From positions 1-50,913 of the forward strand of contig CAIOBP010000172.1 of NCBI GenBank assembly GCA_903856295.1: DNA of 50,913 bases, given 5' to 3'. Shown in pieces: positions 1 through 50,913 of the stretch; position 1 is the stretch's first letter; each line of letters begins with the position of its first letter. This stretch comes from an uncultured Rhodospirillales bacterium. Its GTDB lineage: Bacteria > Pseudomonadota > Alphaproteobacteria > Azospirillales > Azospirillaceae. A program made the translations under genes and the position numbers. The notes under the pieces are model-generated. The model saw only the letters and a list, made by a program, of their open reading frames with translations. It did not search any database and was not told where the DNA came from.

Positions 1-292
1 CGACCCGGTAAACCAGGACCAACCGCGTTAAAGAGTCCGATCTTGGCCGACATGAACGATACCACGACCAAACCCCGGTGCGCAGCTTCCCACCGCGCCT
101 TTGTGCGCAGTGTCACGGAAGGTCGCGGCCGGGGGGCGTTTCCACGCGCGTTCGATCGTTTCCTGCACCTCCGTTTTGACAAGTCGCGGGGACTGCGGGG
201 CGACCTTGCGTGAAGCACCGGGGCTGGGAAGGTCAGGCGCCGCCACTTCGCCGTAGGTGCGCTCGGAGTGATAGCTCCGGGCACCAGCGAGT

Positions 293-328
293 CCCCCGGC
301 ATCATGGCGTATGGTGCCGGGGCTTTTT
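293..328 (+). terminator. intrinsic terminator
   Basis: The arms CCCCGGCATCAT (294-305) and ATGGTGCCGGGG (311-322) form a 12-bp stem with one G-T pair and a 5-nt loop. It is followed by C and five T. No coding gene ends just upstream, so it may end a small RNA or a transcript entering from the left. Confidence 0.65.
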
Positions 329-508
329 CGGAATCGCCGGATTCGACCGCTGGCATCGATCCCGAGGTGGCGAGGCCGGATTCTGTCGAGACTGGGAAAC
401 TGCAACATAGAATGTGGGCGCATTTTACCAATGGCTTGATTTTACGAAATAATTTTAACGACCGATTCGAAATGAGCTGCCTTCGCCTGCCAGTTCAGCT
501 TTCAAAAG

Positions 509-663
509 TGCGCAGGCTACGCAGTGAGCTAAGTCTTTGATCTATTTATAGTGCGCAGCCTGCGCAGTGAATTGCGGCACTGCGCAGGTATCAGAGAAAG
601 CGGGCCAAGAGAGAGAAAAAGCAGCCCGGAATGGGGCGCGGGAAGGTCAAAACACTGCGCAGG
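509..663. repeat. cluster of CTGCGCAG palindromes
   Basis: CCTGCGCAGTG or its complement CACTGCGCAGG occurs at about 559-569, 578-588 and 653-663. A degenerate copy lies at 509-527, and a further half-site GTGCGCAG begins at 551. The core CTGCGCAG is self-complementary. The arrangement resembles a set of operator or iteron sites for a dimeric protein, but no cognate gene is visible. Confidence 0.5.
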
Positions 664-740
664 TTTACCTGCTAACCCTTGGGACTATTGAGGCTTTTTC
701 TTATCCATTTAAACCATGAGACTTTATTCTACAGGGTTAC

Positions 741-830
<90 letters not shown>

Positions 831-1279
831 TGCGTGCTGGCACAAGCCGCTCCCAGGCGTCGAGGCGAAACGCAACGACGTGGGAGCACCGCACCAACGG
901 CCGGCACCCTAGCGTGATTTCAGCCATGCCGCAACAAGATTAACGCCTCAAGACGCGCACCTGCGTGTGCTTCTTGAGGCTGTTGCGGCGCTTGACGACC
1001 CTGGCGAGTCCTGGAAAGGGGCTGCTGGCTGCCCGCCGTCCGGTCTCGGCGCAAAAAACAGGGGCGTCGTCAGAGGCGTCGCCGACAAGAAATCAATCAA
1101 GCTTGGGCGCAAGGCGACCGGAGGGGCATCGGATGCCTTGCACCGACCCCGGCCGGTCTCCCCGTTAACCTGGATTCGAAACCCTGCCGTATTCGGAAGC
1201 CACAGGCGATGCGGTCCTTGATTATATCCGGGCGGTCATTTAACCAGTAGAGGCGCAACCAAGGCCCGGATCGCCATCG
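831..1279. other. intergenic region with a large inverted repeat
   Basis: No gene is supported in these roughly 450 bases between tRNA-Ser and the proline-rich membrane protein. The only clear structure is the long stem at 928-989, listed separately. An overlapping 473-residue minus-strand frame is a high-GC antisense shadow of the downstream gene. Confidence 0.5.
928..989. repeat. long near-perfect inverted repeat
   Basis: GCCTCAAGA (945-953) pairs with TCTTGAGGC (972-980) and is capped by a further 6-bp stem (955-960 with 965-970). The outer arms GCCGCAACA (928-936) and TGTTGCGGC (981-989) continue the stem after an 8-nt bulge (937-944). It totals about 24 pairs. No T-tract follows, so it is not a standard terminator. 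It could be an RNA structure or a relic of a small mobile element. Confidence 0.6.
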
Positions 1280-2392
1280 ATGTTCGATATCTTCGCCACC
1301 ATTCTGTCTGCCGGTGTCGTCATCTCGGTGGTGACGCTGGTGGTTCATGAGCCGCTGCTGCTCGCGGCGGGAATATCGACCATTCTCGGTCTGCTGTTCC
1401 TGCTGCTGCCGATGTTCGCCAGCATGGTCCCGGTGATGGGCTACCTGCTGGTCTTCACCGGCATCGTCAGCCTGGGGTATGGCGTGCTCAGCACCCGTTC
1501 CTGGTTGAATGTGCTGCATGCCCGCCGCTTGCAGGCGCTGGCCCGGCGCCAGCAGCTTCAGGCCGCCCGAGCCCAGACCACCCCCGCGCAGCCGGATGTG
1601 GCCCCAGCCGCCGCCGCCAGCCGGGTCAGGGACGAGGATGGCGACGACGAGCTGCCGGCCCATATCGCCGCCCAGCTCGATGAAGAAGAAGCGCCCCGGG
1701 GCCGACGCAAGAGTTCGCTCTCCCGCGTCGGCCGCAGCCTCGGGCGCGGCGCTCCCGAGCCGGAGCCCGAACTCGAGATCGAAACCAAACCCAAGGGCAA
1801 GCCCTGGCGAAACCCCTACGACCGGCCCGCCGCCGCGGAAACGCCGACGCCGACGCCGACGCCGGCTCCCGCCCAACCGCCAGCGCCCACACCGGCACCG
1901 CCACCGGCTCCGGTCGCGCCGCCAGCGCCGCCGCCCATGCCCGTCCCGCCACCGCCCGCGCCCGCCCCGGTGGTGGTGGTGGTGCCGGCTCCCGCTCCCG
2001 TGCCCAGGCCGGCACAGCCGCTGAGCCGTGGCGCCGAGCGAATCAAGCGGATCAAGGACGAATTCCGGCGCGGACAGTCGCCTCGCCACCCCAAGCCGAA
2101 AGCCAAAGCCGCCATTCCGGAAGCGCCGCCGCCGCCACCCATGCCCGTGCCCGTGCCCGCTCCGCCGCTGCCACCTCCGCCCCCGCCTCCTCCACCGCCG
2201 CCGCCGGTTCGCGAAGACGAATCCGTGCTCAAGGCGCGCCGGCAGCGGGACCTTATGGAGCTTGACCTGCTCGATCTGGAGACGCTTGAAGCCCCGGCGC
2301 GCCGCCAGCCCGAGCGGGGAGAGGACGCGGACGCCGCCAGGGAAGCCAAGGGCGCCAAGCCGTTCCTCAGCCGCATGGCGCGCCGTTCGTGA
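1280..2392 (+). CDS. proline-rich membrane protein of unknown function
   Basis: This 370-residue protein has no family I can name. The first 70 or so residues hold two or three hydrophobic segments (about 4-24, 27-46 and 50-67), so it is anchored in the inner membrane. The rest is a long soluble tail that is acidic and basic by turns. The tail carries two proline-rich tracts (about residues 185-245 with PTPTPAP-type repeats, and about 285-315 with an uninterrupted run of around twelve prolines) and ends in a basic segment. Such tails usually act as periplasmic or cytoplasmic spacers or as protein-binding platforms. Codon third positions are strongly GC-biased in this frame, which separates it from the antisense frames. 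It is transcribed towards cysH but about 150 bases away. Confidence 0.8.
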   Translation: MFDIFATILSAGVVISVVTLVVHEPLLLAAGISTILGLLFLLLPMFASMVPVMGYLLVFTGIVSLGYGVLSTRSWLNVLHARRLQALARRQQLQAARAQTTPAQPDVAPAAAASRVRDEDGDDELPAHIAAQLDEEEAPRGRRKSSLSRVGRSLGRGAPEPEPELEIETKPKGKPWRNPYDRPAAAETPTPTPTPAPAQPPAPTPAPPPAPVAPPAPPPMPVPPPPAPAPVVVVVPAPAPVPRPAQPLSRGAERIKRIKDEFRRGQSPRHPKPKAKAAIPEAPPPPPMPVPVPAPPLPPPPPPPPPPPPVREDESVLKARRQRDLMELDLLDLETLEAPARRQPERGEDADAAREAKGAKPFLSRMARRS

Positions 2393-2461
2393 GGCTCGGC
2401 AGCGGCGCGACCGACAAACCACAGTAGCTGCATGTTGATTTGCTGTTATGCACAATATTCG

Positions 2462-2490
2462 TTGCGATATTCCGGCGCGCCGACTATCTT
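2462..2490 (+). promoter_or_regulatory. candidate sigma70-type promoter for cysH
   Basis: TTGCGA (2462-2467) and TATCTT (2485-2490) are separated by 17 bases. They lie in a locally AT-richer patch about 50 bases before the chosen cysH start. By position the promoter would drive cysH-cysD-cysNC. Confidence 0.45.
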
Positions 2491-2538
2491 GCTCAGCGTC
2501 AGGCACCGGATGACGCATTGCACGATGTTTTCCACACC

Positions 2539-3270
2539 ATGAACAGCCCCCCTTCCTCCCCCCCCCATGATCCCGAGGCCGTTCGCGCGCGGGCCGAGCG
2601 GGTGGCGGCGCGGGTCGCCGGCCTCGACGGCGCCGCGCTGCTGGAGCCGCTGATCCGCGACGAGTTCGCCGGCCGGCTGGCGCTGGTCTCGTCGTTCGGC
2701 ACCGAGTCGGCGGTGCTGCTGGCCCTGGCCGCCGAGGTCGATCCTTCGGTGCCGGTGCTGTTCATCGACACCGGCGCGCTGTTCGGCGAAACCCGGCGCT
2801 ATCGCGACCAGCTGATCGCGCAACTCGGCCTGACCGATGTCCGCACCATTACTCCCGATCCCAAGGAGTTGCGCGCCGCCGATGCCGATGGCCTGCTGTT
2901 TCAGCGCGACCCCGACGCCTGCTGTCACGTCCGCAAGGTGCTGCCGCTGGAGCGCGCCCTCGCCGGCTTCGATGCCTGGATCAGCGGCCGCAAGCGCTAT
3001 CACGGCGCCACCCGCACCGAATTGCCGGTGATCGAGGCCGACCGGAGCTGGATCAAGATCAACCCGCTGGTCGCCTGGCCGCGCGAGCGCCTGACCACCG
3101 AGTTCGAACGCCGCGGCCTGCCCGCCCACCCGCTGGAAGCCGATGGCTTCCTCTCCATCGGCTGTATGCCCTGCTCCGAGCGGACGGCGCCGGGGGGCGA
3201 CATCCGCGCCGGGCGCTGGGCCGGCAAGGACAAGACCGAATGCGGCATTCACCGCCGCCCCGCCGCCTGA
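2539..3270 (+). CDS. cysH: adenylyl-sulfate (APS) reductase, assimilatory
   Basis: Reduces activated sulfate to sulfite with thioredoxin or glutathione in cysteine synthesis; cytoplasmic. The 243-residue protein shows the CysH fold: SSFGTES (PP-loop-like, about 51-57), a CC pair (128-129), CMPC (209-212) and the catalytic ECGIH tail (Cys236). The CC...CxxC set is the ligand set of a [4Fe-4S] cluster, which marks APS rather than PAPS reductases. This fits the adjacent ATP sulfurylase. The frame stays open to 2440, but I start at 2539 because the extra 33 residues would lie over the likely promoter and do not look like CysH. It is the first gene of cysH-cysD-cysNC, 39 bases before cysD. Confidence 0.93.
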   Translation: MNSPPSSPPHDPEAVRARAERVAARVAGLDGAALLEPLIRDEFAGRLALVSSFGTESAVLLALAAEVDPSVPVLFIDTGALFGETRRYRDQLIAQLGLTDVRTITPDPKELRAADADGLLFQRDPDACCHVRKVLPLERALAGFDAWISGRKRYHGATRTELPVIEADRSWIKINPLVAWPRERLTTEFERRGLPAHPLEADGFLSIGCMPCSERTAPGGDIRAGRWAGKDKTECGIHRRPAA

Positions 3271-3309
3271 CACACGCATCACACGCTCTTTACCAGGGAA
3301 ATCAGGTCC

Positions 3310-4110
3310 ATGGATCAGCTTTCGGCCCTTGAGGACCAGAGCATCTACATCTTCCGCGAAGCCTTCAACCGGCTCGACAAGCTGGCCATGCTGTGGTCGA
3401 TCGGCAAGGACAGCAACGTCATGCTCTGGCTGGCGAAGAAGGCGTTCTTCGGCCATGTGCCGTTCCCGGTGCTCCATGTCGACACCCACTACAAGATTCC
3501 CGAGATGATCGAGTTCCGTGACCGCATGGCCAAGGAATGGAAGCTCGACCTGATCGTCGGCGAGAACCGCGCCGCCCTCGATGCCGGCATGGGGCCGGAG
3601 CGCGGCCGGATCACCTGCTGCACCGCCCTCAAGACCGACGGCCTGAAAACCCTGATCGGCGACAACGGCTTCACCGCCGTGTTCGCCGGCATCCGCCGCG
3701 ACGAGGACGGCACCCGGGCCAAGGAGCGGGTGTTCAGCCCGCGCACCCAAAACGCCGAGTGGGACTTCCGCGACCAGCCGCCGGAATTCTGGGACCAGTT
3801 CAAGACCACCTTCCCGCCCGGCACCTCGTTGCGCGTCCACCCGATCCTGCATTGGACCGAACTGGATGTCTGGCGCTACATCAAGCGCGAGAATATTCCG
3901 CTGGTCGATCTTTATTTTACGAAGAATGGCCGCCGCTACCGTTCGCTCGGCTGCGCCCCCTGCACCGCGCCGATCGAGAGCCAGGCCAGCACCGTCGACG
4001 AGATCATCGCCGAGTTGGAGCGCAGCAACACCTCGGAGCGCGCCGGCCGCGCCCAGGACAAGGTCTCGGAAGACGCTTTCGAAAAGCTGCGCGCCGGCGG
4101 GTATATGTGA
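3310..4110 (+). CDS. cysD: sulfate adenylyltransferase subunit 2
   Basis: Small subunit of ATP sulfurylase, which forms APS from ATP and sulfate together with the CysN GTPase. The 266-residue protein has the PP-loop SIGKDS at residues 30-35. The conserved stretches following it ([37 protein letters not shown]) match CysD along its whole length. Length is normal. It sits between cysH and the cysN/C fusion on the same strand. The stop codon overlaps an ATG (TGATG at 4108-4112) opening a 38-codon frame, which I regard as incidental. Confidence 0.95.
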
Positions 4111-4153
4111 TGTCGGCACGCGAAACCAACGACACAGTGCCGGCGCCGGCATC

Positions 4154-4210
4154 CGGCCGCGACTGCGGCCGCGCGCCACGTGGCGCGGAAGTCCCGCCTG
4201 GGCGGGACTT
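4154..4210. repeat. three back-to-back hairpins between cysD and cysNC
   Basis: Three adjacent inverted repeats lie in the cysD-cysNC gap: CGGCCGC/GCGGCCG (4154-4160 and 4165-4171), the 16-base palindrome CGCGCCACGTGGCGCG (4172-4187), and AAGTCCCGCC/GGCGGGACTT (4189-4198 and 4201-4210). None has a T-tract. They could stabilise or process the mRNA between the two subunits. Confidence 0.7.
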
Positions 4211-4236
4211 CATCAGCAAAATATGAGAATGCCCAG

Positions 4237-6135
4237 ATGAACGCCATATCCCCCCAGAGCCTCGCGACCCAGCGCCGCCTGCCGATCGTGATCGTCGGCC
4301 ATGTCGATCACGGCAAGTCGACGCTGGTCGGCCGCCTGCTCAACGACACCGGCTCCCTGCCCGAGGGCAAGGTCGAGGCGATGCGCGAAATGAGCCGCCG
4401 CCGCGGCATGCCCTTCGAGTGGTCGTTCGTGATGGACGCGCTTCAGGCCGAGCGCGACCAGGGCATCACCATCGACACCACCCAGGTGCGCTTCCAGACC
4501 GCGACCCGGCCCTATGTCATCATCGACGCACCGGGACACAAAGAGTTCCTGAAGAACATGGTGACCGGCGCCGCCAGCGCCGACGCCGCGCTGCTGGTGA
4601 TCGACGTCACCGAGGGCGCGCTGGAACAGTCGCGCCGCCACGCCTATTTGTTGCATCTGCTCGGCGTCCGTCAGGTCGCGGTGGTGATCAACAAGATGGA
4701 CATGTGCGACTTTGCCGAGACGCGCTACCACGAGGTGGCCAAGGGCATTCTCGGCTATCTCGAAGAAATCGGCGTCACGCCCTCGGCGGTGGTGCCGATC
4801 TCGGCCCGCCACGGCAACAACATCGTGCTGCGCTGCAAGCACATGGGCTGGTACACCGGCCCGACGGTCGCCGAGGCCCTCGACGCCTTCAAACCGCCGA
4901 AATCGCTGACCGACCATCCGCTGCGCTTTCCGGTCCAGGACGTCTACAAGTTCGACGAACGCCGGATCATCGCCGGCCGCATCGAGAGCGGCGGGTTGGC
5001 GGTGGGCGATACTCTGATCTTTTCTCCCGGTGGCCGCACCGCCAAAATCCTGACCATCGAGAGCTGGAACGAAACCGGGAAGCGCACCAGCGCCGTCGCC
5101 GGGCAGTCGGTGGGCATCACCCTCGACCAGCAGATTTTCATCGAACGCGGCCACATCGCCGCCCGCGCCGAGGCCCGGCCGGTCGAGACCCACACCATCC
5201 GGGTCAATCTGTTCTGGCTCGGCCACGAACCGCTGGTGGTCGGGCGCTCCTACATCCTCAAGTTGGGCACCGCCGAGCATGATGTCACGGTCCAGGCGGT
5301 CGAGCGGGTGATCGACGTCGAGGACTTGTCGGGGCATGGCGGCGACCGGGTCGAGCGCAACGGCGTCGGCGAGGTCGTGCTGCACAGCCGCTCGACCCTG
5401 GTGGTCGATGATTTCGCCGATCTCTCGCGTACCGGCCGCGCGGTGCTGGTCGATGGCTACGACGTGGTCGGCGGCTGCATCATCCAGCAGCCGAAGACCG
5501 ACGATCTGCCGGCACACCATCATCTGATCGCCACCGAACACACCCTGACCGCCGAAGAGCGCTCGATCAGCAACGGCCATCTCGGCGGCATTCTGTGGCT
5601 GACCGGGCTCTCCGGCTCGGGCAAGTCGACCCTGGCCATGGGGCTGGAGCGCGAACTGTTCCGCAAGGGCGTGCAGATTTGCGCCCTCGATGGCGACGCC
5701 GTGCGCCAGGGCCTGAATGCCGACCTCGGTTTCTCGCCTGAAGACCGGGCCGAGAACATCCGCCGGGTGGCCCAGGTGGCGCGTCTCTTTGCCGAGAGCG
5801 GCATGATCGTGGTTACCGCCTTCATCTCACCGACCCGCGCCGATCGCGCCATCGCCCGCGACGTCGGCGGCGCCTTCTTCCACGAGATCCATGTCGCCGC
5901 CGATCTCGAGACCTGCGAGGGCCGCGACGCCAAGGGCCTCTATAAGAAGGCCCGCGCCGGCCTGATCCCCCAGTTCACCGGCGTCTCGGCCCCTTACGAA
6001 GCCCCGACCTCGCCGGAGTTGGTGCTCGACACCGCCAAATTCTCCGCCGAAGCCTGCCTTGCCGACCTTGCCCGCTACGCCGAGTTGGCCCTGATCCGCC
6101 CGGTGCGCCGGGGCGCCAAGGTCAAGGTGGCGTGA
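4237..6135 (+). CDS. cysNC: bifunctional sulfate adenylyltransferase subunit 1 / adenylylsulfate kinase
   Basis: This is a fusion of CysN, the GTPase that drives ATP sulfurylase, and CysC, the APS kinase. The 632-residue protein starts with GHVDHGKST (residues 21-29), followed by the translation-factor GTPase motifs DAPGH and NKMD and two beta-barrel domains. The C-terminal kinase begins around residue 450 with P-loop GLSGSGKST (about 456-464) and contains FISPTRADR and a normal PAPS-synthase end. I start at the ATG at 4237. The open frame extends upstream only through the hairpin repeats from a GTG. With an APS-type CysH next door, the kinase product PAPS may serve sulfation rather than reduction; that is inference. 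Confidence 0.95.
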
Positions 6136-6168
6136 ACGGCGACTTGAAATCCGGCGCAACCGGTTCTA

Positions 6169-6191
6169 TTATGGTTCCATAACGGTATCAT
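6169..6191 (+). promoter_or_regulatory. candidate operator and -10 of the VapBC-like pair
   Basis: TTATGG-TT-CCATAA (6169-6182) is a perfect inverted repeat. It is directly followed by a -10-like TATCAT (6186-6191) and lies 23 bases before the antitoxin start. Ribbon-helix-helix antitoxins normally bind such palindromes over their own promoter. Confidence 0.55.
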
Positions 6192-6204
6192 ATAGGAGCC
6201 GGCC

Positions 6205-6441
6205 ATGCCTGCCAGTCTCTCGATCAAGAACGTCCCCGACGAAACCCTGGAGCGTCTGCGCCGCCGTGCCGAGAGCAACCACCGCTCGCTGCAAGGTGAG
6301 GTGATGTCGATCCTCGAGAGCGCCGTCCGGCCGCAAATCCGCCTGACGCCGATGGAGGTCTATGAGCGCGTCAAGGCTCTGGGCATCACGACCCCCTCCG
6401 AGTCCGTGGCGATAATCCGAGAAGACCGTGACAGCCGTTAA
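6205..6441 (+). CDS. FitA/VapB-type antitoxin
   Basis: This 78-residue protein has a ribbon-helix-helix N-terminus (ASLSIKNVPDETLERLRRRAESNHRSLQ). This is the DNA-binding part of FitA/VapB-like antitoxins, which neutralise the partner toxin and repress their own operon. The C-terminal half is the expected toxin-binding tail. It overlaps the PIN-domain gene by 14 bases and is preceded by a good Shine-Dalgarno (AGGAG) and a palindrome suited to autoregulation. Family-level assignment is firm; the exact subfamily is not. Confidence 0.88.
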   Translation: MPASLSIKNVPDETLERLRRRAESNHRSLQGEVMSILESAVRPQIRLTPMEVYERVKALGITTPSESVAIIREDRDSR

Positions 6442-6823
6442 GGTCGTAGACGCTTCGGCCCTGGGCGCATTGCTGTTCGGGGAGCCCGAGGGAAAATTCG
6501 CCGCCATCGAGCTTGCCGAGGGGCACCTTGTGGCACCATCCCTGCTGTATCTCGAACTCGCCAACATTTATTTGAAAAAGCTGCGGCGCGCCCCCGAGTT
6601 GGCCGGCATGCTGGAAGCCGGCTTCGCCTGTCTCGGCACCATGGCGATCGAGATCGTTGAGATCGATTACAAGGGAGCGGCGGAAATTCGTCTTCTTGCC
6701 GAATCCCAAAAACTCTCGGCCTATGACGCCAGCTATCTCTGGCTGGCGTTGGCCATGAACGCAGAACTCGTGACGCTGGACCGGCGCTTGGCCGCCGCAC
6801 TTCCCGGCCCTTACCAGAACTGA
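6428..6823 (+). CDS. VapC-type PIN-domain ribonuclease toxin
   Basis: This 131-residue PIN-domain protein has the acidic residues of the Mg2+-dependent nuclease centre: Asp8 in VVDASAL, a Glu in LYLELANI (about residue 39), Asp in SAYDASYL (about 98) and Asp in LVTLDRR (about 116). VapC toxins cleave tRNA or rRNA when freed from the antitoxin. It overlaps the antitoxin gene by 14 bases, so the two are translationally coupled. A TerB-like gene starts eight bases downstream. Confidence 0.9.
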   Translation: MTAVKVVDASALGALLFGEPEGKFAAIELAEGHLVAPSLLYLELANIYLKKLRRAPELAGMLEAGFACLGTMAIEIVEIDYKGAAEIRLLAESQKLSAYDASYLWLALAMNAELVTLDRRLAAALPGPYQN

Positions 6824-6831
6824 GGCAGGCG

Positions 6832-7227
6832 ATGCTGCTGTATAAATTTTCCCCTGGACAGAAGTTCACCTTCCTCAAGCTGGTCCGCGACATTGCGACC
6901 GCCGACAAGACCCTTCAATCCGGCGAGCGCGATATCATCCGCGAGTTGTGTGATGAGATGGACATCTCTCTTGTCAACATAACCACCACGCTCGACCATA
7001 ATTCCTTGTCGGAAATCTTCAACACCCGCGAGTCCAGGGTCCTGGTCATGATCGAGCTGGCCAGGATCTCGCTGTCCGACAAGGTGTTCGCGTTCGGGGA
7101 AAGCGAAATCCTCAATGGCACCCGGATCAAGTTCGGCTTCTCCAAGAAGGAGATGAACGACATCCTGCGACTGGCCGAAGTCTATGGCCTGCTGCGCCAG
7201 GGCATCAAGATGCTGGCGGCGGGCTAG
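6832..7227 (+). CDS. TerB-like (tellurite-resistance-family) helical protein
   Basis: This 131-residue, all-helical protein resembles the TerB/DjlA-N-terminal fold, for example FLKLVRDIATADKTLQSGERDIIREL near the N-terminus with the acidic residues that bind metal in that family. No signal peptide or membrane segment is seen. It follows the PIN toxin by eight bases and probably shares its transcript. It ends seven bases from the convergent aat gene. The function of stand-alone TerB-like proteins is not settled; assignment rests on motif resemblance. Confidence 0.6.
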   Translation: MLLYKFSPGQKFTFLKLVRDIATADKTLQSGERDIIRELCDEMDISLVNITTTLDHNSLSEIFNTRESRVLVMIELARISLSDKVFAFGESEILNGTRIKFGFSKKEMNDILRLAEVYGLLRQGIKMLAAG

Positions 7228-7234
7228 CGTCGCC

Positions 7235-7912
7235 TTACTCCGCCGGTGCCAGGGCGAACAGCGCCTCGAAATCCTCCGCCCCCGGTTCGGCGCCCTCGAA
7301 ATCGCCGTCGCTCTCGGTCGCCTCGTAGAGCAGCCAGCGGTAGTCGTCGCGGGGAATCTCGATGGCGCCGAACTGGCTGAGGTGATCGGTGACGAACTGG
7401 GTGTCGAGCAGCGAAAAGCCGCCCCGGCGCAGGCGGGCGACCAGATGAATCAGTGCCACCTTGCTGGCATCGGTGACCAGGCTGAACATGCTCTCGCCGA
7501 AAAAGGCGCCACCGAGCGAGACGCCGTACAGCCCGCCGACCAGCGTGCCATTCTGCCAGGTTTCGACGCTGTGGGCTTGGCCGTTCCGGTGCAACCGGCA
7601 ATAGAGATCGAGAATTTCCCGGTTGATCCAGGTGGTTGGCCGGGCCCCGGCGCAGCCCTCCATCACCGTGCGAAAGGCCGAGTTGACCCGGACCTCGAAC
7701 ACGCCGCGACGAACGGTGCGGCGCAGCTTGCGCGGCACGTGGAAGGTGTCGAGCGGCAGGATGCCGCGAAAGTCCGGATCGTACCAGTACAGCTCCGAAG
7801 CCTGCGCGCTCTCCGCCATCGGAAACAGGCCGTTGGCGTAGGCGTGCAGGAGAAGCTGGGGGGAAAGCTCGACCGGCCTGCCGCCTTCGTCCCGCGCCTC
7901 CAGCCCGGTCAA
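7235..7912 (-). CDS. aat: leucyl/phenylalanyl-tRNA--protein transferase
   Basis: Adds Leu or Phe to proteins with N-terminal Arg or Lys, marking them for ClpS/ClpAP (N-degron pathway); cytoplasmic. The diagnostic blocks are present: [16 protein letters not shown] near the N-terminus, [37 protein letters not shown] and [16 protein letters not shown]. The frame has no ATG near the right place. The best start is a TTG at 7912 that overlaps the ilvE stop (TTGA), giving 225 residues, the usual length. This implies translational coupling to ilvE. The start codon is the least certain part. Confidence 0.9.
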
Positions 7913-8769
7913 GAGCGGACCAGCGCGGAATAATCGGCCATCAGCGCCGCGGTGATCGGGCCGGGGCTGGCGTATTCCAGATCGTCGATCCGCCCGACCG
8001 GGGTCACCTCGGCGGCGGTGCCGGTGAGGAAGACCTCGGAGAAGTCCTTGAGGTCTTTCGGCCAGATCGCCCGTTCGATCACCTCGATGCCGCGCTTGCG
8101 CGCCAGCTCGATCACGGTGCGCCGGGTGATGCCGTCGAGGAAGCAGTCGGGGGTCGGAGTGTGGATGCGCCCGTCCTTGATCAGGAAGATGTTGGCCCCG
8201 GTGGCCTCGGCGACCTGCCCCCGGTAATCGAGCATCAGGGAATCGTTGCAGCCGTTCTGCTCGGCGCTGTGTTTCGAGAGGGTGCAGATCATGTAGAGAC
8301 CCGCCGCCTTGGCCGCCACCGGCGCGCACTCCGGCGAGGGCCGGCGCCAGCGCGAGGTCTCGAGCCGCACGCCGTCGGGCAGGTATTTGCCCCACTCCCA
8401 GACCGCGATGGCCAGATTGATGCGGTTGAACTGGGCGGCGACGCCCATCAGCTCGCTGCCGCGCCACGCCACCGGCCGCACATAGCCATCGGCGAAGCCC
8501 ATGGCCGCCACGGTCTCGCGGGTGGCCTCGTCGATCTCGGCGACGCTGTAGGGAATGGTGAAGCCCAGCAACTGGCCCGATTTCACCAGCCGTTCGCTGT
8601 GCTCGGTCAGCTTGAAGACGCGGCCGTTGTAAAACCGCTCTCCTTCGAATACACAACTTCCGTAGTGCAAGCCATGGGTCAGGACGTGAACCTTGGCCTC
8701 GCGCCACGGCACCATCACGCCGTTCACCCAGATCACACCGTCGCGGTCATCGTAAGGGAGCATGGCCAT
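7909..8769 (-). CDS. ilvE: branched-chain amino acid aminotransferase
   Basis: PLP enzyme for the last step of valine, leucine and isoleucine synthesis. The 286-residue protein has the class IV aminotransferase features: [16 protein letters not shown], the PLP lysine in [10 protein letters not shown] (about residue 154), [14 protein letters not shown] and [12 protein letters not shown]. The frame is open to 8835. I start at 8769 because AAGGA lies about ten bases upstream, and a start at 8835 would leave only 17 bases to the divergent regulator. It is divergent from the OmpR-type regulator and coupled to aat downstream. Confidence 0.92.
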
Positions 8770-8852
8770 GCCGGCAGTATCCTTGAATCCGTTGAGGTTC
8801 CGGTAGCTAACATCCCGCCCCGGCCAAGTCAACATGAGGGAGCCGCGCCGTC

Positions 8853-9563
8853 ATGACCGAAGGTTCACCCCACACGACCGAGGGGCTGCCCCACATTCTG
8901 GTAGTCGACGACGATAACCGGCTGCGCGAACTGCTGCGCAAATATCTGGTCGACAACGGCTTTGTGGTGGCCACCGCCCGCGATGCCGCCGAGGCGCGGG
9001 CGCAGCTCGCCGCCCTGTGCTTCGACTTGATCATCCTCGACGTCATGATGCCGGGCGAAACCGGGCTGGAACTGACCGCCTCGCTGCGCAAGGCCAGCGA
9101 AATTCCGATCCTGCTGCTCACCGCCCGGGACGAGCCCGACGACCGCATCGCCGGCCTCGAGGCGGGCGCCGACGACTATCTGGCCAAGCCCTTCGAGCCG
9201 CGCGAACTGGTGCTGCGGCTGAATTCGATCTTGCGCCGGGCGCCGCCGCCGGCCATGCCCGAACCGGCGCGCACCCTGCGTCTCGGGCGCTGGACCTACC
9301 ATCCCGATCGCGACGAGCTGCGCGCCGGCGCCGAGATTTTGCGCCTGACCACCGCCGAAGCCGCCCTGATGCGGGTGCTGGCTGCCGCGCCGGGCACCGT
9401 GCTCAGCCGCGAGGAAGTGACGGGACGGCTCGGCGTCGACGGCAACGCCCGCTCGGTCGACGTCCAAGTCACCCGCCTGCGCCGCAAGATCGAGGACGAT
9501 CCCCGCCAGCCCCGCTACCTCCACACCGTGCGCGGCGAGGGTTATACTCTCCGCCCCGATTAA
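8853..9563 (+). CDS. OmpR-family response regulator
   Basis: This 236-residue two-component regulator has a receiver domain (residues about 14-125) with acidic pocket VVDDD, phosphoacceptor Asp63 in ILDVMMPGE and Lys in LAKPFEP. It is followed by a winged-helix OmpR/PhoB DNA-binding domain ending in VRGEGYTL. It acts in the cytoplasm as a transcription factor. Its kinase follows 130 bases later on the same strand, with a copy of a dispersed repeat in the gap. The signal and targets are unknown. It resembles the PetR/OmpR-like regulators of alphaproteobacteria, but I do not assign a symbol. Confidence 0.92.
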   Translation: MTEGSPHTTEGLPHILVVDDDNRLRELLRKYLVDNGFVVATARDAAEARAQLAALCFDLIILDVMMPGETGLELTASLRKASEIPILLLTARDEPDDRIAGLEAGADDYLAKPFEPRELVLRLNSILRRAPPPAMPEPARTLRLGRWTYHPDRDELRAGAEILRLTTAEAALMRVLAAAPGTVLSREEVTGRLGVDGNARSVDVQVTRLRRKIEDDPRQPRYLHTVRGEGYTLRPD

Positions 9564-9680
9564 CGGGGTCTGGGGCCGCCGGCCCCAGCGGGGTCCAGGG
9601 GCGGAGTCCCTTGGTCGCCGAAGGCCAGGGCGCTGCCCTGGACCCGCCAAAGGCCGGCGGCCTTTGGAAACCGGGATGTT
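9564..9680. repeat. dispersed GGGTCCAGGGG-type intergenic repeat, copy A
   Basis: A GC-rich, multi-hairpin intergenic element. It contains CCAGGG/CCCTGG arms and a perfect CCAAAGGCC/GGCCTTTGG stem (9647-9655 with 9659-9667). It begins with CGGGGTCTGGGG right after the upstream stop codon. A close relative occurs at 38009-38119, and a shorter one in inverse orientation at 22901-22965. It behaves like a REP/BIME family. Confidence 0.85.
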
Positions 9681-9695
9681 GCGTCGGGGTCCGAA

Positions 9696-11060
9696 ATGCC
9701 TGATTCGGAATATGCCAGTTCGTTCGCCACCGGAGCCTATGAGCGCCGCTTCGGCCTGAAGCGGCTGCTGCCGGGGACACTGTTCGGCCGGGTGCTGCTG
9801 ATCATGGTCACACCGGTCGTCCTGACCCAGATGGTCGCGACCTGGATCTTTTATGAACGCCACTGGGAAAACGTCACCCGGCGCCTGGGCTTCGCGGTGG
9901 CGGCGGAAATCGGGCTGGTGATCGACGGCCTCAATCACGCCCCCGACCAGCACGCCCGCGCCCGGATTCTCGAACAGACCGAGCGGCTCGCCGATCTGGT
10001 GATCACCGTCGAGCCCGGCGCCAGCCTGCCCGCCGACCCCACGCCACCGGCCAGCATGGTCGAGCGCACCCTCGGTCAGGCGATCGCCGAGCGGGTGCAG
10101 CGACCCTATGTCATCGATTCCCGCATGTCCCGCGAGTGGTACGACATCCGCGTCCAATTGCCCGGCGAGGTGCTGAAGGTGCTGGTTCCCGGCCGGCGCC
10201 TGTTCAGCCCGACCACCTACATCTTCATTTTGTGGATGGTCGGCAGCGCGCTGGTGCTGTTCGCCATCGCCATCGCCTTCATGCGCAACCAGATCCGCTC
10301 GATCCGCCGCCTCGCCATCGCCGCCGACAGCTTCGGCAAGGGCCGCGACGTGCCGGATTTCAGGCCCGAGGGCGCCAACGAGGTTCGGCAGGCCGCCGCC
10401 GCCTTCCTGCTGATGCGCGAACGCATCCAGCGCCAATTGAAGCAGCGCACCGAGATGCTCGCCGGAGTCAGCCACGATCTGCGCACGCCGCTCACCCGCA
10501 TGAAACTGGCCTTCGCCATGATGGGCGAAAGCCAGGACATCATCGAGCTGCAAGGCGACGTCGCCGAAATGGAGGCGATGATCGAAGCCTATCTCGCCTT
10601 CGCCCGGGGCGAGGGCAGCGAGCCCGCCGAGCCCGCCGATCTCGGCCGCTTGCTCAGCGAAGTGACGGTTAGCGCCCGCCGGGCCGGCGGCACCGTCGAA
10701 CTGGAGGTTGCGGGCACGCTGGTCCTGCCGCTGCGCCTGAACGCCTTCCGCCGCTGCCTGACCAATCTGCTGGCCAACAGCCGCCTTCACGCCGAAAGCG
10801 TCTGGATGCGCGCCCACCATCGCGATCCGGCGACCATCGAGATTGTGCTCGACGATGACGGCCCCGGCATTCCCGCCGAAGCCCGCGAGGACGTGTTCAA
10901 GCCCTTTTTTCGCCTTGATTCCTCGCGAAACTCCGAAACCGGGGGCGCCGGCCTCGGCCTCGCCATCGCCCGCGACGTCGTGCGCTCCCATGGCGGCGAA
11001 ATCACCCTCGACGACAGCCCCCAGGGCGGCCTCAGGGTGATCATTCGTCTGCCGGTGTGA
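9696..11060 (+). CDS. EnvZ-type sensor histidine kinase
   Basis: This 454-residue membrane kinase is the partner of the upstream OmpR-type regulator. It has a transmembrane segment near residues 28-52 and a periplasmic loop of about 115 residues. A second transmembrane segment lies near 172-192 (YIFILWMVGSALVLFAIAIAF). A HAMP linker, the DHp helix with phosphoacceptor His260 in GVSHDLRTPLTRMK, and a HATPase domain (N box NLLANSRLHA, DDDGPGIP, GGAGLGLAIA) follow. The order matches EnvZ. Sensed signal unknown. Confidence 0.92.
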   Translation: MPDSEYASSFATGAYERRFGLKRLLPGTLFGRVLLIMVTPVVLTQMVATWIFYERHWENVTRRLGFAVAAEIGLVIDGLNHAPDQHARARILEQTERLADLVITVEPGASLPADPTPPASMVERTLGQAIAERVQRPYVIDSRMSREWYDIRVQLPGEVLKVLVPGRRLFSPTTYIFILWMVGSALVLFAIAIAFMRNQIRSIRRLAIAADSFGKGRDVPDFRPEGANEVRQAAAAFLLMRERIQRQLKQRTEMLAGVSHDLRTPLTRMKLAFAMMGESQDIIELQGDVAEMEAMIEAYLAFARGEGSEPAEPADLGRLLSEVTVSARRAGGTVELEVAGTLVLPLRLNAFRRCLTNLLANSRLHAESVWMRAHHRDPATIEIVLDDDGPGIPAEAREDVFKPFFRLDSSRNSETGGAGLGLAIARDVVRSHGGEITLDDSPQGGLRVIIRLPV

Positions 11061-11098
11061 CCCCTCTCAACCCGATCGAAGCGAAAAGGAACGCGATC

Positions 11099-11569
11099 AT
11101 GACACGGATCAAATTGGCGGCGCTGGCCCTGCTGGCGGTCTTCGCACTGAATGTCCGGAGCGCCGCGGCCGAGGAAGTCGGCTGCGTCACCACCGCCTGG
11201 CAGTTGATTGGCGCCAATCACAAGATTTGCGTCGACGCCTTCGACGATCCCAAGGTTCCCGGAGTCGCCTGCCACCTCAGCCAGGCGCGCACCGGCGGTC
11301 TCGCCGGCAGCTTCGGCCTCGCCACCGACCCCTCGAAATTCTCGATCGCCTGCCGTCAGATCGGCCCGATCACCCTGCCGCAAAGCCTGCCCGAGAACGA
11401 GATCGTCTTCAACGAGAACACCTCGATCCTGTTCAAGCAGACCCGGGTGATCCGGATGTACGACAAGAAACGCGCCACCCTGGTTTATCTGGTCTACAGC
11501 ACCAAGCTGATCGATGGCTCACCGATGAACAGCGTCTCGACCGTCCCGGTCATGCCGTGGAAACAGTGA
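11099..11569 (+). CDS. creA: CreA family periplasmic protein
   Basis: This 156-residue protein has a cleavable signal peptide (residues 1-24, ending SAAAEE). The CreA-family core follows: vGcv-type start, DAFDDPKVPGVACHLSQA, FGLATDPSKFSIACRQIGPI and a C-terminal MYDKKRATLVYLVYSTK. The family is widespread and conserved but its role is unknown. I start at 11099 because a longer frame lacks the signal peptide at its N-terminus. A strong terminator follows the stop. Confidence 0.9.
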   Translation: MTRIKLAALALLAVFALNVRSAAAEEVGCVTTAWQLIGANHKICVDAFDDPKVPGVACHLSQARTGGLAGSFGLATDPSKFSIACRQIGPITLPQSLPENEIVFNENTSILFKQTRVIRMYDKKRATLVYLVYSTKLIDGSPMNSVSTVPVMPWKQ

Positions 11570-11580
11570 GGATTTGCCGA

Positions 11581-11627
11581 GCGCGCGATGCGATTCCGAG
11601 GAACCGCATCGCGCGCGCGCTTTCTTT
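11581..11627 (+). terminator. intrinsic terminator after creA
   Basis: GCGCGCGATGCG (11581-11592) pairs with CGCATCGCGCGC (11605-11616) around a 12-base loop. It is followed by GCGC and TTTCTTTT. It sits 12 bases after the creA stop and faces the convergent chorismate mutase gene. Confidence 0.85.
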
Positions 11628-11644
11628 TGACGACGATGAGAGGT

Positions 11645-12523
11645 TTATCGCAGCCCCAGCGGCACGGCGTAGCCGCCCAGGGTATTGAGGCGCACCGGGA
11701 CCGGAGCGAGGCGGTCGGCGCAGGCGGCGAGGCGGGAATCGCCGGGGCCGACGAAGCCCGCCACCTCGACCAGATGGACCGGCGCCGAACCGGGGCGGCT
11801 GAGCCAGCTGCTAAAATTGATCACCGGCAGGTAGCAGTTATCCAGCACGTCCTTGAGGCGGGCGCGGCTGACATCCTCGCCCAGCTCGATGCGCACCAGC
11901 GAACGGTCGAGCAGATACTGCGACTCGTCGTCTCCGGTGGGCTCGTGGGGCACCAGCGCGATCACCAGGGCGTCGCGATCCTCGCCCCGGCTGTTGCCGC
12001 GGCCGAAGAAGGGCAGGCGGGCGACCACGCGCGGCGTCTTGGCGTCGTCGCCATTGATGAAGCGCCACCAAGGATCGGTGTCGTCCTCGAAGGGAAAGGG
12101 CACGACGCCGACGCTGGCGGTGCCCTCGGCCACCGCGCGCACCACCGCCACCGGCGTTTTGGCCGCGGACATCGGGGTGAAACTGCCGAAATGATCGCGG
12201 GCGACGTCCCAGAACCCGCGCTTCTGTTCGTCGGGCGCGAAGACCACGACGCCGAATCGGCCCTGCATCTGGGTCAGGCCGGAAATCAGCTCCCGCCACA
12301 TGCGCATGACCACCGCCGCCGGCATCTCGCCGCAATGGCGTCCGGCGAGGCGGCGCAAGATCATGGCCTCGCGCGCCGGCCGCAACGCCACCTGCCCCGC
12401 GCCCTTGACGGCGCCGACCAGCTTGACCACCTCGGCGCGTTGCAGCAGCAGATCGTGAATGGCATCGTCGATGCCGTCGATCCGTTGGCGCAATTCGTCG
12501 AGGGGAGGGGTCGATTGTGTCAT
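11645..12523 (-). CDS. chorismate mutase (AroQ class) with C-terminal extension
   Basis: The first 90 or so residues of this 292-residue protein are an AroQ chorismate mutase: LDELRQRIDGIDDAIHDLLLQRAEVVKLVGAVKG, then the RPAREAMILRRLAGR block and EMPAAVVMRMWRELISG. This catalyses chorismate to prephenate for Phe and Tyr synthesis. The remaining 200 residues resemble a periplasmic-binding or prephenate-dehydratase-like region (FGVVVFAPDEQ, ASVGVVPFPFED, GRGNSRGEDRDALVIALVPHEP). I do not see the dehydratase TRF catalytic motif, so it is probably not a full PheA. Convergent with creA and divergent from metX. Confidence 0.85.
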   Translation of the reverse strand: MTQSTPPLDELRQRIDGIDDAIHDLLLQRAEVVKLVGAVKGAGQVALRPAREAMILRRLAGRHCGEMPAAVVMRMWRELISGLTQMQGRFGVVVFAPDEQKRGFWDVARDHFGSFTPMSAAKTPVAVVRAVAEGTASVGVVPFPFEDDTDPWWRFINGDDAKTPRVVARLPFFGRGNSRGEDRDALVIALVPHEPTGDDESQYLLDRSLVRIELGEDVSRARLKDVLDNCYLPVINFSSWLSRPGSAPVHLVEVAGFVGPGDSRLAACADRLAPVPVRLNTLGGYAVPLGLR

Positions 12524-12630
12524 GGTCGGGCAAACCGGTGCGTAAAAAGCGGGACAGAGGCGCTGGGAGAGTCTAGCGCCTGTCGGCGCCGCGGTCAAAA
12601 TCAAAGAAAGCCCCCAAGACAAAGAAAACG

Positions 12631-12659
12631 TTGACACCTCCAAGGCTTGGTTCATAGCT
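12631..12659 (+). promoter_or_regulatory. promoter for metX-metW
   Basis: A consensus TTGACA (12631-12636), a 17-base spacer and ATAGCT (12654-12659) predict transcription from about 12666. This rules out the first in-frame ATG at 12647 as the metX start. Confidence 0.55.
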
Positions 12660-12703
12660 ATGCGGCCTTGATGTGCAGCTCCGAGTGCGACCCCGCCAAA
12701 TTC

Positions 12704-13909
12704 ATGCCCACTGAGCAACCAGCCCTCGACACGGCGACCGTTGGCGCCGATCTCGAGCATGAACCGCGACTGATGCTGGCGACCAGCCGGCCGATGCCCC
12801 TCGATTGCGGCGAGCAGTTGCGGAGCTTTCCGGTTGCCTACCGCACGTTCGGGTCGCTCAACGCCGACAAGTCCAACGCCATCCTGATTTGCCACGCCCT
12901 GACCGGCGATCAGTACGTGATCGGCCGCAACCCGGTGACCGGCAAGCCGGGCTGGTGGGAAATCGCGGTCGGACCCGGACGGCCGATCGACACCGACCGC
13001 TTTTTCGTGATCTGCGCCAACGCGCTGGGCGGCTGCATGGGCACGGCCGGGCCACGCGAGATCGACCCCGCCACCGGCGAGCCCTACGGCCTCAATTTCC
13101 CGGTGATCACCATCGCCGACATGGTGCGCGCCCAGAAGCTGCTGGTCGATCATCTCGGGATTTCCCAGCTGTTCGCCGTCATCGGCGGTTCGATGGGCGG
13201 CATGCAGGTGCTGCAATGGGCCTCGGATTATCCCGACTCCGTGTTCGCCGCGCTGCCGCTGGCCGCCGCGCCCCGGCATTCGGCCCAGAACATCGCCTTT
13301 GGCGAGGTCGGGCGGCAGGCGATCATGGCCGATCCCGACTGGTGCGGCGGCAACTACGTTCGCCAGGGCAAGCGCCCCGAACGCGGGCTGGCGGTGGCGC
13401 GCATGGCCGCCCACATCACCTATCTGTCCGAGACCGCGCTTCAGCGCAAGTTCGGGCGCAATCTCCAGGACCGGGCGGGGTTCACCTACGGCTTCGGCGC
13501 CGACTTCCAGGTCGAGTCGTACCTGCGCTATCAGGGCAATGCCTTCGTCGAGCGCTTCGACGCCAATTCCTACCTCTACATCACCCGCGCCATGGATTAT
13601 TTCGATCTGGCGCGCGAGCATGGCGGCGTGCTGTCGCGGGCCTTTCTCCATAACGGCCGGGCGACTCCGGTGCGTTTCTGCGTCATCAGCTTTTCCAGCG
13701 ACTGGCTGTTTCCCACCGCCGTCTCGCGGGAGATCGTCCACAGCCTCAACGCCGTGGCCGCCAATGTCAGCTTCGTCGAGGTCACCACCGACAAGGGCCA
13801 CGACGCCTTCCTGCTCGACGAGCCGGAACTGCATCAGGTGCTCTCCGGCTTCCTCGACGGCTGCGCCACCCACCGGGGATTGCCGCGACGGCGGCGAGGG
13901 TTGAGATGA
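12704..13909 (+). CDS. metX: homoserine O-acetyltransferase (alpha/beta hydrolase)
   Basis: Acylates homoserine in methionine synthesis; cytoplasmic. The nucleophile is Ser163 in [43 protein letters not shown] and the C-terminal [11 protein letters not shown] (catalytic His region) are all family signatures. In-frame ATGs lie at 12647, 12671 and 12704. The promoter excludes the first, and the length before the conserved LDCGE block favours the third (401 residues). It overlaps metW by four bases (ATGA), the usual metXW arrangement. Some MetX enzymes use succinyl-CoA instead of acetyl-CoA, which I cannot decide. Confidence 0.93.
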
Positions 13910-14568
13910 GATTCGGACCCGAATACGACCCTGCCGAGCACGAGGACGACCGGCCGACCGCCGAGCCCGCCATCCGCACCGATCTCAAGCTGATCGCCGA
14001 CATGATCGTGCCCGGCTCGCGGGTGCTCGATGTCGGCTGCGGCGATGGCGCCCTGCTCGCCCATCTCGTTCACACCAAGGGCGTCGACGGGCGCGGCATC
14101 GAGCTTTCGATGGATGGCGTGAAATTCTGCGTCAATCACGGCCTTTCGGTGATTCAGGGCGACGCCGACACCGACCTGAAGGACTATCCCAGCGACGCCT
14201 TCGATTATGTCATCCTGTCCCAGACCCTCCAGGCGATGCGGGCGCCGCGCGAGGTGCTGCTGGATCTGGTGCGCATCGGCAAACACGCCGTGGTCTCGCT
14301 GCCCAATTTCGGCCACTGGCGGATTCGCGCCTGGCTGCTGTTCATGGGCCAGATGCCGGTGACCCAGCGCCTCGGCCATCAATGGTGGAACACCCCCAAC
14401 ATCCACCTCTGCACCATCACCGATTTCGTGGATCTATGCCGCGAAGTCGGGGTGGTGATCGAAGACACCGTGATCCTCGACCGCTTCGACCGCGTGCGTG
14501 GCCACGGCTTCGGCGGCTTCGCCAATTTCATCGCCGAACAGGCGGTGTTTCTGTTGCGGCGGGGCTGA
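13906..14568 (+). CDS. metW: methionine biosynthesis protein MetW
   Basis: This 220-residue protein has a SAM-methyltransferase-like fold with motif [13 protein letters not shown]. The MetW-specific blocks [22 protein letters not shown] and [13 protein letters not shown] follow. MetW associates with and activates MetX in proteobacteria. It overlaps metX by four bases, so the two are made together. It ends 11 bases from the convergent gene at 14580. Confidence 0.95.
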
Positions 14569-14579
14569 GGGGACGCGGA

Positions 14580-15263
14580 TCAATTGATGTCGGTCAGCAG
14601 GCCGATCTTCAGGGCCTCTTCCTTGGTCAGGATTTTTTCATGGCCAGCTCTCGGGCTGTGCACGGCCCACTCGACGAAATTGGCGTTGAGCCCCCTCTCG
14701 ATGTAAAGTTTTTTCAGCATTTCGTTGGTCTCAAGAATTGTCCGCGAGGGCATGGCGGTCATCGATTGTCCCGACGGGCTGGGATCATCCGACGCGCCAT
14801 GGATCAGGTAAGATGATTTCAGCATGCCGATGCGTTTGGTCGCGGAAGCAAGAATGATCGTGCAAGAGCTGATGCAGTATTCGGAAACGATCACCGTCAT
14901 GTTCGAGCGTCTGGCGAATGCCGCGATCACCATGGCATGATTTATACTGCCGCCCTCCGACGCGATATGAATCGTTTTGATCCCCCTCATGCCCTGGGTA
15001 CTGAGGGCAGTCAGCATTTCCTGCCCAACCGGGCCGCGCAAATACAATGTATCGGCAATTCTTTGAACGGAAACCTCGCAAAGCGCCGGTCCGCAATACA
15101 GGATGAAACCGCAAAAGACCAGAAGCGAAACGAACCCGAGCCGCGCTCGTCCCAACCAAGCAAAGGGCGCCGAACACCACGAAAAAAGTGCAAAATGGCG
15201 CCCAGGCGACCACTTGCGGCTTCTCCCGACGGAGTCAGCGGACGTCTTCTTCACTGTCGTCAC
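14580..15263 (-). CDS. exported ClpP/crotonase-fold protein (COG3904-like)
   Basis: This 227-residue protein has a basic, 45-residue N-terminus and one hydrophobic segment (GFVSLLVFCGFILYCGPAL), then a soluble domain outside the membrane. The domain reads LYLRGPVGQEM, IHIASEGGSINHAMVIA, SEYCISSCTIILASATKRIG and SYLIHGA. This is the oxyanion-hole glycine and Ser-Cys-Thr pattern of secreted ClpP-like proteins. A proteolytic role is plausible but unproven. The listed start is a GTG, and later in-frame GTGs are possible. GC is lower than in neighbouring housekeeping genes, hinting at transfer. Confidence 0.7.
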   Translation of the reverse strand: MTTVKKTSADSVGRSRKWSPGRHFALFSWCSAPFAWLGRARLGFVSLLVFCGFILYCGPALCEVSVQRIADTLYLRGPVGQEMLTALSTQGMRGIKTIHIASEGGSINHAMVIAAFARRSNMTVIVSEYCISSCTIILASATKRIGMLKSSYLIHGASDDPSPSGQSMTAMPSRTILETNEMLKKLYIERGLNANFVEWAVHSPRAGHEKILTKEEALKIGLLTDIN

Positions 15264-15449
15264 CGGGGCTCGACCGCTACAGGATCGTTCGCATGGGCAT
15301 GTTCACGGGAATGCTTCGGGCAGTCTATGCCACCCCACCCGTCGAGTCAAACCTCCGCCCGGGCGGCGGCCGTACTTGCCATTTGCGCTTTGGCTCCGGG
15401 CGGGGCATAACCCGGCCCAGCGGTTCCTCCGAAGGCGAAGACCAGACCC

Positions 15450-16550
15450 ATGGGTTTCAATTGCGGCATCGTCGGCCTGCCCAATGTCGGCAAATCGACT
15501 CTCTTCAACGCGCTGACCGCCACCCAGGCGGCCGAGGCGGCGAATTTTCCCTTTTGCACCAAGGAGCCGAATGTCGGCCGGGTCGGCGTGCCGGATCCGC
15601 GGCTCGACAAGGTGTGCGCCATCGGCAAGTCGGCGAAGATCATCCCGACCCAGTTGGAATTCGTCGATATCGCCGGGCTGATCCGGGGCGCCTCCAAGGG
15701 CGAAGGGCTGGGCAACCAGTTCCTGGCCAACATCCGCGAGGTCGACGCGATTCTTCACGTGCTGCGCTGCTTCGAGGATGACGACGTCACCCATGTCGAA
15801 GGCGACATCGATCCGCTGCGCGACGCCGAAACCGTCGAAACCGAGCTGATGCTCGCCGATCTCGACTCGCTGGAGCGCCGCCTGACCGCCGCGCAAAAGA
15901 AGGCCAAGGGCGGCGACAAGGACGCCAAGGCCCTGGCCGCGCTGATGGAACCGGCCCTGGCCGCGCTCCAGGCCGGCAAGCCGGCGCGCACGGTCAAGGT
16001 CGATCCGGAAGACAAGGAGCTGTGGCGCTCGCTGCAGCTGCTGACCTCCAAGCCGGTGCTCTACGTCTGCAACGTCGAGGAAGCCTCGGCGGCCAGCGGC
16101 AACAGCCTCTCGGCCAAGGTCGCGACCAAGGCGGCGGCGGAAGGTGCGGCGTCGGTGGTGATCTCGGCGGCGATCGAGAGCGAGGTCGCCCAACTCAGCG
16201 ACCCCGAGGAAAAGCGCGAGTTCCTCGCCGCCCTCGGCATGGCCGAAACCGGCCTCAACCGCGTGATCCGCGCCGGCTACGGCCTGCTCGACCTGATCAC
16301 CTTCTTCACCGTCGGCCCCAAGGAAGCCCGGGCCTGGACCGTCCGCCGCAACGCCCGCGCGCCCGAAGCGGCCGGCGCCATCCACACCGACTTCGAACGC
16401 GGCTTCATCCGCGCCGAAACCATCGCCTACGACGCCTTCGTCGAACTCGGCGGCGAACAAGCCTGCAAAGATGCCGGCAAAATGCGCCAGGAAGGCAAAG
16501 AGTACGTCGTCCAGGACGGCGACATCTTCCACTTCCGGTTTAACGTGTAG
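15450..16550 (+). CDS. ychF: redox-regulated ATPase / Obg-type GTPase YchF
   Basis: This 366-residue Obg-family P-loop protein binds ATP and associates with ribosomes. It has [15 protein letters not shown] (G1), the YchF-typical [31 protein letters not shown] (G3) and an N-x-x-E in place of the GTPase NKxD (CNVEEAS). The NVEE change is the basis of its ATP preference. The C-terminal TGS-like domain ends IFHFRFNV. Length and motifs are standard. The preceding 186-base gap shows no neighbouring pth gene, unlike many genomes. Confidence 0.96.
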
Positions 16551-16590
16551 GGCGGGGGCGCTGCGTGGTGATTCGGCTGGCGGCGGCTGC

Positions 16591-16620
16591 TTGACACCGA
16601 TTCGGTCCGGTGGCTATGGT
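16591..16620 (+). promoter_or_regulatory. consensus promoter placing transcription start at the ATG of the unknown cassette
   Basis: TTGACA (16591-16596), an 18-base spacer and TATGGT (16615-16620) predict a transcript start at about 16627. The first codon of the downstream gene is at 16628, so the mRNA would be leaderless. No Shine-Dalgarno is seen before that ATG. Confidence 0.5.
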
Positions 16621-16627
16621 GCCGGCC

Positions 16628-17125
16628 ATGACGAATCTCTGCCTGTACTCCACCAATGTCTGGGTCAAACACCACATCTGCCGGGAATATCGGCACGATG
16701 TCCACTATGTTTGGTGCAGTGAACAATTCGACCCGTCTCAGCAAGGGCGACACACTGGCGGCTCGCTGATTCCGGCAACGTCGAGTCCGGCGGAGATTCA
16801 TCGAGATCTGTCTGTTGCCGTTAAGCGACCCGACCAACACAATGCCAAGATCAAGGAACAGCGGAATGGCCTTAAAAAGTTGGCTCGTCAATGGCTTAAG
16901 GCGAGCGAGATAACGCAGCCGGAACACGATGATATTATCTTCGATCTGGACAACAGGGGTTTAGAAATCTGGCGTCCGCTGATATATGTTATTCCTAGAG
17001 CGGGGCTTGCTGCGGGCCGCATCCAACCAGTCCCGGCGAGCAAGCGAGCCGGAATGGGTAAAGAATTCATCATTGCCGATCTCAAGGGCGACGAGTTTGA
17101 CGTGATCGAGATGGACCATGCTTGA
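16628..17125 (+). CDS. protein of unknown function, first gene of a two-gene cassette
   Basis: This 165-residue cytoplasmic-looking protein matches no family I recognise. The N-terminus is rich in aromatic residues, His and Cys (NLCLYSTNVWVKHHICREYRHD). The middle is charged, and the C-terminus alternates hydrophobic and acidic residues (IIADLKGDEFDVIEMD). No membrane segment or signal peptide is present. Third-position GC is clearly lower than in ychF just upstream, suggesting acquisition. It overlaps the next gene by eight bases, so the pair is translationally coupled. I choose the ATG at 16628; an in-frame ATG at 16610 lies within the promoter. A toxin-antitoxin or phage-defence role is possible but not shown. 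Confidence 0.65.
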   Translation: MTNLCLYSTNVWVKHHICREYRHDVHYVWCSEQFDPSQQGRHTGGSLIPATSSPAEIHRDLSVAVKRPDQHNAKIKEQRNGLKKLARQWLKASEITQPEHDDIIFDLDNRGLEIWRPLIYVIPRAGLAAGRIQPVPASKRAGMGKEFIIADLKGDEFDVIEMDHA

Positions 17126-18026
17126 ATCTCTAAAGTGCCACGAAAAATCCGAAGCGATGGATGTTTTGGCCCGGGCCATGGGAGCATTGTTGCCGGATCC
17201 CTTGACCGGTGAGGTATCTCTGCCGGCCCATGACGATGAAGCCCTTTCGTTAATTCGCGAGGTGGCGCGACGCTTTCGTGCCGACTTGTCCGATTTGTCT
17301 GCCGATCAGCGTGTTCGCATTCTTGATCATGTCGGTCAGGAGTATAGTAGCCTTGCATTAAAAGGGGTCGACAAGAAAGAAATTCGCAACCGCCTTGGTG
17401 CGCGAGGCAGCTTGGCGCCAATTCAATTTAAGGTAACTTACAGCTCTCTTTTGAAGCGAGATGTGGGTCGGAGAGGGCTTTCTCTGAAAGAGGTTGAGGC
17501 AACTGTAAAACGCCCGACGATGTATCAGCACCTCTTTTCAACAAAAGAGATGGGAGCCGCTCCACCCGTTTCTCTTTTTGTGCACTACAATGGGCTGACC
17601 GACAAACGCTTCCATCGGTGGGTTTTTGTAATTGCGCTGCGCCAAGGGTGCGAGATCAACGCTCTAAATGCTTGGCATGTTTTCTCGGATGACCTGCCGG
17701 AAGGTTTGGAGATAGAGACGCCTCTTGACCTTCTTGAGGCGTACTGCGACGTGTTCGGCATACCGATGCATTTTTGTGGTTTGCAGGGTGAAAAGTTTCT
17801 GTTTTTCAGACGAGTAAAGAACATCTCGCCAGACGATTTCCATCGCGAGGCCGTTCAGGCCGCTCGGTCGAGCGGGTATGACTCTGGCATCGGAATGTTT
17901 GGTGCATCAGAAGCTGTTGATACCTTTGCTACCGACATTTCCGTTGCATCGTTCTTCGACATGAATAAATACCGAGCATCCCTTACGGCCCACGGCATCA
18001 AATTTGACCAGACACCTCGCCGATAG
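17118..18026 (+). CDS. protein of unknown function, second gene of a two-gene cassette
   Basis: This 302-residue soluble protein is not recognised. It is mostly helical at the N-terminus (SLIREVARRFRADLSDLSADQRVRILDHV). A mixed alpha/beta centre follows, with repeated aromatic and basic residues (VSLFVHYNGLTDKRFHRWVFVIAL). The C-terminal half is possibly catalytic or binding but has no known motif. Codon use is AT-richer than the genome average. The start overlaps the first gene's end by eight bases. It is convergent with the DUF2061 gene 20 bases away. The two genes form an isolated cassette between ychF and DUF2061. Confidence 0.7.
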   Translation: MLESLKCHEKSEAMDVLARAMGALLPDPLTGEVSLPAHDDEALSLIREVARRFRADLSDLSADQRVRILDHVGQEYSSLALKGVDKKEIRNRLGARGSLAPIQFKVTYSSLLKRDVGRRGLSLKEVEATVKRPTMYQHLFSTKEMGAAPPVSLFVHYNGLTDKRFHRWVFVIALRQGCEINALNAWHVFSDDLPEGLEIETPLDLLEAYCDVFGIPMHFCGLQGEKFLFFRRVKNISPDDFHREAVQAARSSGYDSGIGMFGASEAVDTFATDISVASFFDMNKYRASLTAHGIKFDQTPRR

Positions 18027-18046
18027 GGCGGCGACAGCCGCCCCCC

Positions 18047-18667
18047 TCACCCCTCCTTGTGAACCATCGCCGGGGCGGTTGGGGGCTGGTGTTCGAGTTT
18101 CAGCGGCGGGCCCCAGTAGCTCCAGGCCAGTTCGTGGAAGAAGTAGATGGTGCTGTCGATCACGGCGTTGCCGAGGGCGAGGCCGCTGGAGAGCCAGAAA
18201 TTGCCGGTGAAGAACATGCCGGTGGCCAGGACGTTGGCGATGCTGATGCAGCGATAGCTGACCGTCTTCCAGAGACCGAGTTGCACCGGATCGACCTCTT
18301 TCGGATCGGGTCCGTAACTGCTCCAGCCCATTTCATGCAGATCATAGAGGGTGCTTGAGACCACGGCGTTGAACAGGGCGATGCCGCCGCCGCCGAGCAG
18401 GCTGCCGGTGTAGAGATACCCCACCACCAGGGCGTCGATCGAGGCGGCGATGCGGTAGGTGAAGGTCTTGCCGAGCCCGATCTTCCAGGGCTCGACGGCA
18501 CTGGCCGGGTCGTGCTGGGCGCCGGTGTCCGGCGCCGCGACGGCGGAATCGGGCAGCGCGGCGATCTCGGCGGTCACCGCCCAGGCCGGGCCGGTGCCAG
18601 CGGCCAGCGACAGCGCGACCAGCGCCACCACCAGCAGTTTCAGTGCCTGTTCACATCGTCCGAGCAT
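18047..18667 (-). CDS. DUF2061 membrane protein (duplicated domain)
   Basis: This 206-residue protein has a signal-peptide-like N-terminus (KLLVVALVALSLAAGTGPAWA) followed by two copies of a DUF2061-type unit. The first is about residues 64-115 (KTFTYRIAASIDALVVGYLYTG ... NAVVSSTLYDLHEMGWSSYG). The second is about 133-185 (KTVSYRCISIANVLATGMFFTG ... NAVIDSTIYFFHELAWSYWG). Each repeat carries a hydrophobic pair and an (H)E-x-x-W end. Family function is unknown. It lies in a minus-strand run behind the NUDIX gene. Confidence 0.85.
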   Translation of the reverse strand: MLGRCEQALKLLVVALVALSLAAGTGPAWAVTAEIAALPDSAVAAPDTGAQHDPASAVEPWKIGLGKTFTYRIAASIDALVVGYLYTGSLLGGGGIALFNAVVSSTLYDLHEMGWSSYGPDPKEVDPVQLGLWKTVSYRCISIANVLATGMFFTGNFWLSSGLALGNAVIDSTIYFFHELAWSYWGPPLKLEHQPPTAPAMVHKEG

Positions 18668-18704
18668 CGCCGGGCATCCTCATTCCCAATTATCGCCGCC
18701 CCGA

Positions 18705-19136
18705 TTATCGCCGCTGTTTGGCCGACAGCATGACCACCCGCAGAGTCTCGCTCCACTCGACCAGGGTATGAACCTCTTCGAGCGCCACCCAGCGCGCCTC
18801 GAGGGCGTCGTCGCCGGCCTGAGGCTCGGCGTCGGAATCGCAGACCGCGGCGACCTCGACCAGGGTGTAGTGAAAGCGAACCTTGCCATCATCGTCGCGG
18901 CTGATGCCGTCGCAGGCGGTGATGACCACGGTGGGCGTGACGGCAAGGCCGGTTTCTTCCTGAACTTCCCGCACCGCGGCCTCGAACAGGGTTTCGCCGA
19001 CCGCCTGGGCGCCGCCGGGCAGGCCCCATTGGCCGCGATTCGGCTGCGAGCCGCGCCGGACCAGCAAAACCTCGTTGCCGCGCCAGACCACCACGCCAAC
19101 CCCGACCCAGGGCCGGCTGGGATATTCTCTTCGCAT
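18705..19136 (-). CDS. NUDIX hydrolase
   Basis: This 143-residue NUDIX hydrolase cleaves a nucleoside-diphosphate-linked substrate. The Nudix box GX5EX7REVQEETGL is intact (about residues 42-64, around AVREVQEETGLAV). WGLPGG precedes it, as in ADP-ribose or NADH pyrophosphatase and MutT-like members. Substrate cannot be told from sequence. It lies 37 bases upstream of the DUF2061 gene on the same strand, behind the phaA terminator. Confidence 0.9.
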   Translation of the reverse strand: MRREYPSRPWVGVGVVVWRGNEVLLVRRGSQPNRGQWGLPGGAQAVGETLFEAAVREVQEETGLAVTPTVVITACDGISRDDDGKVRFHYTLVEVAAVCDSDAEPQAGDDALEARWVALEEVHTLVEWSETLRVVMLSAKQRR

Positions 19137-19151
19137 CCGCTGTTCACCCTG

Positions 19152-19191
19152 AAAAACAGGGGGCGGGCCGCCGCTGCCGACGCCCCGCCCT
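19152..19191 (-). terminator. intrinsic terminator after phaA
   Basis: On the minus strand GGGCGGG pairs with CCCGCCC (19184-19190 with 19161-19167). A T-run follows, complement of AAAAA at 19152-19156. It lies between the phaA stop and the NUDIX start and probably separates the two transcripts. Confidence 0.7.
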
Positions 19192-19211
19192 CCGACACGC
19201 TTACAAGACGG

Positions 19212-20390
19212 TTAGCGCTCGACGGTCAGCGCGATGCCCATGCCGCCACCGATGCAGAGAGTGGCCAAGCCCTTCTTGGCATTGCGCTTCTGCATTTCGT
19301 GGAGCAGGGTGACCAGCACGCGGGCGCCCGAGGCGCCGACCGGATGGCCGAGGGCGATGGCGCCGCCATTGACGTTGACCTTGCTGAGGTCCCAGCCCAT
19401 TTCCTTGTTGACGGCATAGGCCTGGGCGGCGAACGCCTCGTTGGCCTCGATCAGGTCCAGCTCTTCGTGCTTCCAGCCCGACTTCTGGAGCACCTTCTTG
19501 CTGGCCGGGATCGGGCCGGTGCCCATGATCAGCGGATCGACGCCGGCGGTCGCCCAGTTGACCACCCGGGCGATCGGGGTCAGGCCGCGCTTGGCGGCAT
19601 TGGCGGCGCTCATCAGCACCACGCCGGCGGCGCCGTCGTTGATGCCCGAGGCATTACCGGCGGTAACCGTGCCGTCCTTGTCGAAGGCCGCGCGAGCCTT
19701 GCCCAGCGACTCCAGGGTGGTGCCGTGCTTGGGGAACTCGTCGCTATCGACCACGACGTCGCCCTTGCGGCCCTTGATGGTGACCGGGACGATCTCGTCC
19801 TTGAACTTGCCGCCCTTCTGCGCCGCTTCGGCGTTGTTCTGGGACCGGCAGGCCAGCTCGTCCTGCTGCTCGCGGGTGATGCCCCACTTCTTGGCCACGT
19901 TCTCGGCGGTGTTGCCCATGTGGTAGCCGAGCTTGCTGAAGCCTTCCCACAGCGCGTCGCGCAGCATGTGGTCGTGCATCTCGGCATTGCCCATCTTGAC
20001 GCCGTTGCGCAGATGGATCAGATGCGGCGCGAGGCTCATGCTCTCCTGGCCGCCGGCGATGATGATGTCGGCGTCGCCGTTGCGGATCGCCTGGAGACCG
20101 AGGGCGACCGCGCGCAAGCCCGAGCCACAGAGCTGGTTGATGCCGAACGCGGTGCTCTCGATGGGCAGGCCGGCGTTGACGGCGGCGAGGCGGGCCGGGT
20201 TCTGGCCGCAACCGGCGGTCAGGATCTGGCCGAGAATGACCTCGTCGATTTCCTTGGGGTCGAGCTTGCCGCGAACCAGCAGCTCGCGGATGACAGCCTC
20301 ACCCAGCTTGAAGGACGGAACCGCGCTCAAAACTCCATTAAAGCTGCCAACGGCGGTACGCGTGGCGGCGACGATGACGACATCGGTCAT
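19212..20390 (-). CDS. phaA: acetyl-CoA C-acetyltransferase (beta-ketothiolase)
   Basis: Condenses two acetyl-CoA to acetoacetyl-CoA, the first step of polyhydroxybutyrate synthesis. The 392-residue protein starts [15 protein letters not shown]. It has the acyl-accepting Cys in [10 protein letters not shown], the [15 protein letters not shown] block with catalytic His, and the C-terminal [10 protein letters not shown] with the second catalytic Cys. A good Shine-Dalgarno (AGGAG) precedes the ATG at 20390; the longer open frame is not needed. It is in line with the PhaC-like and PhaE-like genes upstream on the minus strand, although thiolases of this type also serve other pathways. Confidence 0.93.
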
Positions 20391-20534
20391 TAGGGAACGC
20401 TCCTCACTGACTTGGTTTTGACTTGGTTTTTTTGGACGGAAAACCGCGATTTGAGACGCGCACTTTACGGGGCGGGCCGTGGCCGCGCAAGTCTTAGTGA
20501 GGCTTCCATGCGTCATGAGAGCGCAGCCCTGACA

Positions 20535-21773
20535 TCACGCTTGCTGACCGCCCTCGCGCAGCCAGCGGGCCAGCGGTTCCCACACCGCGGTCTGGGCGCC
20601 GGCGCTCACCACCATGCCGATATGGCCGAGCGAGGGCGTCTGGATTTCGGCGCCGGGAATCAGCCGGGCCAGCGCCAGCGCCGAGGCCGGCGGCACGATG
20701 CGGTCGTTGGCGGGAATCAGCGCCAGGGTCGGCTGGCGGATGTTGCGCGGCTCCACCGGCTGGCCGGCGATCAGCCAGTTGCCGCGCATCGGATCGTTGC
20801 GGCCGTACCAGCCGGCGATGCAGTCCCGCGCCACCGCCGCCACCAGGGGAATGCCGTCGTTGAGCCAGTCCTCGAGGGCGACGAAATTGGCCGCCTGACT
20901 GGAATGACCTTCGAGTCGGCCGAACTGGCTGAACTTGCGCAGCGCCAGCAGCGGATCGACCTGGGCGAACATCGATTGCAGCACGTCGACCGGCATTTCG
21001 CCCCAGGTATCGAGAGCGGGGCCGAAAATCGAGATCAGCGCCGAGGCGGCGCGGGCGTTGCCGGCCTCGCCGCCGCTGAAATCCCACGGCGTCGCCAGCA
21101 GGCACAGCCCGTCGATGTCGCGCTTGCGCCGCAACGCCAGGGAGGCGGCCAGCATCCCGCCCATGCAGTAGCCGACCGCCGGCATCGGCCCGCCCACGGC
21201 GTCGAGCGCGGCGTCGAGGGCGCGGTCGAGTCGGCCGGCGACGTAATCGGTGAGGGTGTAGCGCCGCTCCAGCGCCCCCGGCATGCCCCAATCGACCAGC
21301 AACGGCCGCAGCCCCTGAGTCGCCAGCCAGCGGAGCAGGCTGCGCCGGGCCGAAAGATCGAGGATATAGGCGCGGTTGACCAGCGAGGGCACGAACAGCA
21401 CCGGCCGGCCCTCGCCGCCGAAATCGAGCAGCCTCGTACTGCCCTCGGCCCACAGGACCGGCGGGTCGACCAAGTCGCGGCGATAGGGATGGTGGCGGTA
21501 GCGCTCGACGCCGGTGAAGAACAGATCGAGTCGGCGCCGCATCTCGCGGTCGACGGCGCGGGAAAACTCCCTACCGGTCGCGCCGCCAATGGAATCGGCG
21601 AGGCGGCCGATCTCCAGCGCCCGGCCCCGCAGCGGGGGTTTCCAGGGCAGCGAGCCGCTCTTCAAGAAGGGCAAGCCGCCGGGCGAGGTCAGCAGCACCG
21701 TCAGCGCGATGGTCAGGTGCAGCGCCAGCGGCCGGGGCCCCTGACGCGGCAGAAGCAGCGGCGGATCGGTCAT
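20535..21773 (-). CDS. phaC: PhaC-like polyhydroxyalkanoate synthase (short type)
   Basis: This 412-residue alpha/beta-hydrolase polymerises hydroxyacyl-CoA to PHA. The lipase-like box is GYCMGG, with Cys instead of Ser as nucleophile, which is diagnostic of PHA synthases. The context VDWGMPGALERRYTLTDYV, the late Asp (ALIPANDRIVPP) and His (SLGHIGMVVSA) complete the triad. Length is nearer to class III/IV synthases, which need a PhaE- or PhaR-type partner, than to 550-600-residue class I enzymes. The N-terminus carries a hydrophobic stretch. It overlaps the preceding gene by about 200 bases in another frame. Assignment to synthase rather than depolymerase rests on the Cys. Confidence 0.8.
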   Translation of the reverse strand: MTDPPLLLPRQGPRPLALHLTIALTVLLTSPGGLPFLKSGSLPWKPPLRGRALEIGRLADSIGGATGREFSRAVDREMRRRLDLFFTGVERYRHHPYRRDLVDPPVLWAEGSTRLLDFGGEGRPVLFVPSLVNRAYILDLSARRSLLRWLATQGLRPLLVDWGMPGALERRYTLTDYVAGRLDRALDAALDAVGGPMPAVGYCMGGMLAASLALRRKRDIDGLCLLATPWDFSGGEAGNARAASALISIFGPALDTWGEMPVDVLQSMFAQVDPLLALRKFSQFGRLEGHSSQAANFVALEDWLNDGIPLVAAVARDCIAGWYGRNDPMRGNWLIAGQPVEPRNIRQPTLALIPANDRIVPPASALALARLIPGAEIQTPSLGHIGMVVSAGAQTAVWEPLARWLREGGQQA

Positions 21774-22101
21774 GGCCGCCCTCGCCGCCAGCCGTCACGC
21801 CCGGCGCCGCTGGGGCGCCCGGTCCGGCGGTGGTGAAGGGCGGGTAGGCAAACCATGGTGGATCCTGATGTGGTGTCGCCGCGGCCGGCTTTGTATCCCA
21901 ACCGGTTCCGGCCCCTCCCGTCAAGCCTGCGAACGGAGAAAATGCCGCCACCCCCTGGGCCATGATCTGGAACCAACGCGTCACGTTCTCGGCGGTGACC
22001 GGGTCTGCGGCCACCGCTGCCCACTGATCCTGCCATAGCTCCAGGTAGCGTCGGGACAACGCTTCCATGGAGGGTATTTCGGGTTCGGTCGGGTCGCTCA
22101 T
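21571..22101 (-). CDS. PhaE-like PHA-synthase-associated protein overlapping phaC
   Basis: The N-terminus of this 176-residue protein (MEALSRRYLELWQDQWAAV, then TRWFQIMAQGVAAFSPF) looks like PhaE/phasin-type partners. An Ala/Pro/Gly linker follows. The end is a predicted coiled coil (ADLARRLALLEERLAALE), as in PhaE C-termini. The last 67 residues are read from the same DNA as the N-terminus of the PhaC-like gene in a different frame. It is the first gene of phaE-phaC on the minus strand, divergent from phaR. I see the coiled coil and position; the PhaE function is inference. Confidence 0.65.
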   Translation of the reverse strand: MSDPTEPEIPSMEALSRRYLELWQDQWAAVAADPVTAENVTRWFQIMAQGVAAFSPFAGLTGGAGTGWDTKPAAATPHQDPPWFAYPPFTTAGPGAPAAPGVTAGGEGGHDRSAAASAASGAPAAGAAPDHRADGAADLARRLALLEERLAALETPAAGPGAGDRPPRRFHWRRDR

Positions 22102-22284
22102 GGTTACTATTATAGATGCCGCGACGCACCCATGATAGCCCGCTAAGCCGAAAAGGGGGTTGGGCGTGGCAAATCCCTCACTGTCGACCCTTTCTTCGCT
22201 CTTGCAACATACCCTCGGCATCGCGTAGTCATTAAAGGGTTGGCACGTGTTCGTGTCGAGGCAACTGACTGAAAGCGCACCCCG

Positions 22285-22899
22285 ATGGCCGAAAAAGCTG
22301 CACCGTCGTCCGCACCGATCACCATAAAGAAATATGCCAACCGACGACTCTACAACACGGCGACCAGCAGCTACGTAACCCTCGACCACCTTTGTCAGAT
22401 GGTGAAGGAGGGCGTCGATTTCGTCGTCTACGACGCCAAGACCAGCGAAGACATCACCCGCTCGGTTCTGACGCAGATTATCGTCGAGGAAGAAGGCAAG
22501 GGGCAGAACCTGCTGCCGATCAGCTTCCTTCGTCAGCTGATCGGGTTTTATGGCGGCAGCATGCAGTGGATGGTTCCGAGCTATCTTGATTATAGCATGC
22601 AGGCCTTCACGAAGAATCAGGTGCAGATGCGCGAGTACTTCCAGAGCGCTATCGGCGGCATGTTTCCTTTCACCGGTTTTGAGGATCTGAGCAAGCATAA
22701 CCTCGCTTTGTTCGAGCGGGCCATGCGCATGTTCACGCCGTTCGGTCCCGCCGATTTCTCCCAGCTCAGCCGCCCCGCCGAACTCGAGAAGCCCGCCGAC
22801 CCCGACAAGCCCCTGGAAGCGCTTCAGCGCCGGGTCGACGAGTTGCAACAGCAGTTGGCCTCGATCAGCAAGGGCGCCGGCGAAACGCCGAAGGGCTGA
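22285..22899 (+). CDS. phaR: polyhydroxyalkanoate synthesis repressor PhaR
   Basis: This 204-residue PHB-responsive repressor has the highly conserved N-terminal DNA-binding domain (ITIKKYANRRLYNTATSSYVTLDHLCQMV). The PHB-accumulation domain follows (LLPISFLRQLIGFYGGSMQ ... YLDYSMQAF). The C-terminus has a leucine-zipper-like coil (ALQRRVDELQQQLASI). PhaR represses phasin and pha genes and releases DNA when it binds nascent PHB. It is divergent from the phaE-phaC genes across a 183-base AT-richer gap, the natural place for its own operators. Confidence 0.95.
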   Translation: MAEKAAPSSAPITIKKYANRRLYNTATSSYVTLDHLCQMVKEGVDFVVYDAKTSEDITRSVLTQIIVEEEGKGQNLLPISFLRQLIGFYGGSMQWMVPSYLDYSMQAFTKNQVQMREYFQSAIGGMFPFTGFEDLSKHNLALFERAMRMFTPFGPADFSQLSRPAELEKPADPDKPLEALQRRVDELQQQLASISKGAGETPKG

Positions 22900-22900
22900 A

Positions 22901-22965
22901 CGTCACGGTTTCCAAAGGCCCTCGGCCTTTGGTCGGGTCCAGGGGCACCCCCCCTGGACCCTCAG
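22901..22965. repeat. dispersed GGGTCCAGGGG-type repeat, copy C (two hairpins)
   Basis: CCAAAGGCC/GGCCTTTGG (22912-22920 with 22924-22932) and the 11-bp stem GGGTCCAGGGG/CCCCTGGACCC (22935-22945 with 22951-22961) lie between convergent phaR and the channel gene. It is related, in inverse orientation, to the elements at 9564 and 38009. It may act as a bidirectional terminator. Confidence 0.85.
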
Positions 22966-22988
22966 GCATCGTTACCCCTCAGGCGTCG

Positions 22989-24077
22989 TCACATCGCCGC
23001 GCGGGTGATCATGATGCCGTTGAAGGTCAAGTAGCCGAAGCAGTTGATCACGAATCCGATGCCGTTGAGCCATTCGGCGGCGACCGGCCGTTTTTCCTTG
23101 ATCGCCTTGACCACGACCACGACCAGAATCGAGAAGATGATGGCCATGAAGGTCGACACCTCGATGGCGTCGGCCAGGGTGAAGGTGGAGACCGGCGGCA
23201 GATAGTTGTCGACGACATATTTGTTGCCGACCGAGGCGAAGATCGCGCCGCCGCACATGCCGACCCGCGAACCGGCCATCCAGTCCGTATCGAGGAAATA
23301 GGTCAGGCAGGTCAGGGCGAAGGCGACGAAAAAGCCGATGAACATGCTGCCCAGCAGCCGCAGGCCGTCGCGCCTGACGGTGATCGCGGCGGTGAGCCGG
23401 GAATAAGTGCTGGAGCCCTGAAGCGTCGGGTCGCCGTAGGTCGTCTTGTAGACCGCGTCCCGCGCCTTGACCTTGAACGACTCGATGGTCCATCCGGGGA
23501 CGAAGACCGAGCCGTCGACCTTGCTGTTCTCGGTGTCGGCGACGAAAACAGTCTGGGTGGCGTCGTTCTGTCCGTCCTCCATCTGGAGGTGTAGAATCTG
23601 GCGGTCAAAGGGAAAGTTGGTGACATCCCAGTCCTGGAGCGCCGTCACCGCGTACTTGCCTTGATCCCAAAAGATTTTCGTTTTCTCCCCCTCCCAGAGC
23701 ACGTCGTCCTTGGGCGTGACCAGCGGGAAACGGATCGCGGTGGTCTTGGCGTTGACGACTTCGACACTGTCGAGCGGCTTGTAGGTGGCATCCGGGTGCA
23801 GGAACCATGTCCAGTAATTGACGCTGAACGAGCGCTTGGACATGTCCAGATCGTAAAGCTGAGTGATGAAAATCCCGACCTTGACCTTGGTGGGCGCGGG
23901 CGCGACCGGGACCGGGACCGGCGCCACGGTCAGCGGCGCCACGGTCAGCGGCGTCACGGTCAGCGGCGCCGGGACCGGTTTATCGGCCGGCGCGGCGGCG
24001 GCGGGGCCGGTCAGCATCGTCAGAACCACCAGCAGCGAGGCCAGCCGCGTCGAAACCCGCAACCCGAAGACAGTCAT
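22989..24077 (-). CDS. pentameric ligand-gated ion channel (Cys-loop receptor) homologue
   Basis: This 362-residue protein has a signal peptide (ending PAAAAPAD) and a Pro/Val/Thr repeat linker. A beta-rich extracellular ligand-binding domain follows: VGIFITQLYDLDMSKRSFSV, the WDVTNFPFDRQ block equivalent to the Cys loop, and PGWTIESF. Four hydrophobic segments end the protein: about 230-255, 258-280, 290-315 and 335-358. The order, FPFD motif and PPVS-TLADAIE link between M2 and M3 are those of prokaryotic GLIC/ELIC-type channels. The putative M2 is glycine-rich, so conduction is not certain. The start at 24077 is chosen for AAGAGG five bases upstream. It is on the minus strand, 103 bases from the gpt-like gene. 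Confidence 0.85.
   Translation of the reverse strand: MTVFGLRVSTRLASLLVVLTMLTGPAAAAPADKPVPAPLTVTPLTVAPLTVAPVPVPVAPAPTKVKVGIFITQLYDLDMSKRSFSVNYWTWFLHPDATYKPLDSVEVVNAKTTAIRFPLVTPKDDVLWEGEKTKIFWDQGKYAVTALQDWDVTNFPFDRQILHLQMEDGQNDATQTVFVADTENSKVDGSVFVPGWTIESFKVKARDAVYKTTYGDPTLQGSSTYSRLTAAITVRRDGLRLLGSMFIGFFVAFALTCLTYFLDTDWMAGSRVGMCGGAIFASVGNKYVVDNYLPPVSTFTLADAIEVSTFMAIIFSILVVVVVKAIKEKRPVAAEWLNGIGFVINCFGYLTFNGIMITRAAM
23921..23965. repeat. 15-bp tandem repeat inside the channel gene
   Basis: Three tandem units of GCGCCACGGTCAGCG (the third with one change) encode the repeated PLTVA/T pentapeptides between signal peptide and ligand-binding domain. Copy number may vary between strains. Confidence 0.85.
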
Positions 24078-24180
24078 GATCGCCTCTTGCGGCACCAGGG
24101 AAACAGCGATCCACTTCTAGGACATGGCAGGACGGCGCGCAATGCCGCACTCGAGTCGCCGCCGGCGGCGGGAACTGGTA

Positions 24181-24687
24181 TCAGCGGCGGCGGTGCTGCT
24201 CGATGATCGGGGCGGTGAACTGGGGTTCGATGTCCCAGGGAAAGTAGATCCAGGTATCCTGGCCAACCTCGGTGATGAAGGTGTCGACCAACGGCCGGCC
24301 GGCCGGCTTGGCGTAAACGGTGGCGAAATGGGCCTTGGGCAGCATATGCCGAACCAGCGCGGCGGTACGGCCGGTATCGACCAGATCGTCGATGATCAGC
24401 CAGCCCTCGCCATCGCCGTCCAAAGGCTTGAGCACGCGCGGCTCGCCCTGGCTCTGGTGATCGTAGCTGGCGAGGCAGATGGTGTCGACCAGCCGGATCT
24501 CCAGTTCACGGGCGACGATCGCCGCCGGCACCAGCCCGCCGCGCGTGACCGCGACAATGCCGCGCCACGGACCAAGCTCGATCAGCCTCCAGGCAAGCGC
24601 GCGGGCGTTGCGGTGCAACTCCTCCCAGGAAACCGGAAAACTGCGGCGCGGCGCGGCGGCTGGCTCTGGCTGGCTCGGTGTGGACAC
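24181..24687 (-). CDS. gpt: xanthine-guanine phosphoribosyltransferase
   Basis: Purine salvage: converts xanthine or guanine plus PRPP to XMP or GMP. The 168-residue protein has the Gpt core: [36 protein letters not shown], the PRPP-binding loop [18 protein letters not shown] and TWIYFPWD near the end. No ATG is in reach; the GTG at 24687 gives the usual length. It is transcribed towards the channel gene, divergent from the cyclic-nucleotide-gated channel whose ATG lies 108 bases away. Confidence 0.88.
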
Positions 24688-24795
24688 GGCGGCTCGCCCC
24701 CTGGAAATGCGGACTCGCGGCGGCGCCCGCAACTGTCGCGCCCGCCGCAGAAGGTCCATTTGCACGCGGGAGGGCAGACACGCTATCCTGTGGCC

Positions 24796-25986
24796 ATGGA
24801 CCAGGAAGAACAAGATAGCCGCTATCGCCGGCTGCGCGCCAGAGTCGCGCGCCTGACCGATCCGGTGGCCCTGAGCACGGAGTCGCGGCTGGTCCGCCGG
24901 CTCGACATGCTGCTGATCGTCTGGGGGGTGCTCGGGGTCCTGCTCGGCGACGAGCCGGCTTTCGCGGCCGAGCGCCCGCTGCTGGTCGATGTGCCGCTGG
25001 CCGGCTTCATCCTGGTGTTCCTGATCCGGCTGTGGGTGCTGCCCGATCAGCTCGGACACGAGATGAAGGCCGCCGCCGCCACGCGGCTCGACTGGTTGTG
25101 CTCCAGCCGGGGTCTGGTGGATTTTCTCGGAGCGTGGGCGATTCCCGCCGCCCTGCTGTGCGGGCTGCCCGCCGAGGATGCCGATCTCTTCGGTGTGCTG
25201 TGGGTGTTCAAGCTCGCCCGCTACTCCCAGGGTCTGTCGGTGCTGTGGCGGGTGATTCAGATCGAGGCCGAACCGCTGGCCGGCGTTTTGTTCGCCTTCA
25301 TGGTGACGCTGGTGTGCGCGGCGGTGCTGGCCCATCTGCTCGAGCGCACCGCCCAGCCGGCGGCCTTCGGCACCGTGGCCATGTCGCTGTGGTGGACCAT
25401 CACCACCCTGACCACCACCGGCTATGGCGACGTCACCCCCGTCACCACCGCCGGGCGCATGCTGGCCGGGCTGGTGATGATGTCGGGCATCGTGGTCTTC
25501 GCGCTGTGGGCCGGCATTCTCGCCACCGGCTTTTCCCAGGAGATGCGGCGGCGCGCCTTTCTGCGCACCTGGGATCTGGTGGCGCGGGTGCCGTTCTTCC
25601 ACGCCGTCGGCGCCACGGTGATCGCGGCGGTCGCCCAGCGGCTGCGGGCGCGCGAGGTCTGTGCCGGCTCGGTGGTCGTGCGCAAGGGCGATGCCGGCGA
25701 CTGCATGTTTTTCATCGTCGAGGGCGGGGTCGAGGTCCATCTCCCGGATGCCAGTCCGCGCCTGGGCAACGGCACGTTCTTCGGCGAAATGGCCCTGATC
25801 TCCGGCGCCCCCCGCAGCGCCACCGTGATCGCCACCCGCACCACGCAATTGCTGATCCTGGACATCGCCGATTTCCGCGACCTTGCGGTCCGCTACCCCG
25901 AGCTTAGCCAAGCCATCCACGAAGAAGCGCAGAACCGCCGCCACTGCCCGACGGCAGAGGGTGAACAGCAGGACGCCGAAGCATGA
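24796..25986 (+). CDS. cyclic-nucleotide-gated potassium channel (MloK1-like)
   Basis: This 396-residue six-helix K+ channel has a cytoplasmic cyclic-nucleotide-binding domain. Helices S1-S4 occupy residues about 35-160. The pore loop carries the K+ filter TTTGYGD. S6 ([20 protein letters not shown]) leads without a long linker to the CNBD (about 280-380). The phosphate-binding cassette [17 protein letters not shown] includes the Glu and Arg that contact cAMP or cGMP. The layout is that of bacterial MloK1 channels, slightly longer at the N-terminus. It overlaps the next gene by four bases (ATGA). Confidence 0.92.
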
Positions 25987-27587
25987 CCGACATTGACGAT
26001 GACCTGATGTTCGGGGACGACGCGCCCGAGGAGCCGGCAACACCGGCGGTGCCGGCCGAGCGCTGGAAGATGCTGGTGGTCGACGACGAGCCGGAGGTTC
26101 ACTCGATCACCCGGCTGGTGCTGGCCGATTTCGCCTTCAAGGGGCGGGCGGCGCAGCTGCTCAGCGCCTATTCGGCGGCCGAGGCGATCCAGATTCTGGA
26201 GCGGGAAAAGGGCATCGCGCTGATTCTGCTCGACGTGGTGATGGAAACCGAGGATGCCGGGCTCAAGCTGGTCCACCACATCCGCGAGGTCATGAACAAC
26301 CGCCACGTCCGGATCATCCTGCGCACCGGCCAGCCCGGACAGGCGCCCGAACGCGCGGTGATTCTCGAGTACGACATCAACGACTACAAGTCGAAGACCC
26401 AGCTCACGGCCCAGCAGCTCTTCACCTGCACCGTGGCGGCGCTGCGGTCCTACGAAGATCTGATCACCATCGACGCCAACCGGCGTGGCCTGGAAAAGAT
26501 CATCGAGGCCGCCAGTTCGCTCTCGAAAACCCGGTCGATGCGCTTGTTCGCCACCGGCGTGCTGACCCAGCTCAGCGCCCTGGTCGGCGGCGGCCCCGAC
26601 GCCCTGCTCTGCGTTCAGCTCGGCGACATTCGCCGGACCGACCCCGAGCGGCTGTATGTTCTGGCCGGCACCGGCCGTTATGAGCCGCTCACCAACGAAC
26701 CGCTGAACGGCCATGTCGAACCCGAGATCGCGGAAGAAATCTGGCACTGCTTCGCGGTCCGCCAGAACCTGTTCCTGTCCACCCACTGCGCCATGTACAT
26801 CAGCACCCCGAACGGCCGGGAAAACGTCGTTTACATGAACTCCGGCCGCAGTCTCAGCGCGCTCGACCAGCAGCTGGTCGAAGTGTTCTGCGACAAGATC
26901 ACCGTCGGCTTCGAGAATATCTATCTTTATGAGCAGTTGCTGAAGGTCCAGCAGGCGACGGTCGCCACCCTGGCCAACCTCGCGGATATCGCCCAAATCG
27001 ATATCGACAGCGCGGCGCTGGCCGACCCGGTGCGATATGCCGAGTCGCGCCGGCTCGCCGACCTGTCCGAGAGCCTCGCCCGGGCGCTTCACGCCGGGCG
27101 GCAATTCCGCGAGACCATCGACGAAACCTTCCTCGGCCTGCTCGGTTTCGCCGTCATGCTCCATGATGTCGGCAACGTCGTGGTCACCGACGGCATTCTG
27201 CTGAAACCCGGCCCGCTCGCCGAAAACGAACTGTCGCTGATGCGGCAGCACACCGTGCATGGGGCCGCGATCCTCAAGCGCGCCTGCGCCACGGTCGAGG
27301 GGCCGAATTATCTGGCCCTGGGCGCGGAGATCGCCCGCTGCCACCACGAGAATTTCGACGGCACCGGCTATCCCAACCGGCTCAGGGGCGAGGACATTCC
27401 GCTGGCCGCCCGCATCGTCGCCGTGGCCGACACCTACGACGCCCTGATTTCCGACCGCCCCCACCGGCCGGCCTGGACCCACGAGGCGGCGCTGGCGGAG
27501 ATCGCGGCGCAGGCGGGCAAGCGCTTCGACCCGGCTATCGTCGAGGCTTTCCAAAGAGTTGTCGCCGAGGGAGCCGTCACGTCATGA
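25983..27587 (+). CDS. response regulator with DUF3369 and HD-GYP domains
   Basis: This 534-residue cytoplasmic regulator has a receiver domain (about residues 28-155, acidic VVDDEP and phospho-Asp in [11 protein letters not shown]). A DUF3369 sensory-like domain follows (about 175-330), then an HD-GYP domain (about 345-530). HD-GYP enzymes hydrolyse cyclic di-GMP. HD (MLHDVGN), the HTVHG His, [11 protein letters not shown] and VADTYDAL are present. The Lys of HDxGK is Asn, and I do not see the usual upstream ExxxH metal ligands, so activity may be altered. ATGA overlaps on both sides couple it to the channel gene and the zincin gene. Confidence 0.9.
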
Positions 27588-27988
27588 TCGCCCCCCGTTT
27601 CACCACCGCGCCGACCCTGGCCGATCTCGAAGTGCTGGCCGACCGGGCGCTGCTGTCGCTGCCGCCCCGGTTCCTGGCGCCGATCCGGGGCGTGGCCCTG
27701 CGCATCGAGGACTTTCCCGATGACGAGGTGCTGGAGGACATGGACCTCGAGTCGGAATTCGACATTCTCGGACTGTATCGCGGCATCGATCTCGCCCACC
27801 GCAGCGTTCACGATGTCCGCGACGGTCTCGATGTCATTCTGCTCTATCGCCGGCCGATCCTGGATTACTGGTGCGAGACCGGCGAGACCCTCGCCGACAT
27901 CGTGCGCCACGTGCTGATCCACGAAATCGGCCACCATCTCGGACTGTCCGACGATGACATGGAGCGCATCGAGGACGAGGCCGGGTAA
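27584..27988 (+). CDS. minimal zincin metallopeptidase-like protein (DUF1025/zincin_1)
   Basis: This 134-residue soluble protein ends in the zinc-binding motif HEIGHHLGLSDDDM, the hallmark of the zincin_1 family. The acidic N-terminal half is also typical, with the YRGIDLA and VILLYRRPI blocks. No signal peptide is seen, so it acts inside the cell; substrates are unknown. It is the third gene of a coupled run (channel, HD-GYP protein, zincin) with a four-base overlap, and it is convergent with cpaE seven bases on. Confidence 0.9.
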   Translation: MIAPRFTTAPTLADLEVLADRALLSLPPRFLAPIRGVALRIEDFPDDEVLEDMDLESEFDILGLYRGIDLAHRSVHDVRDGLDVILLYRRPILDYWCETGETLADIVRHVLIHEIGHHLGLSDDDMERIEDEAG

Positions 27989-27995
27989 TGCCGTA

Positions 27996-29204
27996 TCATC
28001 CCTTGCCGAGCAATTTGTGCAGCAGGCCCTTGGCACCCACCGCTGGCACAGTGGCGGCTTTGGCCGCCTTGGCCGGCGCACCGGCGATCCTGGTGCCGAG
28101 CAGGTGAATCGCTTCGACCGCCCGGGCGCGGCGGTTGACTTCCTCGATCATCCGTCCGGCGGCGGCGGCCTGGGAGAAGGTCAGGGCATCCTCGGCGATC
28201 ACCACCGCCGGTGTCAGGCCGATGGTCTCGGCGAAATCCTTCTGTCCGACTTCGCCCTTTCTGCCGCCGCCGACCCGGTTCAGCGCCAGCAGCGGCGGCT
28301 GGTCGAGCTGACGCCGCGCCGCCAGAAAGTCGATCAGATTCCGGCCGTTGCGCACCGACAGCAGATCGGGCTCGGCGGTGACCACCACCTGATCGGCGGT
28401 GTGCAGGGTCTGGCGCACCCATTCGGTCCACTGGCGCGGCAGATCCAGCACGATGAACCGGGCCTGACGGCGCAGCGCCGTCAAGGCCGCCTCCAGGGCG
28501 GTGCCGGCAATCCGGACCTCCTTGTCCAGCGAGCCCGGTCCCGGCAGCAGATGCAGCCGCTCGCCATATTTCGCGGAGAAGCGGCCGAGAAACTGGTCGT
28601 CGATCCGCTCGGGGTCGGCCAGCACCGCCTGAATGCCATGGACGGCATCGAGGTTGAACGCGAGATCGGCGCCGCCGAAAGCCAGATCGAGATCGAGCAG
28701 CACGACATCGGCATTGCCCTGCCGGGACAGCTGCCAGGCGGTGTTCGCCGCCAGCGTCGAGGAGCCGCAACCGCCGCGCGCGCCGATGAAGGCGATCACC
28801 TGCCCGGCCACCCGCTGGGTCGGGTCCTGGTACAGCTCGAGCACGGCCTCGATCAGGCGCACCGGGTCCGATGGCAGCACCAGATAATCCGCGACGCCCC
28901 GCCGGATCAGGTCGCGATACAGCCCGACATCGTTGGTGGCGCCCAACAGGATCAGATTGGTGCCGGCGACGCAGACCTCGGCCAGCGCCTCCAGTTCGGC
29001 GAGCAGGCGAGCAGGTGGGGCGGTGGCCTCCAGCACCAGCAGCGACGGCGATCCCTCGCTGCCGTAGCGCGCGCGCGCCTCGGCCAGCCCGCCGGGCAGG
29101 CGGGTCAGCTCCATCTTGAGCAGCCGGCGATCGGCGAAGGCCTGTTCCACCAGGGACCCGGCGTCGGCGGATGACAGAAAGGCGTGAACGGACTGGCGGA
29201 GCAT
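27996..29204 (-). CDS. cpaE: Tad/Cpa pilus assembly ATPase-like protein CpaE/TadZ
   Basis: This 402-residue protein has an atypical receiver-like N-terminal domain (LRQSVHAFLSS ... LILLGATNDVGLYRDLIRRGVADYL). A ParA/MinD-type ATPase domain follows, with a deviant Walker A (GARGGCGSSTLAANTA) and VLLDLDLAFGGADLAFNL. CpaE/TadZ localises the Tad pilus machine at the pole. It is last in cpaC-cpaD-cpaE. The ATPase CpaF and the TadB/TadC platform that normally follow are absent here. Confidence 0.9.
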   Translation of the reverse strand: MLRQSVHAFLSSADAGSLVEQAFADRRLLKMELTRLPGGLAEARARYGSEGSPSLLVLEATAPPARLLAELEALAEVCVAGTNLILLGATNDVGLYRDLIRRGVADYLVLPSDPVRLIEAVLELYQDPTQRVAGQVIAFIGARGGCGSSTLAANTAWQLSRQGNADVVLLDLDLAFGGADLAFNLDAVHGIQAVLADPERIDDQFLGRFSAKYGERLHLLPGPGSLDKEVRIAGTALEAALTALRRQARFIVLDLPRQWTEWVRQTLHTADQVVVTAEPDLLSVRNGRNLIDFLAARRQLDQPPLLALNRVGGGRKGEVGQKDFAETIGLTPAVVIAEDALTFSQAAAAGRMIEEVNRRARAVEAIHLLGTRIAGAPAKAAKAATVPAVGAKGLLHKLLGKG

Positions 29205-29225
29205 GGCGATCTTTCCCGGTCCCGG

Positions 29226-29900
29226 TTACTTGCCGGAGCTGCTGCCGACCGAACTGAGATAGTTGGCGTCGTTGCGGTTGACGTCGGCCTGGGTCGCCTT
29301 GCCCTGACGATAGAGATCGACCGTCCGGCTGGTGCGGGCGCCATCGGCCGCGGTCTCGAGGGCCGGCCCCAGCAGGTCGGCGGGATGGGCGACCATCGAG
29401 GCGAGATTGTTGGCGATGAAGCAGCCGTAATTGGGCGATAGCGCCTGGGTCGGATTGAAGCCGAGCACGACCTCCGGCTTGCAGCCGGGCGGTTTGGCCA
29501 CGAAATCGGTGTACAGCAGGATGACGCCGGCCTCACTCCCGACCGCGCTCGAAACCACCAGAGCGTCGGGAGACACCCCCCGCTTCACCGCCAGATCGCG
29601 CAGCATGGCGGTGACCTGACCGGCGCTGTCCTGGTCGGGCGTGGTGAGCACCGCCAGCAGCGGCCCCCGGCCGCCGTCGCGGTAGGCATCGAGAAACGCC
29701 GCCGTCCGGGCACGATCGGCCGCGGCCAGGGCGCCGCGCCCCGCCAGGGGCAGGGCCAGCCGCGCCGTGACCTGGGTCACCGAAGGCTTGGCCACCGGCT
29801 CCTGCGGAAAAGCGCCGGGCTCGGGCGAGGTGCAGGCGGCCAGCGCCAGCACCGACAGTGCCGCCCAAAGGGTCCGCCTCCGCGCGCATTTACCGTTCAT
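29226..29900 (-). CDS. cpaD: Tad/Cpa pilus lipoprotein CpaD
   Basis: This 224-residue lipoprotein has a signal ending in lipobox LAAC (Cys about residue 22). The CpaD-family domain contains VVLGFNPTQALSPNYGCFIANNLASMVAHPADLLGP, the most conserved block of the family. CpaD assists the CpaC secretin in the outer membrane. I start at 29900, directly before the signal peptide. It lies between cpaC and cpaE with gaps of 35 and 21 bases, so one transcript is likely. Confidence 0.9.
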   Translation of the reverse strand: MNGKCARRRTLWAALSVLALAACTSPEPGAFPQEPVAKPSVTQVTARLALPLAGRGALAAADRARTAAFLDAYRDGGRGPLLAVLTTPDQDSAGQVTAMLRDLAVKRGVSPDALVVSSAVGSEAGVILLYTDFVAKPPGCKPEVVLGFNPTQALSPNYGCFIANNLASMVAHPADLLGPALETAADGARTSRTVDLYRQGKATQADVNRNDANYLSSVGSSSGK

Positions 29901-29935
29901 GACCGCCTCCCACCTCAACTTAACGCCCGTCTTGC

Positions 29936-31603
29936 CTAACGTATAATATAGCCGGTCGTGCGATCGACTTTTCCCGGCGCCTTGCCGGCACCGTAGCGGG
30001 CATACAGGCCGTTCAGGAAATACATGTCGATGTCGCTGGCGGGAGCAAAACCGTCGGTGGGCGCCGTGACACCACCGGGAGTGGTCGGCCGCACCACATA
30101 AGGTGTGGCGATGACCACCATTTCCGTCTCGCCCCTGAGGAAGTCGTTGCTGCGGAACAGCGCGCCGAGAATCGGCACGTCCTTCAGACCGGGCACGCCC
30201 TGAGCGGCGTTGGCGACATCGTTGCGCAACAGACCGCCGAGCATCAGGCTGCCGCCGCTGGGTATTTCCACCGTGGTTTGCGCGCGGCGCACCGCCAGGG
30301 CCTTGATCGACCAGCCCTGGAGCACCACCGCTCCCTCGTCCGACAACTCGCTGACCTCGGTGCTGATCCGCAGGCTGATCCGGCCACTGCCCAGCACGAC
30401 CGGCGTGAAAGCCAAGCTGACGCCGAACGGCTTGAAGGTGATCGAAACGTTGCCGCTGGAATCGACGCCGCCGGGAACCGGATACTCGCCACCGGCCAGA
30501 AAGCTGGCGGGCTCTCCGGACAGCGCGGTCAGGTTGGGTTCGGCCAGCACCTTGAGCAGCTGGTTCTTCTCGAGGGCCTCGATGGTGGCCAGGGAGCCGC
30601 CGGCAAGAAAGCGCGCGATGGCGAAGGGCTGGCTGAAGGTCCCGGCGATGCTCGTGCTCAACACGCCGGGATTGGCCGTGAGCGCAGCGGCTCCGCCGGT
30701 ACCGAGGAGCGCCCGGTTGGTGTAGCTGGTCAGGAAATCGACGCCGAGTTTCTTGGTCACCGTGCGCTGCACCTCGGCGACCTTGACCTTGATCACCACC
30801 TGCTGCGAACCGGTGACCTTGAGCATGTTGACGAGGTTTTCATCCTTCTCGACGAAGCGCCGGACCAGCTGGCGCACGGAATCGGCGCTCGCCGCCGAGG
30901 GCACGTCGCCGCTGACCACCAGATCCTGGCCCAGCGGCTCGACCTTGACGTCGGCGGTCGGGACCAGACGGGTCAGGGCCGAGCGCAAGGCGGTGAGATC
31001 GCGGTCGACTCGAATCTCCAGCTTCAGCACCTGACGGCCCGCGGCATCAAGGAAAATGGCGTTGGTGTCGCCGACCTTGCTGCCAATCAAATAGACCAGC
31101 CGGGGGGTCTTGATCAGCACGTCGGCGACGGTGGAATCCGCGACCACGACGTCGCGCACATCCACCGGCATGGAAATCTGCCGGGCCTTGGTGGTGGTGA
31201 GAACGATCGGCTGACCGCGCCCGCCCTCGTCGATCCTGGCGAGATTGGTCACCGCGGGATGCCGGGGCGACAGGCGCGTGCCCGGCCCCGGGCGCTGGGG
31301 CCGGGGCGCCGCCGCGGGCCGGATCTCGGCGGCTTCCGGCACCACACCGGACAGCGTCACACCGGTCAGCGCCCCGCTGGTCAGCGACTCAGCGGGCAGC
31401 GTCCGGGCAAGCGGCGCCTGGGCGGGTGGCGCCTGGGAGGGTGACGTTTGAGCGGGGAGCGTTTGAGCGGACGGTACCAGGGCGAGCGGCACTTGGGCGG
31501 GCAGCGACTGCGCGGTGGCCGACTGAAGCGACAGCAACACCAGCAGCGGCACAATTCGGATCATCCAGGAATGATGGGGCGCGACGGACGGGGTGCGACG
31601 CAT
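29936..31603 (-). CDS. cpaC: Tad/Cpa pilus secretin CpaC (RcpA)
   Basis: Outer-membrane secretin pore of a type IVc (Tad/Flp) pilus, 555 residues. The signal peptide is at the N-terminus; the ATG at 31564 (MIRIVPLLVLLSLQS) is an alternative start. A Pro/Ala/Gln repeat (residues about 33-75) follows, then the BON/secretin N-domain (SMPVDVRDVVVADSTVADVLI). The secretin domain carries VEKDENLVNMLKVTGSQQVVIKVKVAEVQR and GGLLRNDVANAAQGVPGLKDVPILGALF. The low-complexity repeat is unusual in length. Upstream, instead of cpaB, are two Crp/Fnr regulators. Confidence 0.92.
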   Translation of the reverse strand: MRRTPSVAPHHSWMIRIVPLLVLLSLQSATAQSLPAQVPLALVPSAQTLPAQTSPSQAPPAQAPLARTLPAESLTSGALTGVTLSGVVPEAAEIRPAAAPRPQRPGPGTRLSPRHPAVTNLARIDEGGRGQPIVLTTTKARQISMPVDVRDVVVADSTVADVLIKTPRLVYLIGSKVGDTNAIFLDAAGRQVLKLEIRVDRDLTALRSALTRLVPTADVKVEPLGQDLVVSGDVPSAASADSVRQLVRRFVEKDENLVNMLKVTGSQQVVIKVKVAEVQRTVTKKLGVDFLTSYTNRALLGTGGAAALTANPGVLSTSIAGTFSQPFAIARFLAGGSLATIEALEKNQLLKVLAEPNLTALSGEPASFLAGGEYPVPGGVDSSGNVSITFKPFGVSLAFTPVVLGSGRISLRISTEVSELSDEGAVVLQGWSIKALAVRRAQTTVEIPSGGSLMLGGLLRNDVANAAQGVPGLKDVPILGALFRSNDFLRGETEMVVIATPYVVRPTTPGGVTAPTDGFAPASDIDMYFLNGLYARYGAGKAPGKVDRTTGYIIR

Positions 31604-31761
31604 GGGCTGGGGACCCGGGAACAGTTGTGAAAAGGAAATCTGCTGCCCCCGATCAGAATCAAAGCCAACTGGAAAGTAAAGGCCAGAACCCGTCCGGATG
31701 TCCCGAAAGCAGGCGCGCCCGATTTTCTTGTTTCGAACTGTTGCGGGCTGGCATCATAAGG

Positions 31762-32472
31762 TCAGGCCCGGTCCGGCTCCGGGTCCTGACAGTAGCGCCT
31801 CAGCAGCGCGACATCGGCGATGGTCACGCTCTGGCCATGGCTCGTCACGCCGATGTCGCGCAGCCGCGCCATGGCCCGGGACAGGCTCTCGGGCGTGATG
31901 CCGATGTGGCCGGCCAGCCTGGACTTGGTGACCCCGAGGCTGACGGTGACGGCGCCGGTTTCGCTCGGGGTCAGGGCGAGCAGGGCGGCGGCCAGCCGCT
32001 GACCCGGCGAGCGCCCCTTGAAGCCGCCGACCCGGCCGATTAGGTGGCGCTGCCAGCGGGCCAGGGAATCCATCATGCTCCGCGCCACCGCGGCATCGGC
32101 GGCGATCAGCGCCAGTACCGGCCGGGCCGGCAGGTGAACCAGCCGGGTTCCGGCCTCGGCCTCGGCATTCACCGGCGCCACGCAGGTCCCGAACATCATG
32201 CCCTCGGCGAAACTGCGCCCGGGCTCGATCAGCTCGATGACACTTTCCCGGCCGTCGGCGTTGAGCACGAACAGCCGCACACGCCCGGTCAGCACCACGA
32301 AGAAGCGATCGCCAGTATCGCCGCGCGAGAGGATCAGGCTCCGGCTGTCATAGCCGACGATCCGGACCTCGGCGGTGCAGTGCCGCACGGCGTCCTCCGC
32401 CAGCCCCTCGAACAGCGGGATGCGGCGCACCGCCTCGAAATCCGGCCCGCCAAGTCCGGCATGCGCCGTCAT
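31762..32472 (-). CDS. Crp/Fnr-family transcriptional regulator 1
   Basis: This 236-residue protein has a cyclic-nucleotide-binding-like beta-roll (RIPLFEGLAEDAVRHC ... GDTGDRFFVVLTGRVRLF). A dimerisation helix and a C-terminal winged helix-turn-helix follow. The recognition helix reads TPESLSRAMARLRDIGV with Glu and Ser-Arg spaced as in FNR, suggesting TTGAT-type half-sites. It lacks the N-terminal cysteine set of oxygen-sensing FNR, so it is more FixK/DNR-like. Its ATG overlaps the stop of the second regulator (ATGA). Targets might include the FNR boxes in this window; that is inference. Confidence 0.88.
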   Translation of the reverse strand: MTAHAGLGGPDFEAVRRIPLFEGLAEDAVRHCTAEVRIVGYDSRSLILSRGDTGDRFFVVLTGRVRLFVLNADGRESVIELIEPGRSFAEGMMFGTCVAPVNAEAEAGTRLVHLPARPVLALIAADAAVARSMMDSLARWQRHLIGRVGGFKGRSPGQRLAAALLALTPSETGAVTVSLGVTKSRLAGHIGITPESLSRAMARLRDIGVTSHGQSVTIADVALLRRYCQDPEPDRA

Positions 32473-33194
32473 GCCGGCTCTCCTTCGGAAAAGCGCCGCA
32501 GCAACTCGGGATCGGCGACCACGATCGTCCGCTTGCCCTGGCTGCGCACCCCCAGCTCGCGCAAGCGGCGCAGCGAGCGCGACAGGCTCTCCGGAGTCAT
32601 GCCCAGCAGGTCGGCGATCACCCGCCGGTCGCAGGCCAGAGTCACGGTCTGGGCGCCGATCCGCCGGCCGGTCAGCCCAAGCAGGAAATTGGCCAGACGC
32701 TGGGGCGCGCTCATCAGATTCAGCAGGGAAATCTGCCGGACCAGCGCGTGCAGCCGTCCCGACAGAAAGCCGAGCATGTGGCGGCGCAGCGCCGGTTCGC
32801 TCTCGATGCAAGCCAAAATCGCGGTGGCGGGGATCAGGGCCAGCCGCACGTCCGTGACGGCGCGGGCGGCCACCGGATAGCGCCGGCTGTCGAACAGCCC
32901 GGCCTCGCCGATCACCTGGGCGGGGCCGGCCAGTTCCACGAGGCAGGATTCGCCGGGGCCGATCGCGGCGACCAGCCCGACCATGCCCTCGATCACCACC
33001 CACAGGAAGCGCGCCGGCTCCTCTTGTTCGAACAGGGTTCGGAACGGTCCGGCCGTGATCACCCGCGCCTCGGAGAACAGGCGCGCCTGCGTCTCCCGGC
33101 CGAAGGGCACGAAAAAGCCGACCCCACGCAAACGCATGACATCGGCGGCGGTCAGGGGCTGAAGGTCAAGCGGCGGTGGCGCGGAGTCTATCAT
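32469..33194 (-). CDS. Crp/Fnr-family transcriptional regulator 2
   Basis: This 241-residue paralogue of the downstream regulator has a beta-roll sensor (FLWVVIEGMVGLVAAIGPGESCLVELAGPAQVIGEAGLF). The helix-turn-helix is TPESLSRSLRRLRELGV, again with the Glu and Ser-Arg of the FNR recognition helix. No FNR-type cysteine cluster is seen. It is first of a two-gene unit and lies 125 bases downstream of the cytochrome c gene on the same strand. The pair probably arose by duplication, and heterodimers or cross-regulation are possible. Confidence 0.88.
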   Translation of the reverse strand: MIDSAPPPLDLQPLTAADVMRLRGVGFFVPFGRETQARLFSEARVITAGPFRTLFEQEEPARFLWVVIEGMVGLVAAIGPGESCLVELAGPAQVIGEAGLFDSRRYPVAARAVTDVRLALIPATAILACIESEPALRRHMLGFLSGRLHALVRQISLLNLMSAPQRLANFLLGLTGRRIGAQTVTLACDRRVIADLLGMTPESLSRSLRRLRELGVRSQGKRTIVVADPELLRRFSEGEPA

Positions 33195-33319
33195 GCCGGC
33201 AGGTCTCGCCTGGGCGGCCGGAGGGGGCGTCGACTCGAGACCGGCGGACGCACCGCCGACCCGTCGCACCGCGCGGAAACATCCGGGGAGCACCGCCCCC
33301 CGGATGATCGGCGCAAGTC

Positions 33320-33691
33320 TTACTTCTTGGTCGCGAGGAAGGCGATCAGGTCCGCGCGGTCCTGGGCATTCGGCAGGCCGGCGAAGGTCATCTTGGTGCC
33401 GGGCACCACGGCCTTCGGGCTGGTCAGCCAGGCGTCGAGCTTGGCTTCGTCCCAGGCGTAGCCCAGGGCCTTCACGCCGGCCGAATAGGCGTAGCCGGCT
33501 TCGGTGCCGGCGGTGCGGCCGACGACGCCGAACAGGCTCGGGCCGACCAGATTCTTGCCGGCGACATCGCTGTGGCAAGCCTTGCACTTATTGAAAACCG
33601 TCGCGCCCTTGGCGGCGTCACCAGCGGCGAACGCACTACCGGAAATCAGCAGGCCGGCGGCAACCAGACCCAGCATGGAAAACTTGCGCAT
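33320..33691 (-). CDS. cytochrome c family electron carrier (c2-like)
   Basis: This 123-residue periplasmic protein has a signal peptide (ending SAFAAGD). One covalent haem site, CKACH, is about residues 36-40, and an axial Met lies in PGTKMTFAGL. The sequence between (GPSLFGVVGRTAGTEAGYAYSAG) and the end (DLIAFLATKK) are typical of class I mitochondrial-type cytochromes and c2. It would carry electrons to an oxidase or reaction centre. A strong GGGGAG ribosome-binding site precedes the ATG. It stands alone, between the regulators and ubiV. Confidence 0.93.
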   Translation of the reverse strand: MRKFSMLGLVAAGLLISGSAFAAGDAAKGATVFNKCKACHSDVAGKNLVGPSLFGVVGRTAGTEAGYAYSAGVKALGYAWDEAKLDAWLTSPKAVVPGTKMTFAGLPNAQDRADLIAFLATKK

Positions 33692-33889
33692 ATATTCACT
33701 CCCCTATTTGGTATCAGCCGATGACGTTGAACGGATGGATCGCGACATGGAATAAGCGCAACCGTAGCCATGGGTAACCGACCGGACCCAGCGTCGCAAG
33801 ACATTGCCACATCCCCCTGTTAAGGTCGACGGGTTTGGTTCGCCGGCCGGCCGCCCGACGGATACCCGACCAGGGCAATCGGGTGAGGC

Positions 33890-34807
33890 TCACCCCGCGG
33901 CGGTGTCGATCACCCCTTCGCGATCATGGAAGAAGCCGTTGGACAGCTTGGCCGGCGCGGCGATTGCCAGCAGTTTCTCCCGCGCCTCGGCGGCTCCGAG
34001 GTTGCCGTCGGCGAGGCTGCGGAACAGCGCCGCCACCGCCACCATGTCGGCGGTATGGGGCGACAGCCGCAACCGCCGGATGCCCATGGCCTGAAGCGTC
34101 GCGATTTCGTGGGTCAGGCCGACATAGGTGTGCGACAGGGTTTGCAGGCCGTTGACCGAGAGAAAGTCTTCGCCATCGAGGGTGTCGACGGTCAGGCCGT
34201 CCGGGTCCTCGTTACAAACATAGCGGCAATTGTCCTTGTGCAGGCCATGGGCGCGGGCGTGGTAGCAGCGCACCGAGATGGCCAGCGGCAGCCGCCCGAA
34301 CACCTGAACCTCGAGATCGACCCCGAGCGGCGCCGCCGCCGTGGCCAGCGCCGAGATCGCGCTTTCGGTCAGTTCGCCCGCGAGGCTGACCGAGGTCGCG
34401 CCCCGTTTCGCCATCCAGGCCAGCGTCGCCTCGTTATAGACATTGACGAACGGCCCGACCCAATGAGGCTTGCCGCCGAGTTGGGCGACGCAGCCCATGT
34501 CGTTGGCCTCGATCAGGAAGTCGCCGGCCGAGGCCACCAGCTCGCGCACGGCGTCGCGCTCGCGCACGGTGGTGGCCAGAATCGGCGAGCCCAGCACCAC
34601 CTGCTTGCCCCCCGCCTGCAAGCGCTCGACCACCGCCGGAATGTGCTCGGCGAAGAACGGCGTGCGCTTGGAGCACACCACCTCGCCGATCACCACCGAG
34701 TCGACGGCCGCCTCGTCGGCGATGCGGAAATAGAAATCGCGCCAGACCTCGGGCGCCCAGTTGAACAGCACCGGGCCGAGGGTGAGTTCCGTCTTGGTGT
34801 TGCTCAT
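33890..34807 (-). CDS. ubiV: O2-independent ubiquinone biosynthesis protein UbiV (U32 family)
   Basis: Partner of UbiU in oxygen-independent hydroxylation of the ubiquinone ring. The 305-residue protein has the U32 TIM-barrel core: LGPVLFNWAPEVWRDFYFRIADEA, IGEVVCSKRTPFF and EANDMGCVAQLGG. The Cys ligands of a [4Fe-4S] cluster are in CYHARAHGLHKDNCRYVC. It overlaps ubiU by four bases (ATGA) and is the third gene of ubiT-ubiU-ubiV, which lies behind a perfect FNR box. Confidence 0.93.
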   Translation of the reverse strand: MSNTKTELTLGPVLFNWAPEVWRDFYFRIADEAAVDSVVIGEVVCSKRTPFFAEHIPAVVERLQAGGKQVVLGSPILATTVRERDAVRELVASAGDFLIEANDMGCVAQLGGKPHWVGPFVNVYNEATLAWMAKRGATSVSLAGELTESAISALATAAAPLGVDLEVQVFGRLPLAISVRCYHARAHGLHKDNCRYVCNEDPDGLTVDTLDGEDFLSVNGLQTLSHTYVGLTHEIATLQAMGIRRLRLSPHTADMVAVAALFRSLADGNLGAAEAREKLLAIAAPAKLSNGFFHDREGVIDTAAG

Positions 34808-35790
34808 CGCCACGCCCTGCCATAGGCTCCGGCGGTATCCTTGCCGCCTTCGGTGACCCGGTCGAGGGCGGTGGCGTCGTAGCTCTGTCCGCGATCGAAG
34901 CGGTCGAGGGCATCGCGGCACGCGGCCACCACCTGGGCGATATAGGCCTTGCCCCGCTGCCGGCCCTCGATCTTCAGCGCCTTGACCCCCGCCGCCTTGA
35001 GATCGGGCAGCAAATGCAGGGCGTTGAGGCTGGTCGGCTCCTCGAAGAGATAGCTCGCCTTGTCGTGGGTGGTGAACCGGCCCTTGCACAGGGTCGGATA
35101 GCCCGCCGGCTCTTCCTCGTCGAAGGTGTTGATGGTGAAGGCGCCCAGCCGCGACACCAGCTTGGAGCCCCGGGTCTCGTAGCGGACGTGGCTGGCCGGC
35201 GAGCAGACGCCGTTGCGGTTGGGCGAGCGGCCGGTGGCGTAGGAGGACAGCGAGCAGCGCCCCTCGGCCATCGGGCACATGCCGCCGAACACGAACACCT
35301 CGGTCTCGATGTCGATCTCGGCGTTCAGCTTGGCGATGTCGTTGATGGTCAGCACCCGCGGCAGCACCACCCGGCGCACCCCGAAGGCGTCGCGATAGAG
35401 CCCGATCGCCTCGGGATTGGCGGCGGAGGCCTGAACCGACAAATGCAGGCGCAGCTTCGGCCGGCTCTTCGACGCGTAATCGAGCAGGCCGAGATCGGCC
35501 AGAATCACCGCGTCGGCGCCGTTGTCGGCGGCATCGTCAACCGCCCGGTGCCACGCCCCGGCATTGCCGGCGGTGGGGTAGGTGTTGATGGCCACGAACA
35601 CCTGTTTGCCCCGCGCGTGGGCATAGTCGACACCCTGGCGCAGCTCCTTGCGCGAGAAATTCAGGCCGGGAAAATTGCGGGCGTTGGTTTCGTCGCGAAA
35701 CCCCACATACACCGAGTCGGCCCCGGCATCGACGGCGGCTCGCAGGGCCGCCAGCGTGCCGGCCGGACAAATCAGCTCGAATGACGCCAT
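34804..35790 (-). CDS. ubiU: O2-independent ubiquinone biosynthesis protein UbiU (U32 family)
   Basis: This 328-residue U32-family protein forms an iron-sulfur heterodimer with UbiV for anaerobic ubiquinone synthesis. Typical blocks are ELICPAGTLAALRAAVDAGADSVYVGF, NFPGLNFS and GKQVFVAINTYP. The cysteine-rich segment is GGMCPMAEGRCSLSSY ... NRNGVCSPASHVRYE. ATG at 35790 is directly followed by the conserved N-terminus; the longer open frame is not needed. It is coupled to ubiV by ATGA and lies four bases after ubiT. Confidence 0.94.
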   Translation of the reverse strand: MASFELICPAGTLAALRAAVDAGADSVYVGFRDETNARNFPGLNFSRKELRQGVDYAHARGKQVFVAINTYPTAGNAGAWHRAVDDAADNGADAVILADLGLLDYASKSRPKLRLHLSVQASAANPEAIGLYRDAFGVRRVVLPRVLTINDIAKLNAEIDIETEVFVFGGMCPMAEGRCSLSSYATGRSPNRNGVCSPASHVRYETRGSKLVSRLGAFTINTFDEEEPAGYPTLCKGRFTTHDKASYLFEEPTSLNALHLLPDLKAAGVKALKIEGRQRGKAYIAQVVAACRDALDRFDRGQSYDATALDRVTEGGKDTAGAYGRAWR

Positions 35791-35794
35791 GATG

Positions 35795-36412
35795 TTACCG
35801 TTTGCCCTCTTCCAAGCGGCCGAGACGGCGCTCGACCTGTTCCAAGCGCCGCAAGGCCGGCGCCAATAACACCTCGTGCAGGCCAATTAAGGTGCCGGCC
35901 AGCGAAGTCAATGGCCGGCGCAGCGGCAGGTTGGCCAGCGGTCCGAACAGCGCGCCGAAATCGGCGGCCAAGTCGAAATCCTCGCCATCCAGCGAGTTGC
36001 GCATGCCGACCACCAGTTCGGTGTCGCCCTCGATGGTCAGGTCGCGGGAGAAAAACAGCGCGTCGCCATCGATCCGGCCCTCGAAGAGATCGAGCAGCGA
36101 GGCGAAGGCGCCGCGCACCCGCGCATTGGCCTGGGTGGCGCGGTCGCAGACCTTCAGGCCCGGACGCTCGCCGACATGCAGCAGAAACGCCGCCGGCAAA
36201 TCGACGGGGTCGACCAGCAGGTCGGCCTCGCCCAGTTCGGCCATGCGCTCGAAGGCGTCGGGATGGCGGCGGGCCAGGGTCGACATCATCAGATCGAGCA
36301 CCGGTTGAATCAGCCGTCCGCCCAAAGGCTGCGCCAGCGTCAGCGCGAGACGCGCGAACAGCGTTTCCATCGTCCGTTCGGGCGGTCCGCGGAAGTTTGT
36401 CCTGTCGTTCAT
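35795..36412 (-). CDS. ubiT: ubiquinone biosynthesis accessory protein UbiT (SCP2 lipid-binding domain)
   Basis: This 205-residue SCP2-type protein carries prenylated quinone intermediates for UbiU/UbiV. The SCP2 core is visible (ADLLVDPVDLPAAFLLHVGERPGLKVCDR, DALFFSRDLTIEGDTELVVGMRNSLDGEDFDL). The start at 36412 is fixed by GGAGGTGA (36421-36428) eight bases upstream; the ATG at 36445 has no such site. First gene of ubiTUV. A perfect FNR box 78 bases upstream of the start implies induction without oxygen. Confidence 0.9.
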   Translation of the reverse strand: MNDRTNFRGPPERTMETLFARLALTLAQPLGGRLIQPVLDLMMSTLARRHPDAFERMAELGEADLLVDPVDLPAAFLLHVGERPGLKVCDRATQANARVRGAFASLLDLFEGRIDGDALFFSRDLTIEGDTELVVGMRNSLDGEDFDLAADFGALFGPLANLPLRRPLTSLAGTLIGLHEVLLAPALRRLEQVERRLGRLEEGKR

Positions 36413-36489
36413 CGCCGTCGTCACCTCCGTGAATAGCTGCGCCACATCCTGGCGGAGGCCGGATCGGAGCGCGCACTCTCCTGCGCGCC

Positions 36490-36503
36490 TTGATCGGCAT
36501 CAA
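36490..36503. promoter_or_regulatory. FNR box upstream of ubiTUV and bacteriohemerythrin
   Basis: TTGATCGGCATCAA matches the FNR consensus TTGATNNNNATCAA exactly. It lies between divergent ubiT (start 36412) and the hemerythrin gene (start 36610) and could act on either or both. Confidence 0.85.
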
Positions 36504-36609
36504 GGTTCGTGCCAGAGAGTGGATGGCAGAATGGACCCGATGTCAACAGCCGTCTCGCGGACGCCGGCTGCGATTGCGCCGCGCCCGCCACTGAACAGGG
36601 ACACCGGAT

Positions 36610-37014
36610 ATGATCTTGGCTTGGAGCGACGAACTCAAGGTCGGCAACGCGGTGATGGATGCCGACCATGAAGAGCTTTTTCACGTCCTGGCCCGCTTCG
36701 AGGGCGCGGACGGTCCGGCCTGGGTCGCGGCCTTCGAGGGGTTGGCCCAGCATCTCACCGAGCATTTCGAACGCGAAAACGAATTGATGCGCAAGCATGG
36801 CTTCTTCGCGTATCACTGCCATCACGGCGAACATGACAGCGTGCTCGCCGAGGTCGGGGCGATGCTGGCGGCGGCCAAGGCCGGCGACCTCGTTCCGGCT
36901 CGCACCTTCATTGATGACGTGATCGGACCATGGTTCCTCAATCACCGGAACACGATGGACTGGGTGACCGCCCAGTTTCTCAAGAGCGCCGGCGCGAGCG
37001 GCGCCGCCTGCTGA
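36610..37014 (+). CDS. bacteriohemerythrin
   Basis: This 134-residue single-domain hemerythrin binds O2 at a di-iron site. Iron ligands appear in DADHEELFHVL (His20), HLTEHFERENELM (His and Glu), HCHHGEHDSVL and the final FLNHRNTMDW (His and Asp). The N-terminal LAWSDELKVGNAVMDADH is the family signature. It is expected to act in the cytoplasm as an oxygen store, sensor or carrier. It is divergent from ubiTUV across a 197-base gap with an FNR box, and 25 bases before the ELM1-like gene. Confidence 0.92.
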   Translation: MILAWSDELKVGNAVMDADHEELFHVLARFEGADGPAWVAAFEGLAQHLTEHFERENELMRKHGFFAYHCHHGEHDSVLAEVGAMLAAAKAGDLVPARTFIDDVIGPWFLNHRNTMDWVTAQFLKSAGASGAAC

Positions 37015-37039
37015 CCCCGGCGCTTTCGGGGGCGCGGCC

Positions 37040-38008
37040 ATGAGCGCGCCGCTGGTCTGGGTGCTGCCCGACGGCCGTCCCGGCAACGCCAGCCAGTGCC
37101 TGGGCGTCGCCGAGGCGCTTGGCCTGCCTTATCAGGTGAAAAAGCTCGGCTACACCTGGGCCGTCGTGCTTGATAATAGGTTGCGCGGCGCAACACTGAT
37201 CGGGATCGACGCCGCCACCCGCGCCACCCTGACGCCGCCCTGGCCGGATCTGCTGATCACCGCCGGCCGCCGGGCCGCGCCGGTCGCCCGCTACGTCAAA
37301 AAGCAGAGTGGCGGCCGGACCTTTCTGGTGCAACTGATGCACCCGACGCACCATGAGCGCGAGTTCGACCTGATCGCGGTGCCTCACCATGACCGGCGAC
37401 CGCCGGCCGGCAACATCCTCACCATCACCGGCGCGCCCCATCACGTCACCCCGGCCAAGCTGACCGCCGCCGCCGAAACCTGGCGCGAGCGGCTGGCGGG
37501 CATTCCCGGTCCCCGGCTGGCGGTGATGATCGGCGGCGCCTTCGGCCGCAAGCCGCTGCCGGTGGCGCTGGCCCTGGAGATGGTCCGTCAGGTCTCGGCG
37601 ACCGCGAACCGTTTGGGCGGCGGCATCTTCCTGACCACCAGCCGGCGCACTCCCGCCGATGTGGTGGCGGCGCTTCCCAACGCCATCACCTGTCCGGCCT
37701 ATTGCCATTTCTGGACCCCCGAGGCGGAGAACCCGTATTTCGGCTTCCTCGCCCTCAGCGACGCCACGGTGATCACCGGGGATTCGGTCTCGATGCTGTG
37801 CGAGGCCACGGTCACCGAACGGCCGGTCTACATCCTGTCGCCGCCCGGACTGGCCCGGCGCCGCCAAGCCCTGCTGCAGGACCGCCTGATCGAACTCGGC
37901 CACGCCCGGCACTTCGAAACCCTGTCGGAGGGCACGCTCCCCCCCGGCCCCTACCAGCCCCTCAACGCCGCCCACGACATCGCCGCCGCCATCCGCAAGC
38001 GACTGTAA
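37040..38008 (+). CDS. ELM1/DUF1022-family protein
   Basis: This 322-residue protein belongs to the mitochondrial fission ELM1-like family: WVLPDGRPGNASQCLGVAEAL at the start, LLITAGRRAAPVARY, LMHPTHHEREFDLIAVPHHD and VITGDSVSMLCEA. The fold resembles a GT-B glycosyltransferase, and the late GDSVSM-E block looks like a nucleotide-sugar pocket. The bacterial role is unknown. It follows the hemerythrin by 25 bases and is succeeded by a dispersed repeat and convergent rne. Confidence 0.9.
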   Translation: MSAPLVWVLPDGRPGNASQCLGVAEALGLPYQVKKLGYTWAVVLDNRLRGATLIGIDAATRATLTPPWPDLLITAGRRAAPVARYVKKQSGGRTFLVQLMHPTHHEREFDLIAVPHHDRRPPAGNILTITGAPHHVTPAKLTAAAETWRERLAGIPGPRLAVMIGGAFGRKPLPVALALEMVRQVSATANRLGGGIFLTTSRRTPADVVAALPNAITCPAYCHFWTPEAENPYFGFLALSDATVITGDSVSMLCEATVTERPVYILSPPGLARRRQALLQDRLIELGHARHFETLSEGTLPPGPYQPLNAAHDIAAAIRKRL

Positions 38009-38119
38009 CGGGGTCTGGGGCCTAAGGGTTCCAAGGGGCGGCGGCCCCTTGGTCGCCGAAGGCCAGGGGCGCTGCCCCTGGACCCCGCCAAAGACCCGCG
38101 GCCTTTGGAAACCGGGACG
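38009..38119. repeat. dispersed GGGTCCAGGGG-type intergenic repeat, copy B
   Basis: Begins with CGGGGTCTGGGGCC immediately after a stop codon, just as the copy at 9564. It contains CCAGGGGC/GCCCCTGG arms and the end GGCCTTTGGAAACCGGGA. It fills the gap between convergent ELM1-like and rne genes and abuts the rne stop. Confidence 0.88.
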
Positions 38120-41100
38120 TTACTTGCGCCACCAGCCGCGTTTGGGCGGGCCGGCGGGCTCCGAAGGTTCGGTGACGATCACCGCCGGAGCGGGAGGCAG
38201 TGCCTCGGGCCGCTCGGTGGGAGCGACGGCCACGACGTCCTCATCGGCGGCCACGATTTCGGCGACCGGTTCCGGTGCCGGCTCGGGCACGATCTCAACC
38301 GCCGTTTCGGGCGCCACCTCGACCGACAACTCGGCCGGAGCCAGGGCTTCCTCGGTGACGGCGCTCTTGGTCCGGCGCCGGCTCGGGCGCTTGGCCGGAG
38401 CGGCGGCAACCGGTTCAGCGGCCGGCTCGACAGAGTCGGCGGATACGGCCGGCTCGGCGGCGGCGGCGGTCCGGCGGCGGCTCGGACGCTTGCGTGCTCC
38501 CGTCGGGGCCGGGGTCTCCGGCGGCGGCGTTTCGGTCACGGCAAGCGCGGTCGCAAGCACCCCTCTCCCGGTCGCAAGCTCTTCACCTCCGGTCGCAAGC
38601 TCCTCGCCCTCGGTCGACGCGACCACCGCTTCGCCATCGGCGATCGACGGCACGGCCTCGGCCGAAGCAACGGTCTCGGCCGGACGCTCGACATCAAGCA
38701 GCCAGTCGAAATCGACCACCTCGTCAACCGGAGCCGGCGGCACCACGACAACAGGCCCGGCAGCGACGCCCGACGGCATCGGGACGACGTCCCGATCGTC
38801 GCCATCACCGTCGACACCATCCTCAGCATCGCCGTCGAAGTCATCGGACTCCAGATCCTCGGACGCGAACTCCCCGGACGCAAACTCCTCGGACTGGGCG
38901 GCCTCGGAAGTCTGCCCCTCGGCGCCGTTCTGCTCGAAGCGGCCGCGTCCCCGCCGACGGCCGCCGCGCTTGCCGCGCCGCCGCTTGCGGTTTTGTCCAT
39001 CGCCGTTCTCGGCCGCGCCGGGCGCGGACGGAACACCGGACGCAGCCTCATCGACAGCCCCGGTATCACCAGCCTCGTCGCCGTCATCGGACTCGGGAGC
39101 GGACGCTGCCGCCATCGGCGCAGCCGGTCCCGGCACGCCCTCGCCCGGACGCTCGCCACCATGACGGCGCCGGCCACGCCGGCCACGCCGGCCTCCGCGC
39201 CGGTCGCCATCGCCCTCTCCCGCGCGCTCGGGGCTCGCGGCTTCCGCCGGAGCGCCGCGCCGAGGCTCGGCGGCCACGGGGCTTTCCTCTTCGGTATCGT
39301 CGTCGTCGGGATCCACGGCCACGGTCCGGCGCTCGGGCTCGGCCAGGGCGCTGGCGGTGGCAACGGCGGCGGCGGCCTCCTCGCCGGGCAGGCGGGCCTT
39401 GACCCGTTCGATACGCAGATCGGGCACCACCAGGGTCTCGTCGGTCTGGATCAGCACCCGCAGACCGTAGCGCTGTTCGATCAGCCCCAGTTCGGCGCGT
39501 TTGGCGTTGAGGATGTAGAGCGCGATCTTAGCCGGCAGCGCCACCGAAATTTCGCTGGACCGGCGGCGAATCCCCTCCTCCTCGATGGCGCGCAGGGCGT
39601 GCAGCGCCGCCGATTCGGTGGAGCGGATGACCCCGAGACCGGCGCAATGGGGGCACTTTTCGAAATTGGCCTCGAGCAGGCTCGGGCGCAGGCGCTGGCG
39701 CGACAATTCGAGCAGGCCGAAGGGCGAGATGCGGCCGAGCTGAATCCGCGCCCGGTCGTTCTTCATCGCCTCTTTCATGCGACGCTCGACCGAGGCGTTG
39801 TTGCGGTTGTCCTCCATGTCGATGAAATCGATCACGATCAGACCCGCGAGATCACGCAGGCGCAACTGGCGCGCCACCTCGTCGGCGGCTTCGAGATTGG
39901 TCTTGTAGGCGGTTTCCTCGATGTTGCGCTCGCGGGTCGAGCGGCCGGAATTGACGTCGATCGCGACCAGCGCCTCGGTCTGGTTGATCACGATGTAGCC
40001 GCCCGACTTCAGCTGCACCACCGGGCTGTGCATGGCGTCGATCTGGCTTTCCACCTGATAGCGGTAGAACAGCGGGATCGCCTCGTCGCGATAGGGCTGG
40101 ACGCGCTTGGAATGGCTGGGCACCAGCATGCGCATGAAGTCTTTGGCGACGCGGTAGCCGGTCTCGCCCTCGACCAGCACCTCGTCGATGTCATTGGCGT
40201 AGAGATCGCGAATCGAGCGCTTGATCAGGTTGGCTTCTTCGTAGATCAGCTCGGGCGCCGTCGATTGCAGGGTCTGCTCGCGGATGCTATCCCACAGGCG
40301 CAGCAAATATTCGAGGTCGCGCTTGATCTCGGCCTTGGAACGCTCCAGACCCGCCGTGCGCAGAATCACCGCCATGCCCTGGGGAATGTCGAGATCCGAC
40401 AGCATCTCCTTCAGGCGCTTGCGGTCCTGAGGGTTGGTGATCTTGCGGGACACGCCGCCGCCACGCCCGGTGTTGGGCATCAGCACGCAATAACGGCCGG
40501 GCAGCGACAGATAAGTGGTGAGCGCCGCGCCCTTGGTGCCGCGCTCTTCCTTGGTCACCTGCACCAGCAAAATCTGCCGGCGCTTGATCACCTCTTGAAT
40601 CTTGTAGCTGCGCAGTGGCCGGGGCCGGCGGCGCGCCATTTCCTCGTCGTCGGTCTCGTCGCCGCCAACGGTGTCGAGCCGGACCGGTTCGGGCGCCTCG
40701 TGGGACTCGGTTTCGTCGTGGCCCTGATAGCCGTCGTGGGACTCGGACTCCCCGGCCACGCCCTCGGACCCGAAGTCCGGCGCATCGGCGGACTCGTCCC
40801 CGTCGCCCGGTTCGCCGTCATCGGCGGAAGCCGTTTCGTCGGACACCGACTCGACGGGAATCGCCGCCGCCATCACCGTGCCGGACTCGTCCGGGTCCTC
40901 GGAACGATCGGCGGATTGCGCGCCGGAGTCGGGCTCGGACTCCCCACCGTCCCGCTCGGCGACACCGGCGTCACCCTCGGTCTCGGGGCCGTCCTCGCGG
41001 TCATCGCTCTCGTCGCTGGCCTCGTCGGCCTGGAAGGCCGGCTCGCCGGCGTCATGGGACTCGGCGGCGTCGCCATTGCGGCCCGAGTCGGACTCGGCAT

Positions 41101-41485
41101 ACCGCGACGAGCCACCCCGGCCCTGTCCCCGGCCACGATCCCGGTCGCGGCCCCGGCTGCGCGGCGCCTCGTCCTCATCCTCGTCGGCGAGTTCGGCCAG
41201 ACGCCGCTCCTCGGCCAACAGCGCTTCGCGGTCGGCGACCGGAATCCGGTAATAATCGGGATGGATTTCGGAGAAGGCCAAGAAGCCGTGGCGGTTGCCG
41301 CCATACTCGATGAAGGCCGCCTGAAGCGAAGGCTCGACCCGCGTCACCTTGGCGAGGTAGATGTTGCCCTTGAGCTGCTTCCGGCTGGCGATTTCGAAAT
41401 CGAGATCTTCGAGCCTGTTCCCATTAACCACGACGACCCGGGTTTCTTCCGGCTGCGTGGCGTCGACAAGCAGACGCTTGGCCAT
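38120..41485 (-). CDS. rne: ribonuclease E
   Basis: Main endoribonuclease for mRNA decay and rRNA/tRNA processing, core of the degradosome. The 1121-residue protein starts MAKRLLVDATQPEETRV. The S1 RNA-binding domain is interrupted from about residue 100 to 300 by an acidic, Asp/Glu/Ser-rich insert. The DNase I-like catalytic domain follows, with Asp pairs in EALVAIDVNSG and VIDFIDMEDNRNN. CPHC (zinc link) comes next, then a long disordered arm rich in Arg and acidic residues. The S1 insert is typical of alphaproteobacterial RNase E. ATG at 41485 has GGGGA eight bases upstream. Confidence 0.95.
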   Translation of the reverse strand: MAKRLLVDATQPEETRVVVVNGNRLEDLDFEIASRKQLKGNIYLAKVTRVEPSLQAAFIEYGGNRHGFLAFSEIHPDYYRIPVADREALLAEERRLAELADEDEDEAPRSRGRDRDRGRGQGRGGSSRYAESDSGRNGDAAESHDAGEPAFQADEASDESDDREDGPETEGDAGVAERDGGESEPDSGAQSADRSEDPDESGTVMAAAIPVESVSDETASADDGEPGDGDESADAPDFGSEGVAGESESHDGYQGHDETESHEAPEPVRLDTVGGDETDDEEMARRRPRPLRSYKIQEVIKRRQILLVQVTKEERGTKGAALTTYLSLPGRYCVLMPNTGRGGGVSRKITNPQDRKRLKEMLSDLDIPQGMAVILRTAGLERSKAEIKRDLEYLLRLWDSIREQTLQSTAPELIYEEANLIKRSIRDLYANDIDEVLVEGETGYRVAKDFMRMLVPSHSKRVQPYRDEAIPLFYRYQVESQIDAMHSPVVQLKSGGYIVINQTEALVAIDVNSGRSTRERNIEETAYKTNLEAADEVARQLRLRDLAGLIVIDFIDMEDNRNNASVERRMKEAMKNDRARIQLGRISPFGLLELSRQRLRPSLLEANFEKCPHCAGLGVIRSTESAALHALRAIEEEGIRRRSSEISVALPAKIALYILNAKRAELGLIEQRYGLRVLIQTDETLVVPDLRIERVKARLPGEEAAAAVATASALAEPERRTVAVDPDDDDTEEESPVAAEPRRGAPAEAASPERAGEGDGDRRGGRRGRRGRRRHGGERPGEGVPGPAAPMAAASAPESDDGDEAGDTGAVDEAASGVPSAPGAAENGDGQNRKRRRGKRGGRRRGRGRFEQNGAEGQTSEAAQSEEFASGEFASEDLESDDFDGDAEDGVDGDGDDRDVVPMPSGVAAGPVVVVPPAPVDEVVDFDWLLDVERPAETVASAEAVPSIADGEAVVASTEGEELATGGEELATGRGVLATALAVTETPPPETPAPTGARKRPSRRRTAAAAEPAVSADSVEPAAEPVAAAPAKRPSRRRTKSAVTEEALAPAELSVEVAPETAVEIVPEPAPEPVAEIVAADEDVVAVAPTERPEALPPAPAVIVTEPSEPAGPPKRGWWRK

Positions 41486-41917
41486 ATGTATCGTCCCCGG
41501 TAACGCGGCCCGCCCCGTCCGTGCGACAACGGGAGGCTGGCGCGTCAACCTGTTGAGCGAAACGGCGGTGGCCCTGCCGACCATACGTTTAACGGCGCGT
41601 ATCACGCGGCCAGAACGGGTCTCGTGGCCTCCGGACCCTGGCCTTGCGACCGGGGCTATCCGCTTCGAGGTTTCTTCCTGTCAACCGCGGCTCCCCCGGC
41701 GTCACGCCCCGAACTGCGACCGAAGGCAAAACGAGCCAAGCCGCACCTTGTCCGAAGCGCGACGCTGTCCGGTTCCTCGGGAGGGCCGGACGGGTCGCGG
41801 TTTGTCGCAGGGCAGAGGATAGCCCCCGCCGCTCCGCTCTACAATGGGATTATTCGGCGATCGGCGATATTCCGTGAGCATCCGGCGGCCGGAGACGCGC
41901 CCCGGCCGCCGAAGCGC
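41486..41917. other. 432-base gap between cysK and rne
   Basis: No gene is supported. It should hold the rne promoter and leader on the minus strand, since RNase E leaders often mediate autoregulation, but I cannot pick a clear -35/-10 pair. The cysK-side end holds a strong stem: GGCGGCCGG (41884-41892) with CCGGCCGCC (41902-41910), extended by GTGAGC (41874-41879) with GCTCAC (41916-41921) across the cysK stop. It has no T-tract. Confidence 0.5.
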
Positions 41918-42880
<963 letters not shown>

Positions 42881-42928
42881 GATTTCCCTCCATTGAATCG
42901 TACAATTGGCACGATCAGCAAAATAGTT

Positions 42929-42945
42929 GGTATGTAGTTAATACC
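42929..42945. promoter_or_regulatory. candidate Rrf2 operator upstream of cysK
   Basis: GGTAT and ATACC (42929-42933 and 42941-42945) are inverted around seven bases in the AT-rich gap between the Rrf2 gene and cysK. It is a plausible binding site for the adjacent regulator. Position supports it; the protein's consensus is not known to me. Confidence 0.4.
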
Positions 42946-42959
42946 GCATCGCACGAAAA

Positions 42960-43415
42960 TCAAATGCTAAAGTCGATGCGATCCCCGGTTTCGCTGGGCA
43001 CGCCGGCCTTGCGGGCGCGCAGGCACAGATCCTCGATCGAGGTGGTCTCGAGGCGGGCCATGCATTCCTCCTGCATTTCCAGCCACAACGGCCGCACCAC
43101 CTGATGGCCGAGCACCGAGCCGGCCGGCTCTTCCATGATGTCGGTGGTGCTTTCCATGCCCCGCACCACCCGCACGATCTCACCCACGGCAATGCGGCGG
43201 CGCTCGCGATTCAGGCGATACCCGCCCCGCGGCCCGCGCACGCCGGCCAGAATGCCTTCGCGCACCAACTGTTGCAGCACCTGCTCCAGATAGCGCTTGG
43301 GGATGCCCTGGCGGCGGGTGATCTCGCCGCTTTGCACCGGCTCCGAGCCGGCATTATAGGCGATGTCGAGCACCGCCTCGATCGCGAACATCAATTTCTT
43401 GGAAATCCGGAACAT
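42960..43415 (-). CDS. Rrf2-family transcriptional regulator (cysteine-linked)
   Basis: This 151-residue Rrf2 protein has a winged helix at the N-terminus (ISKKLMFAIEAVLDIAY, then GEITRRQGIPKRYLEQVLQQLVREGIL and GVRGPRGGYRL). The C-terminal half has only two cysteines (EECMARL, DLCLRAR) instead of the three-cysteine [2Fe-2S] set of IscR. It is thus closer to CymR-type regulators of cysteine metabolism, consistent with cysK downstream. GGGAG precedes the ATG. It lies between coaBC and cysK on one strand. Confidence 0.88.
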   Translation of the reverse strand: MFRISKKLMFAIEAVLDIAYNAGSEPVQSGEITRRQGIPKRYLEQVLQQLVREGILAGVRGPRGGYRLNRERRRIAVGEIVRVVRGMESTTDIMEEPAGSVLGHQVVRPLWLEMQEECMARLETTSIEDLCLRARKAGVPSETGDRIDFSI

Positions 43416-43462
43416 TCACGCCACTCCCGATTATCCGCAATCACCGGCCATACGACGTCCGC

Positions 43463-44725
43463 TCATGGCCGCGGCCCTGCCGCGGCGAAATGCTCGGCGA
43501 TGGCCACCGCCAGCCGCTCGCCCACCGAAACCTTGCTCAGTTCCGGCCAATCCTCGACGCTCGCCTCACCGCCGGGGGTGGCGCGCAGAATATGCACGGT
43601 GTTGCGATCGCCGCCGAAAGTAGCGGTGCCGGTGCCGACATCGTTGGCCACGATCCAGTCGCAGCCCTTGCGCGCCAGCTTGCTGCTGGCATGTTCGAGA
43701 ATGTGCTGGGTTTCGGCGGCGAAACCGACCACCAGCGCCGGCCGGGTCGACCCCGGGCGGGACAGGGTGGCCAGGATGTCGGGATTTTCCACCAGCTCCA
43801 GCAGCGGCGTGCCATCCTTGTCCTTCTTGAGCTTCTGGCCGGCGACGCCCTTGACCCGCCAGTCGGCGACCGCGGCGGCGCACACCGCGATGTCGGCCGG
43901 CAGCGAGCCCTGGCAGGCCGCGAGCATCTGCATCGCGGTCTCGATGCGAATCATCTGGACGCCGGGCGGATCGGGCTCGGCGGTCGGGCCGGAGACCAGA
44001 ATGGTCTGGGCGCCGAGCCGGGCCAGGGCGCGAGCGATGGCGTGGCCCTGCCGGCCCGAGGAGCGGTTGGTGATGTAGCGCACCGGGTCGATCGGTTCGA
44101 CGGTCGGCCCCGAGGTCACCAGCGCCCGCCGGCCGCTGAGCGGCAACGGCCCGCTGCCCAGGGCCACGTCATCGAAAAATGCGGCGATGGCGGCGAGAAT
44201 CTCCTCGGGTTCGGCCATGCGGCCGGTGCCGGTCTCGCCGCAGGCCAGTTCCCCGGCGTTGGGGCCGATCCGGCGCACGCCCCGGCCGGTGAGAATGCCG
44301 ATGTTGGTCTGGGTCGCCGGATGCTCCCACATCGCGCCGTTCATCGCCGGCGCCACCAGCACCGGCTTGTCGGTGGCCAGCAGGGCGGTGGAGGCGAGAT
44401 CGTCGGCCAGCCCGGCGGCCATCTTGGCCAGCAGGTCGGCAGTGGCCGGCGCCACCACCACCAGATCGGCGGCCCGCGACAGCCGGATATGGCCCATTTC
44501 CGACTCGTCGGTCAGGGAAAACAGCTCCTGGTAGACCTTGTCCTCGGACAGCGCCGCCACCGACAGCGGCGTCACGAAGCGGGCGCCCGCTTCGGTCAGG
44601 ATCACCCGCACCGCCGCGCCCTGTTCGCGCAGCCGGCGAATCAACACCAAACTCTTGTAAGCCGCGATACCCCCGGAGATCACCAGCAGCAGGCGCTTAC
44701 CGTCGAGAATCGGAAAATCGCTCAC
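43463..44725 (-). CDS. coaBC: bifunctional phosphopantothenoylcysteine decarboxylase / phosphopantothenate--cysteine ligase
   Basis: Two steps of coenzyme A synthesis. The CoaC flavoprotein half has LVISGGIAAYKSL, the ASxMxM-like TADLLAKMAAGLADDLAS and the PAMNGAMWEHPATQ substrate clamp. The CoaB half has RALVTSGPTVEPIDPVRYITNRSSGRQGHAIA and ends near ADHFAAAGP-type residues. The GTG at 44725 gives 420 residues; upstream in-frame starts exist but add unlike sequence. It consumes cysteine, which may explain linkage to the Rrf2-cysK pair. Confidence 0.94.
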   Translation of the reverse strand: MSDFPILDGKRLLLVISGGIAAYKSLVLIRRLREQGAAVRVILTEAGARFVTPLSVAALSEDKVYQELFSLTDESEMGHIRLSRAADLVVVAPATADLLAKMAAGLADDLASTALLATDKPVLVAPAMNGAMWEHPATQTNIGILTGRGVRRIGPNAGELACGETGTGRMAEPEEILAAIAAFFDDVALGSGPLPLSGRRALVTSGPTVEPIDPVRYITNRSSGRQGHAIARALARLGAQTILVSGPTAEPDPPGVQMIRIETAMQMLAACQGSLPADIAVCAAAVADWRVKGVAGQKLKKDKDGTPLLELVENPDILATLSRPGSTRPALVVGFAAETQHILEHASSKLARKGCDWIVANDVGTGTATFGGDRNTVHILRATPGGEASVEDWPELSKVSVGERLAVAIAEHFAAAGPRP

Positions 44726-44976
44726 GTCTCCGGCCTTTTCTGCCCTGTCCACACTGTGAAACCAAGGTATTATTCCGCAGCGTTTTACGCAAGCCGCCTC
44801 TGCCGATCCTCCGGAGCAATCAGGTGCAGGGGCTGGACAATGGGGCCGCCCGAAGCGCGGCAAGGCGACACCGTCGCGCGGCTCAGGGGGGGCGAAGCGT
44901 CTGCCAGAGCGAAAGCGCTGGGCACAGGCGGTTTCGACGCCCGGATCTGCCCGGAGCGCGGAAGATGTTTCTGATC

Positions 44977-44990
44977 CTGACCGATATCAA
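44977..44990. promoter_or_regulatory. FNR-like site upstream of moeA
   Basis: CTGACCGATATCAA has one good half-site (ATCAA) and one with a mismatch at the first base (CTGAC for TTGAC), spaced as in FNR boxes. It lies about 90 bases before moeA. Weak on its own. Confidence 0.35.
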
Positions 44991-45078
44991 GGTTTTCATT
45001 TGAAGAATGGCTTAGGCTTCCAGGGCCTTTTGAGTCATCGGCCATACTTGATTTGGCTGATCAAACGGGAAAAACGTC

Positions 45079-46329
45079 ATGAATATGATTGCTTGTTCCT
45101 GCCCCCCAGACGTCAAGCCTGCCCGTCTCAGCCGGATCCTTCCGCAACTTCTGGCCACGGTCACTCCGGTCACGGGCACCGAGACCGTGCCTCTGGCCAC
45201 CGCTCTCGGCAGGGTTCTCGCCGAACCGGTGACCGCGGCCACCGCCATCCCGCCCTGGGACAATGCGGCGATGGATGGCTATGCCGTGGCGGCGGCCGAT
45301 CTTCAGCCCGCGTGCGAAACCACGCTGCCGGTGTCCGCGCGGATTGCCGCCGGCCACCCGGCGCAAGCCGAACTGCCATCCGGCCAGGCCGCCCGCATTT
45401 TCACCGGCGCCCCGATCCCGGCGAGGGCGGACGCCGTGGTGATGCAGGAGCACTGCCGGGCCGGCGAGGGGGTGGTGACACTGCCGGCGGGTGTCGTCGC
45501 GGGTACCAATATTCGCCGGGCGGGCGATGATCTGGCCCGTGGAGCGGTGGCGCTCCAGGCCAGACGCCGGCTTGGGCCGGTGGACCTCGGGCTGGCGGCG
45601 GCGGCCGGCGTGTCCCGGCTCACCGTCCGGCGCCGGCTCCGCGTCGCCCTGGTCTCGACCGGCGACGAACTGCGCGAACCGGGACACGGGAGCACTCCCG
45701 GAACCCTGCATGACAGCAACCGCTACACCCTGCTCGGCCTGCTTCAGCAATTGGGATGCGAGACGACGGACCTGGGCATTCTGCCCGACCAACCCGCGAT
45801 CATCGCCGAAGCGCTGGCGCGCGCGGCGCAGAGCCACGACGCCTTGATCACCTCGGGCGGCATGTCGGTTGGCGAGGAGGACCACCTCAAGGCGGCTCTG
45901 GTCGCTGCCGGCGGCCAGATCGACCAGTGGCGGCTGGCCATCAAGCCGGGCAAACCGGTTGGCGTCGGCACTCTCGGGCCAGCCCTGTTCCTCGGCTTGC
46001 CCGGCAATCCGGCGGCAGTGGCGGTGACGTTTCTGCTGGTGGCGCGGCCGCTGCTGCTCCGGCTGAATGGCGCCGACGACCAGCCCTGGCCACGACTGCG
46101 GGCGACCGCGAGCTTTCACTATGCGCGCGCGCCCGGCCGGCGCGAGTATCTGGCCGCAATCCTGGACGGCGATTCCGGGAGCGAGGCCCGGGTGTCTCTG
46201 TCGGGCCGGCAAGGCTCCCACATCCTGAGCACCCTTGCCGCCGCCGACGTCCTGGTCGAATTGCCCGAGGATTGCGTGGCGGTACGGCCGGGCGATTCCG
46301 TGACCGTGCTGCCATTATTGTCTGCATGA
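45079..46329 (+). CDS. moeA: molybdopterin molybdenumtransferase
   Basis: Inserts molybdate into adenylated molybdopterin, the last common step of Moco synthesis. The 416-residue protein shows PPWDNAAMDGYAV, RIFTGAPIPARADAVVMQE, VALVSTGDELREPG, ALITSGGMSVGEEDHLK and GLPGNPAAVAVTF, all MoeA signatures. It stands without other moa/mob genes. Its stop overlaps the start of a histidine kinase gene (ATGA), an unusual partner. A weak FNR-like site lies upstream. Confidence 0.95.
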   Translation: MNMIACSCPPDVKPARLSRILPQLLATVTPVTGTETVPLATALGRVLAEPVTAATAIPPWDNAAMDGYAVAAADLQPACETTLPVSARIAAGHPAQAELPSGQAARIFTGAPIPARADAVVMQEHCRAGEGVVTLPAGVVAGTNIRRAGDDLARGAVALQARRRLGPVDLGLAAAAGVSRLTVRRRLRVALVSTGDELREPGHGSTPGTLHDSNRYTLLGLLQQLGCETTDLGILPDQPAIIAEALARAAQSHDALITSGGMSVGEEDHLKAALVAAGGQIDQWRLAIKPGKPVGVGTLGPALFLGLPGNPAAVAVTFLLVARPLLLRLNGADDQPWPRLRATASFHYARAPGRREYLAAILDGDSGSEARVSLSGRQGSHILSTLAAADVLVELPEDCVAVRPGDSVTVLPLLSA

Positions 46330-47432
46330 GACGACATATGGTCCCGATTCAGACTTTCTTTCCTCCCTACTTGCGAATTGGCGGGCTGGTTCTTGGGACG
46401 ATCGTCATTTTTGGGATCGATCTCTTGACCAAACGGGGAATTACCGCCTGGCTGCCGTATTATCTGGTGCTGCTGGCCTCGGTCTGGGTGCCGAGCCGGC
46501 GGTTTCTGCTGGGGTTGACCGCAGGCATGGTGGTCCTGATCGTGACCGCCCACTTCTTCAAGCCCGACGGCGATCATTACGCCTCGACGCTCAATCGCAG
46601 TTTTGGCATTGCGACCCTGGTCGCCATGTCCCTCTTCCTCGACCAGTACCGGCAAGCCCGCGAGGAAGCCCACCGGGCGTGCGAAGAGGCGAGGATGGCC
46701 AATCAGGCCAAAACCAACTTCATCTCCATGGTCAGCCATGAACTGCGCAGCCCGCTGACCGGTGTGCTGGGCTTTTCCGAGTTCATTCTCTCCGAGCCGC
46801 TGGGGCCGATCGGAGAGAAGAAATACCTGGAATATATCAAAGATATTCATGATAGCGGCGCGCACCTGCTCGACCTGATCAACAATATTCTGGATATCGC
46901 CAAGATGGAGGCCGGGCGCATGGAGATCGAGCCCGAGTGGCTGGAGGCAAAACCTCTGATGGTGACCGTCGGCCGCCTGCTGCAAGAGCAGGCCTCCCGG
47001 CATCACCACACCATTTCCATCATCCTGCCGGGCCACGAGAGCATCCGGTTGTGGGCCGACCGGCGGGCGGTCAGTCAGAGTTTGATCAATCTGCTCTCGA
47101 ACGCCATCAAATTCACGCCGAAGGGCGGGCTGCTCACCCTGTCGGCCCGGAACACCCAGAACGGGGGCGTGGAACTCGTGGTTGCCGACACCGGAGTCGG
47201 CATTCCCGCCCGCCACCTCGACCGGGTTGTCCGTCCGTTCGAGCGGCTCGACAATACCTATCACCGCTCGAACAATAGCGGCACCGGACTCGGGTTGCCG
47301 CTGGTCAAGGGGCTGATGGATCTGCATGGCGGCAGCCTGCGCATCGACAGTCGCGAAGATGTCGGCACGACGATCTTTTTGTATTTCCCCCCGCCCCGGG
47401 CAACGATCACCGACGCGGGCGAACAGAGTTGA
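46326..47432 (+). CDS. membrane sensor histidine kinase
   Basis: The N-terminus of this 368-residue kinase has about four transmembrane segments (residues about 16-34, 40-56, 60-78 and 91-106) with almost no extracytoplasmic domain. The signal is probably sensed in the membrane. A short coil leads to the DHp helix with phosphoacceptor His in MVSHELRSPLTGVLGF. The HATPase domain follows (NLLSNAIKFTPKGG, DTGVGIP, GTGLGLPLVKGL). The start is the ATG overlapping the moeA stop. No response regulator is adjacent, so it is an orphan kinase. Confidence 0.9.
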   Translation: MRRHMVPIQTFFPPYLRIGGLVLGTIVIFGIDLLTKRGITAWLPYYLVLLASVWVPSRRFLLGLTAGMVVLIVTAHFFKPDGDHYASTLNRSFGIATLVAMSLFLDQYRQAREEAHRACEEARMANQAKTNFISMVSHELRSPLTGVLGFSEFILSEPLGPIGEKKYLEYIKDIHDSGAHLLDLINNILDIAKMEAGRMEIEPEWLEAKPLMVTVGRLLQEQASRHHHTISIILPGHESIRLWADRRAVSQSLINLLSNAIKFTPKGGLLTLSARNTQNGGVELVVADTGVGIPARHLDRVVRPFERLDNTYHRSNNSGTGLGLPLVKGLMDLHGGSLRIDSREDVGTTIFLYFPPPRATITDAGEQS

Positions 47433-47474
47433 GGGCGACACCGGCATTTCATGGGGTCGGCGTCGAGACCGTCC

Positions 47475-47504
47475 TTGCCGGGGCCTCGGCCTTTGGACTA
47501 AACT
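47475..47504 (+). promoter_or_regulatory. candidate promoter of the riboswitch-bluB transcript
   Basis: TTGCCG (47475-47480), 18 bases, TAAACT (47499-47504). Predicted start at about 47511 coincides with the 5' edge of the cobalamin riboswitch. Confidence 0.4.
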
Positions 47505-47508
47505 AGGG

Positions 47509-47665
47509 CATCTATCTGGTGCCCTGTGCGGGAGAATCGGGAACGCGGTGCAAAACCGCGACGTGCCCAACGCTGTGAGGGGGACTGAGCGGACAGTTTG
47601 CCACTGGCTTCGGCTGGGAAGGTGTCCGCTCGGGATGAACCCAAGTCAGAAGACCGGCCAGATGG
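47509..47665 (+). promoter_or_regulatory. cobalamin riboswitch
   Basis: All conserved parts appear in order: GGTGCC start, GGGAACGCGGTGCAAAACCGCG (pseudo-arm GGGAA...GGTGCAA-type), the GCTGTGAGGGGGA segment, the B12-box GCCACTGG, GGGAAGGTGTCCGC, GGGATGAACCCAAGTC and the closing AGAAGACCGGCC. It ends about 55 bases before bluB, consistent with translational or termination control by adenosylcobalamin. Confidence 0.93.
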
Positions 47666-47721
47666 AGATGGCTCAGCCGGCATGGACGGTCGGCGGGGCG
47701 TGCCATCACAGGGGAATGATG

Positions 47722-48489
47722 ATGGATAGTACTTTTCTGCCCGCAGCGCCTTTGGCCGAGGCCGAGCGCGAGGGACTTTACCGGGCGATTCTCACCCGCC
47801 GGGACACACGCGGCGAATTTCTGCCCGATGACGTGCCGGACGAAATCGTCAGCCGCATCCTGGTTGCGGCCCACCATGCGCCGTCGGTTGGCTTCATGCA
47901 GCCCTGGAGCTTCGTCATCGTGCGCAACCCCGAGGTGCGCCGCCGGGTTCACGATGCCTTCGTGACCGCCCACGCCGAAGCGGCGCTGATGTTTCCCGAG
48001 GACAAGCGGGATTTTTACAGTGCGCTCAAGCTTGAAGGCATCATGGAGGCACCGCTCAACATCTGCGTCACCTGCGACCGCAACCGCGCCGGCCCGGTGG
48101 TGATCGGCCGCACGCACATCCGCACCATGGATATGTTCAGCTCGGTGTGCGCGGTGCAAAACCTGTGGCTTGCCGCCCGCGCCGAAGGGCTGGGCGTCGG
48201 CTGGGTCAGCATCTTCGACAACGCGACGGTTCAGGCGGCCTTGAACATTCCCAAGGGCATCGTGCCGATTGCCTATTTGTGCGTCGGCAAGGTCAAGGGC
48301 TATCACCGCCGGCCAGAGCTGGAGGCCGCAGGCTGGCGCCCGCGCTTGCCGCTCGACGAACTGCTGCATTTCGACCAGTGGGACGGTCCCGAGCCGGAGG
48401 AAGCCTTGACCCGGCTGGTCCGCGAAGACCAGCGCTCCGTCAATCAGGGAACGTTTGTCGGAGCGCTCGCTCAATCGCTGCGCCAGTAA
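47722..48489 (+). CDS. bluB: 5,6-dimethylbenzimidazole synthase BluB
   Basis: Flavin-destroying enzyme that makes the lower ligand of vitamin B12 from FMNH2 and O2. The 255-residue nitroreductase-fold protein has the BluB signature ILTRRDTRGEFLPDDVPDEIVSRILVAA then HHAPSVGFMQPWSFV, and GVGWVSIFD later. Three ATGs lie in tandem (47716, 47719, 47722). The last is seven bases from AGGGG and is chosen. A cobalamin riboswitch precedes it and a strong terminator follows, so B12 should repress it. The reaction needs oxygen. Confidence 0.93.
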   Translation: MDSTFLPAAPLAEAEREGLYRAILTRRDTRGEFLPDDVPDEIVSRILVAAHHAPSVGFMQPWSFVIVRNPEVRRRVHDAFVTAHAEAALMFPEDKRDFYSALKLEGIMEAPLNICVTCDRNRAGPVVIGRTHIRTMDMFSSVCAVQNLWLAARAEGLGVGWVSIFDNATVQAALNIPKGIVPIAYLCVGKVKGYHRRPELEAAGWRPRLPLDELLHFDQWDGPEPEEALTRLVREDQRSVNQGTFVGALAQSLRQ

Positions 48490-48496
48490 CGCCGGC

Positions 48497-48533
48497 CCGG
48501 CGGCCTCCGGGGTCCGGAGGCCGCCGGTTCTTT
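48497..48533 (+). terminator. intrinsic terminator after bluB
   Basis: CCGGCGGCCTCCGG (48497-48510) and CCGGAGGCCGCCGG (48514-48527) form a perfect 14-bp stem with a 3-base loop, followed by TTCTTTCCT. It separates bluB from the GTPase-ABC pair. Confidence 0.85.
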
Positions 48534-48572
48534 CCTCATTCCTGTCCGAAAAGCGCGCGAAAAGAGACGCTC

Positions 48573-49277
48573 ATGAAGCTGGTTATTTGTGCCGGCCCGG
48601 CGACGACCGGCAAGACCTCGGTCCTGCGCCATGTCATCAAGAAGCTGCTGGAGCGGGGGCATCGGCCGGCGTTTCTGAAACTGGACATCCAGTTCGCCGA
48701 AGAGGACGAGCTGATCACCCGCGAGTTCGCGATTCCCACCCGCAAGGTCTATTCGGGAGAGCTGTGCCCGGATCATTGTCTGGTCATTGTCCTGAAAGAC
48801 AGCATGGTTTGGGGGCAGAAAACCGGCAGCGATGTCCTGCTGGTCGAAACCGCCGGCCTGTGCCTGCGCTGCTCACCCTATGTCGAGGACGGGTTGGGGG
48901 TGATCGTGCTCGAGGCGACCAGCGGCATGAACCTGCCGCTCAAGGTCGGGCCGATGCTGACCCTGGCCGATGTCGCGGTGGTGACCAAGGTCGATCGCGT
49001 CTCCCAGGCGGAGCGCGAGGTGTTCCGGGCCCGCATCCAGGACGTCGCGCCCGCCGTGCGCATCCGCGAGGCCAACGCCCTCTATGGCATCGGCCTGGGG
49101 CCGCTGGTCGACACGATTCTGGCCACGCCCGACATCGGCGACACGACGCTGCTGCGCGGTAGCCCGCCCGCCGGCTCCTGCACCATTTGCACCGGCGCCC
49201 GGGAAATCGGCCAGACCTCCCATTTCGGCCGGGCCAAAACCTTCGACAACGGCCTGACCTACGAGGGTGCGCGATGA
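48573..49277 (+). CDS. cysteine-rich P-loop GTPase of the CobW/HypB/UreG (SIMIBI) class
   Basis: Motifs of this 234-residue soluble protein are P-loop GPATTGKTS (8-16), an Asp/Gln switch region LKLDIQFAEEDE, DVLLVETAG in the G3 position, and TKVD (138-141) for guanine binding. It carries three cysteine pairs: CPDHC (65-69), CLRC (97-100) and CTIC (203-206), suiting metal or Fe-S binding. Metal-chaperone GTPases such as HypB and UreG have the ENVG/ETAG-type G3. Its stop overlaps the next start (ATGA), so it is coupled to an ABC ATPase. No hydrogenase, urease or known corrinoid methyltransferase is nearby. The metal and client are unknown. Confidence 0.75.
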   Translation: MKLVICAGPATTGKTSVLRHVIKKLLERGHRPAFLKLDIQFAEEDELITREFAIPTRKVYSGELCPDHCLVIVLKDSMVWGQKTGSDVLLVETAGLCLRCSPYVEDGLGVIVLEATSGMNLPLKVGPMLTLADVAVVTKVDRVSQAEREVFRARIQDVAPAVRIREANALYGIGLGPLVDTILATPDIGDTTLLRGSPPAGSCTICTGAREIGQTSHFGRAKTFDNGLTYEGAR

Positions 49278-50086
49278 TCGAGCGGATTTCAGTGCTGGCC
49301 GGCCGGGGGCGCCGGAGCGAAGCGGATGCCGTGCCGTGCCTCGAGTTCCGCATGGGCGATGTCGTCAGCATCGTCGGTCAAACCGGCTCCGGTAAAACCA
49401 CCCTGATCAACGACATCGAGATGTTCGCCGCCGGTGATACGCCGAGCGGGCGGCGGGTGCTGATCGATGGCGAGCCGGCTCCCGCCGCGTTCCGGGACGA
49501 CCCCGCCTGCAACCCGGTGGCGATGATCACCCAGCACACCACCTTTCTCTCCGACCTGCCGGTTGGCGATTTTCTGCACGCCCACGCCCGCATCCGCAAG
49601 GCCACCCCGGAAGAAATGGCCACCGCGGTGGCGCGCACCCTGGATTTCGCCAACGAGTTGACCGGCGAGCCGATCGCCCCGGCCAGCCGGATGACCGAAC
49701 TGTCCGGCGGCCAGGTTCGCGCCCTGCTGATCGCCGATGCCACGGTGATTTGCCACACCCCGATCATTCTGCTCGACGAGGTGGAGAACGCCGGCATTCA
49801 TCGCGGCCGGACCCTGGCGCTGCTGCGTCAGCACCGCAAGATATTCATCTTCGTCACCCACGATCCCAACATCACGCTGCTGTCGGATTATCGCATCGTC
49901 ATGAAAGAGGGGCGCATCGCGGCGCTGCTGCCGACCGATGAGATCGAACGCTCCCTGCGCCCCGCCGTCACCGGGCTGGACGACATGATGTCCCGCCTGC
50001 GCGATCAACTGCGCTGCGGACAGCGGGTGCGGCCGTCCGACCTGGATGCCCTGAGGCCGGCGCAGCTGCGATCTTTTCGGGAATAA
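49274..50086 (+). CDS. stand-alone ABC-type ATPase coupled to the metal-type GTPase
   Basis: This 270-residue soluble ABC ATPase has Walker A GQTGSGKTT (35-43), Q-loop Gln87, signature LSGGQ (143-147) and Walker B IILLDEVENAG. The D-loop position differs from transporter NBDs, and the H-loop His is at 196 (FVTHDP). There is no membrane domain and no permease or binding-protein gene nearby, so a soluble energising role is likelier than transport. The start overlaps the GTPase stop by four bases. Its end is 10 bases from the convergent hemerythrin gene. Function unknown; with the GTPase it may load or reactivate a metal or corrinoid enzyme. Confidence 0.78.
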   Translation: MIERISVLAGRGRRSEADAVPCLEFRMGDVVSIVGQTGSGKTTLINDIEMFAAGDTPSGRRVLIDGEPAPAAFRDDPACNPVAMITQHTTFLSDLPVGDFLHAHARIRKATPEEMATAVARTLDFANELTGEPIAPASRMTELSGGQVRALLIADATVICHTPIILLDEVENAGIHRGRTLALLRQHRKIFIFVTHDPNITLLSDYRIVMKEGRIAALLPTDEIERSLRPAVTGLDDMMSRLRDQLRCGQRVRPSDLDALRPAQLRSFRE

Positions 50087-50096
50087 CCGTGCGGCT

Positions 50097-50507
50097 TCAG
50101 CGCAAGCCCCGGTCGTTGACAAAGCTCACATACAGAGAGTCGACGCCTTTGATGTGCTCGGTCAACCACTTCTTGAGAAAGTTCAACAATTCCATGCTCA
50201 GCATGTGGGTGGTGCCGCTATGGTATTTGCGCTGAATGTCCAACACCTGTTTTCCTAAAATCTCGTGCTCCCGCCGATGATCTTCATAGCCAGGAAATCC
50301 CATCGTTCTCAGCTGATATTCTTCGTGGGAGAAATGTGTGTTGGTGTAATCGACGAGTTCGTCAAGCACGCCGCCCATGGCCTGCCGGCCGCGGCCGGCC
50401 TGGACCGCTTCAAAGAGTTCATTGATTAAGGCGATCAGTTTCTTGTGCTCCTCGTCGAACTGGGCAACGCCGACGCTCATGCTTTCATTCCACGTCATAA
50501 GAGACAT
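50097..50507 (-). CDS. bacteriohemerythrin
   Basis: This 136-residue classical single-domain bacteriohemerythrin has MTWNESMSVGVAQFDEEHKKLIALINEL, HFSHEEYQLRTMGFPGYEDHRREHEIL and WLTEHIKGVDSLY, giving all five His plus Glu and Asp ligands of the di-iron O2 site. AAAGGA precedes the ATG at 50507. Two FNR-type boxes lie 155 and 218 bases upstream, suggesting induction at low oxygen. It differs markedly from the hemerythrin at 36610, so it is not a recent duplicate. Confidence 0.95.
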   Translation of the reverse strand: MSLMTWNESMSVGVAQFDEEHKKLIALINELFEAVQAGRGRQAMGGVLDELVDYTNTHFSHEEYQLRTMGFPGYEDHRREHEILGKQVLDIQRKYHSGTTHMLSMELLNFLKKWLTEHIKGVDSLYVSFVNDRGLR

Positions 50508-50661
50508 CTATGCGGTCCTTTCACAGAATTTCAGTTTTATTGTCGTTTGACTGGCGCCGGCCCGAGATGGATCAAACGCTGGCGGGCCAAGGCGAGATTG
50601 GCGAGCGCGGCTTTGTTGGCAAGGTTCGCAGAAGCATGCCATGCAGTGGGTGAGGGGTTCC

Positions 50662-50675
50662 TTGACATCGATCAA
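50662..50675. promoter_or_regulatory. FNR-type box 1 upstream of bacteriohemerythrin
   Basis: TTGACATCGATCAA fits TTGAY-N4-ATCAA. Centre about 161 bases before the hemerythrin start. Confidence 0.65.
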
Positions 50676-50724
50676 GAGCCCCGACGAACTCAACCAGAGA
50701 AACCCGGCTTCACAGCAGAGGTTA

Positions 50725-50738
50725 TTGATATCGGTCAA
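50725..50738. promoter_or_regulatory. FNR-type box 2 upstream of bacteriohemerythrin
   Basis: TTGATATCGGTCAA fits TTGAT-N4-RTCAA. Its centre is 63 bases from box 1, six helical turns, and it is the reverse complement arrangement of box 1 half-sites. Confidence 0.65.
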
Positions 50739-50779
50739 GTGTGTCGCACGATATCCAGATGTACCTTGATTGAATTTTC

Positions 50780-50802
50780 GGCTCTTCGCTGTTTCACGTG
50801 GG
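50780..50802. mobile_element. terminal inverted repeat of an ISL3-family insertion sequence
   Basis: GGCTCTTCGCTGTTTCACG at 50780 resembles the GG(C)TCTTTG... ends of ISL3-family elements and lies just outside the transposase stop codon. The element runs to the right beyond the window, so the other end and the target duplication cannot be seen. Confidence 0.6.
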
Positions 50803-50913
50803 TAGCTTGAGTTCTAGCTTTCCGGCGACGAGGTAGATTATCGCGGCCAGGTTGCGGGTAGAGCGGTATCCCCGTGCCTTGGCCTTGGCTGCCTGGACCA
50901 AGCTGTTGATGCC
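50794..50913 (-). CDS. ISL3-family transposase, C-terminal fragment (cut by window edge)
   Basis: Reading in from the right edge on the minus strand gives 39 residues and a stop: INSLVQAAKAKARGYRST, then NLAAIIYLVAGKLELKLPT. The N-S-L-x-Q-A-A-K-x-x-A-R-G-Y-R and YLxAGKL patterns are the conserved C-terminal end of ISL3 (IS204/IS1001/IS1165) DDE transposases. The rest of the gene lies outside the window, so intactness is unknown. Confidence 0.75.
   Translation of the reverse strand, partial: GINSLVQAAKAKARGYRSTRNLAAIIYLVAGKLELKLPT

Follow-up and report, generated by a model that had tools for sequence, protein, structure and literature searches.

A GTPase and soluble ABC ATPase gene pair in an Azospirillaceae genome and its relation to a wider Fe-S protein operon

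The gene pair and its setting in the window

The DNA analyzed here, referred to as the window, is a stretch of 50,913 nucleotides that makes up one contig in the genome assembly of an uncultured Rhodospirillales bacterium of the family Azospirillaceae. It carries two consecutive genes, one for a GTPase of the kind represented by CobW, HypB, and UreG and one for a soluble ABC ATPase (Table 1), with the stop codon of the first and the start codon of the second sharing the bases ATGA, i.e., a four-base overlap. The gene upstream of the pair, bluB, is preceded by a cobalamin riboswitch, and the gap between bluB and the pair contains a hairpin resembling an intrinsic terminator; the segment from 48490 to 48540, which includes it, folds with −34.6 kcal/mol and a z-score of −3.78. 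Downstream of the ABC gene, on the opposite strand, is a hemerythrin gene (PF01814), so that the neighbors of the ABC gene are bluB, the GTPase gene, and the hemerythrin gene, with no permease gene adjoining it. The original prediction, made from the letters of the sequence, had described the locus as a metal-type GTPase with three cysteine pairs, translationally coupled to an ABC ATPase lacking a permease and located behind a riboswitch-controlled bluB and its terminator, and each element of this description was confirmed. Further upstream, the window holds moeA (molybdopterin biosynthesis, 45079–46329), which is separated from the bluB riboswitch by a histidine kinase gene; no evidence ties moeA to the GTPase–ABC pair.

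Table 1. Positions of the gene pair and of the features upstream of it, numbered along the window
Feature	Position	Strand	Details
Cobalamin riboswitch, 5' of bluB	47500–47676	+	RF00174, 110.6 bits (gathering threshold 31.5)
bluB, 5,6-dimethylbenzimidazole synthase	47716–48489	+	TIGR02476, 250.5 bits (cut-off 150); PF00881
Intrinsic-terminator-like hairpin, gap between bluB and the pair	48497–48527	+	14 pairs, 13 of them G-C
GTPase gene	48573–49277	+	234 aa, CobW/HypB/UreG kind, SIMIBI fold
Soluble ABC ATPase gene	49274–50086	+	270 aa

The GTPase passes the model of the CobW/HypB/UreG family (PF02492, 44.4 bits against a cut-off of 20.7), and fails those of the HypB equivalog (TIGR00073, 34.9 bits versus 121.2), the UreG equivalog (TIGR00101, 27.4 bits versus 204.2), and MeaB (PF03308, 18.2 bits versus 23.1). 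Its cysteine pairs are C65/C69, C97/C100, and C203/C206, located in the motifs CPDHC, CLRC, and CTIC, respectively; when the protein is aligned with 31 relatives, five of the six cysteines are invariant, the exception being C69, which is nearly invariant. These three motifs and the P-loop are kept in the window protein, and its C-terminal tail has diverged. The predicted model of the protein (pLDDT 84.1) is closest to the structure of UreG with nickel and GMPPNP (Z 22.2, rmsd 2.2 over 185 residues), followed by HypB (Z 20.8) and MeaB (Z 18.6), and a profile alignment places CPDHC at the CPH motif of UreG. Both UreG and HypB, which are GTPases of nickel insertion, bind their metal at a dimer interface under the control of GTP. 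The window GTPase shares with these two proteins the SIMIBI fold, the P-loop, and the position of a Cys-Pro-His-type motif, but it scores far below their equivalog cut-offs and has the additional CLRC and CTIC pairs as well as an ABC partner.

Regarding this partner, it passes the ABC transporter family model (PF00005, 50.4 bits, cut-off 25), and inspection of the alignment by eye found Walker A, LSGGQ, Walker B, and the H-loop all kept. Among the best 25 of its 162 NCBIfam matches, the protein resembles many importer and exporter models, all far under their cut-offs, and no SufC model is among these 25.

The operon of the relatives and its surroundings

A scan that took a single genome for each species yielded 56 loci with relatives of the pair (designated with L-numbers; 693 kb in total), coming from many phyla and including two from archaea, whose GTPases have a best-segment identity of 59–78% to that of the window. 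In 53 of them, the GTPase gene is immediately preceded by the ABC gene, and 41 of these 53 pairs overlap by four bases, the same length as in the window; the pairing is therefore not a product of chance, and the two genes, which the original prediction treated as a unit, do recur together beyond the window. An ABC gene was not seen in the other three loci: in L042 and L050 the GTPase gene is at the edge of the contig, and L049 looks broken. At this last locus (L049:7986–8900, from a Pirellulales MAG), inspection by eye found a GTPase gene missing its 5' end, no ABC gene, and only a fragment of the frame of the Fe-S protein described below, and it was entered as a miss in the partner counts. 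The latter were made by tblastn, with some loci stopping short of where the partner genes would lie.

The most regular of these partners is a gene for an Fe-S protein, found downstream of the pair in 51 of the 56 loci, or in 46 of the 47 where the contig leaves room for it. A gene for a NifS-type cysteine desulfurase is inside the operon in 29 of the 56 loci, and in 28 an Rrf2 regulator is encoded upstream, so that neither can be considered obligatory; the desulfurase of the Heliobacterium mobile locus, L030, reaches 494.8 bits with the NifS model, just below the cut-off of 530.75. In this work, the operon with the order ABC, GTPase, and Fe-S protein, often with NifS and Rrf2, is called type A, a name coined here. 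The remark that no client of the GTPase is visible accordingly holds for the window but not elsewhere, where the Fe-S protein is a steady partner. The annotated clusters of recurrent neighbors comprise the Rrf2 regulator, the cysteine desulfurase, the Fe-S protein, OAH sulfhydrylase, proteins of the cysteine-synthase/CBS type, MetX-like proteins, MetW, and nitrogenase-like proteins. A cluster of ABC-type neighbors (c6) occurs in eight loci and never adjoins the pair.

In uncut frames, the Fe-S protein has about 200–330 residues, and its mean column identity over 27 members is 56% (one example is L030:9939–10679). All 27 members scanned have the PF04060 Fe-S motif at their N-terminus, and the C-terminal half has four invariant cysteines in the alignment of these members (A1), namely C133, C135, C140, and C203; for this half, no Pfam model exceeded its curated cut-off. 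The best match among solved proteins is a weak one (E 0.003) to the N-terminus of the large subunit of the corrinoid/iron-sulfur protein. At the level of the fold, Foldseek returned no match at E 0.001 or better, and structure comparison gave at best Z 4.4 over 57 residues.

The operon is unevenly spread. In a sample of one phylum, the profile of the Fe-S protein was positive in 4 of 297 genomes, for which reason type A can be regarded as rare in that sample, and the window GTPase, used as a query against 385 genomes of its own class, retrieved only the window genome and one genome with the type B pair discussed in the next section. A search of PLSDB found no relatives of the Fe-S protein on plasmids.

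Certain type A operons lie close to genes of sulfur metabolism. At 9 of the 56 loci (L003, L005, L010, L013, L016, L030, L033, L039, and L057), which come from Chloroflexota, Omnitrophota, Actinomycetota, and Heliobacterium, the flanks (at most 8 kb on each side) hold a member of the OAH-sulfhydrylase/cystathionine-enzyme family or the cysteine-synthase/CBS family; in L039, the OAH gene is preceded by a SAM riboswitch. The corresponding genomes were searched for 50 of the 56 loci, i.e., all but L002, L004, L006, L013, L023, and L049, and 41 of these 50 have an OAH-sulfhydrylase match (E 1e-40), mostly in only one or two copies. On a rough estimate, given these low copy numbers, the sulfur genes are near type A more often than random placement would produce, with the reservation that related loci are not independent.

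Nitrogenase-like genes also occur in these surroundings. A protein like MarD, at an identity of at least 45%, is encoded in 5 of the 50 genomes; its gene shares a contig with the operon at a distance of about 1.6 kb in L030, 2.2 kb in L031, 18 kb in G193, and 21 kb in G147, and in the fifth genome the operon is on a contig of 5.7 kb, too short to show co-location. The label MarD derives from similarity to the Heliobacterium copy and from a study of heliobacteria (PMC9147875) in which such homologues, those of Heliobacterium mobile among them, are grouped with the MarDK proteins of R. rubrum. Methylthio-alkane reductase or nitrogenase was considered as a general client of type A and rejected, because a nitrogenase-like match at E 1e-10 is lacking in 38 of the 50 genomes and because G004, a genome of the same genus as the window that carries a type A operon, has no MarD match at E 1e-60; the proximity is kept as a local association. 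An Azospirillaceae MAG has a sulfur island (L110:2968–15668) about 21 kb away from its type A operon; the island comprises two genes of the OAH-sulfhydrylase family, a cysteine-synthase/CBS-type gene, and two MarDK-like pairs. In Heliobacterium mobile (L030), the operon sits between two different nitrogenase-like gene pairs, at 2220–5136 and 12280–15067, none of whose four proteins reaches an NCBIfam cut-off.

The type B sister clade and the place of the window pair

A second form of the pair was found in 5 of 145 genomes, which are those of the window and of the relatives. Its GTPase has about 40% identity to that of the window, and the pair, named type B in this analysis, forms a separate clade with 100/100 support in both the GTPase and the ABC trees, always with the gene order GTPase then ABC (5 of 5). 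VnfG is present in seven of the 145 genomes, and all five with type B are among these seven (hypergeometric 4e-8, with related genomes counted as independent); the remaining two, G001 and G077, have no type B match at E 1e-30. In G009 and G004, both vnfK and vnfG, each exceeding its NCBIfam cut-off, are located within 10 kb of the pair; vnfG is about 13.5 kb away in G064 and on a different contig from the pair in G002 and G124. The type B loci L070, L071, L072, L073, and L074 are all from VnfG-positive genomes. In L070, a gene for a protein with the solute-binding fold (PF13343) precedes the pair and one for a nitroreductase follows it; a weakly ATP-grasp-like gene is also present there, with a DUF364/DUF2478 protein gene and vnfK close by.

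These data agree with a printed description of Azotobacter vinelandii (PMC9542535), in which an operon dependent on VnfA1 includes Avin_02430 (solute-binding protein), Avin_02420 ("nickel binding GTPase"), Avin_02410 (ABC ATPase), Avin_02400 (nitroreductase), and Avin_02390, all but the last conserved in Proteobacteria with V-nitrogenase. A relative of the pair is therefore already in print, yet no function is assigned to the operon there. Judged by the printed description alone, the Azotobacter operon resembles the window in having GTPase and ABC ATPase genes in this order, and differs from it in the solute-binding protein, the nitroreductase, and the V-nitrogenase setting. This is the one printed operon from which the kind of pair is known; no description of the type A operon was found in searches of an open-access library, and it may be in print elsewhere.

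Vanadium is not the only setting of type B. The type B GTPase of Fusobacterium vincentii and the Vnf-linked one of L070 share 60% identity, and at the Fusobacterium locus (L115:10823–18236, NZ_CP084075.1) the pair has a DUF1858/SBP_bac_6 protein upstream and is followed by genes for a DUF6162 protein, a ZnuA-like protein, an ABC ATPase, and an ABC-3 permease. The sequence record is labeled a plasmid, yet measures 2.1 Mb. The absence of a permease beside the pair, noted by the original prediction, holds for the mapped type A loci, where none recurs in an adjoining position, though this type B pair sits in a run of metal-transporter genes.

By sequence, the window pair is type A and not type B: it falls inside type A in both trees, with 58–75% identity to type A against about 40% to type B. 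In the ABC tree, it groups with alphaproteobacterial members with 86/85 support, which is under the starred level, and the GTPase tree does not settle its position within type A. In several respects it is an outlier. Its end branches in the two trees measure 0.69 and 0.87, versus medians of 0.17 and 0.28, and its gene order, GTPase then ABC, is the reverse of that in every type A relative showing both genes (53 of the 56 loci, plus L069, L107, and L108). The Fe-S partner was not found in the window genome, either with profile A1, whose best match there was 13.8 bits over a short stretch, or with a single-protein search; the same profile recovers the positive controls G004 and G009 at 2e-103 and 8e-122, respectively. 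Since the genome is a draft of 255 contigs (98.97% complete), the missing gene could be a gap. The GTPase deviates at 11 of the 110 positions conserved at 95% or more, compared with 5 for the next worst member and a median of 1, and 7 of these 11 changes fall within residues 202–229; the ABC protein deviates at 2 of 97 conserved positions, inside the range of its relatives. The genome has no match to vnfG (TIGR02930), no second GTPase at E 1e-30 and hence no type B pair, and no MarD match at E 1e-60, and it contains four PF00148 matches on one contig. Within the genus, only 2 of the 5 genomes searched have type A, namely that of the window and G004.

Taken together, the window pair looks like an orphaned derivative of type A that has lost its usual Fe-S partner. 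As the changed residues of the GTPase include those of its C-terminal tail, this tail is the likely docking site for the Fe-S protein, and it may have been freed to change once the partner was lost.

A putative core for the assembly of metal-sulfur centers

The reading that we prefer, with a probability of about 0.5, is that the pair is a nucleotide-driven core for the assembly or delivery of a metal/sulfur cofactor, present in the window as an orphaned derivative. That a UreG-like GTPase occurs together with a soluble ABC ATPase, an Fe-S acceptor, and a desulfurase suggests that nucleotides drive the loading of a metal-sulfur center, and from this we infer the mechanism, comprising the identity of the metal, the formation of a complex, the assembly of a cluster, and any client. 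The GTPase would take up a metal ion at a GTP-dependent Cys/His site, that of CPDHC, and then hand it on, while the soluble ABC ATPase would provide the same complex with a conformational stroke. In a complete type A operon, the acceptor would be the two-domain Fe-S protein, with the sulfur often supplied by the NifS-type desulfurase and the set often under the control of Rrf2. Because of this acceptor and the frequency of NifS and Rrf2, the product is probably a metal-sulfur cluster, one that would be needed under sulfur or metal limitation. In type B, a core of this kind would be tied to vanadium nitrogenase and accompanied by a nitroreductase and a solute-binding-fold protein. What is left in the window is the core by itself, with its order swapped and without the Fe-S acceptor; it may serve another acceptor, such as the organism's own Nif machinery, or may be on its way to being lost. 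A fuller version of this reading can be offered only tentatively, namely that type A is an undescribed, patchily distributed system of metal-sulfur assembly that loads an Fe-S acceptor, that its type B sister was re-purposed for vanadium, and that the window core serves a further client without the acceptor.

Two known systems offer partial parallels. The SUF and SMS systems (SufBC/SmsBC) have a soluble ABC ATPase in common with type A, many operons of which also have a cysteine desulfurase; type A differs in its GTPase and in its Fe-S protein, and no SufB-like gene is among its annotated recurrent neighbors. An ABC-type ATPase is likewise involved in the activation complex of methyl-coenzyme M reductase. 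The report on this complex (PMC12176620) concerns the ATP-driven activation of a metal cofactor; no partner proteins were seen to be common to the complex and type A, 54 of whose 56 loci are bacterial.

The main rival to cluster assembly is plain metal trafficking, in which the GTPase and the ABC ATPase would pass a metal (vanadium, nickel, zinc, or iron) from one cytosolic carrier to another, with the Fe-S or solute-binding partner acting as a reservoir. The UreG-like CPDHC site fits this idea, as do the occurrence of type B in Vnf genomes and beside the ZnuA and ABC-3 genes of Fusobacterium, and the partner with the solute-binding fold (PF13343) that is encoded ahead of the pair in both L070 and L115. 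It is nonetheless rather unlikely, since the two-domain Fe-S protein of type A, the frequent NifS, and some neighbors related to cysteine and homocysteine point to sulfur as well as to metal.

For the window itself, the pair may instead be a decaying or neutral type A remnant, stranded by rearrangement and without present function. The swapped order, the missing partner, the long end branches, the altered GTPase tail, and the scarcity of type A within the genus are all compatible with decay, but both frames are intact and overlap by four bases, none of the six cysteines or of the ABC motifs has been lost, and at conserved positions the ABC protein deviates no further than its relatives do; we therefore consider a remnant a realistic but less likely possibility.

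The original prediction had gone further and suggested a possible module for the activation of a metallo- or corrinoid enzyme, located behind the B12-controlled bluB. The metal part of this proposal is supported, inasmuch as a UreG/HypB-like GTPase is conserved with a permease-less ABC ATPase and both clades of such pairs occur near metalloenzyme or sulfur genes, but the corrinoid part is not. The riboswitch and bluB are directly upstream of the pair, the GTPase is structurally related to MeaB, a chaperone of B12 mutases, and the N-terminus of the Fe-S protein weakly resembles the corrinoid/iron-sulfur protein. Against this, Rfam scans of the 56 relatives' loci found no cobalamin riboswitch (the only matches were a TPP riboswitch, a SAM riboswitch, two tRNAs, and a single sRNA family present twice), and no B12 gene is among the annotated recurrent neighbors. 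Moreover, the terminator-like hairpin parts bluB from the pair, and in four relatives of the same genus bluB has no GTPase–ABC pair within the 14–17 kb fetched. The GTPase has a fold related to that of MeaB and MMAA but scores below the cut-offs for these families, and no mutase is among the annotated neighbors. A corrinoid link as a conserved feature was rejected, and control of a corrinoid module together with bluB appears very doubtful. The riboswitch and bluB probably lie outside the pair's own system, and, with the riboswitch absent from the 56 loci and bluB unpaired in the genus relatives, the bluB neighborhood is best taken as the present address of the pair and not as a guide to its function. 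Homologues of the ion-channel and HD-domain genes found at 24124–27587 of the window, about 20 kb from its bluB, lie near bluB in L103, L105, and L106, which suggests a rearrangement.

Finally, it is hardly credible that the ABC protein is the ATPase of an ordinary importer, next to an unrelated GTPase and with its permease encoded elsewhere, as its likeness to importer and exporter models far under their cut-offs is outweighed by its pairing with the GTPase in 53 of the 56 loci, by the identical split into type A and type B in the two trees, and by the c6 cluster never being next to the pair.

Returning to the assembly reading, there appears to be a widespread family that is sister to the pair of the Azotobacter vanadium regulon and is tied to an Fe-S protein and often to a cysteine desulfurase, and the wider type A operon deserves follow-up more than the window pair alone. 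If type A and type B work alike, they would offer a route to understanding how nucleotide energy loads metals or clusters, which matters for the assembly of the vanadium cofactor and perhaps for methylthio-alkane reductase.
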